Positions 1 to 38,848 of a stretch of 38,848 nucleotides of DNA are shown here, piece by piece. The translations under genes and the position numbers were made by a program. Numbering within the stretch: position 1 is the stretch's first letter; the number at the start of each line of letters is the position of its first letter. Origin of the DNA: Bacillus sp. FJAT-27245 (GTDB taxonomy: Bacteria; Bacillota; Bacilli; Bacillales; Cytobacillaceae); NCBI RefSeq assembly GCF_001273955.1, contig NZ_LIGI01000001.1, positions 2,067,703-2,106,550 on the forward strand, read 5' to 3'. The notes beneath the pieces were generated by a model. That model was not told where the DNA came from. It saw only the letters and a list, made by a program, of their open reading frames with translations, and ran no database searches.

Positions 1-992
1 CCTGCCGTGATTAAGGAGGAAATCATTTTATCCTTTTCAACGATATACCGGCTCAACACACTTACACTAACGCTGTAGAAAAGGACAACAAGGATACTGA
101 GAATCCCGTAAAGAACAGTACGATGGATAATAATATTAATGTCCCATAAATGGTATTTGAAAATGGCAAAACCGATGGATAAGGGAATCAGAATTGTACT
201 TAGGGCGTATAGGAATTCCGTTGCAATTTTTAGCGAAATGCTAAGCGGGCCGACGAAATTTAACAGCAACAGGGCAATCACGTACATAATAATGCTGTAA
301 ACATACCATTTCATCTGCTGCCTTACAATGGCATCCGACCTTTTCATGTACCGATAAATTTGTGAAAAAATCAACATGACATGGAAGGATATCCAGCATG
401 AGGCTCCAAGCCATAACGGCCAATTTTCCACATCCATAACGCTGCCTTTAAAATACACCGAAAAGACACCGACCATAATCCAAAACACGGCGATGGCAAC
501 GGTCCATTTAGGGACAAATTTCCCGTCCGGGAGCATATAGAACAAAACAAGGTAGGTTGCTCCGAAATTGCTAATAAAATGGTACATGAAGATATGCGTT
601 GGATAATCGATAAGAAAATTGTAGGAAAGACCAATTCCCAGTGAAAGGAATACGAGGGAGACATAGAGGTTGAACCAAGGCTGTTCTTTACGGAAAAGCA
701 GTATGGATGAAACGCTAGAATAGACAAGTACTTTCACGATTTCAAGGAATATTTTAAAACCCGCGAAAGCATCCAGGGACAATCCCAACTGACTTAATTG
801 CCGTGCCTCGCCGAGGTTAAGCTGACCCGTTTCAAGGCAGCTGGCCTCATCCCCGCATACTGAACTATACATTTCGAGCCGAAAAGGAAAATCCACTATA
901 AAAAAATAAATCGCAAAACAGGCGGTTACGAGCCATACAATTCGCGTCAGCCAATGTATCTTTGTTTCCTTTAAGAAGGCAAACATGTTCAT
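1..992 (-). CDS. Sensor histidine kinase, N-terminal membrane module (partial, cut by window edge)
   Basis: An open frame runs from ATG at 992 to the left edge (330 residues, no stop). The start follows AAGGAG with 7 nt spacing. The protein is mostly hydrophobic, with about eight membrane segments: the first at residues 14-33, then an outside loop with Cys46 and Cys52, then six or seven more. Landmarks are PDGKFVPKW (about residue 171), RQQMKWYV (about 232) and DINIIIHRTVLYG (about 282-294). These match the sensor region found before the histidine-kinase domain in ComP-like and related multi-pass kinases, where a 'NRTLVYG' element closes the membrane block. The dimerisation and ATPase domains would lie outside the window, so the kinase function is inferred. 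No response regulator or pheromone gene is visible upstream. The two loop cysteines could be a ligand or disulfide site. Confidence 0.75.
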   Translation of the reverse strand, partial: MNMFAFLKETKIHWLTRIVWLVTACFAIYFFIVDFPFRLEMYSSVCGDEASCLETGQLNLGEARQLSQLGLSLDAFAGFKIFLEIVKVLVYSSVSSILLFRKEQPWFNLYVSLVFLSLGIGLSYNFLIDYPTHIFMYHFISNFGATYLVLFYMLPDGKFVPKWTVAIAVFWIMVGVFSVYFKGSVMDVENWPLWLGASCWISFHVMLIFSQIYRYMKRSDAIVRQQMKWYVYSIIMYVIALLLLNFVGPLSISLKIATEFLYALSTILIPLSIGFAIFKYHLWDINIIIHRTVLYGILSILVVLFYSVSVSVLSRYIVEKDKMISSLITA

Positions 993-1272
993 ATCGAATC
1001 TCCTTCAAGGTTCCTTACTAGCAAATCCTTATATAATTCTATTCAAAAACAAGAATAATAGAACTATACGCAATCATTTAATCCATATGGTTGATAGAAA
1101 TGAAGAATGGACTTGAGATAAATGAGTAGATTAGAAGAAAGCAGTGGCGGTTAATTTTTCAAAAAACAGGACAAGCGTTTGTTTTTGGCAAAGGGTTTTT
1201 TTGTCTAGGACAAGTCCGCGCCAGATGAATAAGATATTGTGTCCGAACTTGAAAAAGGGGGGAGGTGAGAAA

Positions 1273-1596
1273 ATGTCGTACCAAAAAGACTTTTGCGGCT
1301 GCCATGGCATAGGACCGGTGGAAACGATCGTCTATCCTACTAATACCATTGTGAACGAAAGGACCAGAACCCGGGTCGTGCGGCGTATCCACCCAACTGA
1401 GATCATTAATGTGAACAGGACAATTATCCGCAATGAAAACTTTTTCCCGGTTACTGAGCGGACTGTGAATGAGACTGTTGAGGAAAACTTTGATTGCGGG
1501 CGGGATGTGAACAATCCTCGATGCAGGAGAGTTTCTGGAGCTCCTGGATTTGGTGGTGGCAATCGCGGACCACGCAATTGGCTGTTCAGAATGTAA
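1273..1596 (+). CDS. CotD-family spore coat protein
   Basis: 107 residues. ATG 1273 is chosen over an in-frame start at 1144 because a very strong ribosome site (GGGGGGAGGTGA) ends 4-5 nt before it. Residues 1-12 hold a CGCHG motif; residues 18-65 carry the CotD-type core: a Pro/Val stretch, 'RIHPTEIINVNRTII' and 'FFPVTE', matching the 'IHP..T.NVN......FP.T' pattern of the B. subtilis inner coat protein CotD. The C-terminal tail (about 80-107) is rich in Gly, Arg and Asn. The protein would be laid down on the forespore by the mother cell. A SigK promoter is expected; CATATGGTT at 1084 resembles a SigK -10 but no well-spaced -35 was found. The gene stands alone and ends at a strong terminator. 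Confidence 0.75.
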   Translation: MSYQKDFCGCHGIGPVETIVYPTNTIVNERTRTRVVRRIHPTEIINVNRTIIRNENFFPVTERTVNETVEENFDCGRDVNNPRCRRVSGAPGFGGGNRGPRNWLFRM

Positions 1597-1612
1597 TGGC
1601 AATACGGCGAAG

Positions 1613-1653
1613 ACACCCGAAGCTTCCTTGCTCCGGGCGTTTTCTTTTATTTT
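1613..1653 (+). terminator. Intrinsic terminator of the cotD-like gene
   Basis: An 11-bp stem with two G-U pairs (ACACCCGAAGC / GCTCCGGGCGT), loop TTCCTT, followed by TTTTCTTTTATTTT. The T-rich tail is on the plus side only, so it ends the coat gene rather than the opposing gene that stops at 1652. Confidence 0.8.
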
Positions 1654-2776
1654 AATGTTTTTGCTCAATAATGTCCTTCAATCTATTCGCAACCCATTCA
1701 ATGTCATATCCGATTTCGTTAAGGATGACAGTGTTATAAATCTCCTCGAGCCCGATTCGGATCATATAACAGTACACTTTCTCACACGATTCATCGGAGA
1801 GCAGATAGCTGTTGCGGATCCGTTGAACGAGTGGCTGGAGCTTATCCTCATTCCAGAACAGAATATTCGCTTTGTCGTATAGATGATCACCATACAATGC
1901 AAGGCTCCAATCAATCACGCCTGAGATCCGCCCATCTTTGGCCAGTAAATTAAATGAACCTAAATCTCCATGAACGAGATGATTTTTGCTAAGTGAAATA
2001 CAGTGGATATACGCCTTCAACTCATTTATCGCCATCTCAACGACATCTGACTCCAACCCATTCCGTTCAAGGGCCGACCAGTCATAAATTTTCTCATTGT
2101 ATACAGCTTTAATATATTCTTCCCAGGTCGGAAAACCAGCGTACCCTGTATGATCAAAACGCCCGAATCCTTTTTCCGCCGGAACTTCAATTGCTTCCAA
2201 TGTTTCAAGTGTTTCCATAACCGATGGACAAATATCAAGCAGCTCCTGGCTGTTTAAATCGAATAGTTTACTTCCCTCAATGTAGTTTGAAATCGAATAA
2301 GCGACCCCATTCTCCGTTTCCTGAATCTCCAATACCTCTCTCAGTGGGAGGAGAGGGCTGTAGTGATTGTGTACCCATCGTTCCTTCTCGTATACCTCCC
2401 GCCGATTTCCCGCTTGAAACACATAGTGGCCAGTACCTGTTTGATAGGAAAATGTTTGAGAAACAAGCCCGCCATGAAGTTCCCTAACCTTTTTTGCGAA
2501 TGGAACTTGCGTTTGGATCAAGTTTTGAACTTCCGTTTCAGACAATTTCTTGCCCACTGCCATCGCCCCTTTGAAAAATATTTTGCCTAGCAGCAATTCG
2601 TCCAGGGAAAGTTGGTAGATTTGGCTTAACTTTATGATTGAGTCAATATCGGGGAAATTCTTCCCGACTTCCCAATTTGATAGGGTTTGCCTCGTAGTGT
2701 TTATTTTCTCGGCTACTTGTTCCTGGGTAAAGCCCGCCTTTTTCCTCCTTATCCTGAGTTTTTCACCAATGTTCAT
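1652..2776 (-). CDS. HTH (XRE-type) fused to aminoglycoside phosphotransferase-family kinase, hygromycin-phosphotransferase-like
   Basis: 374 residues; ATG 2776 follows AGGAGGGAAAGGAA. Residues 5-60 are a Cro/C1-type helix-turn-helix ('TQEQVAEKINTTRQTLSNWE'). Residues about 75-370 form a protein-kinase-like APH domain: catalytic loop H269-G-D271 with N276, and metal-binding D289 in 'VIDWS'. The stretch 'LVHGDLGSFNLL...GRISGVIDWSLALYGD...ANILFW' and the later 'MIRIGLEEIY' match the hygromycin B phosphotransferase branch closely, as recalled from the family. A separate start for the kinase is unlikely: the internal Met at about 71 has AAAGGGG only 2 nt upstream. The role may be drug phosphorylation or phosphorylation of a small metabolite linked to transcription control; no resistance activity can be claimed. 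It is a single-gene unit converging on cotD. Confidence 0.85.
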   Translation of the reverse strand: MNIGEKLRIRRKKAGFTQEQVAEKINTTRQTLSNWEVGKNFPDIDSIIKLSQIYQLSLDELLLGKIFFKGAMAVGKKLSETEVQNLIQTQVPFAKKVRELHGGLVSQTFSYQTGTGHYVFQAGNRREVYEKERWVHNHYSPLLPLREVLEIQETENGVAYSISNYIEGSKLFDLNSQELLDICPSVMETLETLEAIEVPAEKGFGRFDHTGYAGFPTWEEYIKAVYNEKIYDWSALERNGLESDVVEMAINELKAYIHCISLSKNHLVHGDLGSFNLLAKDGRISGVIDWSLALYGDHLYDKANILFWNEDKLQPLVQRIRNSYLLSDESCEKVYCYMIRIGLEEIYNTVILNEIGYDIEWVANRLKDIIEQKH

Positions 2777-2865
2777 TTCCTTTCCCTCCTACATAAATTT
2801 TCGCATATCGATTGGATAAAGCTAGCAAGGATTTCTTGCATACAAAGGACCCATTCTCTTTTTTG

Positions 2866-2900
2866 AAAAAAAGAGAAGCCCAATTCATATGTGAATTGGA
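2866..2900 (-). terminator. Terminator of the GNAT gene
   Basis: On the minus strand an 8-bp perfect stem (CCAATTCA / TGAATTGG, loop of 4) is followed by GCTTCTCTTTTTTT. It lies 62 nt beyond the GNAT stop. Its stem resembles the terminator at 7870. Confidence 0.75.
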
Positions 2901-2961
2901 CTAAAAGTTGTCTATTTTAATTATTCAAGGCTTTTTTTAAAAAAACACATGCAGCTTTCCT

Positions 2962-3360
2962 TTAAACCCCTGACTGCCTATCGTAATTTCTAAAGAGCAT
3001 GCCGTTCGACTTGAACATGCCGAGCTTTTCATAATAAGGGACGAGGTCGTCTTCACAGCTCAGGTCAATCATATAGATGCTGCCAAGCTGTTCAAGCATC
3101 CGTTTCACTAGTTCCTTACCGATTCCTTTTCCCTGGTATTCAGGCAGCACTTCAAGGAAGGGGATGTAGGCGGAAAGAACGCCATCACTGATTGCCGTGA
3201 TAAAGCCGATAACCTTATCATCCTCCACAGCGATTACGAAATGGCTACTGTTTTGAAGCAGCTTCAGGTGGGTTTCCGGGCTCGGCGGATTCGGCCAGCC
3301 CACGAAAAATCCGTGCAGCATACGAGGTGAAATGCCATCAATCGTATGTTTGTAAATCAT
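2962..3360 (-). CDS. GNAT-family N-acetyltransferase
   Basis: 132 residues; ATG 3360 with AGGAG 8 nt upstream. A compact single-domain GNAT fold: strand 'HFVIAVEDDKVIGFITAI' (residues about 40-57) and the acetyl-CoA pyrophosphate loop 'YQGKGIGKELVKRMLEQL' (about 75-92), which fits the Q/R-x-x-G-x-G/A pattern. The C-terminal 'LVPYYEKLGM' is the usual end of the acetyl-CoA cleft. The substrate cannot be read from sequence. It is monocistronic with its own terminator downstream. Length is slightly short for the family but complete. Confidence 0.85.
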   Translation of the reverse strand: MIYKHTIDGISPRMLHGFFVGWPNPPSPETHLKLLQNSSHFVIAVEDDKVIGFITAISDGVLSAYIPFLEVLPEYQGKGIGKELVKRMLEQLGSIYMIDLSCEDDLVPYYEKLGMFKSNGMLFRNYDRQSGV

Positions 3361-3772
3361 TTTATCAACTCCTGTTTTTTATAAAAAATGACTGGGAAGT
3401 TGATAAGAATCAATTGTAAAGTAACAAAGTGAAGGCCTCCAAACATTTTGGACTTCCTAAGACTATTCGGCACAAGATCACAAAAACCTTTTTTAAAGTA
3501 AAAAGCTCAACGAACTTTCACTAACACGCTATTCAGAAATCTAAGCATTTTGCAACAATTATTTTTTTATATGCTCTTTTATAAAGACACTATTTTCCCA
3601 ACATTTAAATCCATAAATTGTATTTACTGAAATAACCATAAAATGTTATATTTTTCTTGTTTCAAAGAAGGTTTTAGAAATTTCCAACAAATTAAAAAAT
3701 GAAAGGAGGAAGAACTTTTATTAGACCCAAATCTTTTATTCACAAAACTAACTTTAAAAGGAGCAATCGTAA
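3361..3772. other. Intergenic stretch without a gene
   Basis: AT-rich spacer between the GNAT gene and the broken secreted-protein gene. TTTACT (3623-3628) and TTATAT (3646-3651), 17 nt apart, are a possible but weak SigA promoter for the rightward gene. No RNA gene or other ORF is supported. Confidence 0.4.
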
Positions 3773-4792
3773 ATGAAGAAATTATTTTCTATCTTAATTA
3801 GTATGGGACTCTTAATCGCACTTGCAACAAGCGCATTCGCCACAAATCAAGCAGTGGGCAATAGTGAAGTTGGAAATAGTAAGCTTTTAGAAAAAATAGG
3901 CTTTACAAAAGAGGAATTAATTGATTTAAAAGCAAACCCAGACAAGGTGGATATAAACTTTGAAAAGCCAGAGAAAGGCATAAAGAAAAAGATTAAAAAG
4001 AAAGACGTTTTAAGATTAGCTCAATTGGGATTCACAAAGTAGGAAATTAGTGATATGGATCAAGAAGAGTTCGATTCGTTGAAAGATAAAACGGGGACTT
4101 TGATAGAAGTTGATACTAAGTATATAAAAATAGAAGATGGTGTTACAACTGAGGTGCCGGAAAAAGAAGCATTAATTGAATACAAAAAATTAAAAGATAA
4201 AGAAAAGAAAAAACTGAATGGAGATATATCCATTCAAGCTGAAATTGGTACCGATGTTGAAAATACATCCTGGATGCAGTTGCTTACCACGGTTAGTACG
4301 GTTTCTACTGGAGTATGGCAAGTTAAAAATAGTTTCAACTGGTGGACAGAACCAGTATGGACTCTGGAAGATGCCATAGGGATATCACATCCAGAGTATC
4401 AAACACCTGATATGAATAGTGAACGTTTCACTTATACTTATGACCGCCATACAAACAATACAAATTTGACTTATGTTAGCACTGGTACCAAAACTAAATC
4501 TACTGCAGATGATAAGAATTCGAATGGAATGGCGTTTAAATATGACATTATTGAAAGTGAATATGTTAATGGAACAAAGTATCTTGTTTTGAACCATAGG
4601 GGTAAAATGTATTACGATTTTAGAAAGGCAAGCTCTCAATATACAAGGGGAGCAGTATACGGCCATTATACTCATACAGAGATGGGCATTGTTGGAAGCA
4701 TCGGGGTGAAAATTAGTTTAAATTCACTTTCCGTATCCGGGGCAGCAAAACAAACCAAAATGACCGATACAGGAGTTTCTTTTAGTTTTTAA
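3773..4792 (+). pseudogene. Secreted protein gene interrupted by an in-frame TAG stop
   Basis: The frame opens at ATG 3773 after AAAAGGAG and runs to TAG at 4040-4042; the same frame continues without a break to TAA at 4792 (339 sense codons in all). Nothing else is disturbed, so one substitution (for example GAG to TAG) explains it: the context reads 'LGFTK-stop-EISDMDQEEF', and 'GFTKEEL' occurs 50 residues earlier. Residues 1-24 are a Sec signal peptide ending in AFA. The N-terminal part is Lys-rich and repeats a 'GFTxxEL' unit; the C-terminal part has 'SFNWWTEPVW' and 'GHYTH'. The function is unknown. It is a paralogue of the lipoprotein at 36082 and of the fragment at 35861. The second half could restart at ATG 4055, but only weak ribosome-site bases precede it. 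Confidence 0.75.
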
Positions 4793-4861
4793 ATTTGGCA
4801 AAGAGGGTGTATTAATTGGTTCAGCTTCTTTGTAATATCATATAGAAAAGGTGTGACTAAT

Positions 4862-5032
4862 TTGTATATCTTCTTTTTAGGGACTATTTTCTTTAGTGTA
4901 TTGTTCTATATAAACTGTATATTTATGGCTAAGAGAATTAGAGATAAAAAAGAAACAACATATGATATTGTAGTCGGGTCAATAATTCTAGCCATATTGA
5001 TGTACTTTTTAATAGTTGTCTTGAGAACATAG
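4862..5032 (+). CDS. Small two-helix membrane protein
   Basis: 56 residues from TTG 4862, with AAAAGGTG about 8 nt upstream. It begins 'MYIFFLGTIFFSVLFYI', has a basic middle (residues 24-32, KRIRDKK) and a second hydrophobic helix (about 39-53). The pattern fits a small inner-membrane protein with a cytoplasmic basic loop. It lies 70 nt behind the TAG-broken secreted protein gene and ahead of a strong terminator, so it may share that transcript. No family is recognised. The TTG start is the main uncertainty. Confidence 0.5.
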   Translation: MYIFFLGTIFFSVLFYINCIFMAKRIRDKKETTYDIVVGSIILAILMYFLIVVLRT

Positions 5033-5048
5033 CCAGATTTCTAATAAG

Positions 5049-5092
5049 AAAAAACACTGTACCAGAGTAGATACAGTGTTTCTTCTTGTTTT
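5049..5092. terminator. Bidirectional intrinsic terminator
   Basis: Stem AAACACTGTA / TACAGTGTTT with loop CCAGAGTAGA; T-rich on both strands (TTTCTTCTTGTTTT on plus, TTTTTTCTTATT on minus). It can end both the rightward small membrane gene and the leftward general-stress gene. Confidence 0.85.
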
Positions 5093-5227
5093 ATTAGTCA
5101 CTTGACTCTGACATTTTTAAAATGTCTTCTTAAAAAATACCCTTTCAAAAGCTTTTGCCCACTCTCAACATCAGCCGAGCAAAACTGGGGGTTCCCCTGT
5201 AACCAGACAATCCAGTTTCACTTACTT

Positions 5228-5704
5228 CTATTCCAATTCCAGCGTTTCATTCACATCTGTCGATTTGGCACTTTGCCCTGTCATTCGCTTGTACATGAAC
5301 GCGATTTTTTTCGCCAAATTTCCGGTTTCCCAATATTCGGCTGCTTCCGCTTTAACCTTTATTAAGACAACGTCAGGATCATCATAAGTGGTTTGCATAA
5401 TCTTTTCATATGCTTTGCTCCACAATTCCTTCTTCTTGTTTAAATCCTCAACGATTTCCGCTTTTCCACGGACGGAAACATACGATTTACCCGCGTAAGC
5501 CACATTCACATCTTGATCATTCAAAATTTCTTCATATTTAGCAGTCTCTTTTTTCGTAAAAAACCACAGGTCGCCATCAAACTCAACTTCCTGAGTTTTC
5601 ATGGGGCGTGAAACAAGCCCTTCATCCGTTGCCGTAGTCAGCATGGCTATGTCTATGTCTTTGATTAATTCCCTTAACGTTTCAAGTTCTTCTTTTTTCA
5701 GCAT
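5228..5704 (-). CDS. General stress protein 26-type, pyridoxamine 5'-phosphate oxidase-like flavin-binding protein
   Basis: 158 residues. It has the split-barrel fold of the PNPOx-like family: 'AMLTTATDEGLVSRPMK' (residues about 20-36), 'FDGDLWFFTKKETAKYEEI' (42-60), then 'VNVAYAGKSYVSVRGKAEIV' (66-85), with a C-terminal helix-strand unit ('VLIKVKAEAAEYWE'). This matches B. subtilis YdaG-like 'general stress protein 26', presumed FMN-binding oxidoreductases of unknown substrate that belong to the SigB regulon. GAGGAG lies 14 nt before the ATG, rather far, but there is no alternative start in frame. A SigB-like promoter sits 42 nt upstream. Confidence 0.85.
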   Translation of the reverse strand: MLKKEELETLRELIKDIDIAMLTTATDEGLVSRPMKTQEVEFDGDLWFFTKKETAKYEEILNDQDVNVAYAGKSYVSVRGKAEIVEDLNKKKELWSKAYEKIMQTTYDDPDVVLIKVKAEAAEYWETGNLAKKIAFMYKRMTGQSAKSTDVNETLELE

Positions 5705-5745
5705 GTTAGGGATACCAACTCCTCATTTATGATTATAGAGGTATA

Positions 5746-5770
5746 GTACCCTTTAACCGTGTTTTTAGTC
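5746..5770 (-). promoter_or_regulatory. Candidate SigB-type promoter of the general-stress gene
   Basis: On the minus strand GACTAA (-35; consensus GTTTAA), 13-nt spacer, GGGTAC (-10; consensus GGGTAT), ending 42 nt before the start codon. Spacing and the -10 are good, the -35 is 4/6. The known SigB dependence of YdaG-like proteins adds weight. Confidence 0.35.
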
Positions 5771-6088
5771 CGGTTTGGCGGTATGAGAGTGGAATCATAA
5801 AGCACATACCACTCTATGTTTACTTGAAACCGTGTCTGGATAGCAAAGTGAATTTCCAAGGGTTGCGTGTCCAAAGAAAGAACGGGATCCGATGCACCAA
5901 TGATTATGATGTTGTATACACAAACGCATTTGGAACGCTGAGAAGGGAACAGGTACATTGGATTAATTTTCTTCAGCTTTGTTTCAAGGAGAGAAAAGGC
6001 CACCGCTTTTAAAAGATGAAATAACCGAATTTTCCGATTATAATGAAACTAATTCTAATTAAATGATTATACCTGGGAGGCGGAAGAG
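5771..6088. other. Intergenic stretch, no supported gene
   Basis: Open frames exist on both strands here but have no ribosome site or recognisable product. TAATGAAACTAATTCTAATTAAATGATTATACC precedes the acyl-CoA synthetase; its exact promoter is unclear. The start of that gene has GGGAGGCGG about 8 nt upstream. Confidence 0.35.
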
Positions 6089-7741
6089 ATGGCGGAAATC
6101 AAGAACATTTCAGTCGGCAGGCTTCTGGAGGAAACCGCAGCAAGGCAGCCGGACCATGATGCAGTTGTTTATCCTGACAGGGGATTGCGCTATACATACG
6201 GCGAATTCGAAAAGCTGTGCCGGGATGTCGCGAAGGGATTGATGAAGCTTGGCATCGAAACGGGGGAGCATGTGGCCATCTGGGCGACGAACCGACCCGA
6301 ATGGGTGACGGCTCAGTTTGCGACCGGAAAGATGGGGGCCGTCCTGGTCACCGTCAACACAAGCTACCGGACCGCGGAACTCGAATACCTCCTGAAGCAG
6401 TCAGACTCGACAACGTTAATCCTCATGGAGAATTTCAGGGATGCTTCCTACATCAATATGATTTATGAAATCGCGCCCGAATTGAAGACGTCGGAGCCAG
6501 GAAAGCTGAAGTCGAAGAACCTTCCTTTTTTAAAAAATGTCATCGTACTCGGCGACAACCGCTATCCGGGAATGCTGCACTGGGATGATATCCTTGCGCT
6601 GAAGGATGAAGTGTCCGACGCTGAACTCGACAGGCGGTTGGCATCACTCGACCCGGATGACCCGATCAATATGCAGTACACATCCGGGACGACCGGATTC
6701 CCGAAAGGCGTCATGCTCACGCACAACAACCTTGTCAACAACGCCATCAACATCGCCGAGTGCATGAAGCTGACAGCGGAGGACAGGCTCTGCATCCCTG
6801 TGCCCTTTTTCCATTGCTTCGGCTGCGTTATCGGGACGCTTGCATGTGTTTCGGTCGGGGCAACGATGGTCCCTGTCCAGGAATTCGATGCGAAAAAGGT
6901 GCTTGAAGCGGTTGAAAAGGAACGCTGTACAGCGCTGCATGGCGTCCCGACGATGTTCATCGCCGAGCTGAACCATCCCGATTTTGAAAAATACGACCTT
7001 TCAAACCTCCGTACAGGCGTCATGGCTGGATCGAATTGCCCAATCGAAGTGATGAAAGCGGTCATTGAAAAAATGGGTGCATCAGAAATCACGATCTGTT
7101 ACGGGCAGACAGAGGCATCACCGGTCATCACGCAAACGCGGACGGACGACCCAATCGAACTGCGAGTCTCTTCGGTCGGCAAAGCGCTCCCGAACGTCGA
7201 AGTGAGAATCGTCGACCCGGTAACGAACGAAGAAGTCCCGTACGGTGAGCAGGGCGAGCTGTGCACACGCGGCTACCATGTCATGAAAGGCTATTATAAA
7301 AATCCCGAAGCGACGGCCGAGGCAATCGACAACGACGGCTGGCTGCATACAGGCGACCTCGCTGTCATGGATGAAAACGGCTACTGCCGGGTCACTGGCC
7401 GCCTTAAGGACATGATTATCCGTGGCGGCGAAAATATCTACCCCCGAGAAATCGAGGAATTCCTCTACCAGCATCCGGCCATTCTCGACGTCCAAATCGT
7501 CGGCGTCCCGGATGAAAAATTCGGAGAAGAAGTCATGGCCTGGATCCAGCTCAAAGAAGGCCATACCGCAACAGTAGAGGAAATACGGGAATTCTGCCTC
7601 GGAAAAATCGCCCGTTACAAGGTGCCGAGATATATTGAATTCTGCGAGTCGTTCCCGACAACGGCATCAGGGAAGATTCAGAAGTACAAACTGAGGAAGA
7701 TGGCGGAGGAGGCCGTTTCCTCAAAAAGCGCGCTCTCCTGA
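6089..7741 (+). CDS. yngI: Acyl-CoA synthetase (AMP-forming), YngI-like
   Basis: 550 residues; ATG 6089 after GGGAGGCGG. An ANL-superfamily enzyme that adenylates a carboxylic acid with ATP and transfers it to CoA. Motifs: P-loop-like A3 '[11 protein letters not shown]' (about 197-207), 'VPFFHCFG', A5 'YGQTEASP' (about 337-344), A7 'HTGDLAV' (about 419), hinge '[16 protein letters not shown]', and A10 lysine in '[13 protein letters not shown]' (about 526-538). Length and sequence agree with B. subtilis YngI (549 aa), encoded with a leucine/short-branched acyl degradation cluster there; here none of those partners is adjacent, so it stands alone. The chain length of its substrate cannot be read. 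The gene is markedly richer in G+C than its neighbours. It ends at a strong terminator. Confidence 0.9.
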
Positions 7742-7869
7742 CAACAACGCCAGGACCGATTGAGAGCATTTTCGAGTAGAAAACTTATTGAGCACACCAA
7801 AAAGCAACCAAATACGCGCATAACTGGTTCGGTCTTCGAGTACAAAAAACATAAATCGCATAAAGATTA

Positions 7870-7910
7870 GCAGTCCAATTCGCAAATGAATTGGACTGCA
7901 TCTTTTTGTT
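7870..7910 (+). terminator. Intrinsic terminator after the acyl-CoA synthetase
   Basis: Perfect 12-bp stem GCAGTCCAATTC / GAATTGGACTGC, loop GCAAAT, then ATCTTTTTGTT. It lies about 130 nt beyond the stop codon. Confidence 0.85.
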
Positions 7911-8015
7911 GATATAACAGCGTTTTCTGTGTATTAAAGGAGGTTTTAGCACTCAAATTCGGATCCCTTTTAGCACGATGAAAAAGGTTAAGAATAAATA
8001 ATAAGTTAGGTGCCT

Positions 8016-8084
8016 AATCCAAGAAGGGTTAAGGCCCCTTTTTGTGGAATTCTTTATTGAACGCTGGAGGTTTGTTGAAAATAG
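8016..8084 (+). repeat. Dispersed intergenic repeat, copy A
   Basis: ATCCAAGAAGGGTTAAGG then CTTTTTGTGGAATTCTTTATT and a GAACG...GTTTGTTGAA tail. It aligns with copy B (11107-11176) over its full length, and its second half with copy C (11981-12052). All three lie just upstream of AT-rich genes on the plus strand. The copies are diverged. Confidence 0.5.
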
Positions 8085-8173
8085 ATCGTAAGCGAACACA
8101 ATTAAAGATGAGTTTACCTTTTAAAAGAAGAAAAGGTATGTAGAGTAGATAAAACGAAAAATGAGGTGAGTTA

Positions 8174-8437
8174 ATGGGACATTTACTAGGTGTTCTTACG
8201 TTTCTTATTTTTTGTATTTTTAGCATAATCGGACTTACAAACCATTTTAAGTTTAATCAAAAATATGTATGTAAAAATTGCTCACAAAAAATTAATGCCT
8301 CACAAATTGTGTGTCAACACTGTGGCACTTTTTTAGAAAAAAATTCGTTTGAAAAGAAAGCAGTTAAATATATGGGGCGGCATTTTGACGGCAGATATCA
8401 GGAAGGAATAAAAAAGTTAGATAGACGGAATAAATGA
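8174..8437 (+). CDS. Small membrane-anchored zinc-ribbon protein
   Basis: 87 residues; ATG 8174 with GAGGTGAG 4 nt upstream. Residues 4-22 form one transmembrane helix. Residues 32-52 form a zinc ribbon: Cys33-x2-Cys36 and Cys47-x2-Cys50 ('YVCKNC', 'VCQHCG'). The tail (60-87) is basic. The layout suggests a membrane-tethered cytoplasmic zinc ribbon; partners and role are unknown. Its TGA overlaps the ATG of a degenerate small ORF (ATGA), which suggests it once led a two-gene unit. Confidence 0.7.
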   Translation: MGHLLGVLTFLIFCIFSIIGLTNHFKFNQKYVCKNCSQKINASQIVCQHCGTFLEKNSFEKKAVKYMGRHFDGRYQEGIKKLDRRNK

Positions 8438-8511
8438 TAGGGCTATCTAAAGGGTTAGGATTCGTTGCATCTATTTAAGCAGCATTATTTATTCTGCTAA
8501 TGGGAGTTTAG
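8434..8511 (+). pseudogene. Degenerate small membrane protein coupled to the zinc-ribbon gene
   Basis: ATG 8434 overlaps the upstream stop (ATGA). The frame reads 'MIGLSKGLGFVASI', then TAA, then 'AALFILLMGV' and a second stop. Reading through the TAA gives one hydrophobic helix. It may be the start of a decayed translationally coupled gene; equally it may be chance. Confidence 0.25.
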
Positions 8512-8584
8512 GCCTTCTGAGAAGTAAGGTATTATTAATCGAATAAGTAGTCTTATAAGCCATCATAACCTACTACAATATTCT

Positions 8585-8618
8585 GGAACAATCCCAAAAG
8601 AGGGTTGTTCCTTTTTCT
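8585..8618 (+). terminator. Intrinsic terminator
   Basis: Stem GGAACAATCCC / GGGTTGTTCC (one bulged T), loop AAAAGA, then TTTTTCTATTT. It separates the zinc-ribbon unit from the ECF operon. Confidence 0.8.
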
Positions 8619-8663
8619 ATTTATACTTTTGATTATAGATGGTAATAAAAATCTTTTATTTTT

Positions 8664-8690
8664 TCAAACCAGATGAAGGTTAGCTACGTC
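8664..8690 (+). promoter_or_regulatory. ECF-type (self-regulated) promoter of the sigma/PadR/SEDS operon
   Basis: TCAAACC (-35 like TGAAAC), 16-nt spacer, CGTC (-10), 27 nt before the sigma start codon. Bacillus ECF sigma factors use TGAAAC-N16-CGTC and usually transcribe their own gene. A TATAAT directly after CGTC lacks a matching SigA -35. Confidence 0.6.
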
Positions 8691-8717
8691 TATAATATGT
8701 GAGAGGGTGATAACTAG

Positions 8718-9269
8718 ATGAATGGACTAAAACAACTGGCGGTGACAGATGAAAGTATGCTGGATGAGAGAGAGCAGATAATTGATCAACTAATGCATGA
8801 ATATAGCGATGATATTCTGCATCTCGTATATACATATGTTAAAAATCGAACGACAGCGGAAGATTTAACTCAGGAGATTTTTATAAAGTGTTATGAAAAG
8901 TTAAATCAATTTAATCAACATTCCACAATAAAAACGTGGCTATATCGTATTGCGAGTAATCATTGCAAGGACTACTTACGAAGCTGGCATTATCGCAAAA
9001 TAATGCTTACCGATAAAATTTTGGATTATATACCTTCGAAATCAAAACAGGTTGAAGAGGAGATTATCGCGAATAGTGAAGAAAACATCTTAACAAATGC
9101 TGTCATGAATTTACCTCTAAAGTACAGGGAAGTCGTCTTCCTGCATTATTATGAAGAACTGTCCTTAGCCGAAATAAGCAAGATTACGACAGTAAATATA
9201 AATACAATAAAAACGAGATTAAAGCGTGCGAAAGAATTATTAAAAGATCAGATGATGGAGGAGGTTTAG
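8718..9269 (+). CDS. ECF-type RNA polymerase sigma factor
   Basis: 183 residues; ATG 8718 follows AGAGGGTGA. Region 2 spans about residues 28-95: 'HEYSDDILHLVYTYVKN', 'AEDLTQEIFIKCYEKL' and 'TWLYRIASNHCKDYLR'. Region 4 spans about 125-178: 'LPLKYREVVFLHYYEELSLAEIS' with HTH 'VNINTIKTRLKRAKELLK'. No region 1 or 3, as in ECF factors. An ECF promoter upstream indicates positive autoregulation. It heads an operon with a PadR-like winged-helix protein 3 nt downstream and a SEDS protein overlapping that gene, so its likely output is cell-wall or division-linked stress response. No B. subtilis counterpart can be named with confidence. Confidence 0.9.
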   Translation: MNGLKQLAVTDESMLDEREQIIDQLMHEYSDDILHLVYTYVKNRTTAEDLTQEIFIKCYEKLNQFNQHSTIKTWLYRIASNHCKDYLRSWHYRKIMLTDKILDYIPSKSKQVEEEIIANSEENILTNAVMNLPLKYREVVFLHYYEELSLAEISKITTVNINTIKTRLKRAKELLKDQMMEEV

Positions 9270-9272
9270 GAG

Positions 9273-9707
9273 ATGAATGATCCATTAACTAACCTGAAGA
9301 GTTCGATGAAAAAATCAATTTTCAAGGATTTTTCTTTTTCCAATGAAAGAAAAAATTCGGTGAAGGAATCCATTCGTATGAAACAATCTCAATCACAATT
9401 TGATTCTTGGAAGATAGAAACCATCATAGCAATATTAGAATCGGTTCAGCTTGAATCACAGGATGGCTACAATATTTCCACCCGACTTTTTCAAAAAAAT
9501 GAACTTACTTTCCAAAAAAATGAAGGGCAGCTTTATACACTTCTACATCTATTAGAAAACAAAGAAATTCTTACTTCAAAATGGATAAACGAAAAGAAAT
9601 ATTACTCTATAAATTCCAAAGGGAAAAAATACTTAGCTTCCTATAAACAAGCTAAATCAACACAGGAGTTTTCCCTTAAACACATACTAGAGGAGGCGTC
9701 ACTATGA
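9273..9707 (+). CDS. PadR-like winged-helix protein, probable sigma-factor modulator
   Basis: 144 residues, 3 nt behind the sigma gene; GGAGGTTTAGGAG supplies the ribosome site. Residues 1-35 ('LKSSMKKSIFKDFSFSNERK') resemble the short N-terminal segment seen in Bacillus anti-sigma factors, where it binds sigma. Residues about 48-125 form a PadR-type winged helix ('DGYNISTRLF', 'NEGQLYTLLHLLENKEILTSKW', 'KKYYSINSKGKKYL'). No membrane segment. Its stop overlaps the SEDS start (ATGA), so the two are coupled. PadR proteins are the usual partners of HAAS domains, and the next protein begins with one. Acting as a bridge between sigma and the HAAS-SEDS protein is an inference. Confidence 0.7.
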   Translation: MNDPLTNLKSSMKKSIFKDFSFSNERKNSVKESIRMKQSQSQFDSWKIETIIAILESVQLESQDGYNISTRLFQKNELTFQKNEGQLYTLLHLLENKEILTSKWINEKKYYSINSKGKKYLASYKQAKSTQEFSLKHILEEASL

Positions 9708-11023
9708 GTTCTTCCAAATTTGAAGAATTTTTAAGTAAGGTAATGTCCAAAGTGAAATCTAAGGAAGCCCACAATAAGATAAAAAAAGAGCTTGCTAATC
9801 ATCTGCAAGAGTTGAGTCAATCTTACAAAAAGAGAGGATTTTCCCAAGAGGATGCAGATGAAAAGGCCATTCAGGAAATGGGAAATCCATTTACCATTGG
9901 AGAGAATTTAAATCCCCTCCATAAGCCAAAAATGGATTGGGTTCTTATTGTATTATTTGTTCTTTTTGCTGGTATTAGTTTTCTCCCGTTAGTTGAGGGG
10001 ATTCCTCAACTTTCAATATCAGGCACATATATTATGGGGAGACAGGTTATTTGGTACTCCCTGACTGTTCTTGTACTCATAGGATTCCTTTTCTTTGATT
10101 ACCAGAAATTAAAGATTGGGTGGAAGTACTTTTATGCGATTGGCTTATTGATCCTTTTATACCTCCATCTATTTGGATATATGAAAAAGTGGGTTCTCCT
10201 TCCAGGTTTGACGGTGGATGGAACCATGTTGAGCTTATTTTTCTTTTTTCTAGCTTGGGCGGGTATTTTTAACAAAATGAATGAGTTTCATAGTTGGAAA
10301 AAGCAAGGTTTACTTTTTGTTTTATTTTGGACTCCCACCTTGCTCTACATGATGGTGCCAGACTTTATGGTTAGTATTATTTACTTCTTCTGTATTCTTG
10401 GGATGTTGGTTTTCGCTAGAATCCATAAGAAATTAGCTGTAAATCTTGCGCTAACAAATCTATTGGCTGGGATCATTTTCATTATTATGTTCTACATGAC
10501 CTCACGCCAAAGTTATTTATTTACTAGATTATCTGCTTTTATAAACCCAACTGCCGATCCAAATGGAGCAGGATATTTGTATATAGCGGTTAGGAATGTC
10601 CTTTCAGAAGCGGGATGGTTCGGTAACGGCCTTTACAACGATTTGAACTCACAATTGTTACCAGAAGCACATACGGATTTTGCTTTCCCCTTCCTCGTCT
10701 ATTCTCTTGGCTGGGCATTCGGAATCTTTCTATGTTTGATCATATTGATATTTATTTCAAGGATTTCAAAAAATGCGTTTAAAACAAAGGACCTCTATGG
10801 GAGATTAATCGTAATTGGTGGTGCTACATTATTTGCTGTTCCTACTACTTGGAGTATCTTGATGGGCTTTGGAGTCTTGCCTATAATGAGAGTTTCTCTA
10901 CCGTTTATTAGTTATGGAGGCAGTGGGATTGTCTTTTACGGAGCTGTTTTAGGACTCATTCTAAGTGTTTATCGAAGAAAAGATCTTGTAGAACCTATGA
11001 TTGAAGATGAAATTAAAAGTTAA
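9704..11023 (+). CDS. HAAS-domain/SEDS (FtsW/RodA/SpoVE-family) membrane protein
   Basis: 439 residues. Residues 5-70 are a HAAS-type helical domain ('ELANHLQELSQSYKKRGFSQ', 'EKAIQEMGNPFTIGENL'), the region often called permease prefix domain. About ten membrane segments follow from residue 80. SEDS hallmarks: 'GNGLYNDLNSQLLPEAHTDFAF' with D325, equivalent to the catalytic Asp of the polymerase FtsW/RodA, and 'LPFISYGGSG' near 405. SEDS proteins polymerise lipid II glycan chains with a partner class B PBP; none is encoded here. The usual 'EELG' after TDF is 'YSLGW', a departure from canonical FtsW/RodA. The operon context suggests envelope-stress-induced wall synthesis controlled through HAAS and PadR. 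Confidence 0.85.
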   Translation: MSSSKFEEFLSKVMSKVKSKEAHNKIKKELANHLQELSQSYKKRGFSQEDADEKAIQEMGNPFTIGENLNPLHKPKMDWVLIVLFVLFAGISFLPLVEGIPQLSISGTYIMGRQVIWYSLTVLVLIGFLFFDYQKLKIGWKYFYAIGLLILLYLHLFGYMKKWVLLPGLTVDGTMLSLFFFFLAWAGIFNKMNEFHSWKKQGLLFVLFWTPTLLYMMVPDFMVSIIYFFCILGMLVFARIHKKLAVNLALTNLLAGIIFIIMFYMTSRQSYLFTRLSAFINPTADPNGAGYLYIAVRNVLSEAGWFGNGLYNDLNSQLLPEAHTDFAFPFLVYSLGWAFGIFLCLIILIFISRISKNAFKTKDLYGRLIVIGGATLFAVPTTWSILMGFGVLPIMRVSLPFISYGGSGIVFYGAVLGLILSVYRRKDLVEPMIEDEIKS

Positions 11024-11048
11024 AGTCAAACATGTAAATGTTGATAAA

Positions 11049-11088
11049 AAGGGCGACAGCTAAATAAAAGTTGTCGCCCTTCCCTTAT
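11049..11088 (+). terminator. Terminator of the ECF/SEDS operon
   Basis: 12-bp stem AAGGGCGACAGC / GTTGTCGCCCTT (one G-U), loop TAAATAAAA, then CCCTTATT. The U-tract is short but the stem is very stable. Confidence 0.75.
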
Positions 11089-11106
11089 TGAAGTAACGGG
11101 TTCATT

Positions 11107-11176
11107 GATCCAGGAAGGATTAACGCTTTTTTTGTGGAATTAACTGATAATACGAACGGGAGTTTAGTTAAAGTAG
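11107..11176 (+). repeat. Dispersed intergenic repeat, copy B
   Basis: ATCCAGGAAGGATTAACG, then TTTTTTTGTGGAATT, then ACGAACGGGAGTTTAGTTAAA. It matches copy A (8016-8084) and copy C (11981-12052) and lies 40 nt before the TraX-family gene. Confidence 0.5.
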
Positions 11177-11215
11177 CATATAACATTAGTATGGTAAAAA
11201 AGGGAGAATTCCTTA

Positions 11216-11977
11216 ATGACTACTTCCACGATTAAAATCATTGCCTTAGTTGCAATGTTAATTGACCACATTGGTATCTTTATTCCGAATACACCAGAGT
11301 ATTTTAGATGGATAGGACGCATCGCAGCACCTATTTTTATTTATTGTGTTGCCGTTGGATATAGGCATACATCAAATAAAAAGAAGTATCTATTACGTTT
11401 ATATATTGCTAGTGTGATAATGGCATTAATCAATTTAATCCTAAAAGTAGTGCCAGGAACAGAATATACAGAGAACTATAATTTCTTTGCACCTTTATTT
11501 ATAATAGGTATTCTTCTTTACGCAATTGAAAAAAAGAAGCTTACATTTTTTCTCCTTTGGCAGTTAATTAGTACAGCCCTCATTGTCTTCTTTACTGAAT
11601 TCGTTGTTATTTATGGACTGAGGGATAAGTATTTTTTTGGAGCGATATTGGGGAATTCGTTATGTGTTGAAGGTGGCATTTTATTTATCTTGTTAGGGCT
11701 CGGGTTTTATTTCTTTCAAACCAAAAGACATTTATCAATGTACTATTTATTGTTTTCTGGGCTTATCTTCCTCATTGCGGTTAAGCGTGGCAGCATGATG
11801 GCAGTTCATAATAGGATTATTTTTAATTTTGTAGATTTTCAGTGGCTAATGCTATTAGCTCTACCCTTATTTTTGCTGTATAACGGAAAGAAAGGGTTTG
11901 GGTTAAAATACTTTTTCTATTTCTTCTATCCAATACATATCATCCTTCTTTATTTTATTGGAAAGAATATGCAATGA
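11216..11977 (+). CDS. TraX-family membrane protein
   Basis: 253 residues; ATG 11216 preceded by AAAGGGAGAATTCCTTA. Typical TraX opening: 'TIKIIALVAMLIDHIGIF', 'RWIGRIAAPIFIYCVAVGYRHT', 'KKKYLLRLYIAS', and the C-terminal signature 'FYFFYPIHIILLYFIG'. About eight membrane helices. TraX of plasmid F N-acetylates pilin, but chromosomal Firmicute copies are far more common than pili and are thought to acylate an unknown, probably surface, substrate. It stands alone between repeats B and C; no conjugation genes are nearby, so a pilus role is unlikely. Confidence 0.9.
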   Translation: MTTSTIKIIALVAMLIDHIGIFIPNTPEYFRWIGRIAAPIFIYCVAVGYRHTSNKKKYLLRLYIASVIMALINLILKVVPGTEYTENYNFFAPLFIIGILLYAIEKKKLTFFLLWQLISTALIVFFTEFVVIYGLRDKYFFGAILGNSLCVEGGILFILLGLGFYFFQTKRHLSMYYLLFSGLIFLIAVKRGSMMAVHNRIIFNFVDFQWLMLLALPLFLLYNGKKGFGLKYFFYFFYPIHIILLYFIGKNMQ

Positions 11978-11980
11978 TGT

Positions 11981-12052
11981 GCTGAAGTGTTTTAGCTTTT
12001 TGTTGAATTTCTTATTGGACATACGAGGCGTTTTATTTAATAACATTTGAAA
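11981..12052 (+). repeat. Dispersed intergenic repeat, copy C
   Basis: TTTTTGTTGAATTTCTTATTG then GACATACGAGGCGTTTTATTTAA; aligned with the second halves of copies A and B. A weaker match (CTTTTTTTGTTGA...AACGTTTTAA) is near 12734-12763. Confidence 0.4.
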
Positions 12053-12145
12053 ATAAATTAGAAATAAATTACAATACTCATATACCTAGAATTTCTATAT
12101 ATTATATTTATCTAGGTATAATGATTTTTATAAGGGGATGGCAAT

Positions 12146-12598
12146 GTGGTCAAAACACTGAAGGCAGGAGTCGCAATTTTATTAGTTACTTTTTTGTCCG
12201 CTTGTACACAATTTTTTAGTTCTCCTACTCCACTTGGACCAAGTAAAAACAGTATGGTAATCGATATAAAAAATAACACTAATTTTGATGTTTATGGACT
12301 TGAAGTATTTTTGTCGAATCATTCACCTATCGCTGCATCACAGACAACTGTGAATGGGAATGGTTCCAAAATAAAAAAAGGGGAATCAATTAGGTTTGAA
12401 TTCTTTGAAGATGACTTTGCCTTAGATGGAAGCGCTGACATGAAGGTCGAGGTCCTGGTTGGTAAACCCAAAGGGAATAAAACAGAGAAAAAGGACATCA
12501 CCCAAAAAGTTTCATTTGAATTAGAAAATAATAAAGAAGTGTTCTATGAGATTACTGGTGATTCTATAGAAAAAACTGAAATAAAGAGAGTAAAATAA
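12146..12598 (+). CDS. Lipoprotein of unknown function
   Basis: 150 residues from GTG 12146, set by AAGGGG 8 nt upstream; ATG 12144 is in another frame and stops at once. Residues 1-20 form a lipoprotein signal with lipobox 'LSAC' (Cys20). The mature part is a small, charged, beta-rich domain ('MVIDIKNNTNFDVYGLEVFL', 'GESIRFEFFEDDFAL'), which looks like an immunoglobulin-like fold, but no family is recognised. It is monocistronic, with a terminator directly after it. Confidence 0.75.
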   Translation: MVKTLKAGVAILLVTFLSACTQFFSSPTPLGPSKNSMVIDIKNNTNFDVYGLEVFLSNHSPIAASQTTVNGNGSKIKKGESIRFEFFEDDFALDGSADMKVEVLVGKPKGNKTEKKDITQKVSFELENNKEVFYEITGDSIEKTEIKRVK

Positions 12599-12608
12599 AA
12601 CTGATAAT

Positions 12609-12641
12609 AAAAAAGGCTTAAAGTTAATAAGCCCTTTTTAT
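12609..12641 (+). terminator. Intrinsic terminator after the lipoprotein gene
   Basis: A-rich upstream arm, stem GGCTTA / TAAGCC with loop AAGTTAA, followed by CTTTTTATT. The stem can extend by A-T pairs past one mismatch. Confidence 0.65.
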
Positions 12642-12794
12642 TGTGAAATTTATGATATCTGCTTTGTGAATAGGTCTGTGATTTAACGTTTTGCACCTCA
12701 CCAGTAAACCCGTTAATACGTGCATCGGCTGCTTTTTTTGTTGATAGCGAAACGTTTTAATCAATTATCACCTTATTGTGCAACGAAAGGCCTT

Positions 12795-13412
12795 TTAAGG
12801 AGCTGTGCTTTTTACCAACGTCATATATCCCACTTGCTTTTTGGGAGTAATGGCTGTGCCGCTATGATGGTCCCGTCCCCAAAATGAGTTCCTTGTTACA
12901 TCCCAATAGGTGTCACTACCATAGATTCTAAATCCATACCATTCATGTATATATTCAACGACGCCGTCACATCTCATTGATGAAATTTCGCTAGGATCGA
13001 CCCAAGTACCAGAACTTCCAGTGTCATAATACACTTGGTAAGCGACATTATAGGCTATATTTTCAGTTCTTAGATTTCTGCCCATTGAAACGAACAAATC
13101 ACGTTCCGATGAAGTGGGTGCTCTATTGGGCCTGTAAACCCCTTTGAAATTATTTCCTTTCATGAAATTACTCCAACTATCCCAGCTCACAACACTGCCG
13201 GACCCAGGTGCGTGCAAAACCGGAAGAGACGTAGTGGTTCTATACGGATCATCCATCATACCAGCATGCCAATCGTAACCATAAAATACTCCATCCCGGT
13301 AAATCGCATACCCTTGGTAACCGGTAGCAGCTTCTGTACTAGTTGAAAACAATGGGGCAAACAGCGCCAATGTGAAAAGCAATACCGCAATTTTCTTAAT
13401 GTGTTTCTTCAT
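12795..13412 (-). CDS. Secreted permuted NlpC/P60 (YiiX-like) putative cysteine hydrolase
   Basis: 205 residues from ATG 13412; a GTG 9 nt earlier lies inside the ribosome site GAGGTG and is rejected. Residues 1-27 are a Sec signal peptide (cleavage near TEA-AT). 'YGYDWHAGMMD' (His49) comes before 'MRCDGVVEYIHEWYGF' (Cys148), and 'GRDHHSG' follows at about 180. A His preceding a Cys-plus-helix motif is the order in circularly permuted NlpC/P60 enzymes of the YiiX/LRAT type; classical NlpC/P60 has the reverse order. The likely target is cell wall or lipid-linked peptide, but this is inference. It is the second gene of an operon, 21 nt behind the HEAT-like protein gene. Confidence 0.6.
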   Translation of the reverse strand: MKKHIKKIAVLLFTLALFAPLFSTSTEAATGYQGYAIYRDGVFYGYDWHAGMMDDPYRTTTSLPVLHAPGSGSVVSWDSWSNFMKGNNFKGVYRPNRAPTSSERDLFVSMGRNLRTENIAYNVAYQVYYDTGSSGTWVDPSEISSMRCDGVVEYIHEWYGFRIYGSDTYWDVTRNSFWGRDHHSGTAITPKKQVGYMTLVKSTAP

Positions 13413-13433
13413 CTTATTCACCTCGCATTTTTT

Positions 13434-14507
13434 TTAGTTTTTATCGAGCCATTTCTCATTTCCTTTTACTCCTTGTTCTTTCATTAAAGTGATGGTGTCT
13501 TTCGCTTCCTGTTTCAATGGTGGATTGTTTACTGTTTTCACTGCGTTCTCAAGCGCGTCTGCCAAATCAACAATTGGATACAGCTTCATTGCTTCAACGA
13601 CTACCTTAATATCCGATTCTGTTGGGTTTGTTTGCAGCATTTTCTTTAATGTAGCGAAGTTCTGGTCAATCGCAAATACCTTCAGCTCCCGGTCAACCGA
13701 GTTGCTTTCAATGATTTTTTTCATGGCTTTTTCACTTTGTAAATCAGATACAGCAAAAAAAGCTGAATCTTTCAGATAGCCATCGTCACTCGTTTCAATT
13801 AGTTTAAAGCTTAAGTTCAGGAATTCTTCTTCTGCCTTTAAGTCATTTTTCGGGGTAGGTGTTTGCTTTTTCAAATACTTTGCTGTGGATTTTAGTGCGG
13901 CGGAAACTTTATCTTTTGGGGCAACATCAAGGTTGGAAAGGATTTCACTCGCAATGGTGTAGGCTTCTTTTGCATTCGCATTGGTTAGCTGCTTTAAGCT
14001 ATGGAAAGCGACAAGAGCATCATCCTTTGCGATTAATTCTTTTAAAAGAGGAACGTCCTTCCCCGAAAATTTCGCCCCAGCCACGATTTTTGTCTTTACC
14101 GTTTCGTTAATATCAGGACTTTTCAGAAGCTCTTTCAATTCTTCTGTAATTGGTTCCTTTTCATGTTTGTGAAGGTATAAGTCAACCATTGCCAGCCGGG
14201 TTTTATCTGCTTTCGTTTTGTCTTTAACGACTTTTAATAACTGTGAATCCTGGACTTTATTTTTCTTTTCAAAGAGGGCAGAAACGAAGGGCATTAATTT
14301 ATCATCCGTTTCTTCTGTTGAAGCAATCGCATCAATTTCTTCAATGAGCTGTTCTGTCTCTAACGTTTGTAACTGAGATTCAACGCTTTCCTCATTCCTT
14401 CCCAAGTATTTTTGAAGAGCGTCACTTTTAGCAGCTGCCACACCAGACGATATGACAAGCGACAACGATGCAAAAAGCAATCCAATGATCTTGATTTTCC
14501 GATCCAT
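13434..14507 (-). CDS. Secreted alpha-helical (HEAT-like repeat) protein
   Basis: 357 residues; ATG 14507 with AAGGAG 11 nt upstream. Residues 1-26 are a signal peptide ending AAA-KS. The rest is Leu/Lys/Asp/Glu-rich paired helices with HEAT/Armadillo-like repeats, for example 'DALVAFHSLKQLTNANAKEA', 'GYLKDSAFFAVSDLQSEKAM' and 'KVVVEAMKLYPIVDLADALE'. No catalytic motif is visible. Such repeat proteins serve as binding scaffolds. The next gene in the operon encodes a secreted cysteine-hydrolase-like protein, so a scaffold, inhibitor or chaperone role for that enzyme outside the membrane is plausible but unproven. Confidence 0.7.
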   Translation of the reverse strand: MDRKIKIIGLLFASLSLVISSGVAAAKSDALQKYLGRNEESVESQLQTLETEQLIEEIDAIASTEETDDKLMPFVSALFEKKNKVQDSQLLKVVKDKTKADKTRLAMVDLYLHKHEKEPITEELKELLKSPDINETVKTKIVAGAKFSGKDVPLLKELIAKDDALVAFHSLKQLTNANAKEAYTIASEILSNLDVAPKDKVSAALKSTAKYLKKQTPTPKNDLKAEEEFLNLSFKLIETSDDGYLKDSAFFAVSDLQSEKAMKKIIESNSVDRELKVFAIDQNFATLKKMLQTNPTESDIKVVVEAMKLYPIVDLADALENAVKTVNNPPLKQEAKDTITLMKEQGVKGNEKWLDKN

Positions 14508-14705
14508 CTTATCCTCACTCCTTTTGGAAAATTTGGGTTTGTCCCCATGTTCATATGAATATTGCGGTTAATGGAATAAATGCTTCGGAAAAGTTGGGAA
14601 AATCAATAGACGTCTTCCATTCAAAAACTCAATGACATAATTACGCGTTTCCCGGCATTAATGAGAAAAAAGGGAGTTGAGTATGTTGGAAGGGGAGGGG
14701 AAGTA

Positions 14706-14858
14706 ATGACAGCTTTTACGATTTTAGGAGTGTTTATATTGGGGTTAGCCATTCTAATAATCGGATTTATTGCTAAAAAGAGATGGATTAAACTGTTGGC
14801 CATCATTCCACTTGTTGTTTCAGGTTGGCAATTCATTCGTTTATTCTTAATGAGTTGA
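14706..14858 (+). CDS. Small two-helix membrane protein
   Basis: 50 residues from ATG 14706, set by GGAGGGGAAGTA; the upstream in-frame ATG at 14661 has no such site. It has two hydrophobic helices (residues about 3-21 and 27-46) around a basic turn (AKKRWIK). It lies between the divergent HEAT operon and the solitary TnpB-element right end. Family unknown. Confidence 0.6.
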   Translation: MTAFTILGVFILGLAILIIGFIAKKRWIKLLAIIPLVVSGWQFIRLFLMS

Positions 14859-14864
14859 TAAAAA

Positions 14865-14923
14865 TTAAGAGCTCTAACTCAAGCCCCACTGAAACGCATT
14901 ATTTCAGTGCCGGAAGTGTTGAC
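14865..14923 (+). mobile_element. Solitary right end of an IS605/TnpB-type element
   Basis: AACTCAAGCCCC-ACTGAAACGCATTATTTCAGTG...GTTGAC matches the right end of the tnpB element at 22939-22984 (AACTCAAGCCCCC..., CTCAGTG..., GGTTGAC) almost base for base, including the CACTGAA/TTCAGTG hairpin. No tnpB or left end lies beside it. It is probably a remnant or a non-autonomous end; if transcribed it could give a reRNA-like molecule with the flank starting AGTCCGGAATA as guide. Confidence 0.6.
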
Positions 14924-14992
14924 AGTCCGGAATATTAGTCTAAATTCTGAACAAATGAGTATTATTTTATTAGAGATAAGGAGGTGGGTTTG

Positions 14993-16102
14993 GTGAAACC
15001 AATTGGATTCTTAGGCGTTGGCCAGGCAGGTGGCAATATTGCTGAGGCGGCATCGGCCATGGGCTTTCCAACCGCACTTATCAATACGAACCAGCGTGAC
15101 GGGCTCGTCAATACGAGGGTTGAAAACAAGTATTTTGTTCCAGGGTATAACGGGGCCGGACAGGATCGGTCGATCGGTGCCCGGGCAGTACACGATCATT
15201 ACAGGGAGATCGTTGAATTTGTTGAAAAGTCATTCAAAAAAGTAAAGTTCCTGTTTGTGGCATTCTCCACTGACGGTGGGACCGGCTCGGGGATGAGCCC
15301 GCTCCTGATTGAAATCCTGCTGAACCAGCTGCCAAAGCTGAAGGTAGGAGCGATTGCTGTTGTGCCTGAACGGAATGTCCTTGCCGGCAACCGGATCAAT
15401 GCAGCGGAATGCCTTGAGGAATTGTCCAAGATTGAAGGGATTTCGTCCACCTTCCTGGTCGACAATGACCAGTTGCGCCGGACCAATCCCCAATCCAGCA
15501 AGCAACAAATTTATCGGGCTTCAAACCACAAGGTTGTGGAAGCAATCAACCATGTCCTGCAAATAACCTTGAAAAGCTCCCTTTACGGGAACTTTGATGA
15601 GACTGACTTGATGAATATCCTTAGCACACGAGGTGTGACTGTCATTTCCACAAGCACGGTGACAGATGCCAAAACGACTGCGGAAGTATCCCTTAAAATC
15701 CAGCAATCATGGGCGAATTCGGTTTTCTGCCCGGTTGAATCGCCTGGCGTCATACGTGCCGGATTGATTTATGAAGGACCTGAGAATGTGTCAAAGCTGA
15801 TTAACATCCCATCGATTTTCGAGAGGGTAGGGGAACCCCTTGAGCTGTACGAAGGAACCTATATTTCAGAAACAGACCCATCCATCACCACCATTCTCGC
15901 CGGACTGAGTTTCCCAACGCGCCGGCTTCAAGTGATGGAAGAAATGTTGACCAAAAACAGAGACCGGCTCCATGAGCTTGTCCAAAAGGAATACACACAA
16001 AGATATGAGTCCAAAATCAGCTGGGCATCCAATTTAAAAGCCAGAAACAACTACAGGCCAACACGGTCAGTCAATCAAAAACCGACAAAACCAAATAGCT
16101 AA
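14993..16102 (+). CDS. Non-canonical FtsZ/tubulin-like GTPase
   Basis: 369 residues from GTG 14993. The in-frame GTG at 14984 lies within the ribosome site AGGAGG (14979-14984), so the second GTG, 8 nt after it, is preferred. The tubulin/FtsZ active site is present: T1 loop 'GVGQAGGN' (about residues 8-15), glycine-rich T4 loop G95-GTGSG, and T7 catalytic loop N200-F-D202-E-T-D205, which fits NxDxxD. This means both the GTP-binding and the polymer-activated hydrolysis halves are intact. It differs from cell-division FtsZ: T4 is GGTGSG rather than GGGTGTG, and the C-terminal FtsA/ZipA-binding peptide is lacking, the tail being basic and Pro/Asn-rich. TubZ-like, 'tubulin-like' or FtsZl families are candidates. 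It is followed by its own terminator and then by an XpaC/VWA/TelA operon. Confidence 0.85.
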   Translation: MKPIGFLGVGQAGGNIAEAASAMGFPTALINTNQRDGLVNTRVENKYFVPGYNGAGQDRSIGARAVHDHYREIVEFVEKSFKKVKFLFVAFSTDGGTGSGMSPLLIEILLNQLPKLKVGAIAVVPERNVLAGNRINAAECLEELSKIEGISSTFLVDNDQLRRTNPQSSKQQIYRASNHKVVEAINHVLQITLKSSLYGNFDETDLMNILSTRGVTVISTSTVTDAKTTAEVSLKIQQSWANSVFCPVESPGVIRAGLIYEGPENVSKLINIPSIFERVGEPLELYEGTYISETDPSITTILAGLSFPTRRLQVMEEMLTKNRDRLHELVQKEYTQRYESKISWASNLKARNNYRPTRSVNQKPTKPNS

Positions 16103-16105
16103 ATT

Positions 16106-16136
16106 AGACACTGGGTTTTCCCAATGTCTTTTTTTT
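16106..16136 (+). terminator. Terminator of the tubulin-like gene
   Basis: Stem AGACACTGGG / CCCAATGTCT (one mismatch), loop TTTT, then eight T. It makes the tubulin-like gene a separate unit from the operon starting at 16554. Confidence 0.8.
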
Positions 16137-16479
16137 GTGGGCTTTCTCGCAAGTACTGTTTATGCATTGAACCTGAGCTTATGGGGCAATCCTATTTTAT
16201 GTTTCTAAAGCTCATGAACCAATGAATGTTGCGGCGCATATCGTGTATGTATTGAAAAGTATCCAATATAATCCTTCATGTCCTCTCCTCAAAGCTTTCC
16301 ATCCATTTTTCCCTATCATTCACTCACCAAAAAATAGTATAATATCCTTTAAACAAACAAAATTCGATATATTTTGTAAATTTAGAAATATTTGAAAGAA
16401 AGTAGAAACCTATTAATAACTAATCCGTATAAAGAAAATACATATTATTTCAAAATCTTACATCAATGATTTTGGATAT
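16137..16479. other. Intergenic stretch, no gene seen
   Basis: AT-rich spacer of about 340 nt with no supported ORF, RNA gene or repeat; the regulatory part next to the following operon is listed separately. Confidence 0.4.
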
Positions 16480-16480
16480 T

Positions 16481-16530
16481 CAACCGGTTGGTTTTTTGGA
16501 TTTTTCCACATGCGGAAAAGTTGATATTAT
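16481..16530 (+). promoter_or_regulatory. Palindromes and putative promoter of the XpaC/VWA/TelA operon
   Basis: Perfect palindrome CAACCGGTTG (16481-16490), then an 18-nt near-perfect palindrome TTTTCCACATGCGGAAAA (16502-16519, one mispaired base pair), then TATTAT (16525-16530) as a possible -10, 24 nt before the start codon. The second palindrome would cover the -35 region, which suits a repressor. The regulator is unknown. Confidence 0.4.
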
Positions 16531-16553
16531 AAATAGTTTAGGGGGAGTGAAGG

Positions 16554-17288
16554 ATGTCGAAAATTTGGAAATTGATTACGCTACTATTCGGGATAACCCT
16601 TGCTAATGTGATTCTTCTTTCCCCTGGTTTTCTGGGGGTAAGGATTGTTGGCGGAAGTGCTCTTGAGACATCCTTTGGGGTGACTGTGCTGTTTGTCAGT
16701 CTCATTATTATTCTTTTCAGTATTTATGGGGTCCTGTTCAAAAAGATTCCAGCCGTACATTTGAGGGAGCTAAAAACAAATGAGGATTATGTAAGAGCCC
16801 TTCAATCTTATCAAAATATTAAAGCATTAAGGGAAGATATTGTGTTCGCTTTAGGACAGGAGCTTCGCTTGAAAAAGAAAAAAGGCGGGCTGCTGACCCT
16901 TCTGGATGAACGATTCGACAAAACCGAATTAAGTTATCAAAAGTTCGCCAATGTCGTAGCCGAAGTAGAAAAGCTCTTTTATTTGAATATCCGCAACATC
17001 CTCAACAAAGTCAGTACGTTCGATGAAACAGAGTACGAAAGCGTGAGTGGAAAAAATACGAGCCGTTTCTCTAAAGAAATTCTTCAGGAAAAAAGGGAAC
17101 TTTATAATGAATACCTTTCTTTTGTCAAAAATGCAGTGAATATTAACGAAGAGATTCTTTTGTATATCGATAAACTCGTCTTGGAAATTTCAAAGCTGAA
17201 CACCATTGATATTGACGACATTGACAATATGGCTGCAATGCAGGAAATGGATGCATTGATCAAACAAACAAAACACTATAAATACTAG
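16554..17288 (+). CDS. XpaC-like membrane protein (5-bromo-4-chloroindolyl phosphate hydrolysis family-like)
   Basis: 244 residues; ATG 16554 after GGGGGAGTGAAGG. Two membrane helices (about residues 5-25 and 40-62) are followed by a long cytoplasmic, coiled-coil-like region (70-240) rich in Lys, Glu and Leu. This fits the XpaC layout: N-terminal hairpin in the membrane plus a helical tail. XpaC and TelA genes are regularly neighbours in Firmicutes, and TelA is two genes downstream here. Biochemical function is unknown; the family name comes from a hydrolysis phenotype. It is the first gene of a three-gene operon (gaps 15 and 57 nt). Confidence 0.6.
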   Translation: MSKIWKLITLLFGITLANVILLSPGFLGVRIVGGSALETSFGVTVLFVSLIIILFSIYGVLFKKIPAVHLRELKTNEDYVRALQSYQNIKALREDIVFALGQELRLKKKKGGLLTLLDERFDKTELSYQKFANVVAEVEKLFYLNIRNILNKVSTFDETEYESVSGKNTSRFSKEILQEKRELYNEYLSFVKNAVNINEEILLYIDKLVLEISKLNTIDIDDIDNMAAMQEMDALIKQTKHYKY

Positions 17289-17303
17289 AAGGAGCACTGG
17301 CTG

Positions 17304-18989
17304 ATGAATAAAGGTAAATTTCTGATCGTCTCACTAATTGCTGTTGTTGTATTTTTTGGGGTTGTCTATGCTGGCATCTCGCTTACTTCGAATCTAGGAA
17401 AATCTAAAAAACAGATTACGGCTGAAAATGCCGAAGCACAGCTGGATAAAATGTATTCCAAGATCGATGTGGCAAAAGGAAAGCCTGCCAAAGGGCAGAT
17501 TGACTTAAATCCAGCTGATCTGGCTGAAGAACTGCCTGATATCAATAAGTTTCCTGTAACCGTCGAAAATTCAACCGAATCATTTGTTGAAATCTTCTCG
17601 TCGCCTGAAAAAACGGGCAAAGGGAATGATTCATGGCTAAACGAAGTAGGAAAAGACTACAACGCCGCAAAGTTCCAAGTGGATGGAAAGGTCGTCAGTG
17701 TGAAGATCCGAAGCATTGCCTCTGGTACAGCAACAGACTATATCAAATCAGGAAAATATGTTCCCGACGCCTTTACCCCTTCTAATGAGTTTTGGGGAGA
17801 GATGGTGAAAGATAGCGGGGTAACAGCTGAACTGATTTCAAAAAGGATGGTCGGCAACGTGCCTGGCCTTGTCATCAAGAAAAAGAAGCATGATCAGTTA
17901 GTTGACAAATATGGCTCGGTAAATGTGAAAACCGTTACGGATGCGATGGCGAAAAATGAATTTGCCATGGGTTATACCGATCCGTTCGCAAGTTCGACAG
18001 GCCTTAACCTTCTTTTGACCGCTTTAAACACCTTTGACAAATCCAACCTTCTGGGGGATAAAGCAGTACAGGGCTTTGAGCAATTCCAATCGAATGTGCC
18101 ATTCACAGCATCTACGACATTGCAGATGAGGGAAGCGGCCAAATCGGGTGCGTTGGATGGATTCGTGCTTGAGTATCAAACATTCATTAATTCACCTGAT
18201 TTGAAAGATTCATATATATTCACTCCGTTTGGCGTCCGCCATGACAGCCCATTGTATGCCATTGGCAATATCTCTGATGAGAAAAAGCAAATCATTCAAC
18301 AATTTGCCCAATTCGCCCAGGAGAAAAAGTATCAAGAACTCGGCAAGAAAAATGGATTTAACGGCCTTGAATCTTACGCATCGGAAATGCAAACGGTTGA
18401 CGGCGCCACTCTTTCGGCTGCTCAAAAGCTATGGAAAGAAAAGAAAAACGCCAATAAGCCGATTGTAGCAGTGTTTGTTGCAGATGTTTCTGGAAGCATG
18501 AATGGAGAACCAATGAACCGAATGAAAGAAAGCTTGCTTAAAGGCCAGAAATATCTTGGCAAAAACAACAGTATCGGATTGGTTACTTACTCTGATGACG
18601 TGACGATCAATTTGCCGATTGCTCCATTCGATACGAACCAGCAATCATACTTTGTCGGAGCTGTCGAAGGCCTGCAGGCAAACGGGGGAACCGCGACGTA
18701 TGATGGGATTGTCGTCGCGATGAAATTGCTGAAGGATGAAATGAAGAAGAACCCTGATGTGACCCCTCTCATTTTCGTATTGAGCGACGGGGAAACGAAT
18801 CGGGGACACTCATTGGACGAAATCCGCGGATTAATTCAGGCTTATAAGGTTCCAATCTATACAATCGGATATAACGCTAACCTCAAGGCTCTTCAGACCA
18901 TTTCATCGATCAATGAAGCAGCGAGTATCAATGCTGATTCAGATGACGTCGTCTATAAGATTAAAAACCTGTTCAACGTACAATTGTAA
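17304..18989 (+). CDS. Surface substrate-binding-like protein with C-terminal von Willebrand A domain
   Basis: 561 residues; ATG 17304 after GAAGGAG. Residues 8-30 are an N-terminal membrane anchor or uncleaved signal. Residues about 75-370 look like an extracellular solute-binding fold ('VENSTESFVEIFSSPEKTG', 'VKIRSIASGTATDYIKSG', 'FAMGYTDPFASSTGLNLLLT', 'FGVRHDSPLYAIG'). Residues about 388-558 are a VWA domain with a full metal site: D394-V-S396-G-S398, T463/T465 in 'GGTATYDG', and D495 in 'LSDGETNRG'. VWA domains bind partners through a bound divalent ion. Lying between XpaC-like and TelA genes, it probably forms the outside, ligand-sensing part of an envelope complex. A TerY-type role in metal or toxic-anion stress is possible. 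Confidence 0.85.
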   Translation: MNKGKFLIVSLIAVVVFFGVVYAGISLTSNLGKSKKQITAENAEAQLDKMYSKIDVAKGKPAKGQIDLNPADLAEELPDINKFPVTVENSTESFVEIFSSPEKTGKGNDSWLNEVGKDYNAAKFQVDGKVVSVKIRSIASGTATDYIKSGKYVPDAFTPSNEFWGEMVKDSGVTAELISKRMVGNVPGLVIKKKKHDQLVDKYGSVNVKTVTDAMAKNEFAMGYTDPFASSTGLNLLLTALNTFDKSNLLGDKAVQGFEQFQSNVPFTASTTLQMREAAKSGALDGFVLEYQTFINSPDLKDSYIFTPFGVRHDSPLYAIGNISDEKKQIIQQFAQFAQEKKYQELGKKNGFNGLESYASEMQTVDGATLSAAQKLWKEKKNANKPIVAVFVADVSGSMNGEPMNRMKESLLKGQKYLGKNNSIGLVTYSDDVTINLPIAPFDTNQQSYFVGAVEGLQANGGTATYDGIVVAMKLLKDEMKKNPDVTPLIFVLSDGETNRGHSLDEIRGLIQAYKVPIYTIGYNANLKALQTISSINEAASINADSDDVVYKIKNLFNVQL

Positions 18990-19046
18990 TTTTCACGCCA
19001 ATTAAAAGCATGAGCCTGTAAAATACACTAAAACGGGGGATAATCT

Positions 19047-20195
19047 ATGTCGTTTTCAATGACTGTTGCAAGTCCTGAAGAAGTAAAGGCCCTTATCGAA
19101 GAACAAGTCAAACCTGTTCCAGAGGAAATTTCAGAACTGCAAAAGGCAGCCAATCAGAATGTTTCCACGATTATGGGATTGGATGTCGAATCACTTGATC
19201 AGCGAAATGAAGTATTGAAAAGCATTGAAAGTTTCGGGTTAAACACGATGAAGGCTTCGTCCAACAAGAATTCACTTCTTCAAGTGTCGGTCGGGAACCT
19301 GGCGAAACAGGGCGATGAAGGCAGCCGGGTCGCAAAAGGGCTGTCTGAACTTCAAACCCAACTGAAGGACCTCGATCCAAGTGTGATCGATTTTGCAAAA
19401 ACGGGCTTTCTTGGAAAACTGTTCAACCCACTTCGGGCCTACTTCCAAAAGTACGAAAAAGCGGACAGCGTCATTTCGGATATCGTCACAAGCCTTGAAA
19501 AAGGGAAAGTGACCTTGAAAAATGACAATACAACGCTTGAAATCGAACAGCAGGGACTTCGGGATTTGACGAAAATCCTTCGGAAGGAAATTGAACTGGG
19601 AACTTTGATGGATGAAGCGATCGAAGCTCAAATCGAACAGGCTAAAACAAGAGGTGAAGACCCGGATAAAATTCAATTCATCACCGAAGAATTGTTATTT
19701 CCGCTTCGTCAGCGAGTGATGGATTTGCAGCAAATGCTCACAGTTAACCAGCAAGGCATTATTGCATATGAAGTAGTCATCCGGAACAACAGGGAGTTGA
19801 TCCGTGGGGTTGAACGTGCAAAAACCGTGACCATTTCTGCATTGAAAATTGCTGTTACCGTAGCAAGTGCTTTGTACAATCAGAAGATTGTCTTAAAAAA
19901 GATCGAAGCCCTTAACGCAACAACGAACGATTTGATTGCAGGAACTAGCAAAATGCTGAAAGTGCAAGGTGTGGAAATTCAAAAGCAGGCAATGGAATCA
20001 AGCGTTTCTGTTGAGACATTGAAAGTCGCGTTTGCTGATGTAATCGAGGCGATGGACTCAATCAGTACGTACAAACAGCAAGCATTGCCGAAAATGCGTG
20101 AAACCATCAACCAATTCAAAGAGTTGGCTGAAACAGGCGAAAAACAGATTCAGCGTCTCGAAAAAGGCAATGAAGTAAACCTCCTAAGTAATTAA
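19047..20195 (+). CDS. telA: TelA-family (toxic anion resistance) protein
   Basis: 382 residues; ATG 19047 after ACGGGGGA. Long helical soluble protein typical of TelA: 'NQNVSTIMGLDVESLDQRNE', 'GFLGKLFNPLRAYFQKYEKA', 'LTVNQQGIIAYEVVIRNNRE', 'RGVERAKTVTISALKIAVTVA' and 'ATNDLIAGTSKMLKVQGVEI'. TelA homologues (B. subtilis YceH) are linked to tellurite and some antimicrobial tolerance and to the Ter stress system; the mechanism is unknown. Here it ends the XpaC/VWA operon. No terminator follows until 20602, so the transcript may run into the M20 remnant. Confidence 0.9.
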   Translation: MSFSMTVASPEEVKALIEEQVKPVPEEISELQKAANQNVSTIMGLDVESLDQRNEVLKSIESFGLNTMKASSNKNSLLQVSVGNLAKQGDEGSRVAKGLSELQTQLKDLDPSVIDFAKTGFLGKLFNPLRAYFQKYEKADSVISDIVTSLEKGKVTLKNDNTTLEIEQQGLRDLTKILRKEIELGTLMDEAIEAQIEQAKTRGEDPDKIQFITEELLFPLRQRVMDLQQMLTVNQQGIIAYEVVIRNNRELIRGVERAKTVTISALKIAVTVASALYNQKIVLKKIEALNATTNDLIAGTSKMLKVQGVEIQKQAMESSVSVETLKVAFADVIEAMDSISTYKQQALPKMRETINQFKELAETGEKQIQRLEKGNEVNLLSN

Positions 20196-20261
20196 AATTA
20201 TAAGAAATAATAATTCCCCTCAGCTAAATTAATCGTTTCAATCTGATCCGGAACACATTGA

Positions 20262-20525
20262 TCCTGCGTTGCTGAGATTCTCCAAAATGCGAATGATAAA
20301 AATATTAATGAAGTAAAGGAATTCCCAGCCTTGCCGCAATCAGAAGATTTTGCGTACTATGCGGAAAAATTCCCTTCCTGCTTCTTTTACATTGCTTGTA
20401 CTCCAAAAGGGGTGGAGAAGCCTTATTTTAACCATAACCCTAAATTTGATATTGATGAAGAATCGCTGCTTGTCGCTGCCAAGGCAGTTGAACATGTTGT
20501 ATGTAGCTTTAATGGGTTAGACTAG
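20262..20525 (+). pseudogene. C-terminal remnant of an M20 (amidohydrolase/peptidase) gene
   Basis: An open frame following TGA 20259-20261 reads 'EFPALPQSEDFAYYAEKFPS' and ends '...NHNPKFDIDEESLLVAAKAV..'. The 'SEDFAYYAEKFP', 'KGVEKPYFNHNPKFDID' and 'LLVAAKAV' blocks are the C-terminal metal-ligand end of M20D amidohydrolases (about 390 aa). Only the last 85-90 residues remain and the catalytic N-terminal part is missing. It is not expected to be active. Confidence 0.75.
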
Positions 20526-20601
20526 GAAAAATAGGTCTGGATAACCTTTTCCTCCTTGGGTAATAATGAGTTGTCGTTTTGTGACGAAAAGGTGAAATTT
20601 C

Positions 20602-20637
20602 AATCAGTGGAGGTTTGTTTCCCTCCACTGATTTTTA
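20602..20637 (+). terminator. Intrinsic terminator
   Basis: Perfect 12-bp stem AATCAGTGGAGG / CCTCCACTGATT, loop TTTGTTTC, then TTTAGTT. It ends transcription from the TelA/M20-remnant side ahead of the TRIC gene. Confidence 0.85.
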
Positions 20638-21130
20638 GTTACATCTATTACGGATAATATCGATGAAAGGAGGGGTACGCATTGACATGGGACATTCTAA
20701 ATATCATTGGTACCCTTGCTTTCGCAATCAGTGGTGCCCTTATAGCCAGGGAAGAGGATTATGATATCCTTGGAATTTACGTTCTAGGATTTACGACTGC
20801 CTTCGGGGGAGGCCTTGTCCGAAACTTATTAATTGGAATTCCGATTGAAAACACGTGGATGCAAGGGAACTTATTTCAAATAGCCTTTTTCGCGATTACG
20901 CTTGTTTTTCTGTTGCCCAATAAATGGCTTGACCAAATTAAAAATTGGATTGTCTTGTTTGATGCGATTGGACTGGCAGCATTTGCTATTCAGGGGCAAA
21001 TTATGCAGTTTCGATTGGCACGCCTTTCATTGCCGTCATTATCGCCTCGACGATTACCGGTGCTGGCGGAGGGATGATACGTGAAGTCTTTGCGGGCCGA
21101 AAGCCAATGATTTTTCATTCTGAAATTTAT

Positions 21131-22984
21131 CATATTTGGAAGAAGACTCCATCTGATTTGTGTTACGGGGGCAGTCCGACAATTCAGGTGGAGATGAATT
21201 GCCGTCAGCCGCGGGCTGAAGCTGGTCCAAAAATTTTAGGCTAAAAGAGGAACAAACATTCGCTTTTCGTTCAACCAACTGCTATAATTATATATAGGGA
21301 AATATTCCTATTTTGGAAGAAAAGGAGGTGAATAAAATGGCTAAAAAGAAACCCGTCAAGGTATTACGTAAACGAAAGAAAACCGAAACAATTCAACGGT
21401 TAACTCAAAAACAGAATATCGGACGAACCAGTCTTACTGCCAAGGAATTCCGTCTCCTTCGACGCATGACCCATAGTTCAAAAGCATTGCGAAATGTTGG
21501 ATTATATACAATAAAACAATGTTACTTAAACCAAAACAGGATGGCGACGGTAAAAGAAGTAGACGCTGCCATGCAGGCTGATGTGAATTATTGGGGTATT
21601 CAATCGAACTCCGTTCAGGCTATTCGAAGGACTTTGTATGCGGAAGTAAAAAGCTTTTTCGAGGCGTTTAAAAAGTGGAAGGAAAACCCTGAGAAATTCA
21701 CTGGCCGCCCTAAATTCCCGAACTACTCCCGTTCCACAGAAAAGCGTGTAATCGAAATCTATCAAGTCCCTAAGGTGGATAAAAACGGGTATTGGGTGAT
21801 TCCGATGAACAATGAATTCAGAAAACGTTACGGTTCGATCAAGATTCGTATGCCAAAAAACTTGTTACACAAGAAAATCTCCTACATTGAAATTGTGCCC
21901 AAGCAAAAAGGTCGGTTCTTTGAGGTGCATTACACGTATGAAGTGCAAATCGCTCAAATGAAAAGACAACCAACGACCACTGTACGTGCTTTGAGTTGCG
22001 ATTTAGGTGTAGACCGATTGGTAAGTTGTGCAACAAATCATGGCGAAACTTTTCTAATAGATGGCAAGGAGCTAAAGTCCATCAACCAATATTTCAACAA
22101 AAAGATAAGCAATCTGCAGCAAAAAAATATCGGAAACGGGATTTCAAAACGGGTTGTGACGAACCAAATCGCGGAACTCTGGAACAAACGGGAACATCAA
22201 ATCAGCGGATACTTCTCACAAACTGTCGGCCTGTTATTCAAAAAGGTGAAAGAATTGAATATCGATACGATTGTCGTCGGGTATAATGCCGGTTGGAAAC
22301 AGGAATGTGATATGGGGAAAAGAAACAACCAGACGTTTGTACAAATTCCATTCAAAAAGTTGATTTCTGCCATCGAAAACAAATGTATGAAAGAGGGCAT
22401 CCGGTTCAAGAAGCAGGAAGAAAGCTATACGTCCAAAGCCAGCTTCTTGGATAAAGATAGGATTCCTGTTTGGTCGGAAAATGATAAATCCTCCTACACA
22501 TTCAGTGGCAGACGCCTTACTCGTGGACTGTATCGTTCCAAAGCTGGCCACTGTATCCATGCAGACATCAATGGTGCGCTGAATACGTTGAGGAAATCGG
22601 AAGTTGCAGAATTTCACGAAACTATCAAAGTGAAAACTCCAACTGTGTTAAACGTACGAAAACGTAAAGCTGTTGCTTAGTGCATGGCTTAGTGGGTGTG
22701 TCAGCCATCCAGGGTATCGGGCGCATTAGTGCCGGGGCTTGTAGTACATAGTTCGCAAGGCTATGACTTCTCCGTATCCATTCGGAGAACCTTAACTCAC
22801 AGCAGGGAGGGTGCAAGTGGGAAAACAATCGTCCATTGCCAGTACCGACCTAAAAATTACTTGGGGTGTCACCGAAACGTGACATGAATTCTAGAGCGTC
22901 ACTCTGTCTAGTGGTAGACGAAAAGACCTAGAGTTCAAACTCAAGCCCCCACTGAAACGCATTATCTCAGTGGGGGTGGTTGAC
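21131..22984 (+). mobile_element. IS605/IS1341-type tnpB element inserted in the TRIC gene
   Basis: Ends are deduced by rejoining the host frame: ...ATT TAT | element | GCT TTA TGG... The 1854-bp insertion has no target duplication and abuts TTTAT (21126-21130), as expected for IS200/IS605-type insertion next to a target-adjacent motif. The right end has a strong hairpin CCCCCACTGA / TCAGTGGGGG (22945-22973) and ends GGTTGAC. Only tnpB is present; there is no tnpA, so mobility would need a transposase in trans. Confidence 0.8.
21337..22680 (+). CDS. tnpB: TnpB, RNA-guided endonuclease of an IS1341-type element
   Basis: 447 residues from ATG 21337, set by AAGGAGGTGA; the upstream in-frame TTG is rejected. 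It has an N-terminal Lys-rich and wedge-like region (1-210). RuvC-I Asp is D222 in 'LSCDLGVDRLVSCATN' and RuvC-III Asp is D410 in 'HADINGALNTLRK'. RuvC-II reads 'DTIVVGYNAGWKQE': the usual 'IVxE' glutamate position is Gly315, with Glu323 eight residues on. The zinc-finger cysteines normally between RuvC-II and III are absent ('YTSKASFLDKD', one Cys only). TnpB uses a right-end-derived RNA to cut DNA beside a TAM and helps keep the element. Whether this subgroup still cuts is open. Confidence 0.9.
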   Translation: MAKKKPVKVLRKRKKTETIQRLTQKQNIGRTSLTAKEFRLLRRMTHSSKALRNVGLYTIKQCYLNQNRMATVKEVDAAMQADVNYWGIQSNSVQAIRRTLYAEVKSFFEAFKKWKENPEKFTGRPKFPNYSRSTEKRVIEIYQVPKVDKNGYWVIPMNNEFRKRYGSIKIRMPKNLLHKKISYIEIVPKQKGRFFEVHYTYEVQIAQMKRQPTTTVRALSCDLGVDRLVSCATNHGETFLIDGKELKSINQYFNKKISNLQQKNIGNGISKRVVTNQIAELWNKREHQISGYFSQTVGLLFKKVKELNIDTIVVGYNAGWKQECDMGKRNNQTFVQIPFKKLISAIENKCMKEGIRFKKQEESYTSKASFLDKDRIPVWSENDKSSYTFSGRRLTRGLYRSKAGHCIHADINGALNTLRKSEVAEFHETIKVKTPTVLNVRKRKAVA

Positions 22985-23004
22985 GCTTTATGGGCGGCGC
23001 TTGC
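22681..23004 (+). ncRNA. Putative reRNA (omega RNA) with guide in the TRIC gene
   Basis: The 304 nt between the tnpB stop and the right end have no ORF but several hairpins (TCTCCG/CGGAGA near 22768-22789; TCTAG/CTAGA near 22908-22933; CCCCCACTGA/TCAGTGGGGG at the end). In TnpB systems this segment gives the guide RNA scaffold, and the guide is the flank just past the right end, here GCTTTATGGGCGGCGCTTGC (from 22985). The 5' end is unknown. Confidence 0.45.
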
Positions 23005-23176
23005 TGGTTTCGCAATCGGTTTAGGATTGGTACGCGGGCCTTACATGACAGCGATCCTGTTGATTCTTATTGTATTCTTAAGGATTTTTTCCGTCCGTTT
23101 TAAGTGGAATTTTGCCCCACAATATTCCTTATGAGAATAAGAGGAATTTGGGTGGTTGAGTCAAAGAAAATACCGG

Positions 23177-23208
23177 GCACTCGTCTTTAGTAAAGACGAG
23201 TGCTTTTT
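23177..23208 (+). terminator. Terminator of the TRIC locus
   Basis: 12-bp perfect stem GCACTCGTCTTT / AAAGACGAGTGC with a 3-nt loop, followed by TTTTTAG; it lies 43 nt after the TRIC stop. Confidence 0.85.
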
Positions 23209-23242
23209 AGTACATATTAATAGAAACAGGTTAACAAATAAC

Positions 23243-23277
23243 AAAATAAAATTGACCGACAAAATTACATGTCGGTC
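23243..23277 (-). terminator. Terminator of the gamma-SASP-like gene
   Basis: On the minus strand stem GACCGACA / TGTCGGTC with loop TGTAATTT, then AATTTTATTTTGTT; it starts 19 nt after the stop codon. Confidence 0.75.
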
Positions 23278-23295
23278 TTTACAAGTCAAAAATTC

Positions 23296-23442
23296 TTAAT
23301 CCCTCATTGCTCCTGCTTCACGGGATGTCATTGATCCTTGGCCCGCGTTTACATCTTGCTGTATATCCTGTTTCACTTTCCCGGGGTTGGTGCCAGAAGA
23401 TTTTATAACATTGTTTCTGTTTTGCTGTTGATTCTGCTTCAT
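23296..23442 (-). CDS. Small Gln/Asn-rich protein, gamma-type SASP-like
   Basis: 48 residues from ATG 23442 with GAGGAGGT 9-10 nt upstream. It begins 'MKQNQQQNRNNVIKSSGTNP' and continues 'KVKQDIQQDVNAGQGSMTSR', ending EAGAMRD. The spacing TNxxxVKQxxQQ...GQGxxxxxEA is like one repeat of the gamma-type small acid-soluble spore protein SspE (TNAQQVRKQNQQ..GQGQFGTEFASE), but the protein is half the usual length with a single repeat. If right, it is made in the forespore under SigG and serves as an amino-acid store. It has its own terminator. Family assignment is tentative; that it is a real gene is well supported. Confidence 0.6.
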   Translation of the reverse strand: MKQNQQQNRNNVIKSSGTNPGKVKQDIQQDVNAGQGSMTSREAGAMRD

Positions 23443-23479
23443 TGATGCAATACCTCCTCTAAATTCGGTTACCCATTAG

Positions 23480-23661
23480 TATTCGCAAAATCGTACATTG
23501 TATGTCCCTGGTCTTCTTCTTAAAATAGGGGAGTTGAAACGGCTGAACGCCGAATCAGGATTTTCTTTTAACGAGGTAAAGGACTGGAAAAAGCTAGCTG
23601 GAATGGCACAGTGAAGTTTAGCGATACTGATGTCGAGAAAGTAAAAAATAAAATACATTAA
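23480..23661 (+). pseudogene. Frameshifted remnant of an unknown small gene
   Basis: After TAG 23477-23479 one frame reads 'NRTLYVPGLLLKIGELKRLN' and 'AESGFSFNEVKDWKKLA', then stops; a neighbouring frame goes on 'WNGTVKFSDTDVEKVKNKIH' to TAA 23661, just before a terminator. The joined sequence looks protein-like (amphipathic, charged). No start codon with a ribosome site was found and the family is unknown. Confidence 0.3.
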
Positions 23662-23686
23662 GGTAGTAAGGAATAAATCTATGAGG

Positions 23687-23732
23687 AAACCCCCTTTCGG
23701 ATTAGATGCTGATCCGGAATGGGGTTTTTCTT
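23687..23732 (+). terminator. Intrinsic terminator
   Basis: AAACCCC / GGGGTTT outer stem with an inner CGGAT / ATCCG stem and a TTTTTCTTTT tail; it follows the remnant at 23480-23661. Confidence 0.75.
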
Positions 23733-23809
23733 TTAAAAGGGCCTGTTATAAATTGGGTATATCTTTAGGGAAGGTTACCCAATTGTATTGTTCCTCTATT
23801 CAATATTGA

Positions 23810-24151
23810 TTATCTCCTCGTAAAGCCTTTCCCTACAACTGTTTCTTTGTCCAAATCAACAAAAACCGTAAGTTTTCCCAAAGAATCCGTCTCAGTATGA
23901 TTAAAAGTAACAGAATAAACTTGGGTTTTGTCATACGCCTTATCAATGTAAGATTTGTTTTCATCACTAACTGTTATTTTCTCTACGATTGAATCTTTCG
24001 GGCTTACAGGAATTAAGTCTTGTTCTTCCTCAGTAAGACTATTGAATGCGATCATTTCAATTGGTAATTTTCCTTTGGGTTTAATTAAATTGCAACCCAC
24101 CATAGTTGAAAGTAAAACAATTATCATTGGAATAAGCACTAATTTTTTCAA
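23810..24151 (-). CDS. Small lipoprotein of unknown function
   Basis: 113 residues from TTG 24151 (AAAGGAG about 10 nt upstream). Residues 1-20 form a lipoprotein signal ending 'MVGC' (Cys20). The mature part has a linker-like 'IKPKGKLPIEMIAFNSLTEE' and a beta-rich end ('VYSVTFNHTETDSLGKLTVF', 'DKETVVGKGFTRR'). No family recognised; YhfM-like small lipoproteins have a similar size. It follows the acetyltransferase gene by 42 nt on the same strand and may be cotranscribed with it. Confidence 0.75.
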   Translation of the reverse strand: MKKLVLIPMIIVLLSTMVGCNLIKPKGKLPIEMIAFNSLTEEEQDLIPVSPKDSIVEKITVSDENKSYIDKAYDKTQVYSVTFNHTETDSLGKLTVFVDLDKETVVGKGFTRR

Positions 24152-24193
24152 TACAATCTATCTCCTTTCCATATGTGACGAACATACTTTATA

Positions 24194-24751
24194 TTAGTTT
24201 CTTTTTATTTTTCTATTATTTATGAATTCATCTTTCCCAATTCTCATGATGTATTCCTCTCCATCATCAGTCCTTATTGTCTTTACATATTTGAATCCAA
24301 CTTTTTCATATGTTTTTATCGCGATTACATTATCTGGTTCAGGCCCTAATATACAACTAACTGCACCACTTAAAGAAAATACAATCTCTTTTAAGAATTT
24401 GCGAATGATGTATTTGCCTAATCCTTTATGTATGAACTCATCTTCGCCAATAAATAGATCCAGACCTGATGCATTTTCATCTATTGCTACCTGTTTTTCA
24501 TAATCAGGGTAGTCGTTTATTTTATAAGTTTGTATATAGCCAATAGGTTTATTTTCGTATGAAAAGATATAACTCTGTGTAGGCTTTTCATTGTTTATGT
24601 AAGGCAAATACTTTTCTTTGACATCTTCAATGGTCATTTGCTTTTTGCCATACCACTTGGCAGCGAAGCCATTATTTAACCATTTATGCATGATATCCAA
24701 GTCTTTACTATTCAGCTTTCTAAAGTTTAATAGTTCTATATCAAAGCCCAT
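24194..24751 (-). CDS. GNAT acetyltransferase, aminoglycoside 6'-N-acetyltransferase-like
   Basis: 185 residues from ATG 24751, set by GGAGG 9-10 nt upstream; an ATG five codons earlier overlaps the ribosome site and is rejected. It has the order of AAC(6')-type GNATs: 'FRKLNSKDLDIMHKWLNN' (residues about 10-27), 'QSYIFSYENKPIGYIQTYKI', 'GLDLFIGEDEFIHKGLGKYI' with the acetyl-CoA loop, and 'LGPEPDNVIAIKTYEKVGF' near 145. That DP/PEPDN..AI..YEK.GF block and LDxFIG are typical of the AacA4/AAC(6') branch. Drug acetylation cannot be claimed from sequence; many chromosomal relatives act on unknown substrates. Confidence 0.8.
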   Translation of the reverse strand: MGFDIELLNFRKLNSKDLDIMHKWLNNGFAAKWYGKKQMTIEDVKEKYLPYINNEKPTQSYIFSYENKPIGYIQTYKINDYPDYEKQVAIDENASGLDLFIGEDEFIHKGLGKYIIRKFLKEIVFSLSGAVSCILGPEPDNVIAIKTYEKVGFKYVKTIRTDDGEEYIMRIGKDEFINNRKIKRN

Positions 24752-25132
24752 GGACAATACCTCCATATTAAGTTGGAAAATTGACTTTATTAAACCTTCC
24801 AGTACCTAGTCAAAGAATAATTCTTGCTGTATCGCTAGGACCGTATCCCTGATTTTATTCTAGCCCTATTGCGGGCAAGGTTTTCCTTATTATACCACCC
24901 GCCGCTAACTTCACTGTATGCATAACTCAATTTCACTTTTATGAAGGTTCTTCATCCACAAAAGTGGTTTAACGAATGTGTTGATTTCCGCTACAGGCAG
25001 ACGCTTTCAGCTGGGCGACAAAGCCACTGCTAAAAGTTTATTTCTATCTATATAGCAAATTCCCGGTTGACTATTGATAATTAGTTGCCGAAAGTGTCAG
25101 TATACGGAATAGGTAAGGCGCTTTATCGTGAG
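24752..25132. other. Intergenic stretch with repeat debris
   Basis: No ORF is supported. It holds a truncated dispersed repeat (24980-25026, listed separately). GCCGAAAGTGTCAGTATACGGAATAG (from 25084) resembles the bases just after the solitary right end at 14909-14935, which suggests another diffuse intergenic repeat. Confidence 0.4.
24980..25026 (+). repeat. Fragment of a common Bacillaceae intergenic repeat
   Basis: GTTGATTTCCGCTACAGGCA then GACGCTTTCAGCTGGGCGAC. From memory this is close to the abundant Bacillus intergenic element with GTTGATTTCCGyTCCAGGC...CGCTTTCCGCGGGGCG. Here it is truncated and diverged. Confidence 0.45.
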
Positions 25133-25325
25133 AGAAGGTTTGTTTGCTCCTGGCTCATCATAAAAAAGTCGTAGTTGTTTTATTTCACAACTGCGACTTT
25201 TTATTTTCCTCCTCTAGAGAGCGAATTCATGGTTTTTGACAACTATATTTCCTTCGATGAAAGAGGGAAGATAAACTGAATTCCCGTTTGTTCTTTTGCA
25301 GGATTATTAAATCTTATAGGCTTAT
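25133..25325 (+). repeat. Left copy of the direct repeat flanking the oxamate island
   Basis: It starts near TTTGTTTGCTCCTGGCTCAT, runs through the AAAAAAGTCGTAGTTGT hairpin, then TTATTTTCCTCCTCTAG, TTCCTTCGATGA, TTTGTTC and TTGCAGGATT. The same blocks in the same order and orientation occur at 35114-35330. It lies just beyond the pucR stop. Confidence 0.7.
25162..25203. terminator. Bidirectional terminator in the left repeat
   Basis: 17-bp stem AAAAAAGTCGTAGTTGT / ACAACTGCGACTTTTTA (one mismatch), loop TTTATTTC. Flanked by A and T runs, it can end pucR transcription from the right. Confidence 0.8.
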
Positions 25326-25431
25326 ATAGGCCACCCAAACAAGTATAGATAACCCCTTGGAGTCCGAGGGAGGCATCCAACTTTTACTTCAACCAATTAA
25401 TTGGGCGGATAAACATCCAATTTGGCGGAGG

Positions 25432-27159
25432 TTATTGATGCAAATCATCAATTTGTATATTTTTGCTTAGCATTCTAAAGATTTTTAATGCTAATTGGAG
25501 TTGCAGAAGTTCATCCGGGTTTTTTAAATCACTACCTAATATCTCTTTAATCTTTTCAATCCGGTATATCATGGTATTTCGGTGCACATACATCGCTTTA
25601 GCCGTTTCGCTTAAGTTGAGATTATTGTTGAAAAAGTTTTCTAATGTGACAATGTAGGTTGTATCATGTGTACGGTCATGTTCATAAAGCGTGCCAAGGC
25701 TTTTAAGGAAAAACCCTTTTAATTCCAAATCCTTGATGTTGGAATCCAAGAAATAATAGACTGAGTGATCCTCAAAATGGGAGATGCCGCCTTTATTATC
25801 AAGCTTTTTCATAAGCCTGATTGATTCATTCGCTTCTGAAAAACTTTTGTGAAGTGAATGAATAGTATCGTATTGACTGCCGATCCCAACCAAGAACGTT
25901 GTTTGCGGCACATGCTTAGTAAGGATTTCGAAAAGGTCCTGTCCGTATTTTTTCGTTTCATGCACGGAAATAGGCGGCCTGTTTTCGTGCTGGCCTATTA
26001 AAATGATGATCCGATTATTTCTGTGGAAACAAGTAATCTCCCCAAAAACCAAGTTAGAATGCTCATACACAATCTCCACACATTTCCGCGCTTTGTTTTC
26101 CAAATTCACTTTTCTCGTGATGAAATCCTTGCCATCATTAGGCTCTAGCGATTCAATATTCACTACCATACAAAAATACTTATAATGAAAATTTAATCCA
26201 TGTAATTCGCTTAATGTCTGTATCGATTCACTTGAAGTTATTTTTCCGGTTAATAAATCATCAAAGAAGTCCTGCCTGATTTTCAACTTTACTTCTTCAA
26301 TTTCCCTTGCCTTAATTCTATCAAGTGCCATGATGGTGGACACCTGCTCCAAAATAATATAATCAAATTCAGTGAGTTCACGAATCGTTTCCCAAACGAC
26401 AATATAGCCGTAAAGATGATTGGCTACCGCGACAGGAAGAATTCGGCACTTAATTTCCATGCCTTCCAGGTGATAAATACGTTTTATTGATCTTTTCATC
26501 TTGCTGATATTGTCCGGAATCCCCTCAAGGAAAGAATTGTTGAAGACCTTCCGATTCTTCACTAAATCAAGGCAATAAGCTAACGGAACCTTGTTATCCC
26601 GGTGTTCCGTGAAATGTAACAGCTTCCAATCCCGATCGACTAAAACAATTGGATTCCCTATCGTTTCTGCTAATAATGAAGAAATTCTTTCAATTCCTCC
26701 ACCTTCAAGAGTAATTCTAAAAAACAGATTATGCATATCCAGGGTTTTTCGATTCAACAAATCATATCTTCCGGAAGCTTTTTCATTAATAATTGAAATA
26801 ACCCTTGAGAGAGTATATTCAAATGGTAATTCAATAAGAGGGAATCCAAGCCTATTCGCCTCATCAATCATATTCTGCGGGAGCTTTTGGAAGTAACGTT
26901 TCATTTTAACAATTAATCCCGCACAATTCACTTCTGATAATTCTTTAATAATTTGATTCTGTAAATCTTTATTATCTTTAAAAATATACCCTGTCGATAA
27001 AAGTAATTCATTTGGAGAGAGCCAGTCAAATGACTCAGGGTTTTCAATGATATTCACAATTGAAATTTCATTATTAATTCCCTTATCCCCCGCAACAATT
27101 TTTATTCCATCGATTGCCTCAATCTCAAACAATTCTTTAACGGTTAACAATTTTCTCAC
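25432..27159 (-). CDS. PucR-family transcriptional regulator
   Basis: 575 residues. Residues 5-125 are the PucR ligand domain ('LTVKELFEIEAIDGIKIVAG', 'ENPESFDWLSPNELLLSTGY', 'CAGLIVKMKRYFQKLP'). A GGDEF-like/CdaR middle region follows, then the C-terminal HTH of the PucR/CdaR type at about 505-560 ('LNLSETAKAMYVHRNTMIYR', 'IEKIKEILG', 'LQLQLALKIF'). Members sense purine-degradation intermediates or sugar diacids. It is transcribed away from the allHFG operon with a 214-bp shared control region holding a nested palindrome, so it is the probable activator of that operon. The inducer (allantoin, oxalurate or related) is inferred from neighbours. Confidence 0.9.
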   Translation of the reverse strand: MRKLLTVKELFEIEAIDGIKIVAGDKGINNEISIVNIIENPESFDWLSPNELLLSTGYIFKDNKDLQNQIIKELSEVNCAGLIVKMKRYFQKLPQNMIDEANRLGFPLIELPFEYTLSRVISIINEKASGRYDLLNRKTLDMHNLFFRITLEGGGIERISSLLAETIGNPIVLVDRDWKLLHFTEHRDNKVPLAYCLDLVKNRKVFNNSFLEGIPDNISKMKRSIKRIYHLEGMEIKCRILPVAVANHLYGYIVVWETIRELTEFDYIILEQVSTIMALDRIKAREIEEVKLKIRQDFFDDLLTGKITSSESIQTLSELHGLNFHYKYFCMVVNIESLEPNDGKDFITRKVNLENKARKCVEIVYEHSNLVFGEITCFHRNNRIIILIGQHENRPPISVHETKKYGQDLFEILTKHVPQTTFLVGIGSQYDTIHSLHKSFSEANESIRLMKKLDNKGGISHFEDHSVYYFLDSNIKDLELKGFFLKSLGTLYEHDRTHDTTYIVTLENFFNNNLNLSETAKAMYVHRNTMIYRIEKIKEILGSDLKNPDELLQLQLALKIFRMLSKNIQIDDLHQ

Positions 27160-27185
27160 TTCCTATTCAAAACTTGCTCACATAT

Positions 27186-27239
27186 CATTGTGCATGTTGC
27201 CTAAATAAAATCCAAGCTTTTTGGATTTGTTACACAATG
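27186..27239. promoter_or_regulatory. Nested palindrome in the pucR-allH divergent control region
   Basis: Inner perfect arms AAATCCAA (27208-27215) / TTGGATTT (27221-27228), outer arms CATTGTG (27186-27192) / CACAATG (27233-27239). The position between divergent genes, 27 bp from the pucR start, suggests the operator for the PucR-type regulator. Confidence 0.45.
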
Positions 27240-27373
27240 CTATCTTAATGCATCCCATCTAAAATAGCAGTTGTAAGGCAAATCGTTCAACAATTTATTT
27301 AGAAGATTTCTTATGAAATGTGCAAGATTAACAAGGAAAACTTTAAATATTGGAGGGAGATTTATTTAAGAAA

Positions 27374-28267
27374 GTGACACGAATGAGAAATGCACGATCT
27401 GGTGATCTTGGGTTTATCAAGCTAATTCAAGCTTCAAAGTTTAGCGGGTTTGTACATAGCACTTTTCATCGGACGGTAAATATTAAATGCCTTGAAAATG
27501 AAGAACTTTATACAATTGCATGCAGCCAAATAGACAATGGACCCAATACGCTTGTGATTGAAGAGGAACGATTGAATGATATCTATTTAGCCATCAATGC
27601 CCCTGTAAATGCTGAAAATGAAAGGTTAACGATTGGCAATCAACTCGTTGTCTCGATTGAACAGGCAAGCTTGTGGGAAAGTTCATTACCTGATTTCCCT
27701 GCCAACCTCGAGAAATTATTTCAAAATATGTCGAAAATGAAAAAGTATATTGACCTTCATGGCAAGGGTGGGGGAGTCCAAAAAAGAGTTCAGCCACAAA
27801 GCCCTTTTGAAGCGGAATTATCCAAAATGCTAGAGGAAAGGATATTCATCCTTTACGAAGCGATATTGAAAAAAGAATTCTCCAAGGCAACGGCGAGCGC
27901 GATTCGATTAATAGGTCTGGGACCCGGTTTAACACCGTCGGGGGATGACTTTCTGGTAGGGCTATTTACCGCCATGAATATTCCCAATAGTCCGATTTTT
28001 GAAAATCGAGAACTAGCCGGTCAAGTGGTACGGGACGCCAAATCCCTAACAAATGATATCAGCTTTATGGCTCTTAAAAAAGCATCACAAGGCCATGTCC
28101 GAGAATCAATCAACCATTTAGTAAAGTCTATTTTCACTGGTGGAGATGAGGAGTTAATTCTCTCTTTAAATAAAGTTTTATCCATCGGCTCTACTTCCGG
28201 AACAGATATCGCATTAGGTATTTACTACGGTTTAGAAGCCAATAGAAAAATAGGAGGCCAAGCATGA
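27374..28267 (+). CDS. allH: AllH-like protein (DUF2877), oxamate carbamoyltransferase subunit
   Basis: Start uncertain: the first in-frame TTG (27350) overlaps the ribosome site GGAGGGAGA, so GTG 27374 (or ATG 27383) is preferred; about 297 residues. The signature 'GLGPGLTPSGDDFLVGLFTA' (about 181-200) and the end 'GSTSGTDIALGIYYGL' identify the DUF2877/YlbF family. In E. coli allFGH (earlier fdrA, ylbE, ylbF) encode oxamate carbamoyltransferase, which phosphorolyses oxalurate to oxamate and carbamoyl phosphate. AllH is one of the three required proteins. Its stop overlaps the allF start (ATGA), showing coupling. It is the first gene of the operon, directly opposite pucR. Confidence 0.85.
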   Translation: MTRMRNARSGDLGFIKLIQASKFSGFVHSTFHRTVNIKCLENEELYTIACSQIDNGPNTLVIEEERLNDIYLAINAPVNAENERLTIGNQLVVSIEQASLWESSLPDFPANLEKLFQNMSKMKKYIDLHGKGGGVQKRVQPQSPFEAELSKMLEERIFILYEAILKKEFSKATASAIRLIGLGPGLTPSGDDFLVGLFTAMNIPNSPIFENRELAGQVVRDAKSLTNDISFMALKKASQGHVRESINHLVKSIFTGGDEELILSLNKVLSIGSTSGTDIALGIYYGLEANRKIGGQA

Positions 28268-29811
28268 CTATAAAAGTATTAATCAAACCAAACACATATT
28301 TTGATTCCGTTTCATTAATGTCCTTATCAACGAAGGCTAATCAAGTTGAAGGCATTGACCAAGCAATCATCGCAATGGGAACGGAAATGAATAAAGAAGT
28401 AATCCGTAACGTTGGATTAATGACGCCGGAGGTTGAGGAAGCAAAAACAAGTGACCTGATGATTGTCGTAAAGGCAGAAACGGATGAACTATGCGAAAGC
28501 GCTTTCGTGGAAATTGATGATTTACTTACGAAAAAAGAACCATCAACAAGCGGAAAAGGAGAAGTAAAATATTCAACGATTTCATCAGCTGCAATGAATA
28601 TTCCAGAGGCGAATTTTGCTCTCATTTCAGTTAATGGGGCTTATGCAGCCAGGGAAGCGAAAAAGGCACTCGACAATGGCCTTCACGTTATGCTTTTCAG
28701 CGACAACGTAAGCATTGAAGAAGAAATCGAGCTAAAGAAGCTTGCACATGATAAAGGACTTCTGATGATGGGGCCGGACTGTGGAACGGCAATAATCAAC
28801 AATGTTGGGTTGGCATTTGCCAATACGGTAAGAAAGGGAAGCATTGGTATTGTTGGCGCATCTGGAACAGGCAGCCAGGAAGTGAGTGTACGCATTCATG
28901 AGTTTGGCGGAGGAATCTCCCAATTAATCGGCACTGGAGGCCGTGACTTAAGCGAGGAAGTTGGCGGATTGATGATGCTTGATGGTATTCGGGCTTTGGA
29001 AGCCGACGAAGCAACCAAGGCCATCGTTTTAGTATCAAAGCCGCCTGCACCAAGCGTCGAAGACAAAATTTGTGAACAAATCAAACAATGCTCGAAGCCG
29101 GTGGTTGTGTGGTTTATTGGCGGGAACGAAGAAAAGGTCACACAAGCGGGCGGCCATTTTGCAAAAATGTCCAAAGAGGCGGCGCTAAAGGCTGTTTTAT
29201 TAACAGGAGCCGATGAAAGCAAGATTAATAAAAAAGCATTGAACATTCCATTGATTAATGAAGTTCGCGCTAAGTTAACACCTGAACAAAAATACATTCG
29301 CGGATTATTCTGCGGTGGAACGTTATGTGACGAAGCCATGTACGCTGCAATGGAAAAGTTTGATAACGTCTATAGCAACATTCAAAAGAACCCGGATTAT
29401 CTCTTAAAGGATCTAACTGTCAGCCAGGAGCATACCTTCATTGACTTTGGTGATGATGAATTTACAAAGGGAAAGCCACATCCGATGATTGATCCATCTA
29501 CCAGGATAGAACGATTTAAGCAGGAAGCGAAGGATCCGTCTGTTGGCGTAATCGTGATGGATTTTGTTTTAGGTTTTGGTGCAAATGAAGATCCAGTTGG
29601 CGTGATGGTTCCACACATTATCGAAGCAAAACAACAAGCAGAACAAGAAGGAAGGCACTTGGAAATTCTCGGTTACATTCTTGGAACCGAATTGGACCAA
29701 CAAAACTATCAGGAACAAATTGATAAATTAATAGCTTCAGGGGCAACTCATGCATCGAGTAGCCAAAACGCCGGATTATTAGCTCGAGAATTCGTAGTGA
29801 AAGGAGAATAA
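28264..29811 (+). CDS. fdrA: AllF/FdrA, succinyl-CoA-synthetase-like subunit of oxamate carbamoyltransferase
   Basis: 515 residues, ATG in a 4-nt overlap with allH. The fold resembles the succinyl-CoA synthetase alpha subunit: 'KGSIGIVGASGTGSQEVSVR' (about residues 191-210), 'GGGISQLIGTGGRDLSEEVG', 'AIVLVSKPPAPSVEDKICEQ' and 'DFVLGFGANEDPVGVMVPHI'. It contains 'PDCGTAIIN' near 165. FdrA was renamed AllF after its role in oxamate carbamoyltransferase was shown in E. coli. Length is as in E. coli FdrA (about 555) or a little shorter. It acts in the cytoplasm with AllG and AllH. Confidence 0.9.
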   Translation: MTIKVLIKPNTYFDSVSLMSLSTKANQVEGIDQAIIAMGTEMNKEVIRNVGLMTPEVEEAKTSDLMIVVKAETDELCESAFVEIDDLLTKKEPSTSGKGEVKYSTISSAAMNIPEANFALISVNGAYAAREAKKALDNGLHVMLFSDNVSIEEEIELKKLAHDKGLLMMGPDCGTAIINNVGLAFANTVRKGSIGIVGASGTGSQEVSVRIHEFGGGISQLIGTGGRDLSEEVGGLMMLDGIRALEADEATKAIVLVSKPPAPSVEDKICEQIKQCSKPVVVWFIGGNEEKVTQAGGHFAKMSKEAALKAVLLTGADESKINKKALNIPLINEVRAKLTPEQKYIRGLFCGGTLCDEAMYAAMEKFDNVYSNIQKNPDYLLKDLTVSQEHTFIDFGDDEFTKGKPHPMIDPSTRIERFKQEAKDPSVGVIVMDFVLGFGANEDPVGVMVPHIIEAKQQAEQEGRHLEILGYILGTELDQQNYQEQIDKLIASGATHASSSQNAGLLAREFVVKGE

Positions 29812-29813
29812 TC

Positions 29814-31241
29814 GTGAGTAAAATTAATGAACTTTTTCAATCTGACCTTAATGTAATTAACGTTGGAATCGAATTTTTCAAAGACGATATTTTAAAACAA
29901 AAAGCAAATGCAACCCATCTGGAATGGCAACCGCCTGGCGGAGGGAAACCGGAAATCATTGCAGCATTGGATAAGCTTGAAAATCCGTCTGTTACGGAAA
30001 AAATTGAGGAAGCCAATCGACTTGCAGTTGAGAGAATTGTAAAATCCCAGCCAGTATTAATTGGGTTTGACCAGGCGATTAATTGTGTTCCAGGCATGAC
30101 AAAAACGACTATTCTTCATGCGGGCCCGCCAATTGCATTTGAAGATATGAGTGGCCCAATGAAAGGTGCAGTAACAGGAGCGCTGGTTTTCGAAGGATTG
30201 GCCAAAGATATCGAGGATGCTTTCAAAGTCGCGGCATCAGGAGAAATTACATTCGCTCCATGCCATGAGCATAACTGCGTTGGTTCCATGGCTGGGGTTA
30301 CTTCAGCCTCCATGTACATGCATATCGTTGAAAATAAAACGTATGGAAACATCGCCTATACAAACTTAAGTGAGCAGTTATCAAAGATTTTACGAATGGG
30401 TGCCAATGACGAGAGCGTCATCAATCGTTTGGTCTGGATGAGGGATGTATTTGGCCCAATTCTGAAAGCAGCGATGGAACTACATCCAACAGGAATTGAT
30501 CTACGCCTCATGCTTGCACAAGCTCTTCACATGGGAGATGAGTGCCATAACCGGAATGTTGCCGGAACAACTCTGTTAATCCAGGCAATGACTCCTTACA
30601 TCATACAAACGGATTTTACAACGGAGCAAAAGCGTGAAGTATTTGAATTCGTAGCAAGCAGCGATTACTTCTCGGGTCCAACCTGGATGGCTATGGCCAA
30701 ATGTGCCCTTGATGCTGCACATGGAATTCCAAATAGTACAGTTGTGACGACAATGGCACGTAATGGCGTAGAATTCGGCATTCGCGTGAGTGGAATGGCT
30801 GGCAGTACCTGGTTTACTGGCCCGGCACAAAAGGTTGTTGGACCTATGTTTGCAGGTTACAAACCGGAGGATTCCGGATTGGATATCGGCGACAGTGCGA
30901 TTACAGAAACATATGGTTTTGGCGGATTTGCAATGGCCACCGCTCCCGCAATCGTTTCGCTTGTAGGTGGAACGGTTGATGAAGCAATCGGCTTTTCAAC
31001 ACAAATGAAAGAAATAACAACCACAGAAAATCCAAATGTAACAATTCCGTTATTGAACTTCATGGGTCTTCCAACTGGAATCGATGTTCGAAAGGTTCTT
31101 CAAACAGGCATTAAGCCGGTTATCAATACGGCCATTGCACACAAGGAACCAGGAATTGGCATGATCGGTGCCGGTATTACGTATCCGCCAGTTGAAGCGT
31201 TTGAAAAAGCATTGCTTGCTTTAAGCGAAAACATTCATTAG
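29814..31241 (+). CDS. allG: AllG (YlbE, DUF1116), oxamate carbamoyltransferase subunit
   Basis: 475 residues from GTG 29814 with AAGGAG 7 nt upstream and 2 nt after the fdrA stop. DUF1116 landmarks: 'HLEWQPPGGGKPEIIAALDK' (about 38-57), 'GPMKGAVTGALVFEGLAKD', 'FAPCHEHNCVGSMAGVTSAS' (conserved Cys/His cluster, about 148-167), 'LHMGDECHNRNVAGTTLL' (about 242-259) and 'LPTGIDVRKVLQTGIKPVIN'. The His/Cys-rich blocks probably shape the active site. Its position between allF and the permease completes the allHFG trio. Confidence 0.9.
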   Translation: MSKINELFQSDLNVINVGIEFFKDDILKQKANATHLEWQPPGGGKPEIIAALDKLENPSVTEKIEEANRLAVERIVKSQPVLIGFDQAINCVPGMTKTTILHAGPPIAFEDMSGPMKGAVTGALVFEGLAKDIEDAFKVAASGEITFAPCHEHNCVGSMAGVTSASMYMHIVENKTYGNIAYTNLSEQLSKILRMGANDESVINRLVWMRDVFGPILKAAMELHPTGIDLRLMLAQALHMGDECHNRNVAGTTLLIQAMTPYIIQTDFTTEQKREVFEFVASSDYFSGPTWMAMAKCALDAAHGIPNSTVVTTMARNGVEFGIRVSGMAGSTWFTGPAQKVVGPMFAGYKPEDSGLDIGDSAITETYGFGGFAMATAPAIVSLVGGTVDEAIGFSTQMKEITTTENPNVTIPLLNFMGLPTGIDVRKVLQTGIKPVINTAIAHKEPGIGMIGAGITYPPVEAFEKALLALSENIH

Positions 31242-31257
31242 GTTTTAAAAAACATAT

Positions 31258-31300
31258 AGGGAAGTTGAACGATACTGGACTTCCCTAGAGTGTTTTAAAA
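31258..31300 (+). terminator. Weak hairpin between allG and the permease gene
   Basis: Stem AGGGAAGT / ACTTCCCT with a 13-nt loop followed by AGAGTGTTTTAAAA. It is a partial terminator or an mRNA-stability element; transcription into the permease gene is expected to continue. Confidence 0.4.
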
Positions 31301-31327
31301 TGGAATCCCCAAAAAATAAAGGGTGTG

Positions 31328-32866
31328 ATGAACATGGAGCACAAATTAAAATTATGGATGAAAGGTGACTGGGCAGCTTATTTCGGTCTCCTTGCCAACA
31401 ACTTGACTAATCTTTTGACAATGATCTCTTTATTGATATTTGTTGTTGGCTTTCCAAAAGAATTGGTATATGGAAAGATTGTTCCAAGTTTCGGATTGGC
31501 TATTTTTGTCGCAAGTTGCTGTTACTTTTTGTTTGGACGGATGCTTGCAAAAGAAACAGGAAGATTGGATGTAACGGCATTGCCGTCCGGACCTAGTGCC
31601 CCGTCCATTTTCACGGTTACGTTTTTAGTTATTCTACCTGTGTATAAAACAACTGGTGATGCTTATTTTGCTTATGGAATCGCGTTAGTCTGGTGTCTGT
31701 TTGAAGCAGCGATCCTGATTGCAGGTGCATTTTTAGGAGATTTACTTCGTAAAGTTATTCCTAAAACAGTTTTATTATCATGTTTATCTGGTCTAGGTTT
31801 ATTATTACTTGCAATGAACCCAATGTTACAATCCTTTGAAAAACCATTAGTAGCATTTATCGTTTTAATTATCATCTTCTTAAACTGGTTTGGGAAATCA
31901 CCAATATTCGCAAAAATCCCAACTGGTTTCCTACTATTATTTGCAGGTACAGCACTAGCCTGGATTTTTGGCCTACAAGACCCAGCAGCAATCTCAGCTG
32001 CTCTTGCTAACTTAGGTTTTAATCCTCCTACTGTCCAAATTGGTACGATGTTAGATGGTATTCAGCATTCACTTCCATATTTAGCTTCTGCTGTGCCTCT
32101 AGGACTTGCAAATTATATTTTTGACTTAGAAAACATTGAGAGTGCGGATGCCGCCGGAGACTCATATAAAACCCGCCGAGTTATGTTAGCGAATGGATTT
32201 GCCTCTTCACTTGGTGCTTTGTTGGGTAACCCGTATCCTGTGACTGTTTATATTGGACATGCAGGATGGAAAGCAATGGGGGCAGGGCTTGGTTATACGC
32301 TCGCAACAGGGGTTTCAATGTTAATTATTTCTTTATTAGGAATTGGCGGCTTATTATTGGCAGTCATTCCTGTTACAGCAATTGTACCGATTCTGGTTTA
32401 CGTAGGGGTTGTTACAGCTAACCAAGTGGTTCGTGAGACACCTAGACCTGAAGTGCCGGTTATCTTTATTGCAATGTTCCCTTGGATTGCCAACTGGGCT
32501 TTATCACTTGCCAATAACGTCTTATCCGCTGCGGGAACGGCGGCAAAAGATATTGGTATCGATGTATTGTCTGCCAAAGGGGTATATTATAACGGTTTAG
32601 TTCATTTAGGTAGCGGAGCGCCAATTAGTAGTTTAATGTGGGGATGTTTGACAATATTCTCAATTCGCAATAATGCAATTGGTGGAGCTATTACAGCTGT
32701 TATTGCTGCTATACTATCTCTTTTTGGCATCATACACTCGCCGACCGTGCAATTTGCAGCCGAACCGTTAATGCCGTTTGTATATGCCTACCTAATGATA
32801 GCGGCTTTGTTCGTCTACAAACATATTGCTGAACGCAACAAACCTAAGGTAGAGGAAGCTGCTTAA
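31328..32866 (+). CDS. NCS2-type (xanthine/uracil/AzgA-like) permease
   Basis: About 512 residues; of three close in-frame starts (31325, 31328, 31334) AAAGGG favours 31328 or 31334. Twelve to fourteen membrane helices. 'DVTALPSGPSAPSIFTVTFL' (about 76-95) matches the NCS2/AzgA substrate-site region, and 'GNPYPVTVYIGHAGWKAMGA' (about 300-320) aligns with the 'TSPVTTYVESAAG' block of AzgA proteins. 'SAVPLGLANYIFDLENIESA' is also typical. NCS2 carriers take up purines and related rings with protons. In this operon the cargo is probably a purine or ureide that leads to oxalurate. The exact substrate is unknown. Confidence 0.8.
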   Translation: MNMEHKLKLWMKGDWAAYFGLLANNLTNLLTMISLLIFVVGFPKELVYGKIVPSFGLAIFVASCCYFLFGRMLAKETGRLDVTALPSGPSAPSIFTVTFLVILPVYKTTGDAYFAYGIALVWCLFEAAILIAGAFLGDLLRKVIPKTVLLSCLSGLGLLLLAMNPMLQSFEKPLVAFIVLIIIFLNWFGKSPIFAKIPTGFLLLFAGTALAWIFGLQDPAAISAALANLGFNPPTVQIGTMLDGIQHSLPYLASAVPLGLANYIFDLENIESADAAGDSYKTRRVMLANGFASSLGALLGNPYPVTVYIGHAGWKAMGAGLGYTLATGVSMLIISLLGIGGLLLAVIPVTAIVPILVYVGVVTANQVVRETPRPEVPVIFIAMFPWIANWALSLANNVLSAAGTAAKDIGIDVLSAKGVYYNGLVHLGSGAPISSLMWGCLTIFSIRNNAIGGAITAVIAAILSLFGIIHSPTVQFAAEPLMPFVYAYLMIAALFVYKHIAERNKPKVEEAA

Positions 32867-32875
32867 ATTATCTCG

Positions 32876-32920
32876 AAAAAATCCCTTCGTCCACGCATCG
32901 TCGAGGGCGAAGGGATTTTT
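32876..32920 (+). terminator. Terminator after the permease gene
   Basis: 13-bp perfect stem AAAAATCCCTTCG / CGAAGGGATTTTT, 18-nt loop. It separates the ankyrin/TPR and carbamate-kinase genes from the first four genes, which would lower their expression or imply a second promoter. Confidence 0.8.
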
Positions 32921-32965
32921 AGTGACTTTCTTTAGTTCAAATTAAGAAAAAAGGAGAGAAAGTAG

Positions 32966-34129
32966 ATGGAACAACAATCCTTGAACCAAGAACTTATTCT
33001 TGCCAGTGAACAGGGTAATGTAGGGGCAGTCAATCAGCTTTTAAAAGATGGTGCTAGCGTCGAATATAAAGATGCTGACGGCCGTACGGCACTAATGGCA
33101 GCGACACAAAAAAATCAAATCGAGATCGCTAAGGTGCTGTTAGATGCTGGAAGTGATGTGAACACGAGAGACATTACTCTATTGACACCATTTATTTGTT
33201 CTGGTGCAAACGGTTTTCACGAAATTTTAACCCTGATGTTGGACTACGGAGCTGATCTTAAGAGTGTGAATAGGTTCGGGGGGACAGCTTTACTGCCTTC
33301 GAGTGAAAAAGGATACCTAAAAACAGTTCAACGATGTTTAGACGCCGGAATTCCGGTCAACCACGCCAATGATTTAGGATGGTCTGCGTTACTGGAAGCG
33401 GTTATTTTAGGAAATGGCGGACGCTTGTATTCCGACCTAATTGGATTGCTAGTAGAAGCAGGAGCGGATGTTAACTTGCCAGACCGGGACGGGAAGTCTT
33501 CGCTACAGCATGCAATTGAACTAAAGCAAGAGAAGGTCGTGCAAATTTTAAAAAAAGAATTTGTTGAAGACAATGAAACAATCAAGCAGGCAAAAACGTT
33601 GGCACATGCTGATCAATATGAGGAAGCCATCGGGTTAATCAATCAAGCTCTTGAAAGTGATCCGGAAAACCTTGATTTACTTTACTATAAAGGCCATTTC
33701 CTCCAGGAATTAAAGAGATATGAAGAAGCGCTGGAACAGTATCAAAAGGCATTGGCCATCGATTCGAATGACCTGGATTTCTATTTTTACACAGCCAATT
33801 GCCTGCGTTTAATGAAAAAGCCCGAGGAAGCTTTGGCAGAATACGATAAAGCGGTTGCTTTAGATCCGAATGAAACATTCTATTTATATCATAAATCAAA
33901 CTATTTAAGAGAGCTTGGAAGACATGAGGAGGCTGTACGGGCAATGAATCAATTATTGGAATTGCAGCCAAACCGTTATGATTTCTCATTCCATAAAGCT
34001 AATAGCTTGAGATCTTTAGGAAGGCATGAAGAAGCGGTCGAGGCCATTGAGAATGCAATAAAAAATGACCCAACCAATCCTTTATATCATACTCATAAGC
34101 AAAAATCGCTGGAGTTACTGGGGAAATAA
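32966..34129 (+). CDS. Ankyrin-repeat plus TPR protein
   Basis: 387 residues; ATG 32966 after AAAGGAGAG. Residues about 8-200 hold five or six ankyrin repeats ('DGRTALMAATQKNQIEIAKV', 'LLDAGSDVNTRD', 'LLVEAGADVNLPDRDGKSSL'). Residues about 212-385 hold five TPR units ('EEALEQYQKALAIDSNDLDF', 'EEALAEYDKAVALDPNETFY', 'EEAVEAIENAIKNDPTNPLY'). No signal peptide or enzyme motif: a cytoplasmic protein-binding scaffold. The two repeat types in one chain are unusual. Placed between the permease and carbamate-kinase genes, it may assemble or regulate the AllFGH complex or the permease; that is inference. Confidence 0.85.
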   Translation: MEQQSLNQELILASEQGNVGAVNQLLKDGASVEYKDADGRTALMAATQKNQIEIAKVLLDAGSDVNTRDITLLTPFICSGANGFHEILTLMLDYGADLKSVNRFGGTALLPSSEKGYLKTVQRCLDAGIPVNHANDLGWSALLEAVILGNGGRLYSDLIGLLVEAGADVNLPDRDGKSSLQHAIELKQEKVVQILKKEFVEDNETIKQAKTLAHADQYEEAIGLINQALESDPENLDLLYYKGHFLQELKRYEEALEQYQKALAIDSNDLDFYFYTANCLRLMKKPEEALAEYDKAVALDPNETFYLYHKSNYLRELGRHEEAVRAMNQLLELQPNRYDFSFHKANSLRSLGRHEEAVEAIENAIKNDPTNPLYHTHKQKSLELLGK

Positions 34130-34165
34130 AGCCTGGAAACAACGGATTAACTAGGAGGTTCAAAA

Positions 34166-35116
34166 GTGGGGAAAGTAGCTATTGTTGCTATCGGGGGCAA
34201 CTCATTAGTAAAGGAAAATGGCCGTGATTCCGTTCATGATCAATATGAAGCCGTAGTTGAAACGGCAGCCAATATCGCCGATTTGGTGGAGCAAGGCTAT
34301 AATGTTGTCGTTACACACGGGAACGGGCCACAAGTAGGTTTTGGGCTAAGAAGGTCTGAAATTGCCAATGAGGTTGCTGGCATGCCTGAAGTTCCGTTAG
34401 TGAACTGTGGCGCTGATACCCAAGGGGGGATTGGCTATCAAATCCAACAAGCTTTAACAAATGAATTTGCCCAAAGAGGTATTAAGAAGAATGTTGCCAC
34501 AATTGTTACCCAAGTTGAAGTGAGCAAGGAAGACCCCAATTTTAAAAATCCAACGAAGCCTGTTGGTTCATTCTTTACCCTAGCGCCAACTGAAGAAATG
34601 AAAAAGAATCATCCGGATTGGCTATTCGTAGAAGATTCCGGCCGTGGCTACAGGCGTGTTGTGCCTTCACCAAAGCCGATGGATATTGTTGAAAAAGAAG
34701 CCATCAAAACCTTGATTCAAGCTGGCTTTGTCGTAATTGCTGTCGGTGGCGGCGGAATCCCGGTCATTAAAACAGATCAAGGCACGTATCAAGGAATCGA
34801 CGCAGTCATTGATAAAGATCTTGCAACCAGTCTATTAGCTGAACAAATCCATGCAGAAACTTTAATTATTACTACTGGAGTTTCCAGGGTATGTATTAAT
34901 TTTGGCAAACCAAATCAATTCGCACTTGAAAAGATAACTGTGGAAGAAACAAAACAATATGTTGCGGACGGCCACTTCCCGGCAGGAAGCATGCTGCCAA
35001 AAATAGAAGCAAGTTTAAGGTTCTTAGAGAAAGATGGGGTTAGAGTCATTATTACAAATCCTGAAAGCTTAAAAGATGCGATTAATGAGAAAGCCGGTAC
35101 TCATATCATTAAGTGA
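34166..35116 (+). CDS. arcC: Carbamate kinase
   Basis: 316 residues from GTG 34166, with TAGGAGGT 6 nt upstream. Family motifs: 'AIVAIGGNSLVKENG' at the start, 'VVVTHGNGPQVGFGLRRSEI' (about 46-65), 'CGADTQGGIGYQIQQAL', 'DSGRGYRRVVPSPKP' (about 169-183), 'VIAVGGGGIPVI' (about 191-202), 'GIDAVIDKDLATSLLA' and 'GSMLPKIEASLRFL'. It makes ATP and carbamate from carbamoyl phosphate and ADP. No arginine-deiminase genes are near; its donor here is the carbamoyl phosphate released by AllFGH, as in the E. coli allantoin pathway (AllK). Confidence 0.95.
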   Translation: MGKVAIVAIGGNSLVKENGRDSVHDQYEAVVETAANIADLVEQGYNVVVTHGNGPQVGFGLRRSEIANEVAGMPEVPLVNCGADTQGGIGYQIQQALTNEFAQRGIKKNVATIVTQVEVSKEDPNFKNPTKPVGSFFTLAPTEEMKKNHPDWLFVEDSGRGYRRVVPSPKPMDIVEKEAIKTLIQAGFVVIAVGGGGIPVIKTDQGTYQGIDAVIDKDLATSLLAEQIHAETLIITTGVSRVCINFGKPNQFALEKITVEETKQYVADGHFPAGSMLPKIEASLRFLEKDGVRVIITNPESLKDAINEKAGTHIIK

Positions 35117-35330
35117 TAGGTGGATGTTTGTCCGTGGCTTATTATAAAAAAAAGTCGTAGTTGTTCTATTTCACAACTACGACTTTTTTATTTTCCTCCT
35201 CTAGTAGGGTGGATTCATATTATTTAGAAGCATTAAAGTTCCTTCGATGAGAGTAGAATGAAAAGTTTAATCCCATGTTTGTTCATTGCAGGATTTTCAA
35301 AGTTTGGATTTATTGAAAGGAATCTATTTT
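35114..35330 (+). repeat. Right copy of the direct repeat flanking the oxamate island
   Basis: Same block order as 25133-25325: GATGTTTGTCCGTGGCTTAT, the GTCGTAGTTGT hairpin, ATTTTCCTCCTCTAG, TTCCTTCGATGA, TTTGTTC and TTGCAGGATT. Identity looks like about 70% overall and higher in the hairpin. Confidence 0.7.
35148..35192. terminator. Terminator after carbamate kinase
   Basis: 17-bp perfect stem AAAAAAGTCGTAGTTGT / ACAACTACGACTTTTTT, loop TCTATTTC, then ATTTT; 31 nt after the stop. Confidence 0.9.
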
Positions 35331-35860
35331 CTAAATTAGTTTCCCAATGTTGCGCATCTCAAATCTGGAAAAAAGATTGACTACTTATGGTCAACAATTT
35401 TAGGAATAACAAGGGCTCTTTAAAGAACCTTCTTTTGTACTCTAACTAAAGGTTTTTGAAAATGATGAAAGAGTATACCCAGGGTTAATTAATAGCCTTC
35501 GACTAACCTCAGAAATTCCGACGAAAAAACGCTAATTGGCTCTCACGGCAAAAGGTAAAGCTTCAAAGCAACTTTAGGCATAATCTAAAAAATCTTAATC
35601 AGTAAATTACTATTTAAAACAGCTGATTTGTTCAAATTTATACTCGTACTTAGTAAAGAACTTTTTAAAGTTAGGAGTTTCTAATCTATCCACCGAAAAA
35701 AGGATTTTTATATGTCATGTTAATATTAATAAACGGTCAAATACAGATAAAGTCGTATATATTTCCCAACAAACAAGCAGCTAATTTTTTCGTTTTGGGA
35801 ATATATACCTATTGTTGACCTATCGATGGTACTGTTATTGTAAAAATATGGATAGTTTAA
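35331..35860. other. Intergenic stretch with a long inverted repeat
   Basis: AT-rich with no supported ORF. An inverted repeat GTATATATTTCCCAA (35755-35769) / TTGGGAATATATAC (35795-35808, one bulge) encloses 25 nt and lies just before the protein-family remnant at 35861. TCTTTAAAGA-type short palindromes are near 35414. Confidence 0.45.
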
Positions 35861-36016
35861 GGGTCTTATCACGAAGCGTATGCTAACTACACTCATATGA
35901 CTACTGCTTGGTCAACATCTTATTCACTAAACTATCCATTATCAGGTGGAATTTCTTTCTCTAATACAACAAAATACCAGGCAGCTCCTAGGGCAGCAAT
36001 TCCTTGGTTAAAATAA
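35861..36016 (+). pseudogene. C-terminal remnant of the secreted-protein family of 3773 and 36082
   Basis: After TAA 35858-35860 the frame reads 'GSYHEAYANYTHMTTAWSTS', 'YSLNYPLSGGISFSNTTKY' and ends 'AAIPWLK' at TAA 36016. 'AYANYTH' corresponds to 'VYGHYTH' near the end of the 3773 protein, followed in both by a Ser/Gly/Leu-rich beta tail. No start or signal peptide is present, so only about the last 50 residues survive. A GACTTAGAA / TTCTAAGTC hairpin follows at 36025-36056. Confidence 0.55.
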
Positions 36017-36024
36017 TTACAAAA

Positions 36025-36060
36025 GACTTAGAAGTAATATTTTTTCGTTCTAAGTCATTT
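36025..36060 (+). terminator. Weak terminator-like hairpin
   Basis: 9-bp stem GACTTAGAA / TTCTAAGTC, loop GTAATATTTTTTCG, followed only by ATTTCC. It sits between the remnant and the intact lipoprotein gene. Confidence 0.4.
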
Positions 36061-36081
36061 CCTTAAGAAAGGGAAGACAAT

Positions 36082-37119
36082 ATGTTTAAGATTAGATTTT
36101 CCTTGATAATGGTTTTTCTCTTATTAGTAAGTTGTGATAAGAATTCCTTAACGCATGTGATTCAAAAAGAAGAATCTGATCTCAAATTGGGTTTTACATC
36201 CACGGAAATTAAAACAATAAAGAATAATTTGGATAAGCCTATTGAGATTGAGGTTTTGAATCCTTATAGCAAGAATAAAAACCTTAAAAATAGGGAACTT
36301 TTACAATTCATTGAACTTGGACTTAATAAAACAATAATCCAACATCTTACTGAAAAAGAATATGAATTCTTTTCTCAAAAAAAAGTTGAACCCGTCGAAA
36401 CAATAACCCAATATTACAAGATAATTGAGAAAGAAGATGGAAACTGGGCTTTATACTCGGGAACAAAAGAAGAATTTCAAAAAGAAAATAACTTTTACGC
36501 TAAAAATGGTTTTATTGATGAAAATTGCAGTCCAAAAGAACTTATTTGTGTTAACTCTACTATTAATCAAAAAAACAACGGAACACCATGGTTATATCTT
36601 ACAACCTCTGTTGCTAAATTATTGGACAGCAACACCTATGCAGTTATTAGTTCTTTTCAGTGGTTAGTGGAACCTGATGAGCGTTTTAAGGATTACCTAG
36701 GACTTACCTTAAGCAGTGATAAAGCAGTTATTGACTATGATTCTATTTTTGGCAAATATGAACGTGTAGAATATAAAAATAAAAAGTACCAAGGCTCTTT
36801 TATGGATTGGATAAATCAGGCTCACCAATCATCTAGCTTTGGTTACTCAATACCAATCAATATTGGGAATGACTATCATCATACAAATAATCGTTCCTAT
36901 TTGGATTTCGGATACAGCTATGCAGAAGTGTATTTTAACTCAAAGGAACATTCCTTCTTTGACGTGAATACTTCGTATGTTCATACCTTAAAAGACCCTA
37001 AAGATGTCGGAGTAATTATAAAAAATGAAACTATAAAACTTGGATCGGATTTATTGCCTCAACTCATTTCTTCCCCTTCAACAATGAGAATTTATGAAAA
37101 AGTCCCTCCGGTTAGATGA
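36082..37119 (+). CDS. Lipoprotein, intact paralogue of the TAG-broken secreted protein
   Basis: 345 residues; ATG 36082 after AAAGGGAAG. Residues 1-18 are a lipoprotein signal with lipobox 'LVSC' (Cys18). 'LKLGFTSTEIKTIKNNLDKP' (about 35-54) and 'LLQFIELGLNKTIIQHLTEK' repeat the 'GFTxxEL..LK' units of the protein at 3773. 'TPWLYLTTSVAKLLDSNTYA' and 'SSFQWLVEPD' align with 'TSWMQLLTTVSTVS' and 'NSFNWWTEPV' there. The C-terminal half has a His/Tyr-rich stretch ('GNDYHHTNNRSYLDFGYSYA'). Function unknown: an exported, membrane-anchored protein. AT-rich like its relatives. Confidence 0.8.
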   Translation: MFKIRFSLIMVFLLLVSCDKNSLTHVIQKEESDLKLGFTSTEIKTIKNNLDKPIEIEVLNPYSKNKNLKNRELLQFIELGLNKTIIQHLTEKEYEFFSQKKVEPVETITQYYKIIEKEDGNWALYSGTKEEFQKENNFYAKNGFIDENCSPKELICVNSTINQKNNGTPWLYLTTSVAKLLDSNTYAVISSFQWLVEPDERFKDYLGLTLSSDKAVIDYDSIFGKYERVEYKNKKYQGSFMDWINQAHQSSSFGYSIPINIGNDYHHTNNRSYLDFGYSYAEVYFNSKEHSFFDVNTSYVHTLKDPKDVGVIIKNETIKLGSDLLPQLISSPSTMRIYEKVPPVR

Positions 37120-37241
37120 TAGTAAAATCATGTTGAAAAACATAATTGCAGTGCAAGCTTTAAAATGAGGATATATCAACTTATAACCAGTGAACCCATG
37201 CAGAGAAACTCACTTGCATCTGACAGTCCAAGTTGCCATCT

Positions 37242-37274
37242 AAAAATGCCCGTATCATTACGCGGCATTTTTTT
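37242..37274 (+). terminator. Intrinsic terminator
   Basis: 9-bp stem AAAAATGCC / GGCATTTTT with inner C-G pairs, then TTTTTTT; it isolates the ECF operon from upstream genes. Confidence 0.85.
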
Positions 37275-37347
37275 GTGGTCGCCATCCGGCCAATACTTTG
37301 TTCCCTGTGGACTAACGGTATTTCTTTTGACAATATTTCTCTATAAT

Positions 37348-37373
37348 TGAAACAAATAACGATTTGATTCGAC
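37348..37373 (+). promoter_or_regulatory. ECF-type autoregulatory promoter
   Basis: Exact TGAAAC (37348-37353), 16-nt spacer, CGAC (37370-37373), 23 nt before the sigma start. This is the canonical Bacillus ECF (SigW/X/M-like) layout. Confidence 0.75.
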
Positions 37374-37396
37374 TTGTTCTATAAAGGGGGGAGTTG

Positions 37397-37939
37397 GTGG
37401 GGACGCAATTGGATATTGAAACCTTGTTTAGGGACTACCATCGGGATATATACCAGTTTTGTTTGTATTTTACGCATTCCGTCCAGGACGCTGAGGATAT
37501 AACGCAGGAAACGTTCATTAAAGCGATTAAGAATGTACGGACGCTGACGAATCCGGACCGGGGGAAATACTGGCTATTGGCAATCGCGAGGAACACAGCC
37601 ATTGACCATTTACGAAAAAGAAAAATGAAGGAGCTTCTGCCTGATTTCTTTGAAAAAATCATCTCGGGCGAAAAATCATTGGACGACCATATCCTTCGCA
37701 AGGAAGAGTGGGAAGAGGTTCACCATGCCTTATTAAAAATGAAGCCACATTACCGGGCGATCATGATATTACGGGGAATCCAGGAACTAACGGTAAGTGA
37801 AACCGCGGAAATACTGCAAATCACAGAATTGAAGGTGCGTGTCGATTTCCATCGGGCCGTCAAGATTTTGAAAAAAGAAATGCAGGACAGGGAGAGGAAG
37901 GTGGTTACGGATGAATACAAACGACGAATTGACTCGTGA
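37397..37939 (+). CDS. ECF-type RNA polymerase sigma factor
   Basis: 180 residues from GTG 37397; the TTG one codon upstream touches the ribosome site AAAGGGGGGAG. Region 2: 'LFRDYHRDIYQFCLYFTHSV', 'DAEDITQETFIKAIKNV' and 'KYWLLAIARNTAIDHLRK' (about 10-75). Region 4: 'MKPHYRAIMILRGIQELTVS' with HTH 'TAEILQITELKVRVDFHRAV' (about 115-160). A textbook ECF promoter precedes it. The next gene overlaps its end by 29 nt and encodes a one-pass membrane protein, the probable anti-sigma factor. The sensed signal is unknown. Confidence 0.92.
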   Translation: MGTQLDIETLFRDYHRDIYQFCLYFTHSVQDAEDITQETFIKAIKNVRTLTNPDRGKYWLLAIARNTAIDHLRKRKMKELLPDFFEKIISGEKSLDDHILRKEEWEEVHHALLKMKPHYRAIMILRGIQELTVSETAEILQITELKVRVDFHRAVKILKKEMQDRERKVVTDEYKRRIDS

Positions 37940-38848
37940 AGTAAAACAATTGCTGAGCCCAATAAAAAATCATCCTTCACGGGAACCACGGCAGCAATTT
38001 GTCAATGAATTGCAGCAAAAAATCCGGGAAGCCCAATCCACTAACAAGAAGCGATTCAACCTAATGCCGCTTGCAGCAGTTTGTGTCGCCGCTTTGCTTT
38101 TCACAATAGTCGTTCTTTCCAATAAAGATGCACTTGATTTAGAGCTTGCGGGGGAAACGGAGAAACCGTTTGCCATCAATGAGGAATCCACCTTAACTCT
38201 ACTGCGGACAATTGAGTACGGGGACGGCGAAGGCAAGGCTGGCTTAAAGTTTATGGGCGAAAACGAAACATTGCCCGTCACAGTAACCAGCTTTGATGTA
38301 GAAGACGGGACATATTATTTACTGGATGAAGCGAAGAGGCAAGTCCTCATTGCCGGGAAAAACGGCAAGACAAGCTCGTTTCCTATAAAGGGAAACAACC
38401 AAATGGAAGGCACCCTAAAAGATATCCTTGTAACACCAGATAAACAAATTTACATCTTGAACACCTGGGATCCGTTCGTTGTGTATCAATATACGGAGGA
38501 TGGCAAGCTCGTTAAAACCCATGAAATAAAGGCGGACCTGTTCCATCCGGGTGAGCTCATTTTTGTTAAAAATATCGGGGTTTTGGCTACCCAGAGCCAG
38601 GAACGCTTCTACAACATTGAAACCGGAGAAATGGTGGAAGGAAACGAACTACCCTATCAGCTCACTACCACGAACCGGAAAGAGGTAATGCTAACAATAA
38701 ATGAGGATGGGAATCAGACGCAGCTGACTATTCCATATTTAGAAGGGAAAGGCATAAGCGCGGTGGAATCGGTTCGGGAAGGCCAAATCATCTTTACAAA
38801 AACTGAACAGCCAGCGGTCTATAAATCCCTTTCTGAAACCCATGTTTT
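37911..38848 (+). CDS. Putative membrane anti-sigma factor (partial, runs off the window)
   Basis: 312 residues to the window edge with no stop; ATG 37911 after AGGAAGGTGG, overlapping the sigma gene. Residues 1-47 are a cytoplasmic helical part ('SREPRQQFVNELQQKIREAQ'), where sigma binding is expected; no Zn-binding HxxxCxxC motif is seen. Residues about 52-69 are one membrane helix ('LMPLAAVCVAALLFTIVVL'). The outside part from 70 on is beta-rich with repeated 'DGTYYLLDEAKRQVLIAGK' and 'DKQIYILNTWDPFVVYQYTE' units that look like propeller blades. Operon position and topology support an anti-sigma sensor role; the C-terminus is missing. Confidence 0.75.
   Translation, partial: MNTNDELTREVKQLLSPIKNHPSREPRQQFVNELQQKIREAQSTNKKRFNLMPLAAVCVAALLFTIVVLSNKDALDLELAGETEKPFAINEESTLTLLRTIEYGDGEGKAGLKFMGENETLPVTVTSFDVEDGTYYLLDEAKRQVLIAGKNGKTSSFPIKGNNQMEGTLKDILVTPDKQIYILNTWDPFVVYQYTEDGKLVKTHEIKADLFHPGELIFVKNIGVLATQSQERFYNIETGEMVEGNELPYQLTTTNRKEVMLTINEDGNQTQLTIPYLEGKGISAVESVREGQIIFTKTEQPAVYKSLSETHV

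Follow-up and report, generated by a model that had tools for sequence, protein, structure and literature searches.

Apart from FtsZ, cytomotive tubulins in bacteria are known chiefly from plasmids and phages, and the locus described here raises the question of what such a protein does on a chromosome, away from the division genes. The window, that is, the whole stretch of 38,848 nucleotides of Bacillus sp. FJAT-27245 under analysis, carries at 14993..16102 on the plus strand a gene for a tubulin-like GTPase of 369 aa. The gene lies on a contig of 4.58 Mb, and the records of two orthologous loci (L055 and L075) are titled chromosome. In the accessible text of two earlier papers, the non-FtsZ cytomotive tubulins are described as mainly plasmid- or phage-borne (PMC7762940, PMC9871819), the 2023 survey treating TubZ as plasmidic (PMC9871819). 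No publication on the chromosomal family was found among the literature matches listed.

The coding sequence starts with GTG, an alternative in-frame TTG being located at 14990, and is preceded by a ribosome binding site, GGAGG, recognised from the sequence at 14980..14984. The first-pass annotation had described a complete set of GTPase loops, and these were confirmed at the same positions: T1 (GVGQAGGN) at residues 8-15, T4 ((D)GGTGSG) at residues 94/95-100 and T7 (NFDETD) at residues 200-205. The GTPase site is complete throughout the family, as the catalytic Asp pair and the T1, T4 and T7 loops were present in all 50 orthologues (the window copy plus 49 loci). Residues G8, G10, G13, G95, G96, G98 and G100 were invariant over this set, and likewise D157, N158, N200, D202 and D205, while T97 was replaced by Ser in a single member. 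The first position of T4 was Asp, not Gly, in 50/50 family members versus 2 of the 26 comparison rows. Toward the C-terminus, W344 and L348 of a W344xxxLK motif were kept in all 50 members, followed by a variable tail. The protein matched the tubulin/FtsZ model PF00091 with 55.7 bits (cut-off 33), far above chance, and the Tubulin_2 model PF13809 with 35.1 bits (cut-off 27). Among named relatives, Neobacillus piezotolerans is the closest in this gene (96% identity).

The protein shares superfamily and GTPase loops with FtsZ, and within the genus it is 21-25% identical to FtsZ across the GTPase part. However, the FtsZ_C domain, the C-terminal peptide and the linkage to the dcw genes, all three characteristic of FtsZ, are missing. 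The score against the FtsZ equivalog TIGR00065 was 61.4, compared with a cut-off of 295.2, and FtsZ_C (PF12327) gave no match in the tubulin-like protein while matching both FtsZs of the same genome. The window copy ends with KPTKPNS, unlike the ends of FtsZ1 and FtsZ2, and the ftsA gene is located about 444 kb away (C1:1638075 versus C1:2082695 for the tubulin-like gene). The genome carries two genuine FtsZs besides the tubulin-like gene. One of them is in the ftsA-ftsZ arrangement, followed by genes that are presumably spoIIGA and sigE. The second, at G000:C1:1852239 (L111:4701-5981), is a complete FtsZ of 426 aa with FtsZ_C and the C-terminal peptide, being 77% identical to FtsZ1 and located far from ftsA; at the threshold of the FtsZ comparison, two FtsZ-type matches were detected in 5 of the 8 genomes of the window's genus. 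The earlier view of the product as a tubulin-family protein separate from both FtsZs and outside the division cluster was borne out, and profiles and the tree described below ruled out its reading as an FtsZ paralogue.

When the protein was compared with the profiles of FtsZ and TubZ, as had been proposed in the first-pass annotation, it grouped with TubZ, the tubulin that otherwise powers type III partition of plasmids and phages. Alignment by hhalign with a profile of seven TubZ gave E 3.1e-69 over 339 columns (residues 3-348), compared with E 6.4e-4 over 203 columns for the FtsZs of the genome, the FtsZ side consisting of two rows. Among solved chains, the TubZ chains 4xcq and 3v3t were at the top of the profile search, covering residues 5-320, while in the single-sequence search 3zid, which we take to be an archaeal tubulin-like chain, was slightly ahead of TubZ. 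In a tree of 34 rows the family formed one clade (100/100) among the TubZ proteins of phage G, Pontibacillus/G458 and plasmids, with FtsZ outside. Support for the deeper order was weak (91/76, 94/89), and three branches were flagged as long. The TubZ proteins of Priestia megaterium pBM400 and Bacillus phage G (gene 138) are, like the protein here, tubulin-family GTPases of about 370 aa with the GTPase loops, and TubZ of type III partition is alignable over most of the length with 27-32% identity. By tblastn, 2 matches were obtained in 50,697 phage records, both in phage G (31.9% identity across 98% of the query), and 27 matches in 72,556 plasmid records, the best ones in Bacillus and Priestia. 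The TubZ_C models PF21493 and PF22453 did not match the protein, and the proteins of pBM400, phage G, Pontibacillus, G458 and G040 were likewise unmatched. Similarity to phage PhuZ is partial: phrog_4733 gave a weak profile match of 40.8 bits, and a phrog of no assigned function scored 44.9.

The first-pass annotation had proposed that the product is the filament of an envelope-remodelling machine, similar to the VWA-linked FtsZl1 family, and works with the downstream operon. The genes for XpaC-like, VWA/solute-binding and TelA proteins (16554..20195, plus strand) do adjoin the tubulin-like gene in the window, and PF13809 is exceeded as described above. For the XpaC-like ORF no family was matched, and its name is that given in the first-pass annotation; the gene at 17304-18989 encodes a protein that fuses a solute-binding domain (PF13531) with a VWA domain, and is followed by TelA. 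The constancy of this linkage, on which the proposal depended, was surveyed in 49 contig loci (27 titled Neobacillus and most others Bacillus sp., with some flanks cut by contig ends), and the homologues mostly lacked such neighbours. The XpaC/VWA/TelA genes adjoin the tubulin-like gene in 3/49 loci, downstream in L049 and L050 and upstream in L051, and in each of the three the identity to the window copy is 93% or more; L048 (96%) carries none of these genes within its 7-kb flanks, nor does any locus below 90% identity show the linkage. Furthermore, 451 bp and a terminator-like hairpin lie between the tubulin-like gene and the downstream unit. Given the linkage in 3 of the 49 loci and this terminator, the envelope-operon reading fails, and the three genes are regarded as neighbours only, not as part of the system.

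As for the kinship with FtsZl1 (Tubulin_2), PMC2875224 describes, in its accessible part, divergent tubulin-like proteins encoded beside a VWA gene, as in the window, most of them with a coiled coil and an extra C-terminal domain and without confidently identified T6-H7 elements. Set against this description, the protein here lacks the long C-terminal part, its T7 is intact, and its VWA linkage is unconserved; with 369 aa it aligns with TubZ over residues 3-348. The PF13809 cut-off was also exceeded by the TubZ-like proteins of phage G, Pontibacillus and G458, so that this model is no marker of FtsZl1. Length, intact T7 and the sharing of PF13809 with TubZ-like proteins ruled out FtsZl1 identity, and the envelope machine as a whole is hardly credible.

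The tubulin-like gene appears to be a transcription unit of its own, as judged from predicted signals at both ends. Directly downstream of its stop codon, an intrinsic-terminator-like hairpin was found at 16106..16136 on the plus strand (9 pairs with one internal mismatch, a UUUU loop and then a U-tract; −11.6 kcal/mol, z −4.0), which a simple terminator scan had not listed. Upstream, a putative promoter-like element, GTCTAA-N13-GAGTAT, is located at 14938..14962 on the same strand. Within one mismatch it was present in 34 of 49 upstream regions (the window plus 48, L081 being left out for lack of sequence) versus 0.1% of mononucleotide shuffles, the motif having been derived from the same related sequences in which it was counted. 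Among the remaining 15, three (L070, L071 and L083) carry it with the spacer lengthened by one base, and the region is different in 12. A longer form of the element was found at the tubulin-like gene in 8/8 genomes, with one further copy elsewhere in one of them. The element resembles what we take to be a SigB promoter with two changes, but this assignment was dropped as no regulon was found.

No conserved neighbour of any kind was detected when the ORFs of at least 60 aa in the flanks of the 49 loci were clustered, the widest flanking family not overlapping the tubulin-like gene being an ABC ATPase in 9 of the 49 loci. Among the 903 locus pairs with less than 80% tubulin identity, none shared two flanking ORF families and 8 shared one. 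For 42 of 58 pairs with at least 88% identity (8 further pairs, with L081, were left out), the homologous block extends less than 200 bp past the gene at both ends. Among the matches listed, the sequences flanking the copy at L075 are also dispersed over sister genomes, and the unstable context is therefore not peculiar to the tubulin-like gene. A mobile single-gene cassette is not claimed, since the shared blocks are short but the neighbours at L075 are scattered too.

The TubZ genes of pBM400, phage G, two Bacillus plasmids and three other genome stretches have a small ORF directly upstream, and a TubR model was built from these seven ORFs, which matched the solved TUBR 4asn at E 5.5e-39 and another TubR at 7.5e-5. 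With this model a TubR-like ORF of the nearest kind was found near the tubulin gene in 38 of 44 viral loci and in 8 of 11 plasmid, phage or element loci (7 of these 8 being the model's own rows), in contrast to 0/50 family loci (L081 without upstream sequence). The reach of the model is limited to near-kind TubR, because it misses L106 and L107, both plasmid-type TubZ genes with a small ORF upstream, and a more divergent TubR elsewhere in the genome might escape it. With the same model, genome-wide searches gave weak scattered matches in 3 of 8 genomes of the window's genus (E to 0.1) and in 8 of 61 genomes of the sister genus (E to 0.01), the best overall reaching 23 bits. A TubY model made from two sequences matched in 3 of 53 searched genomes, out of 69 in the two genera: the match in G001 adjoins a separate, plasmid-type TubZ, that in G108 is a MerR-like ORF of 393 aa with no tubulin within 3.7 kb, and that in G134 spans 33 residues. 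Direct repeats of the tubC kind were not found in 14400-15000 by a scan that is weak, since at pBM400 and phage G, too, it detected nothing beyond two-copy repeats. No family was matched by PADLOC. Two distant relatives were noted in passing. On an 898-kb replicon of Pontibacillus (L101), a TubZ-like gene adjoins a gene for single-stranded DNA-binding protein, and no TubR-like ORF accompanies it. On a 2.3 Mb contig of G458, a distant TubZ-like gene (26%; L204:2933-3997, minus strand), also without a TubR-like ORF, is flanked by what we take to be spoVK-like and hflX-like genes. Among 19 genomes of the family of G458, 1 carries this 26% homologue, and nothing is based on the sporulation link that its neighbours might suggest.

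TubZ filaments undergo treadmilling or dynamic instability, and their flexible C-terminal tail is described as a partner-binding site with a role in disassembly (PMC5322520, as far as its accessible text goes). The first-pass annotation had noted the lack of a C-terminal interaction peptide; this holds for the FtsZ peptide, but the family has a tip of its own, KLxKY[QKH][KR], conserved at the C-terminus of 38 of the 50 orthologues. Within the window's genus the tip is altered in 8/8 genomes, whereas a loose pattern detected it in 19 of the 22 genomes examined outside that genus. Of 46 TubR-bearing relatives, 41 fitted a loose pattern of the TubZ tip, compared with 3 of 50 family tips, and an LxKY-like tip, recalling that of the family, occurs in some TubZ members and in 6 of 24 non-FtsZ relatives. 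The likeness between the two tips, judged by eye, may thus be called partial. The idea that the tail was lost together with TubR was dropped, since full ends show the conserved tip in 38/50 and its alteration in the window's genus.

Full-length orthologues (at least 557 bits) were found in 75 of 193 genomes of the window's family, including 8/8 of its genus, 58/61 of the sister genus g18, 4/5 of genus g7 and one in each of five other genera. In the order sample 8 of 397 genomes matched at E 1e-15, including two 73% copies in another family and one 26% copy. In the class sample two of 398 genomes matched, one being the window genome itself and the other, G611, a member of a third family with a copy of 58% identity (L230:5115-6236, minus strand). 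This copy lies on a contig of 3.99 Mb, the surrounding 11.5 kb contain no TubR-like ORF, and its protein ends with KLAKYKQ, similar to the family tip. For 30 genomes chosen among those bearing the gene, the mean divergence was 0.29 for the tubulin and 0.30 for FtsA, and the two sets of distances were correlated (Mantel r 0.57, none of 2000 permutations being as high; 0.69 without G397 and G440). For G397 and G440 the tubulin distances fall below the FtsA expectation (about 0.2 versus 0.4), which suggests transfer, and in genus g7 the tubulins have diverged further than FtsA (0.12 versus 0.02, G019-G021); these deviations indicate that inheritance or rate is uneven. The tubulin-like gene is under purifying selection, with dN/dS of 0.022-0.082 compared with 0.017-0.064 for FtsA. 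Seven pairs were chosen for this estimate, and dS was saturated in some of them.

We favour, with a probability of roughly 0.55, the reading of the product as a stand-alone chromosomal filament of the TubZ lineage that has been recruited by the host, its polymerisation, partner and function being predictions from sequence. The protein would polymerise with GTP into dynamic polar filaments, while its C-terminal tail would grip a host-encoded cargo or adaptor instead of TubR-tubC. With such a filament and a tail gripping host cargo, the resulting task would be intracellular positioning for the cell itself, and not plasmid segregation or septation. More tentatively, a DNA-moving tubulin of plasmids or phages may have been captured by chromosomes, lost its DNA adaptor and acquired a new tail partner, so becoming a third tubulin domesticated by the host to position cellular cargo, for which the nucleoid, a membrane domain or a forespore component are candidates. 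If this were true, the cell would possess a dedicated cytomotive tubulin with a housekeeping job in addition to FtsZ.

Other roles have to be weighed against this assignment. The protein could act in DNA partition in trans, or interfere with incoming TubZ-dependent plasmids and phages as a chromosomal incompatibility or decoy factor: phage and plasmid TubZ are its nearest outside relatives, an LxKY-like tip is common to some TubR-bearing TubZ, and a plasmid-type TubZ with TubY does enter the group, as in G001. The identity to those TubZ is, however, about 30% only, neither an adjoining near-kind TubR nor upstream direct repeats were found in the loci and region searched, and PADLOC gave no match. 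Defence genes are usually patchy in distribution whereas the tubulin-like gene is widely conserved. We consider such a role rather unlikely.

A GTP-binding regulator of the divisome, that is, a third FtsZ-like protein modulating the rings of FtsZ1 or FtsZ2, would fit the presence of two FtsZs and the divergence equal to that of FtsA across the 30 genomes, but it is quite improbable for a relative of TubZ, not FtsZ, without the FtsZ_C domain, FtsZ C-terminal peptide or dcw linkage. The variable surroundings, with 0/903 pairs below 80% identity sharing two flanking ORF families and with the short homologous blocks of 42/58 close pairs, could also be those of a passing plasmid or prophage remnant without host function. 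The low dN/dS, the invariant active site and the presence in 58/61 genomes of the sister genus make this highly doubtful, and, with the flanks at L075 likewise scattered in sister genomes among the matches listed, an unstable context is no peculiarity of the tubulin-like gene.

The family differs from TubZ of TubZRC systems in that it is chromosomal, is without an adjoining TubR of the near kind, has Asp first in T4 and occupies nearly all genomes of two genera. A TubR-less chromosomal TubZ as such is already known: according to the accessible text of PMC7762940, some Clostridia have a chromosomal TubZ with TubY but without TubR, suggested not to act in DNA segregation. Compared with that system by description, near-kind TubY was unmatched here in 50/53 genomes. 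A parallel in the actin superfamily is the chromosome-encoded ParM characterised in 2025 (PMC12270681): here, too, a cytomotive filament of the plasmid type is encoded on chromosomes, and a role other than plasmid segregation has been proposed for it. Unlike the tubulin-like family, ParM is described with ParR partners. A slowly evolving, nearly genus-wide chromosomal TubZ without adjoining TubR offers a testable case of the conversion of a selfish-element motor into a host filament, and a handle on what TubZ-type filaments can move without a plasmid.

Two other features of the window were noted. At 8718-11023, a sigma-factor-like gene, a small ORF and a gene for an FtsW/RodA-family protein with a permease-prefix domain are arranged in a row, and at 21313-22680 a gene for an RNA-guided endonuclease of the TnpB family is located.
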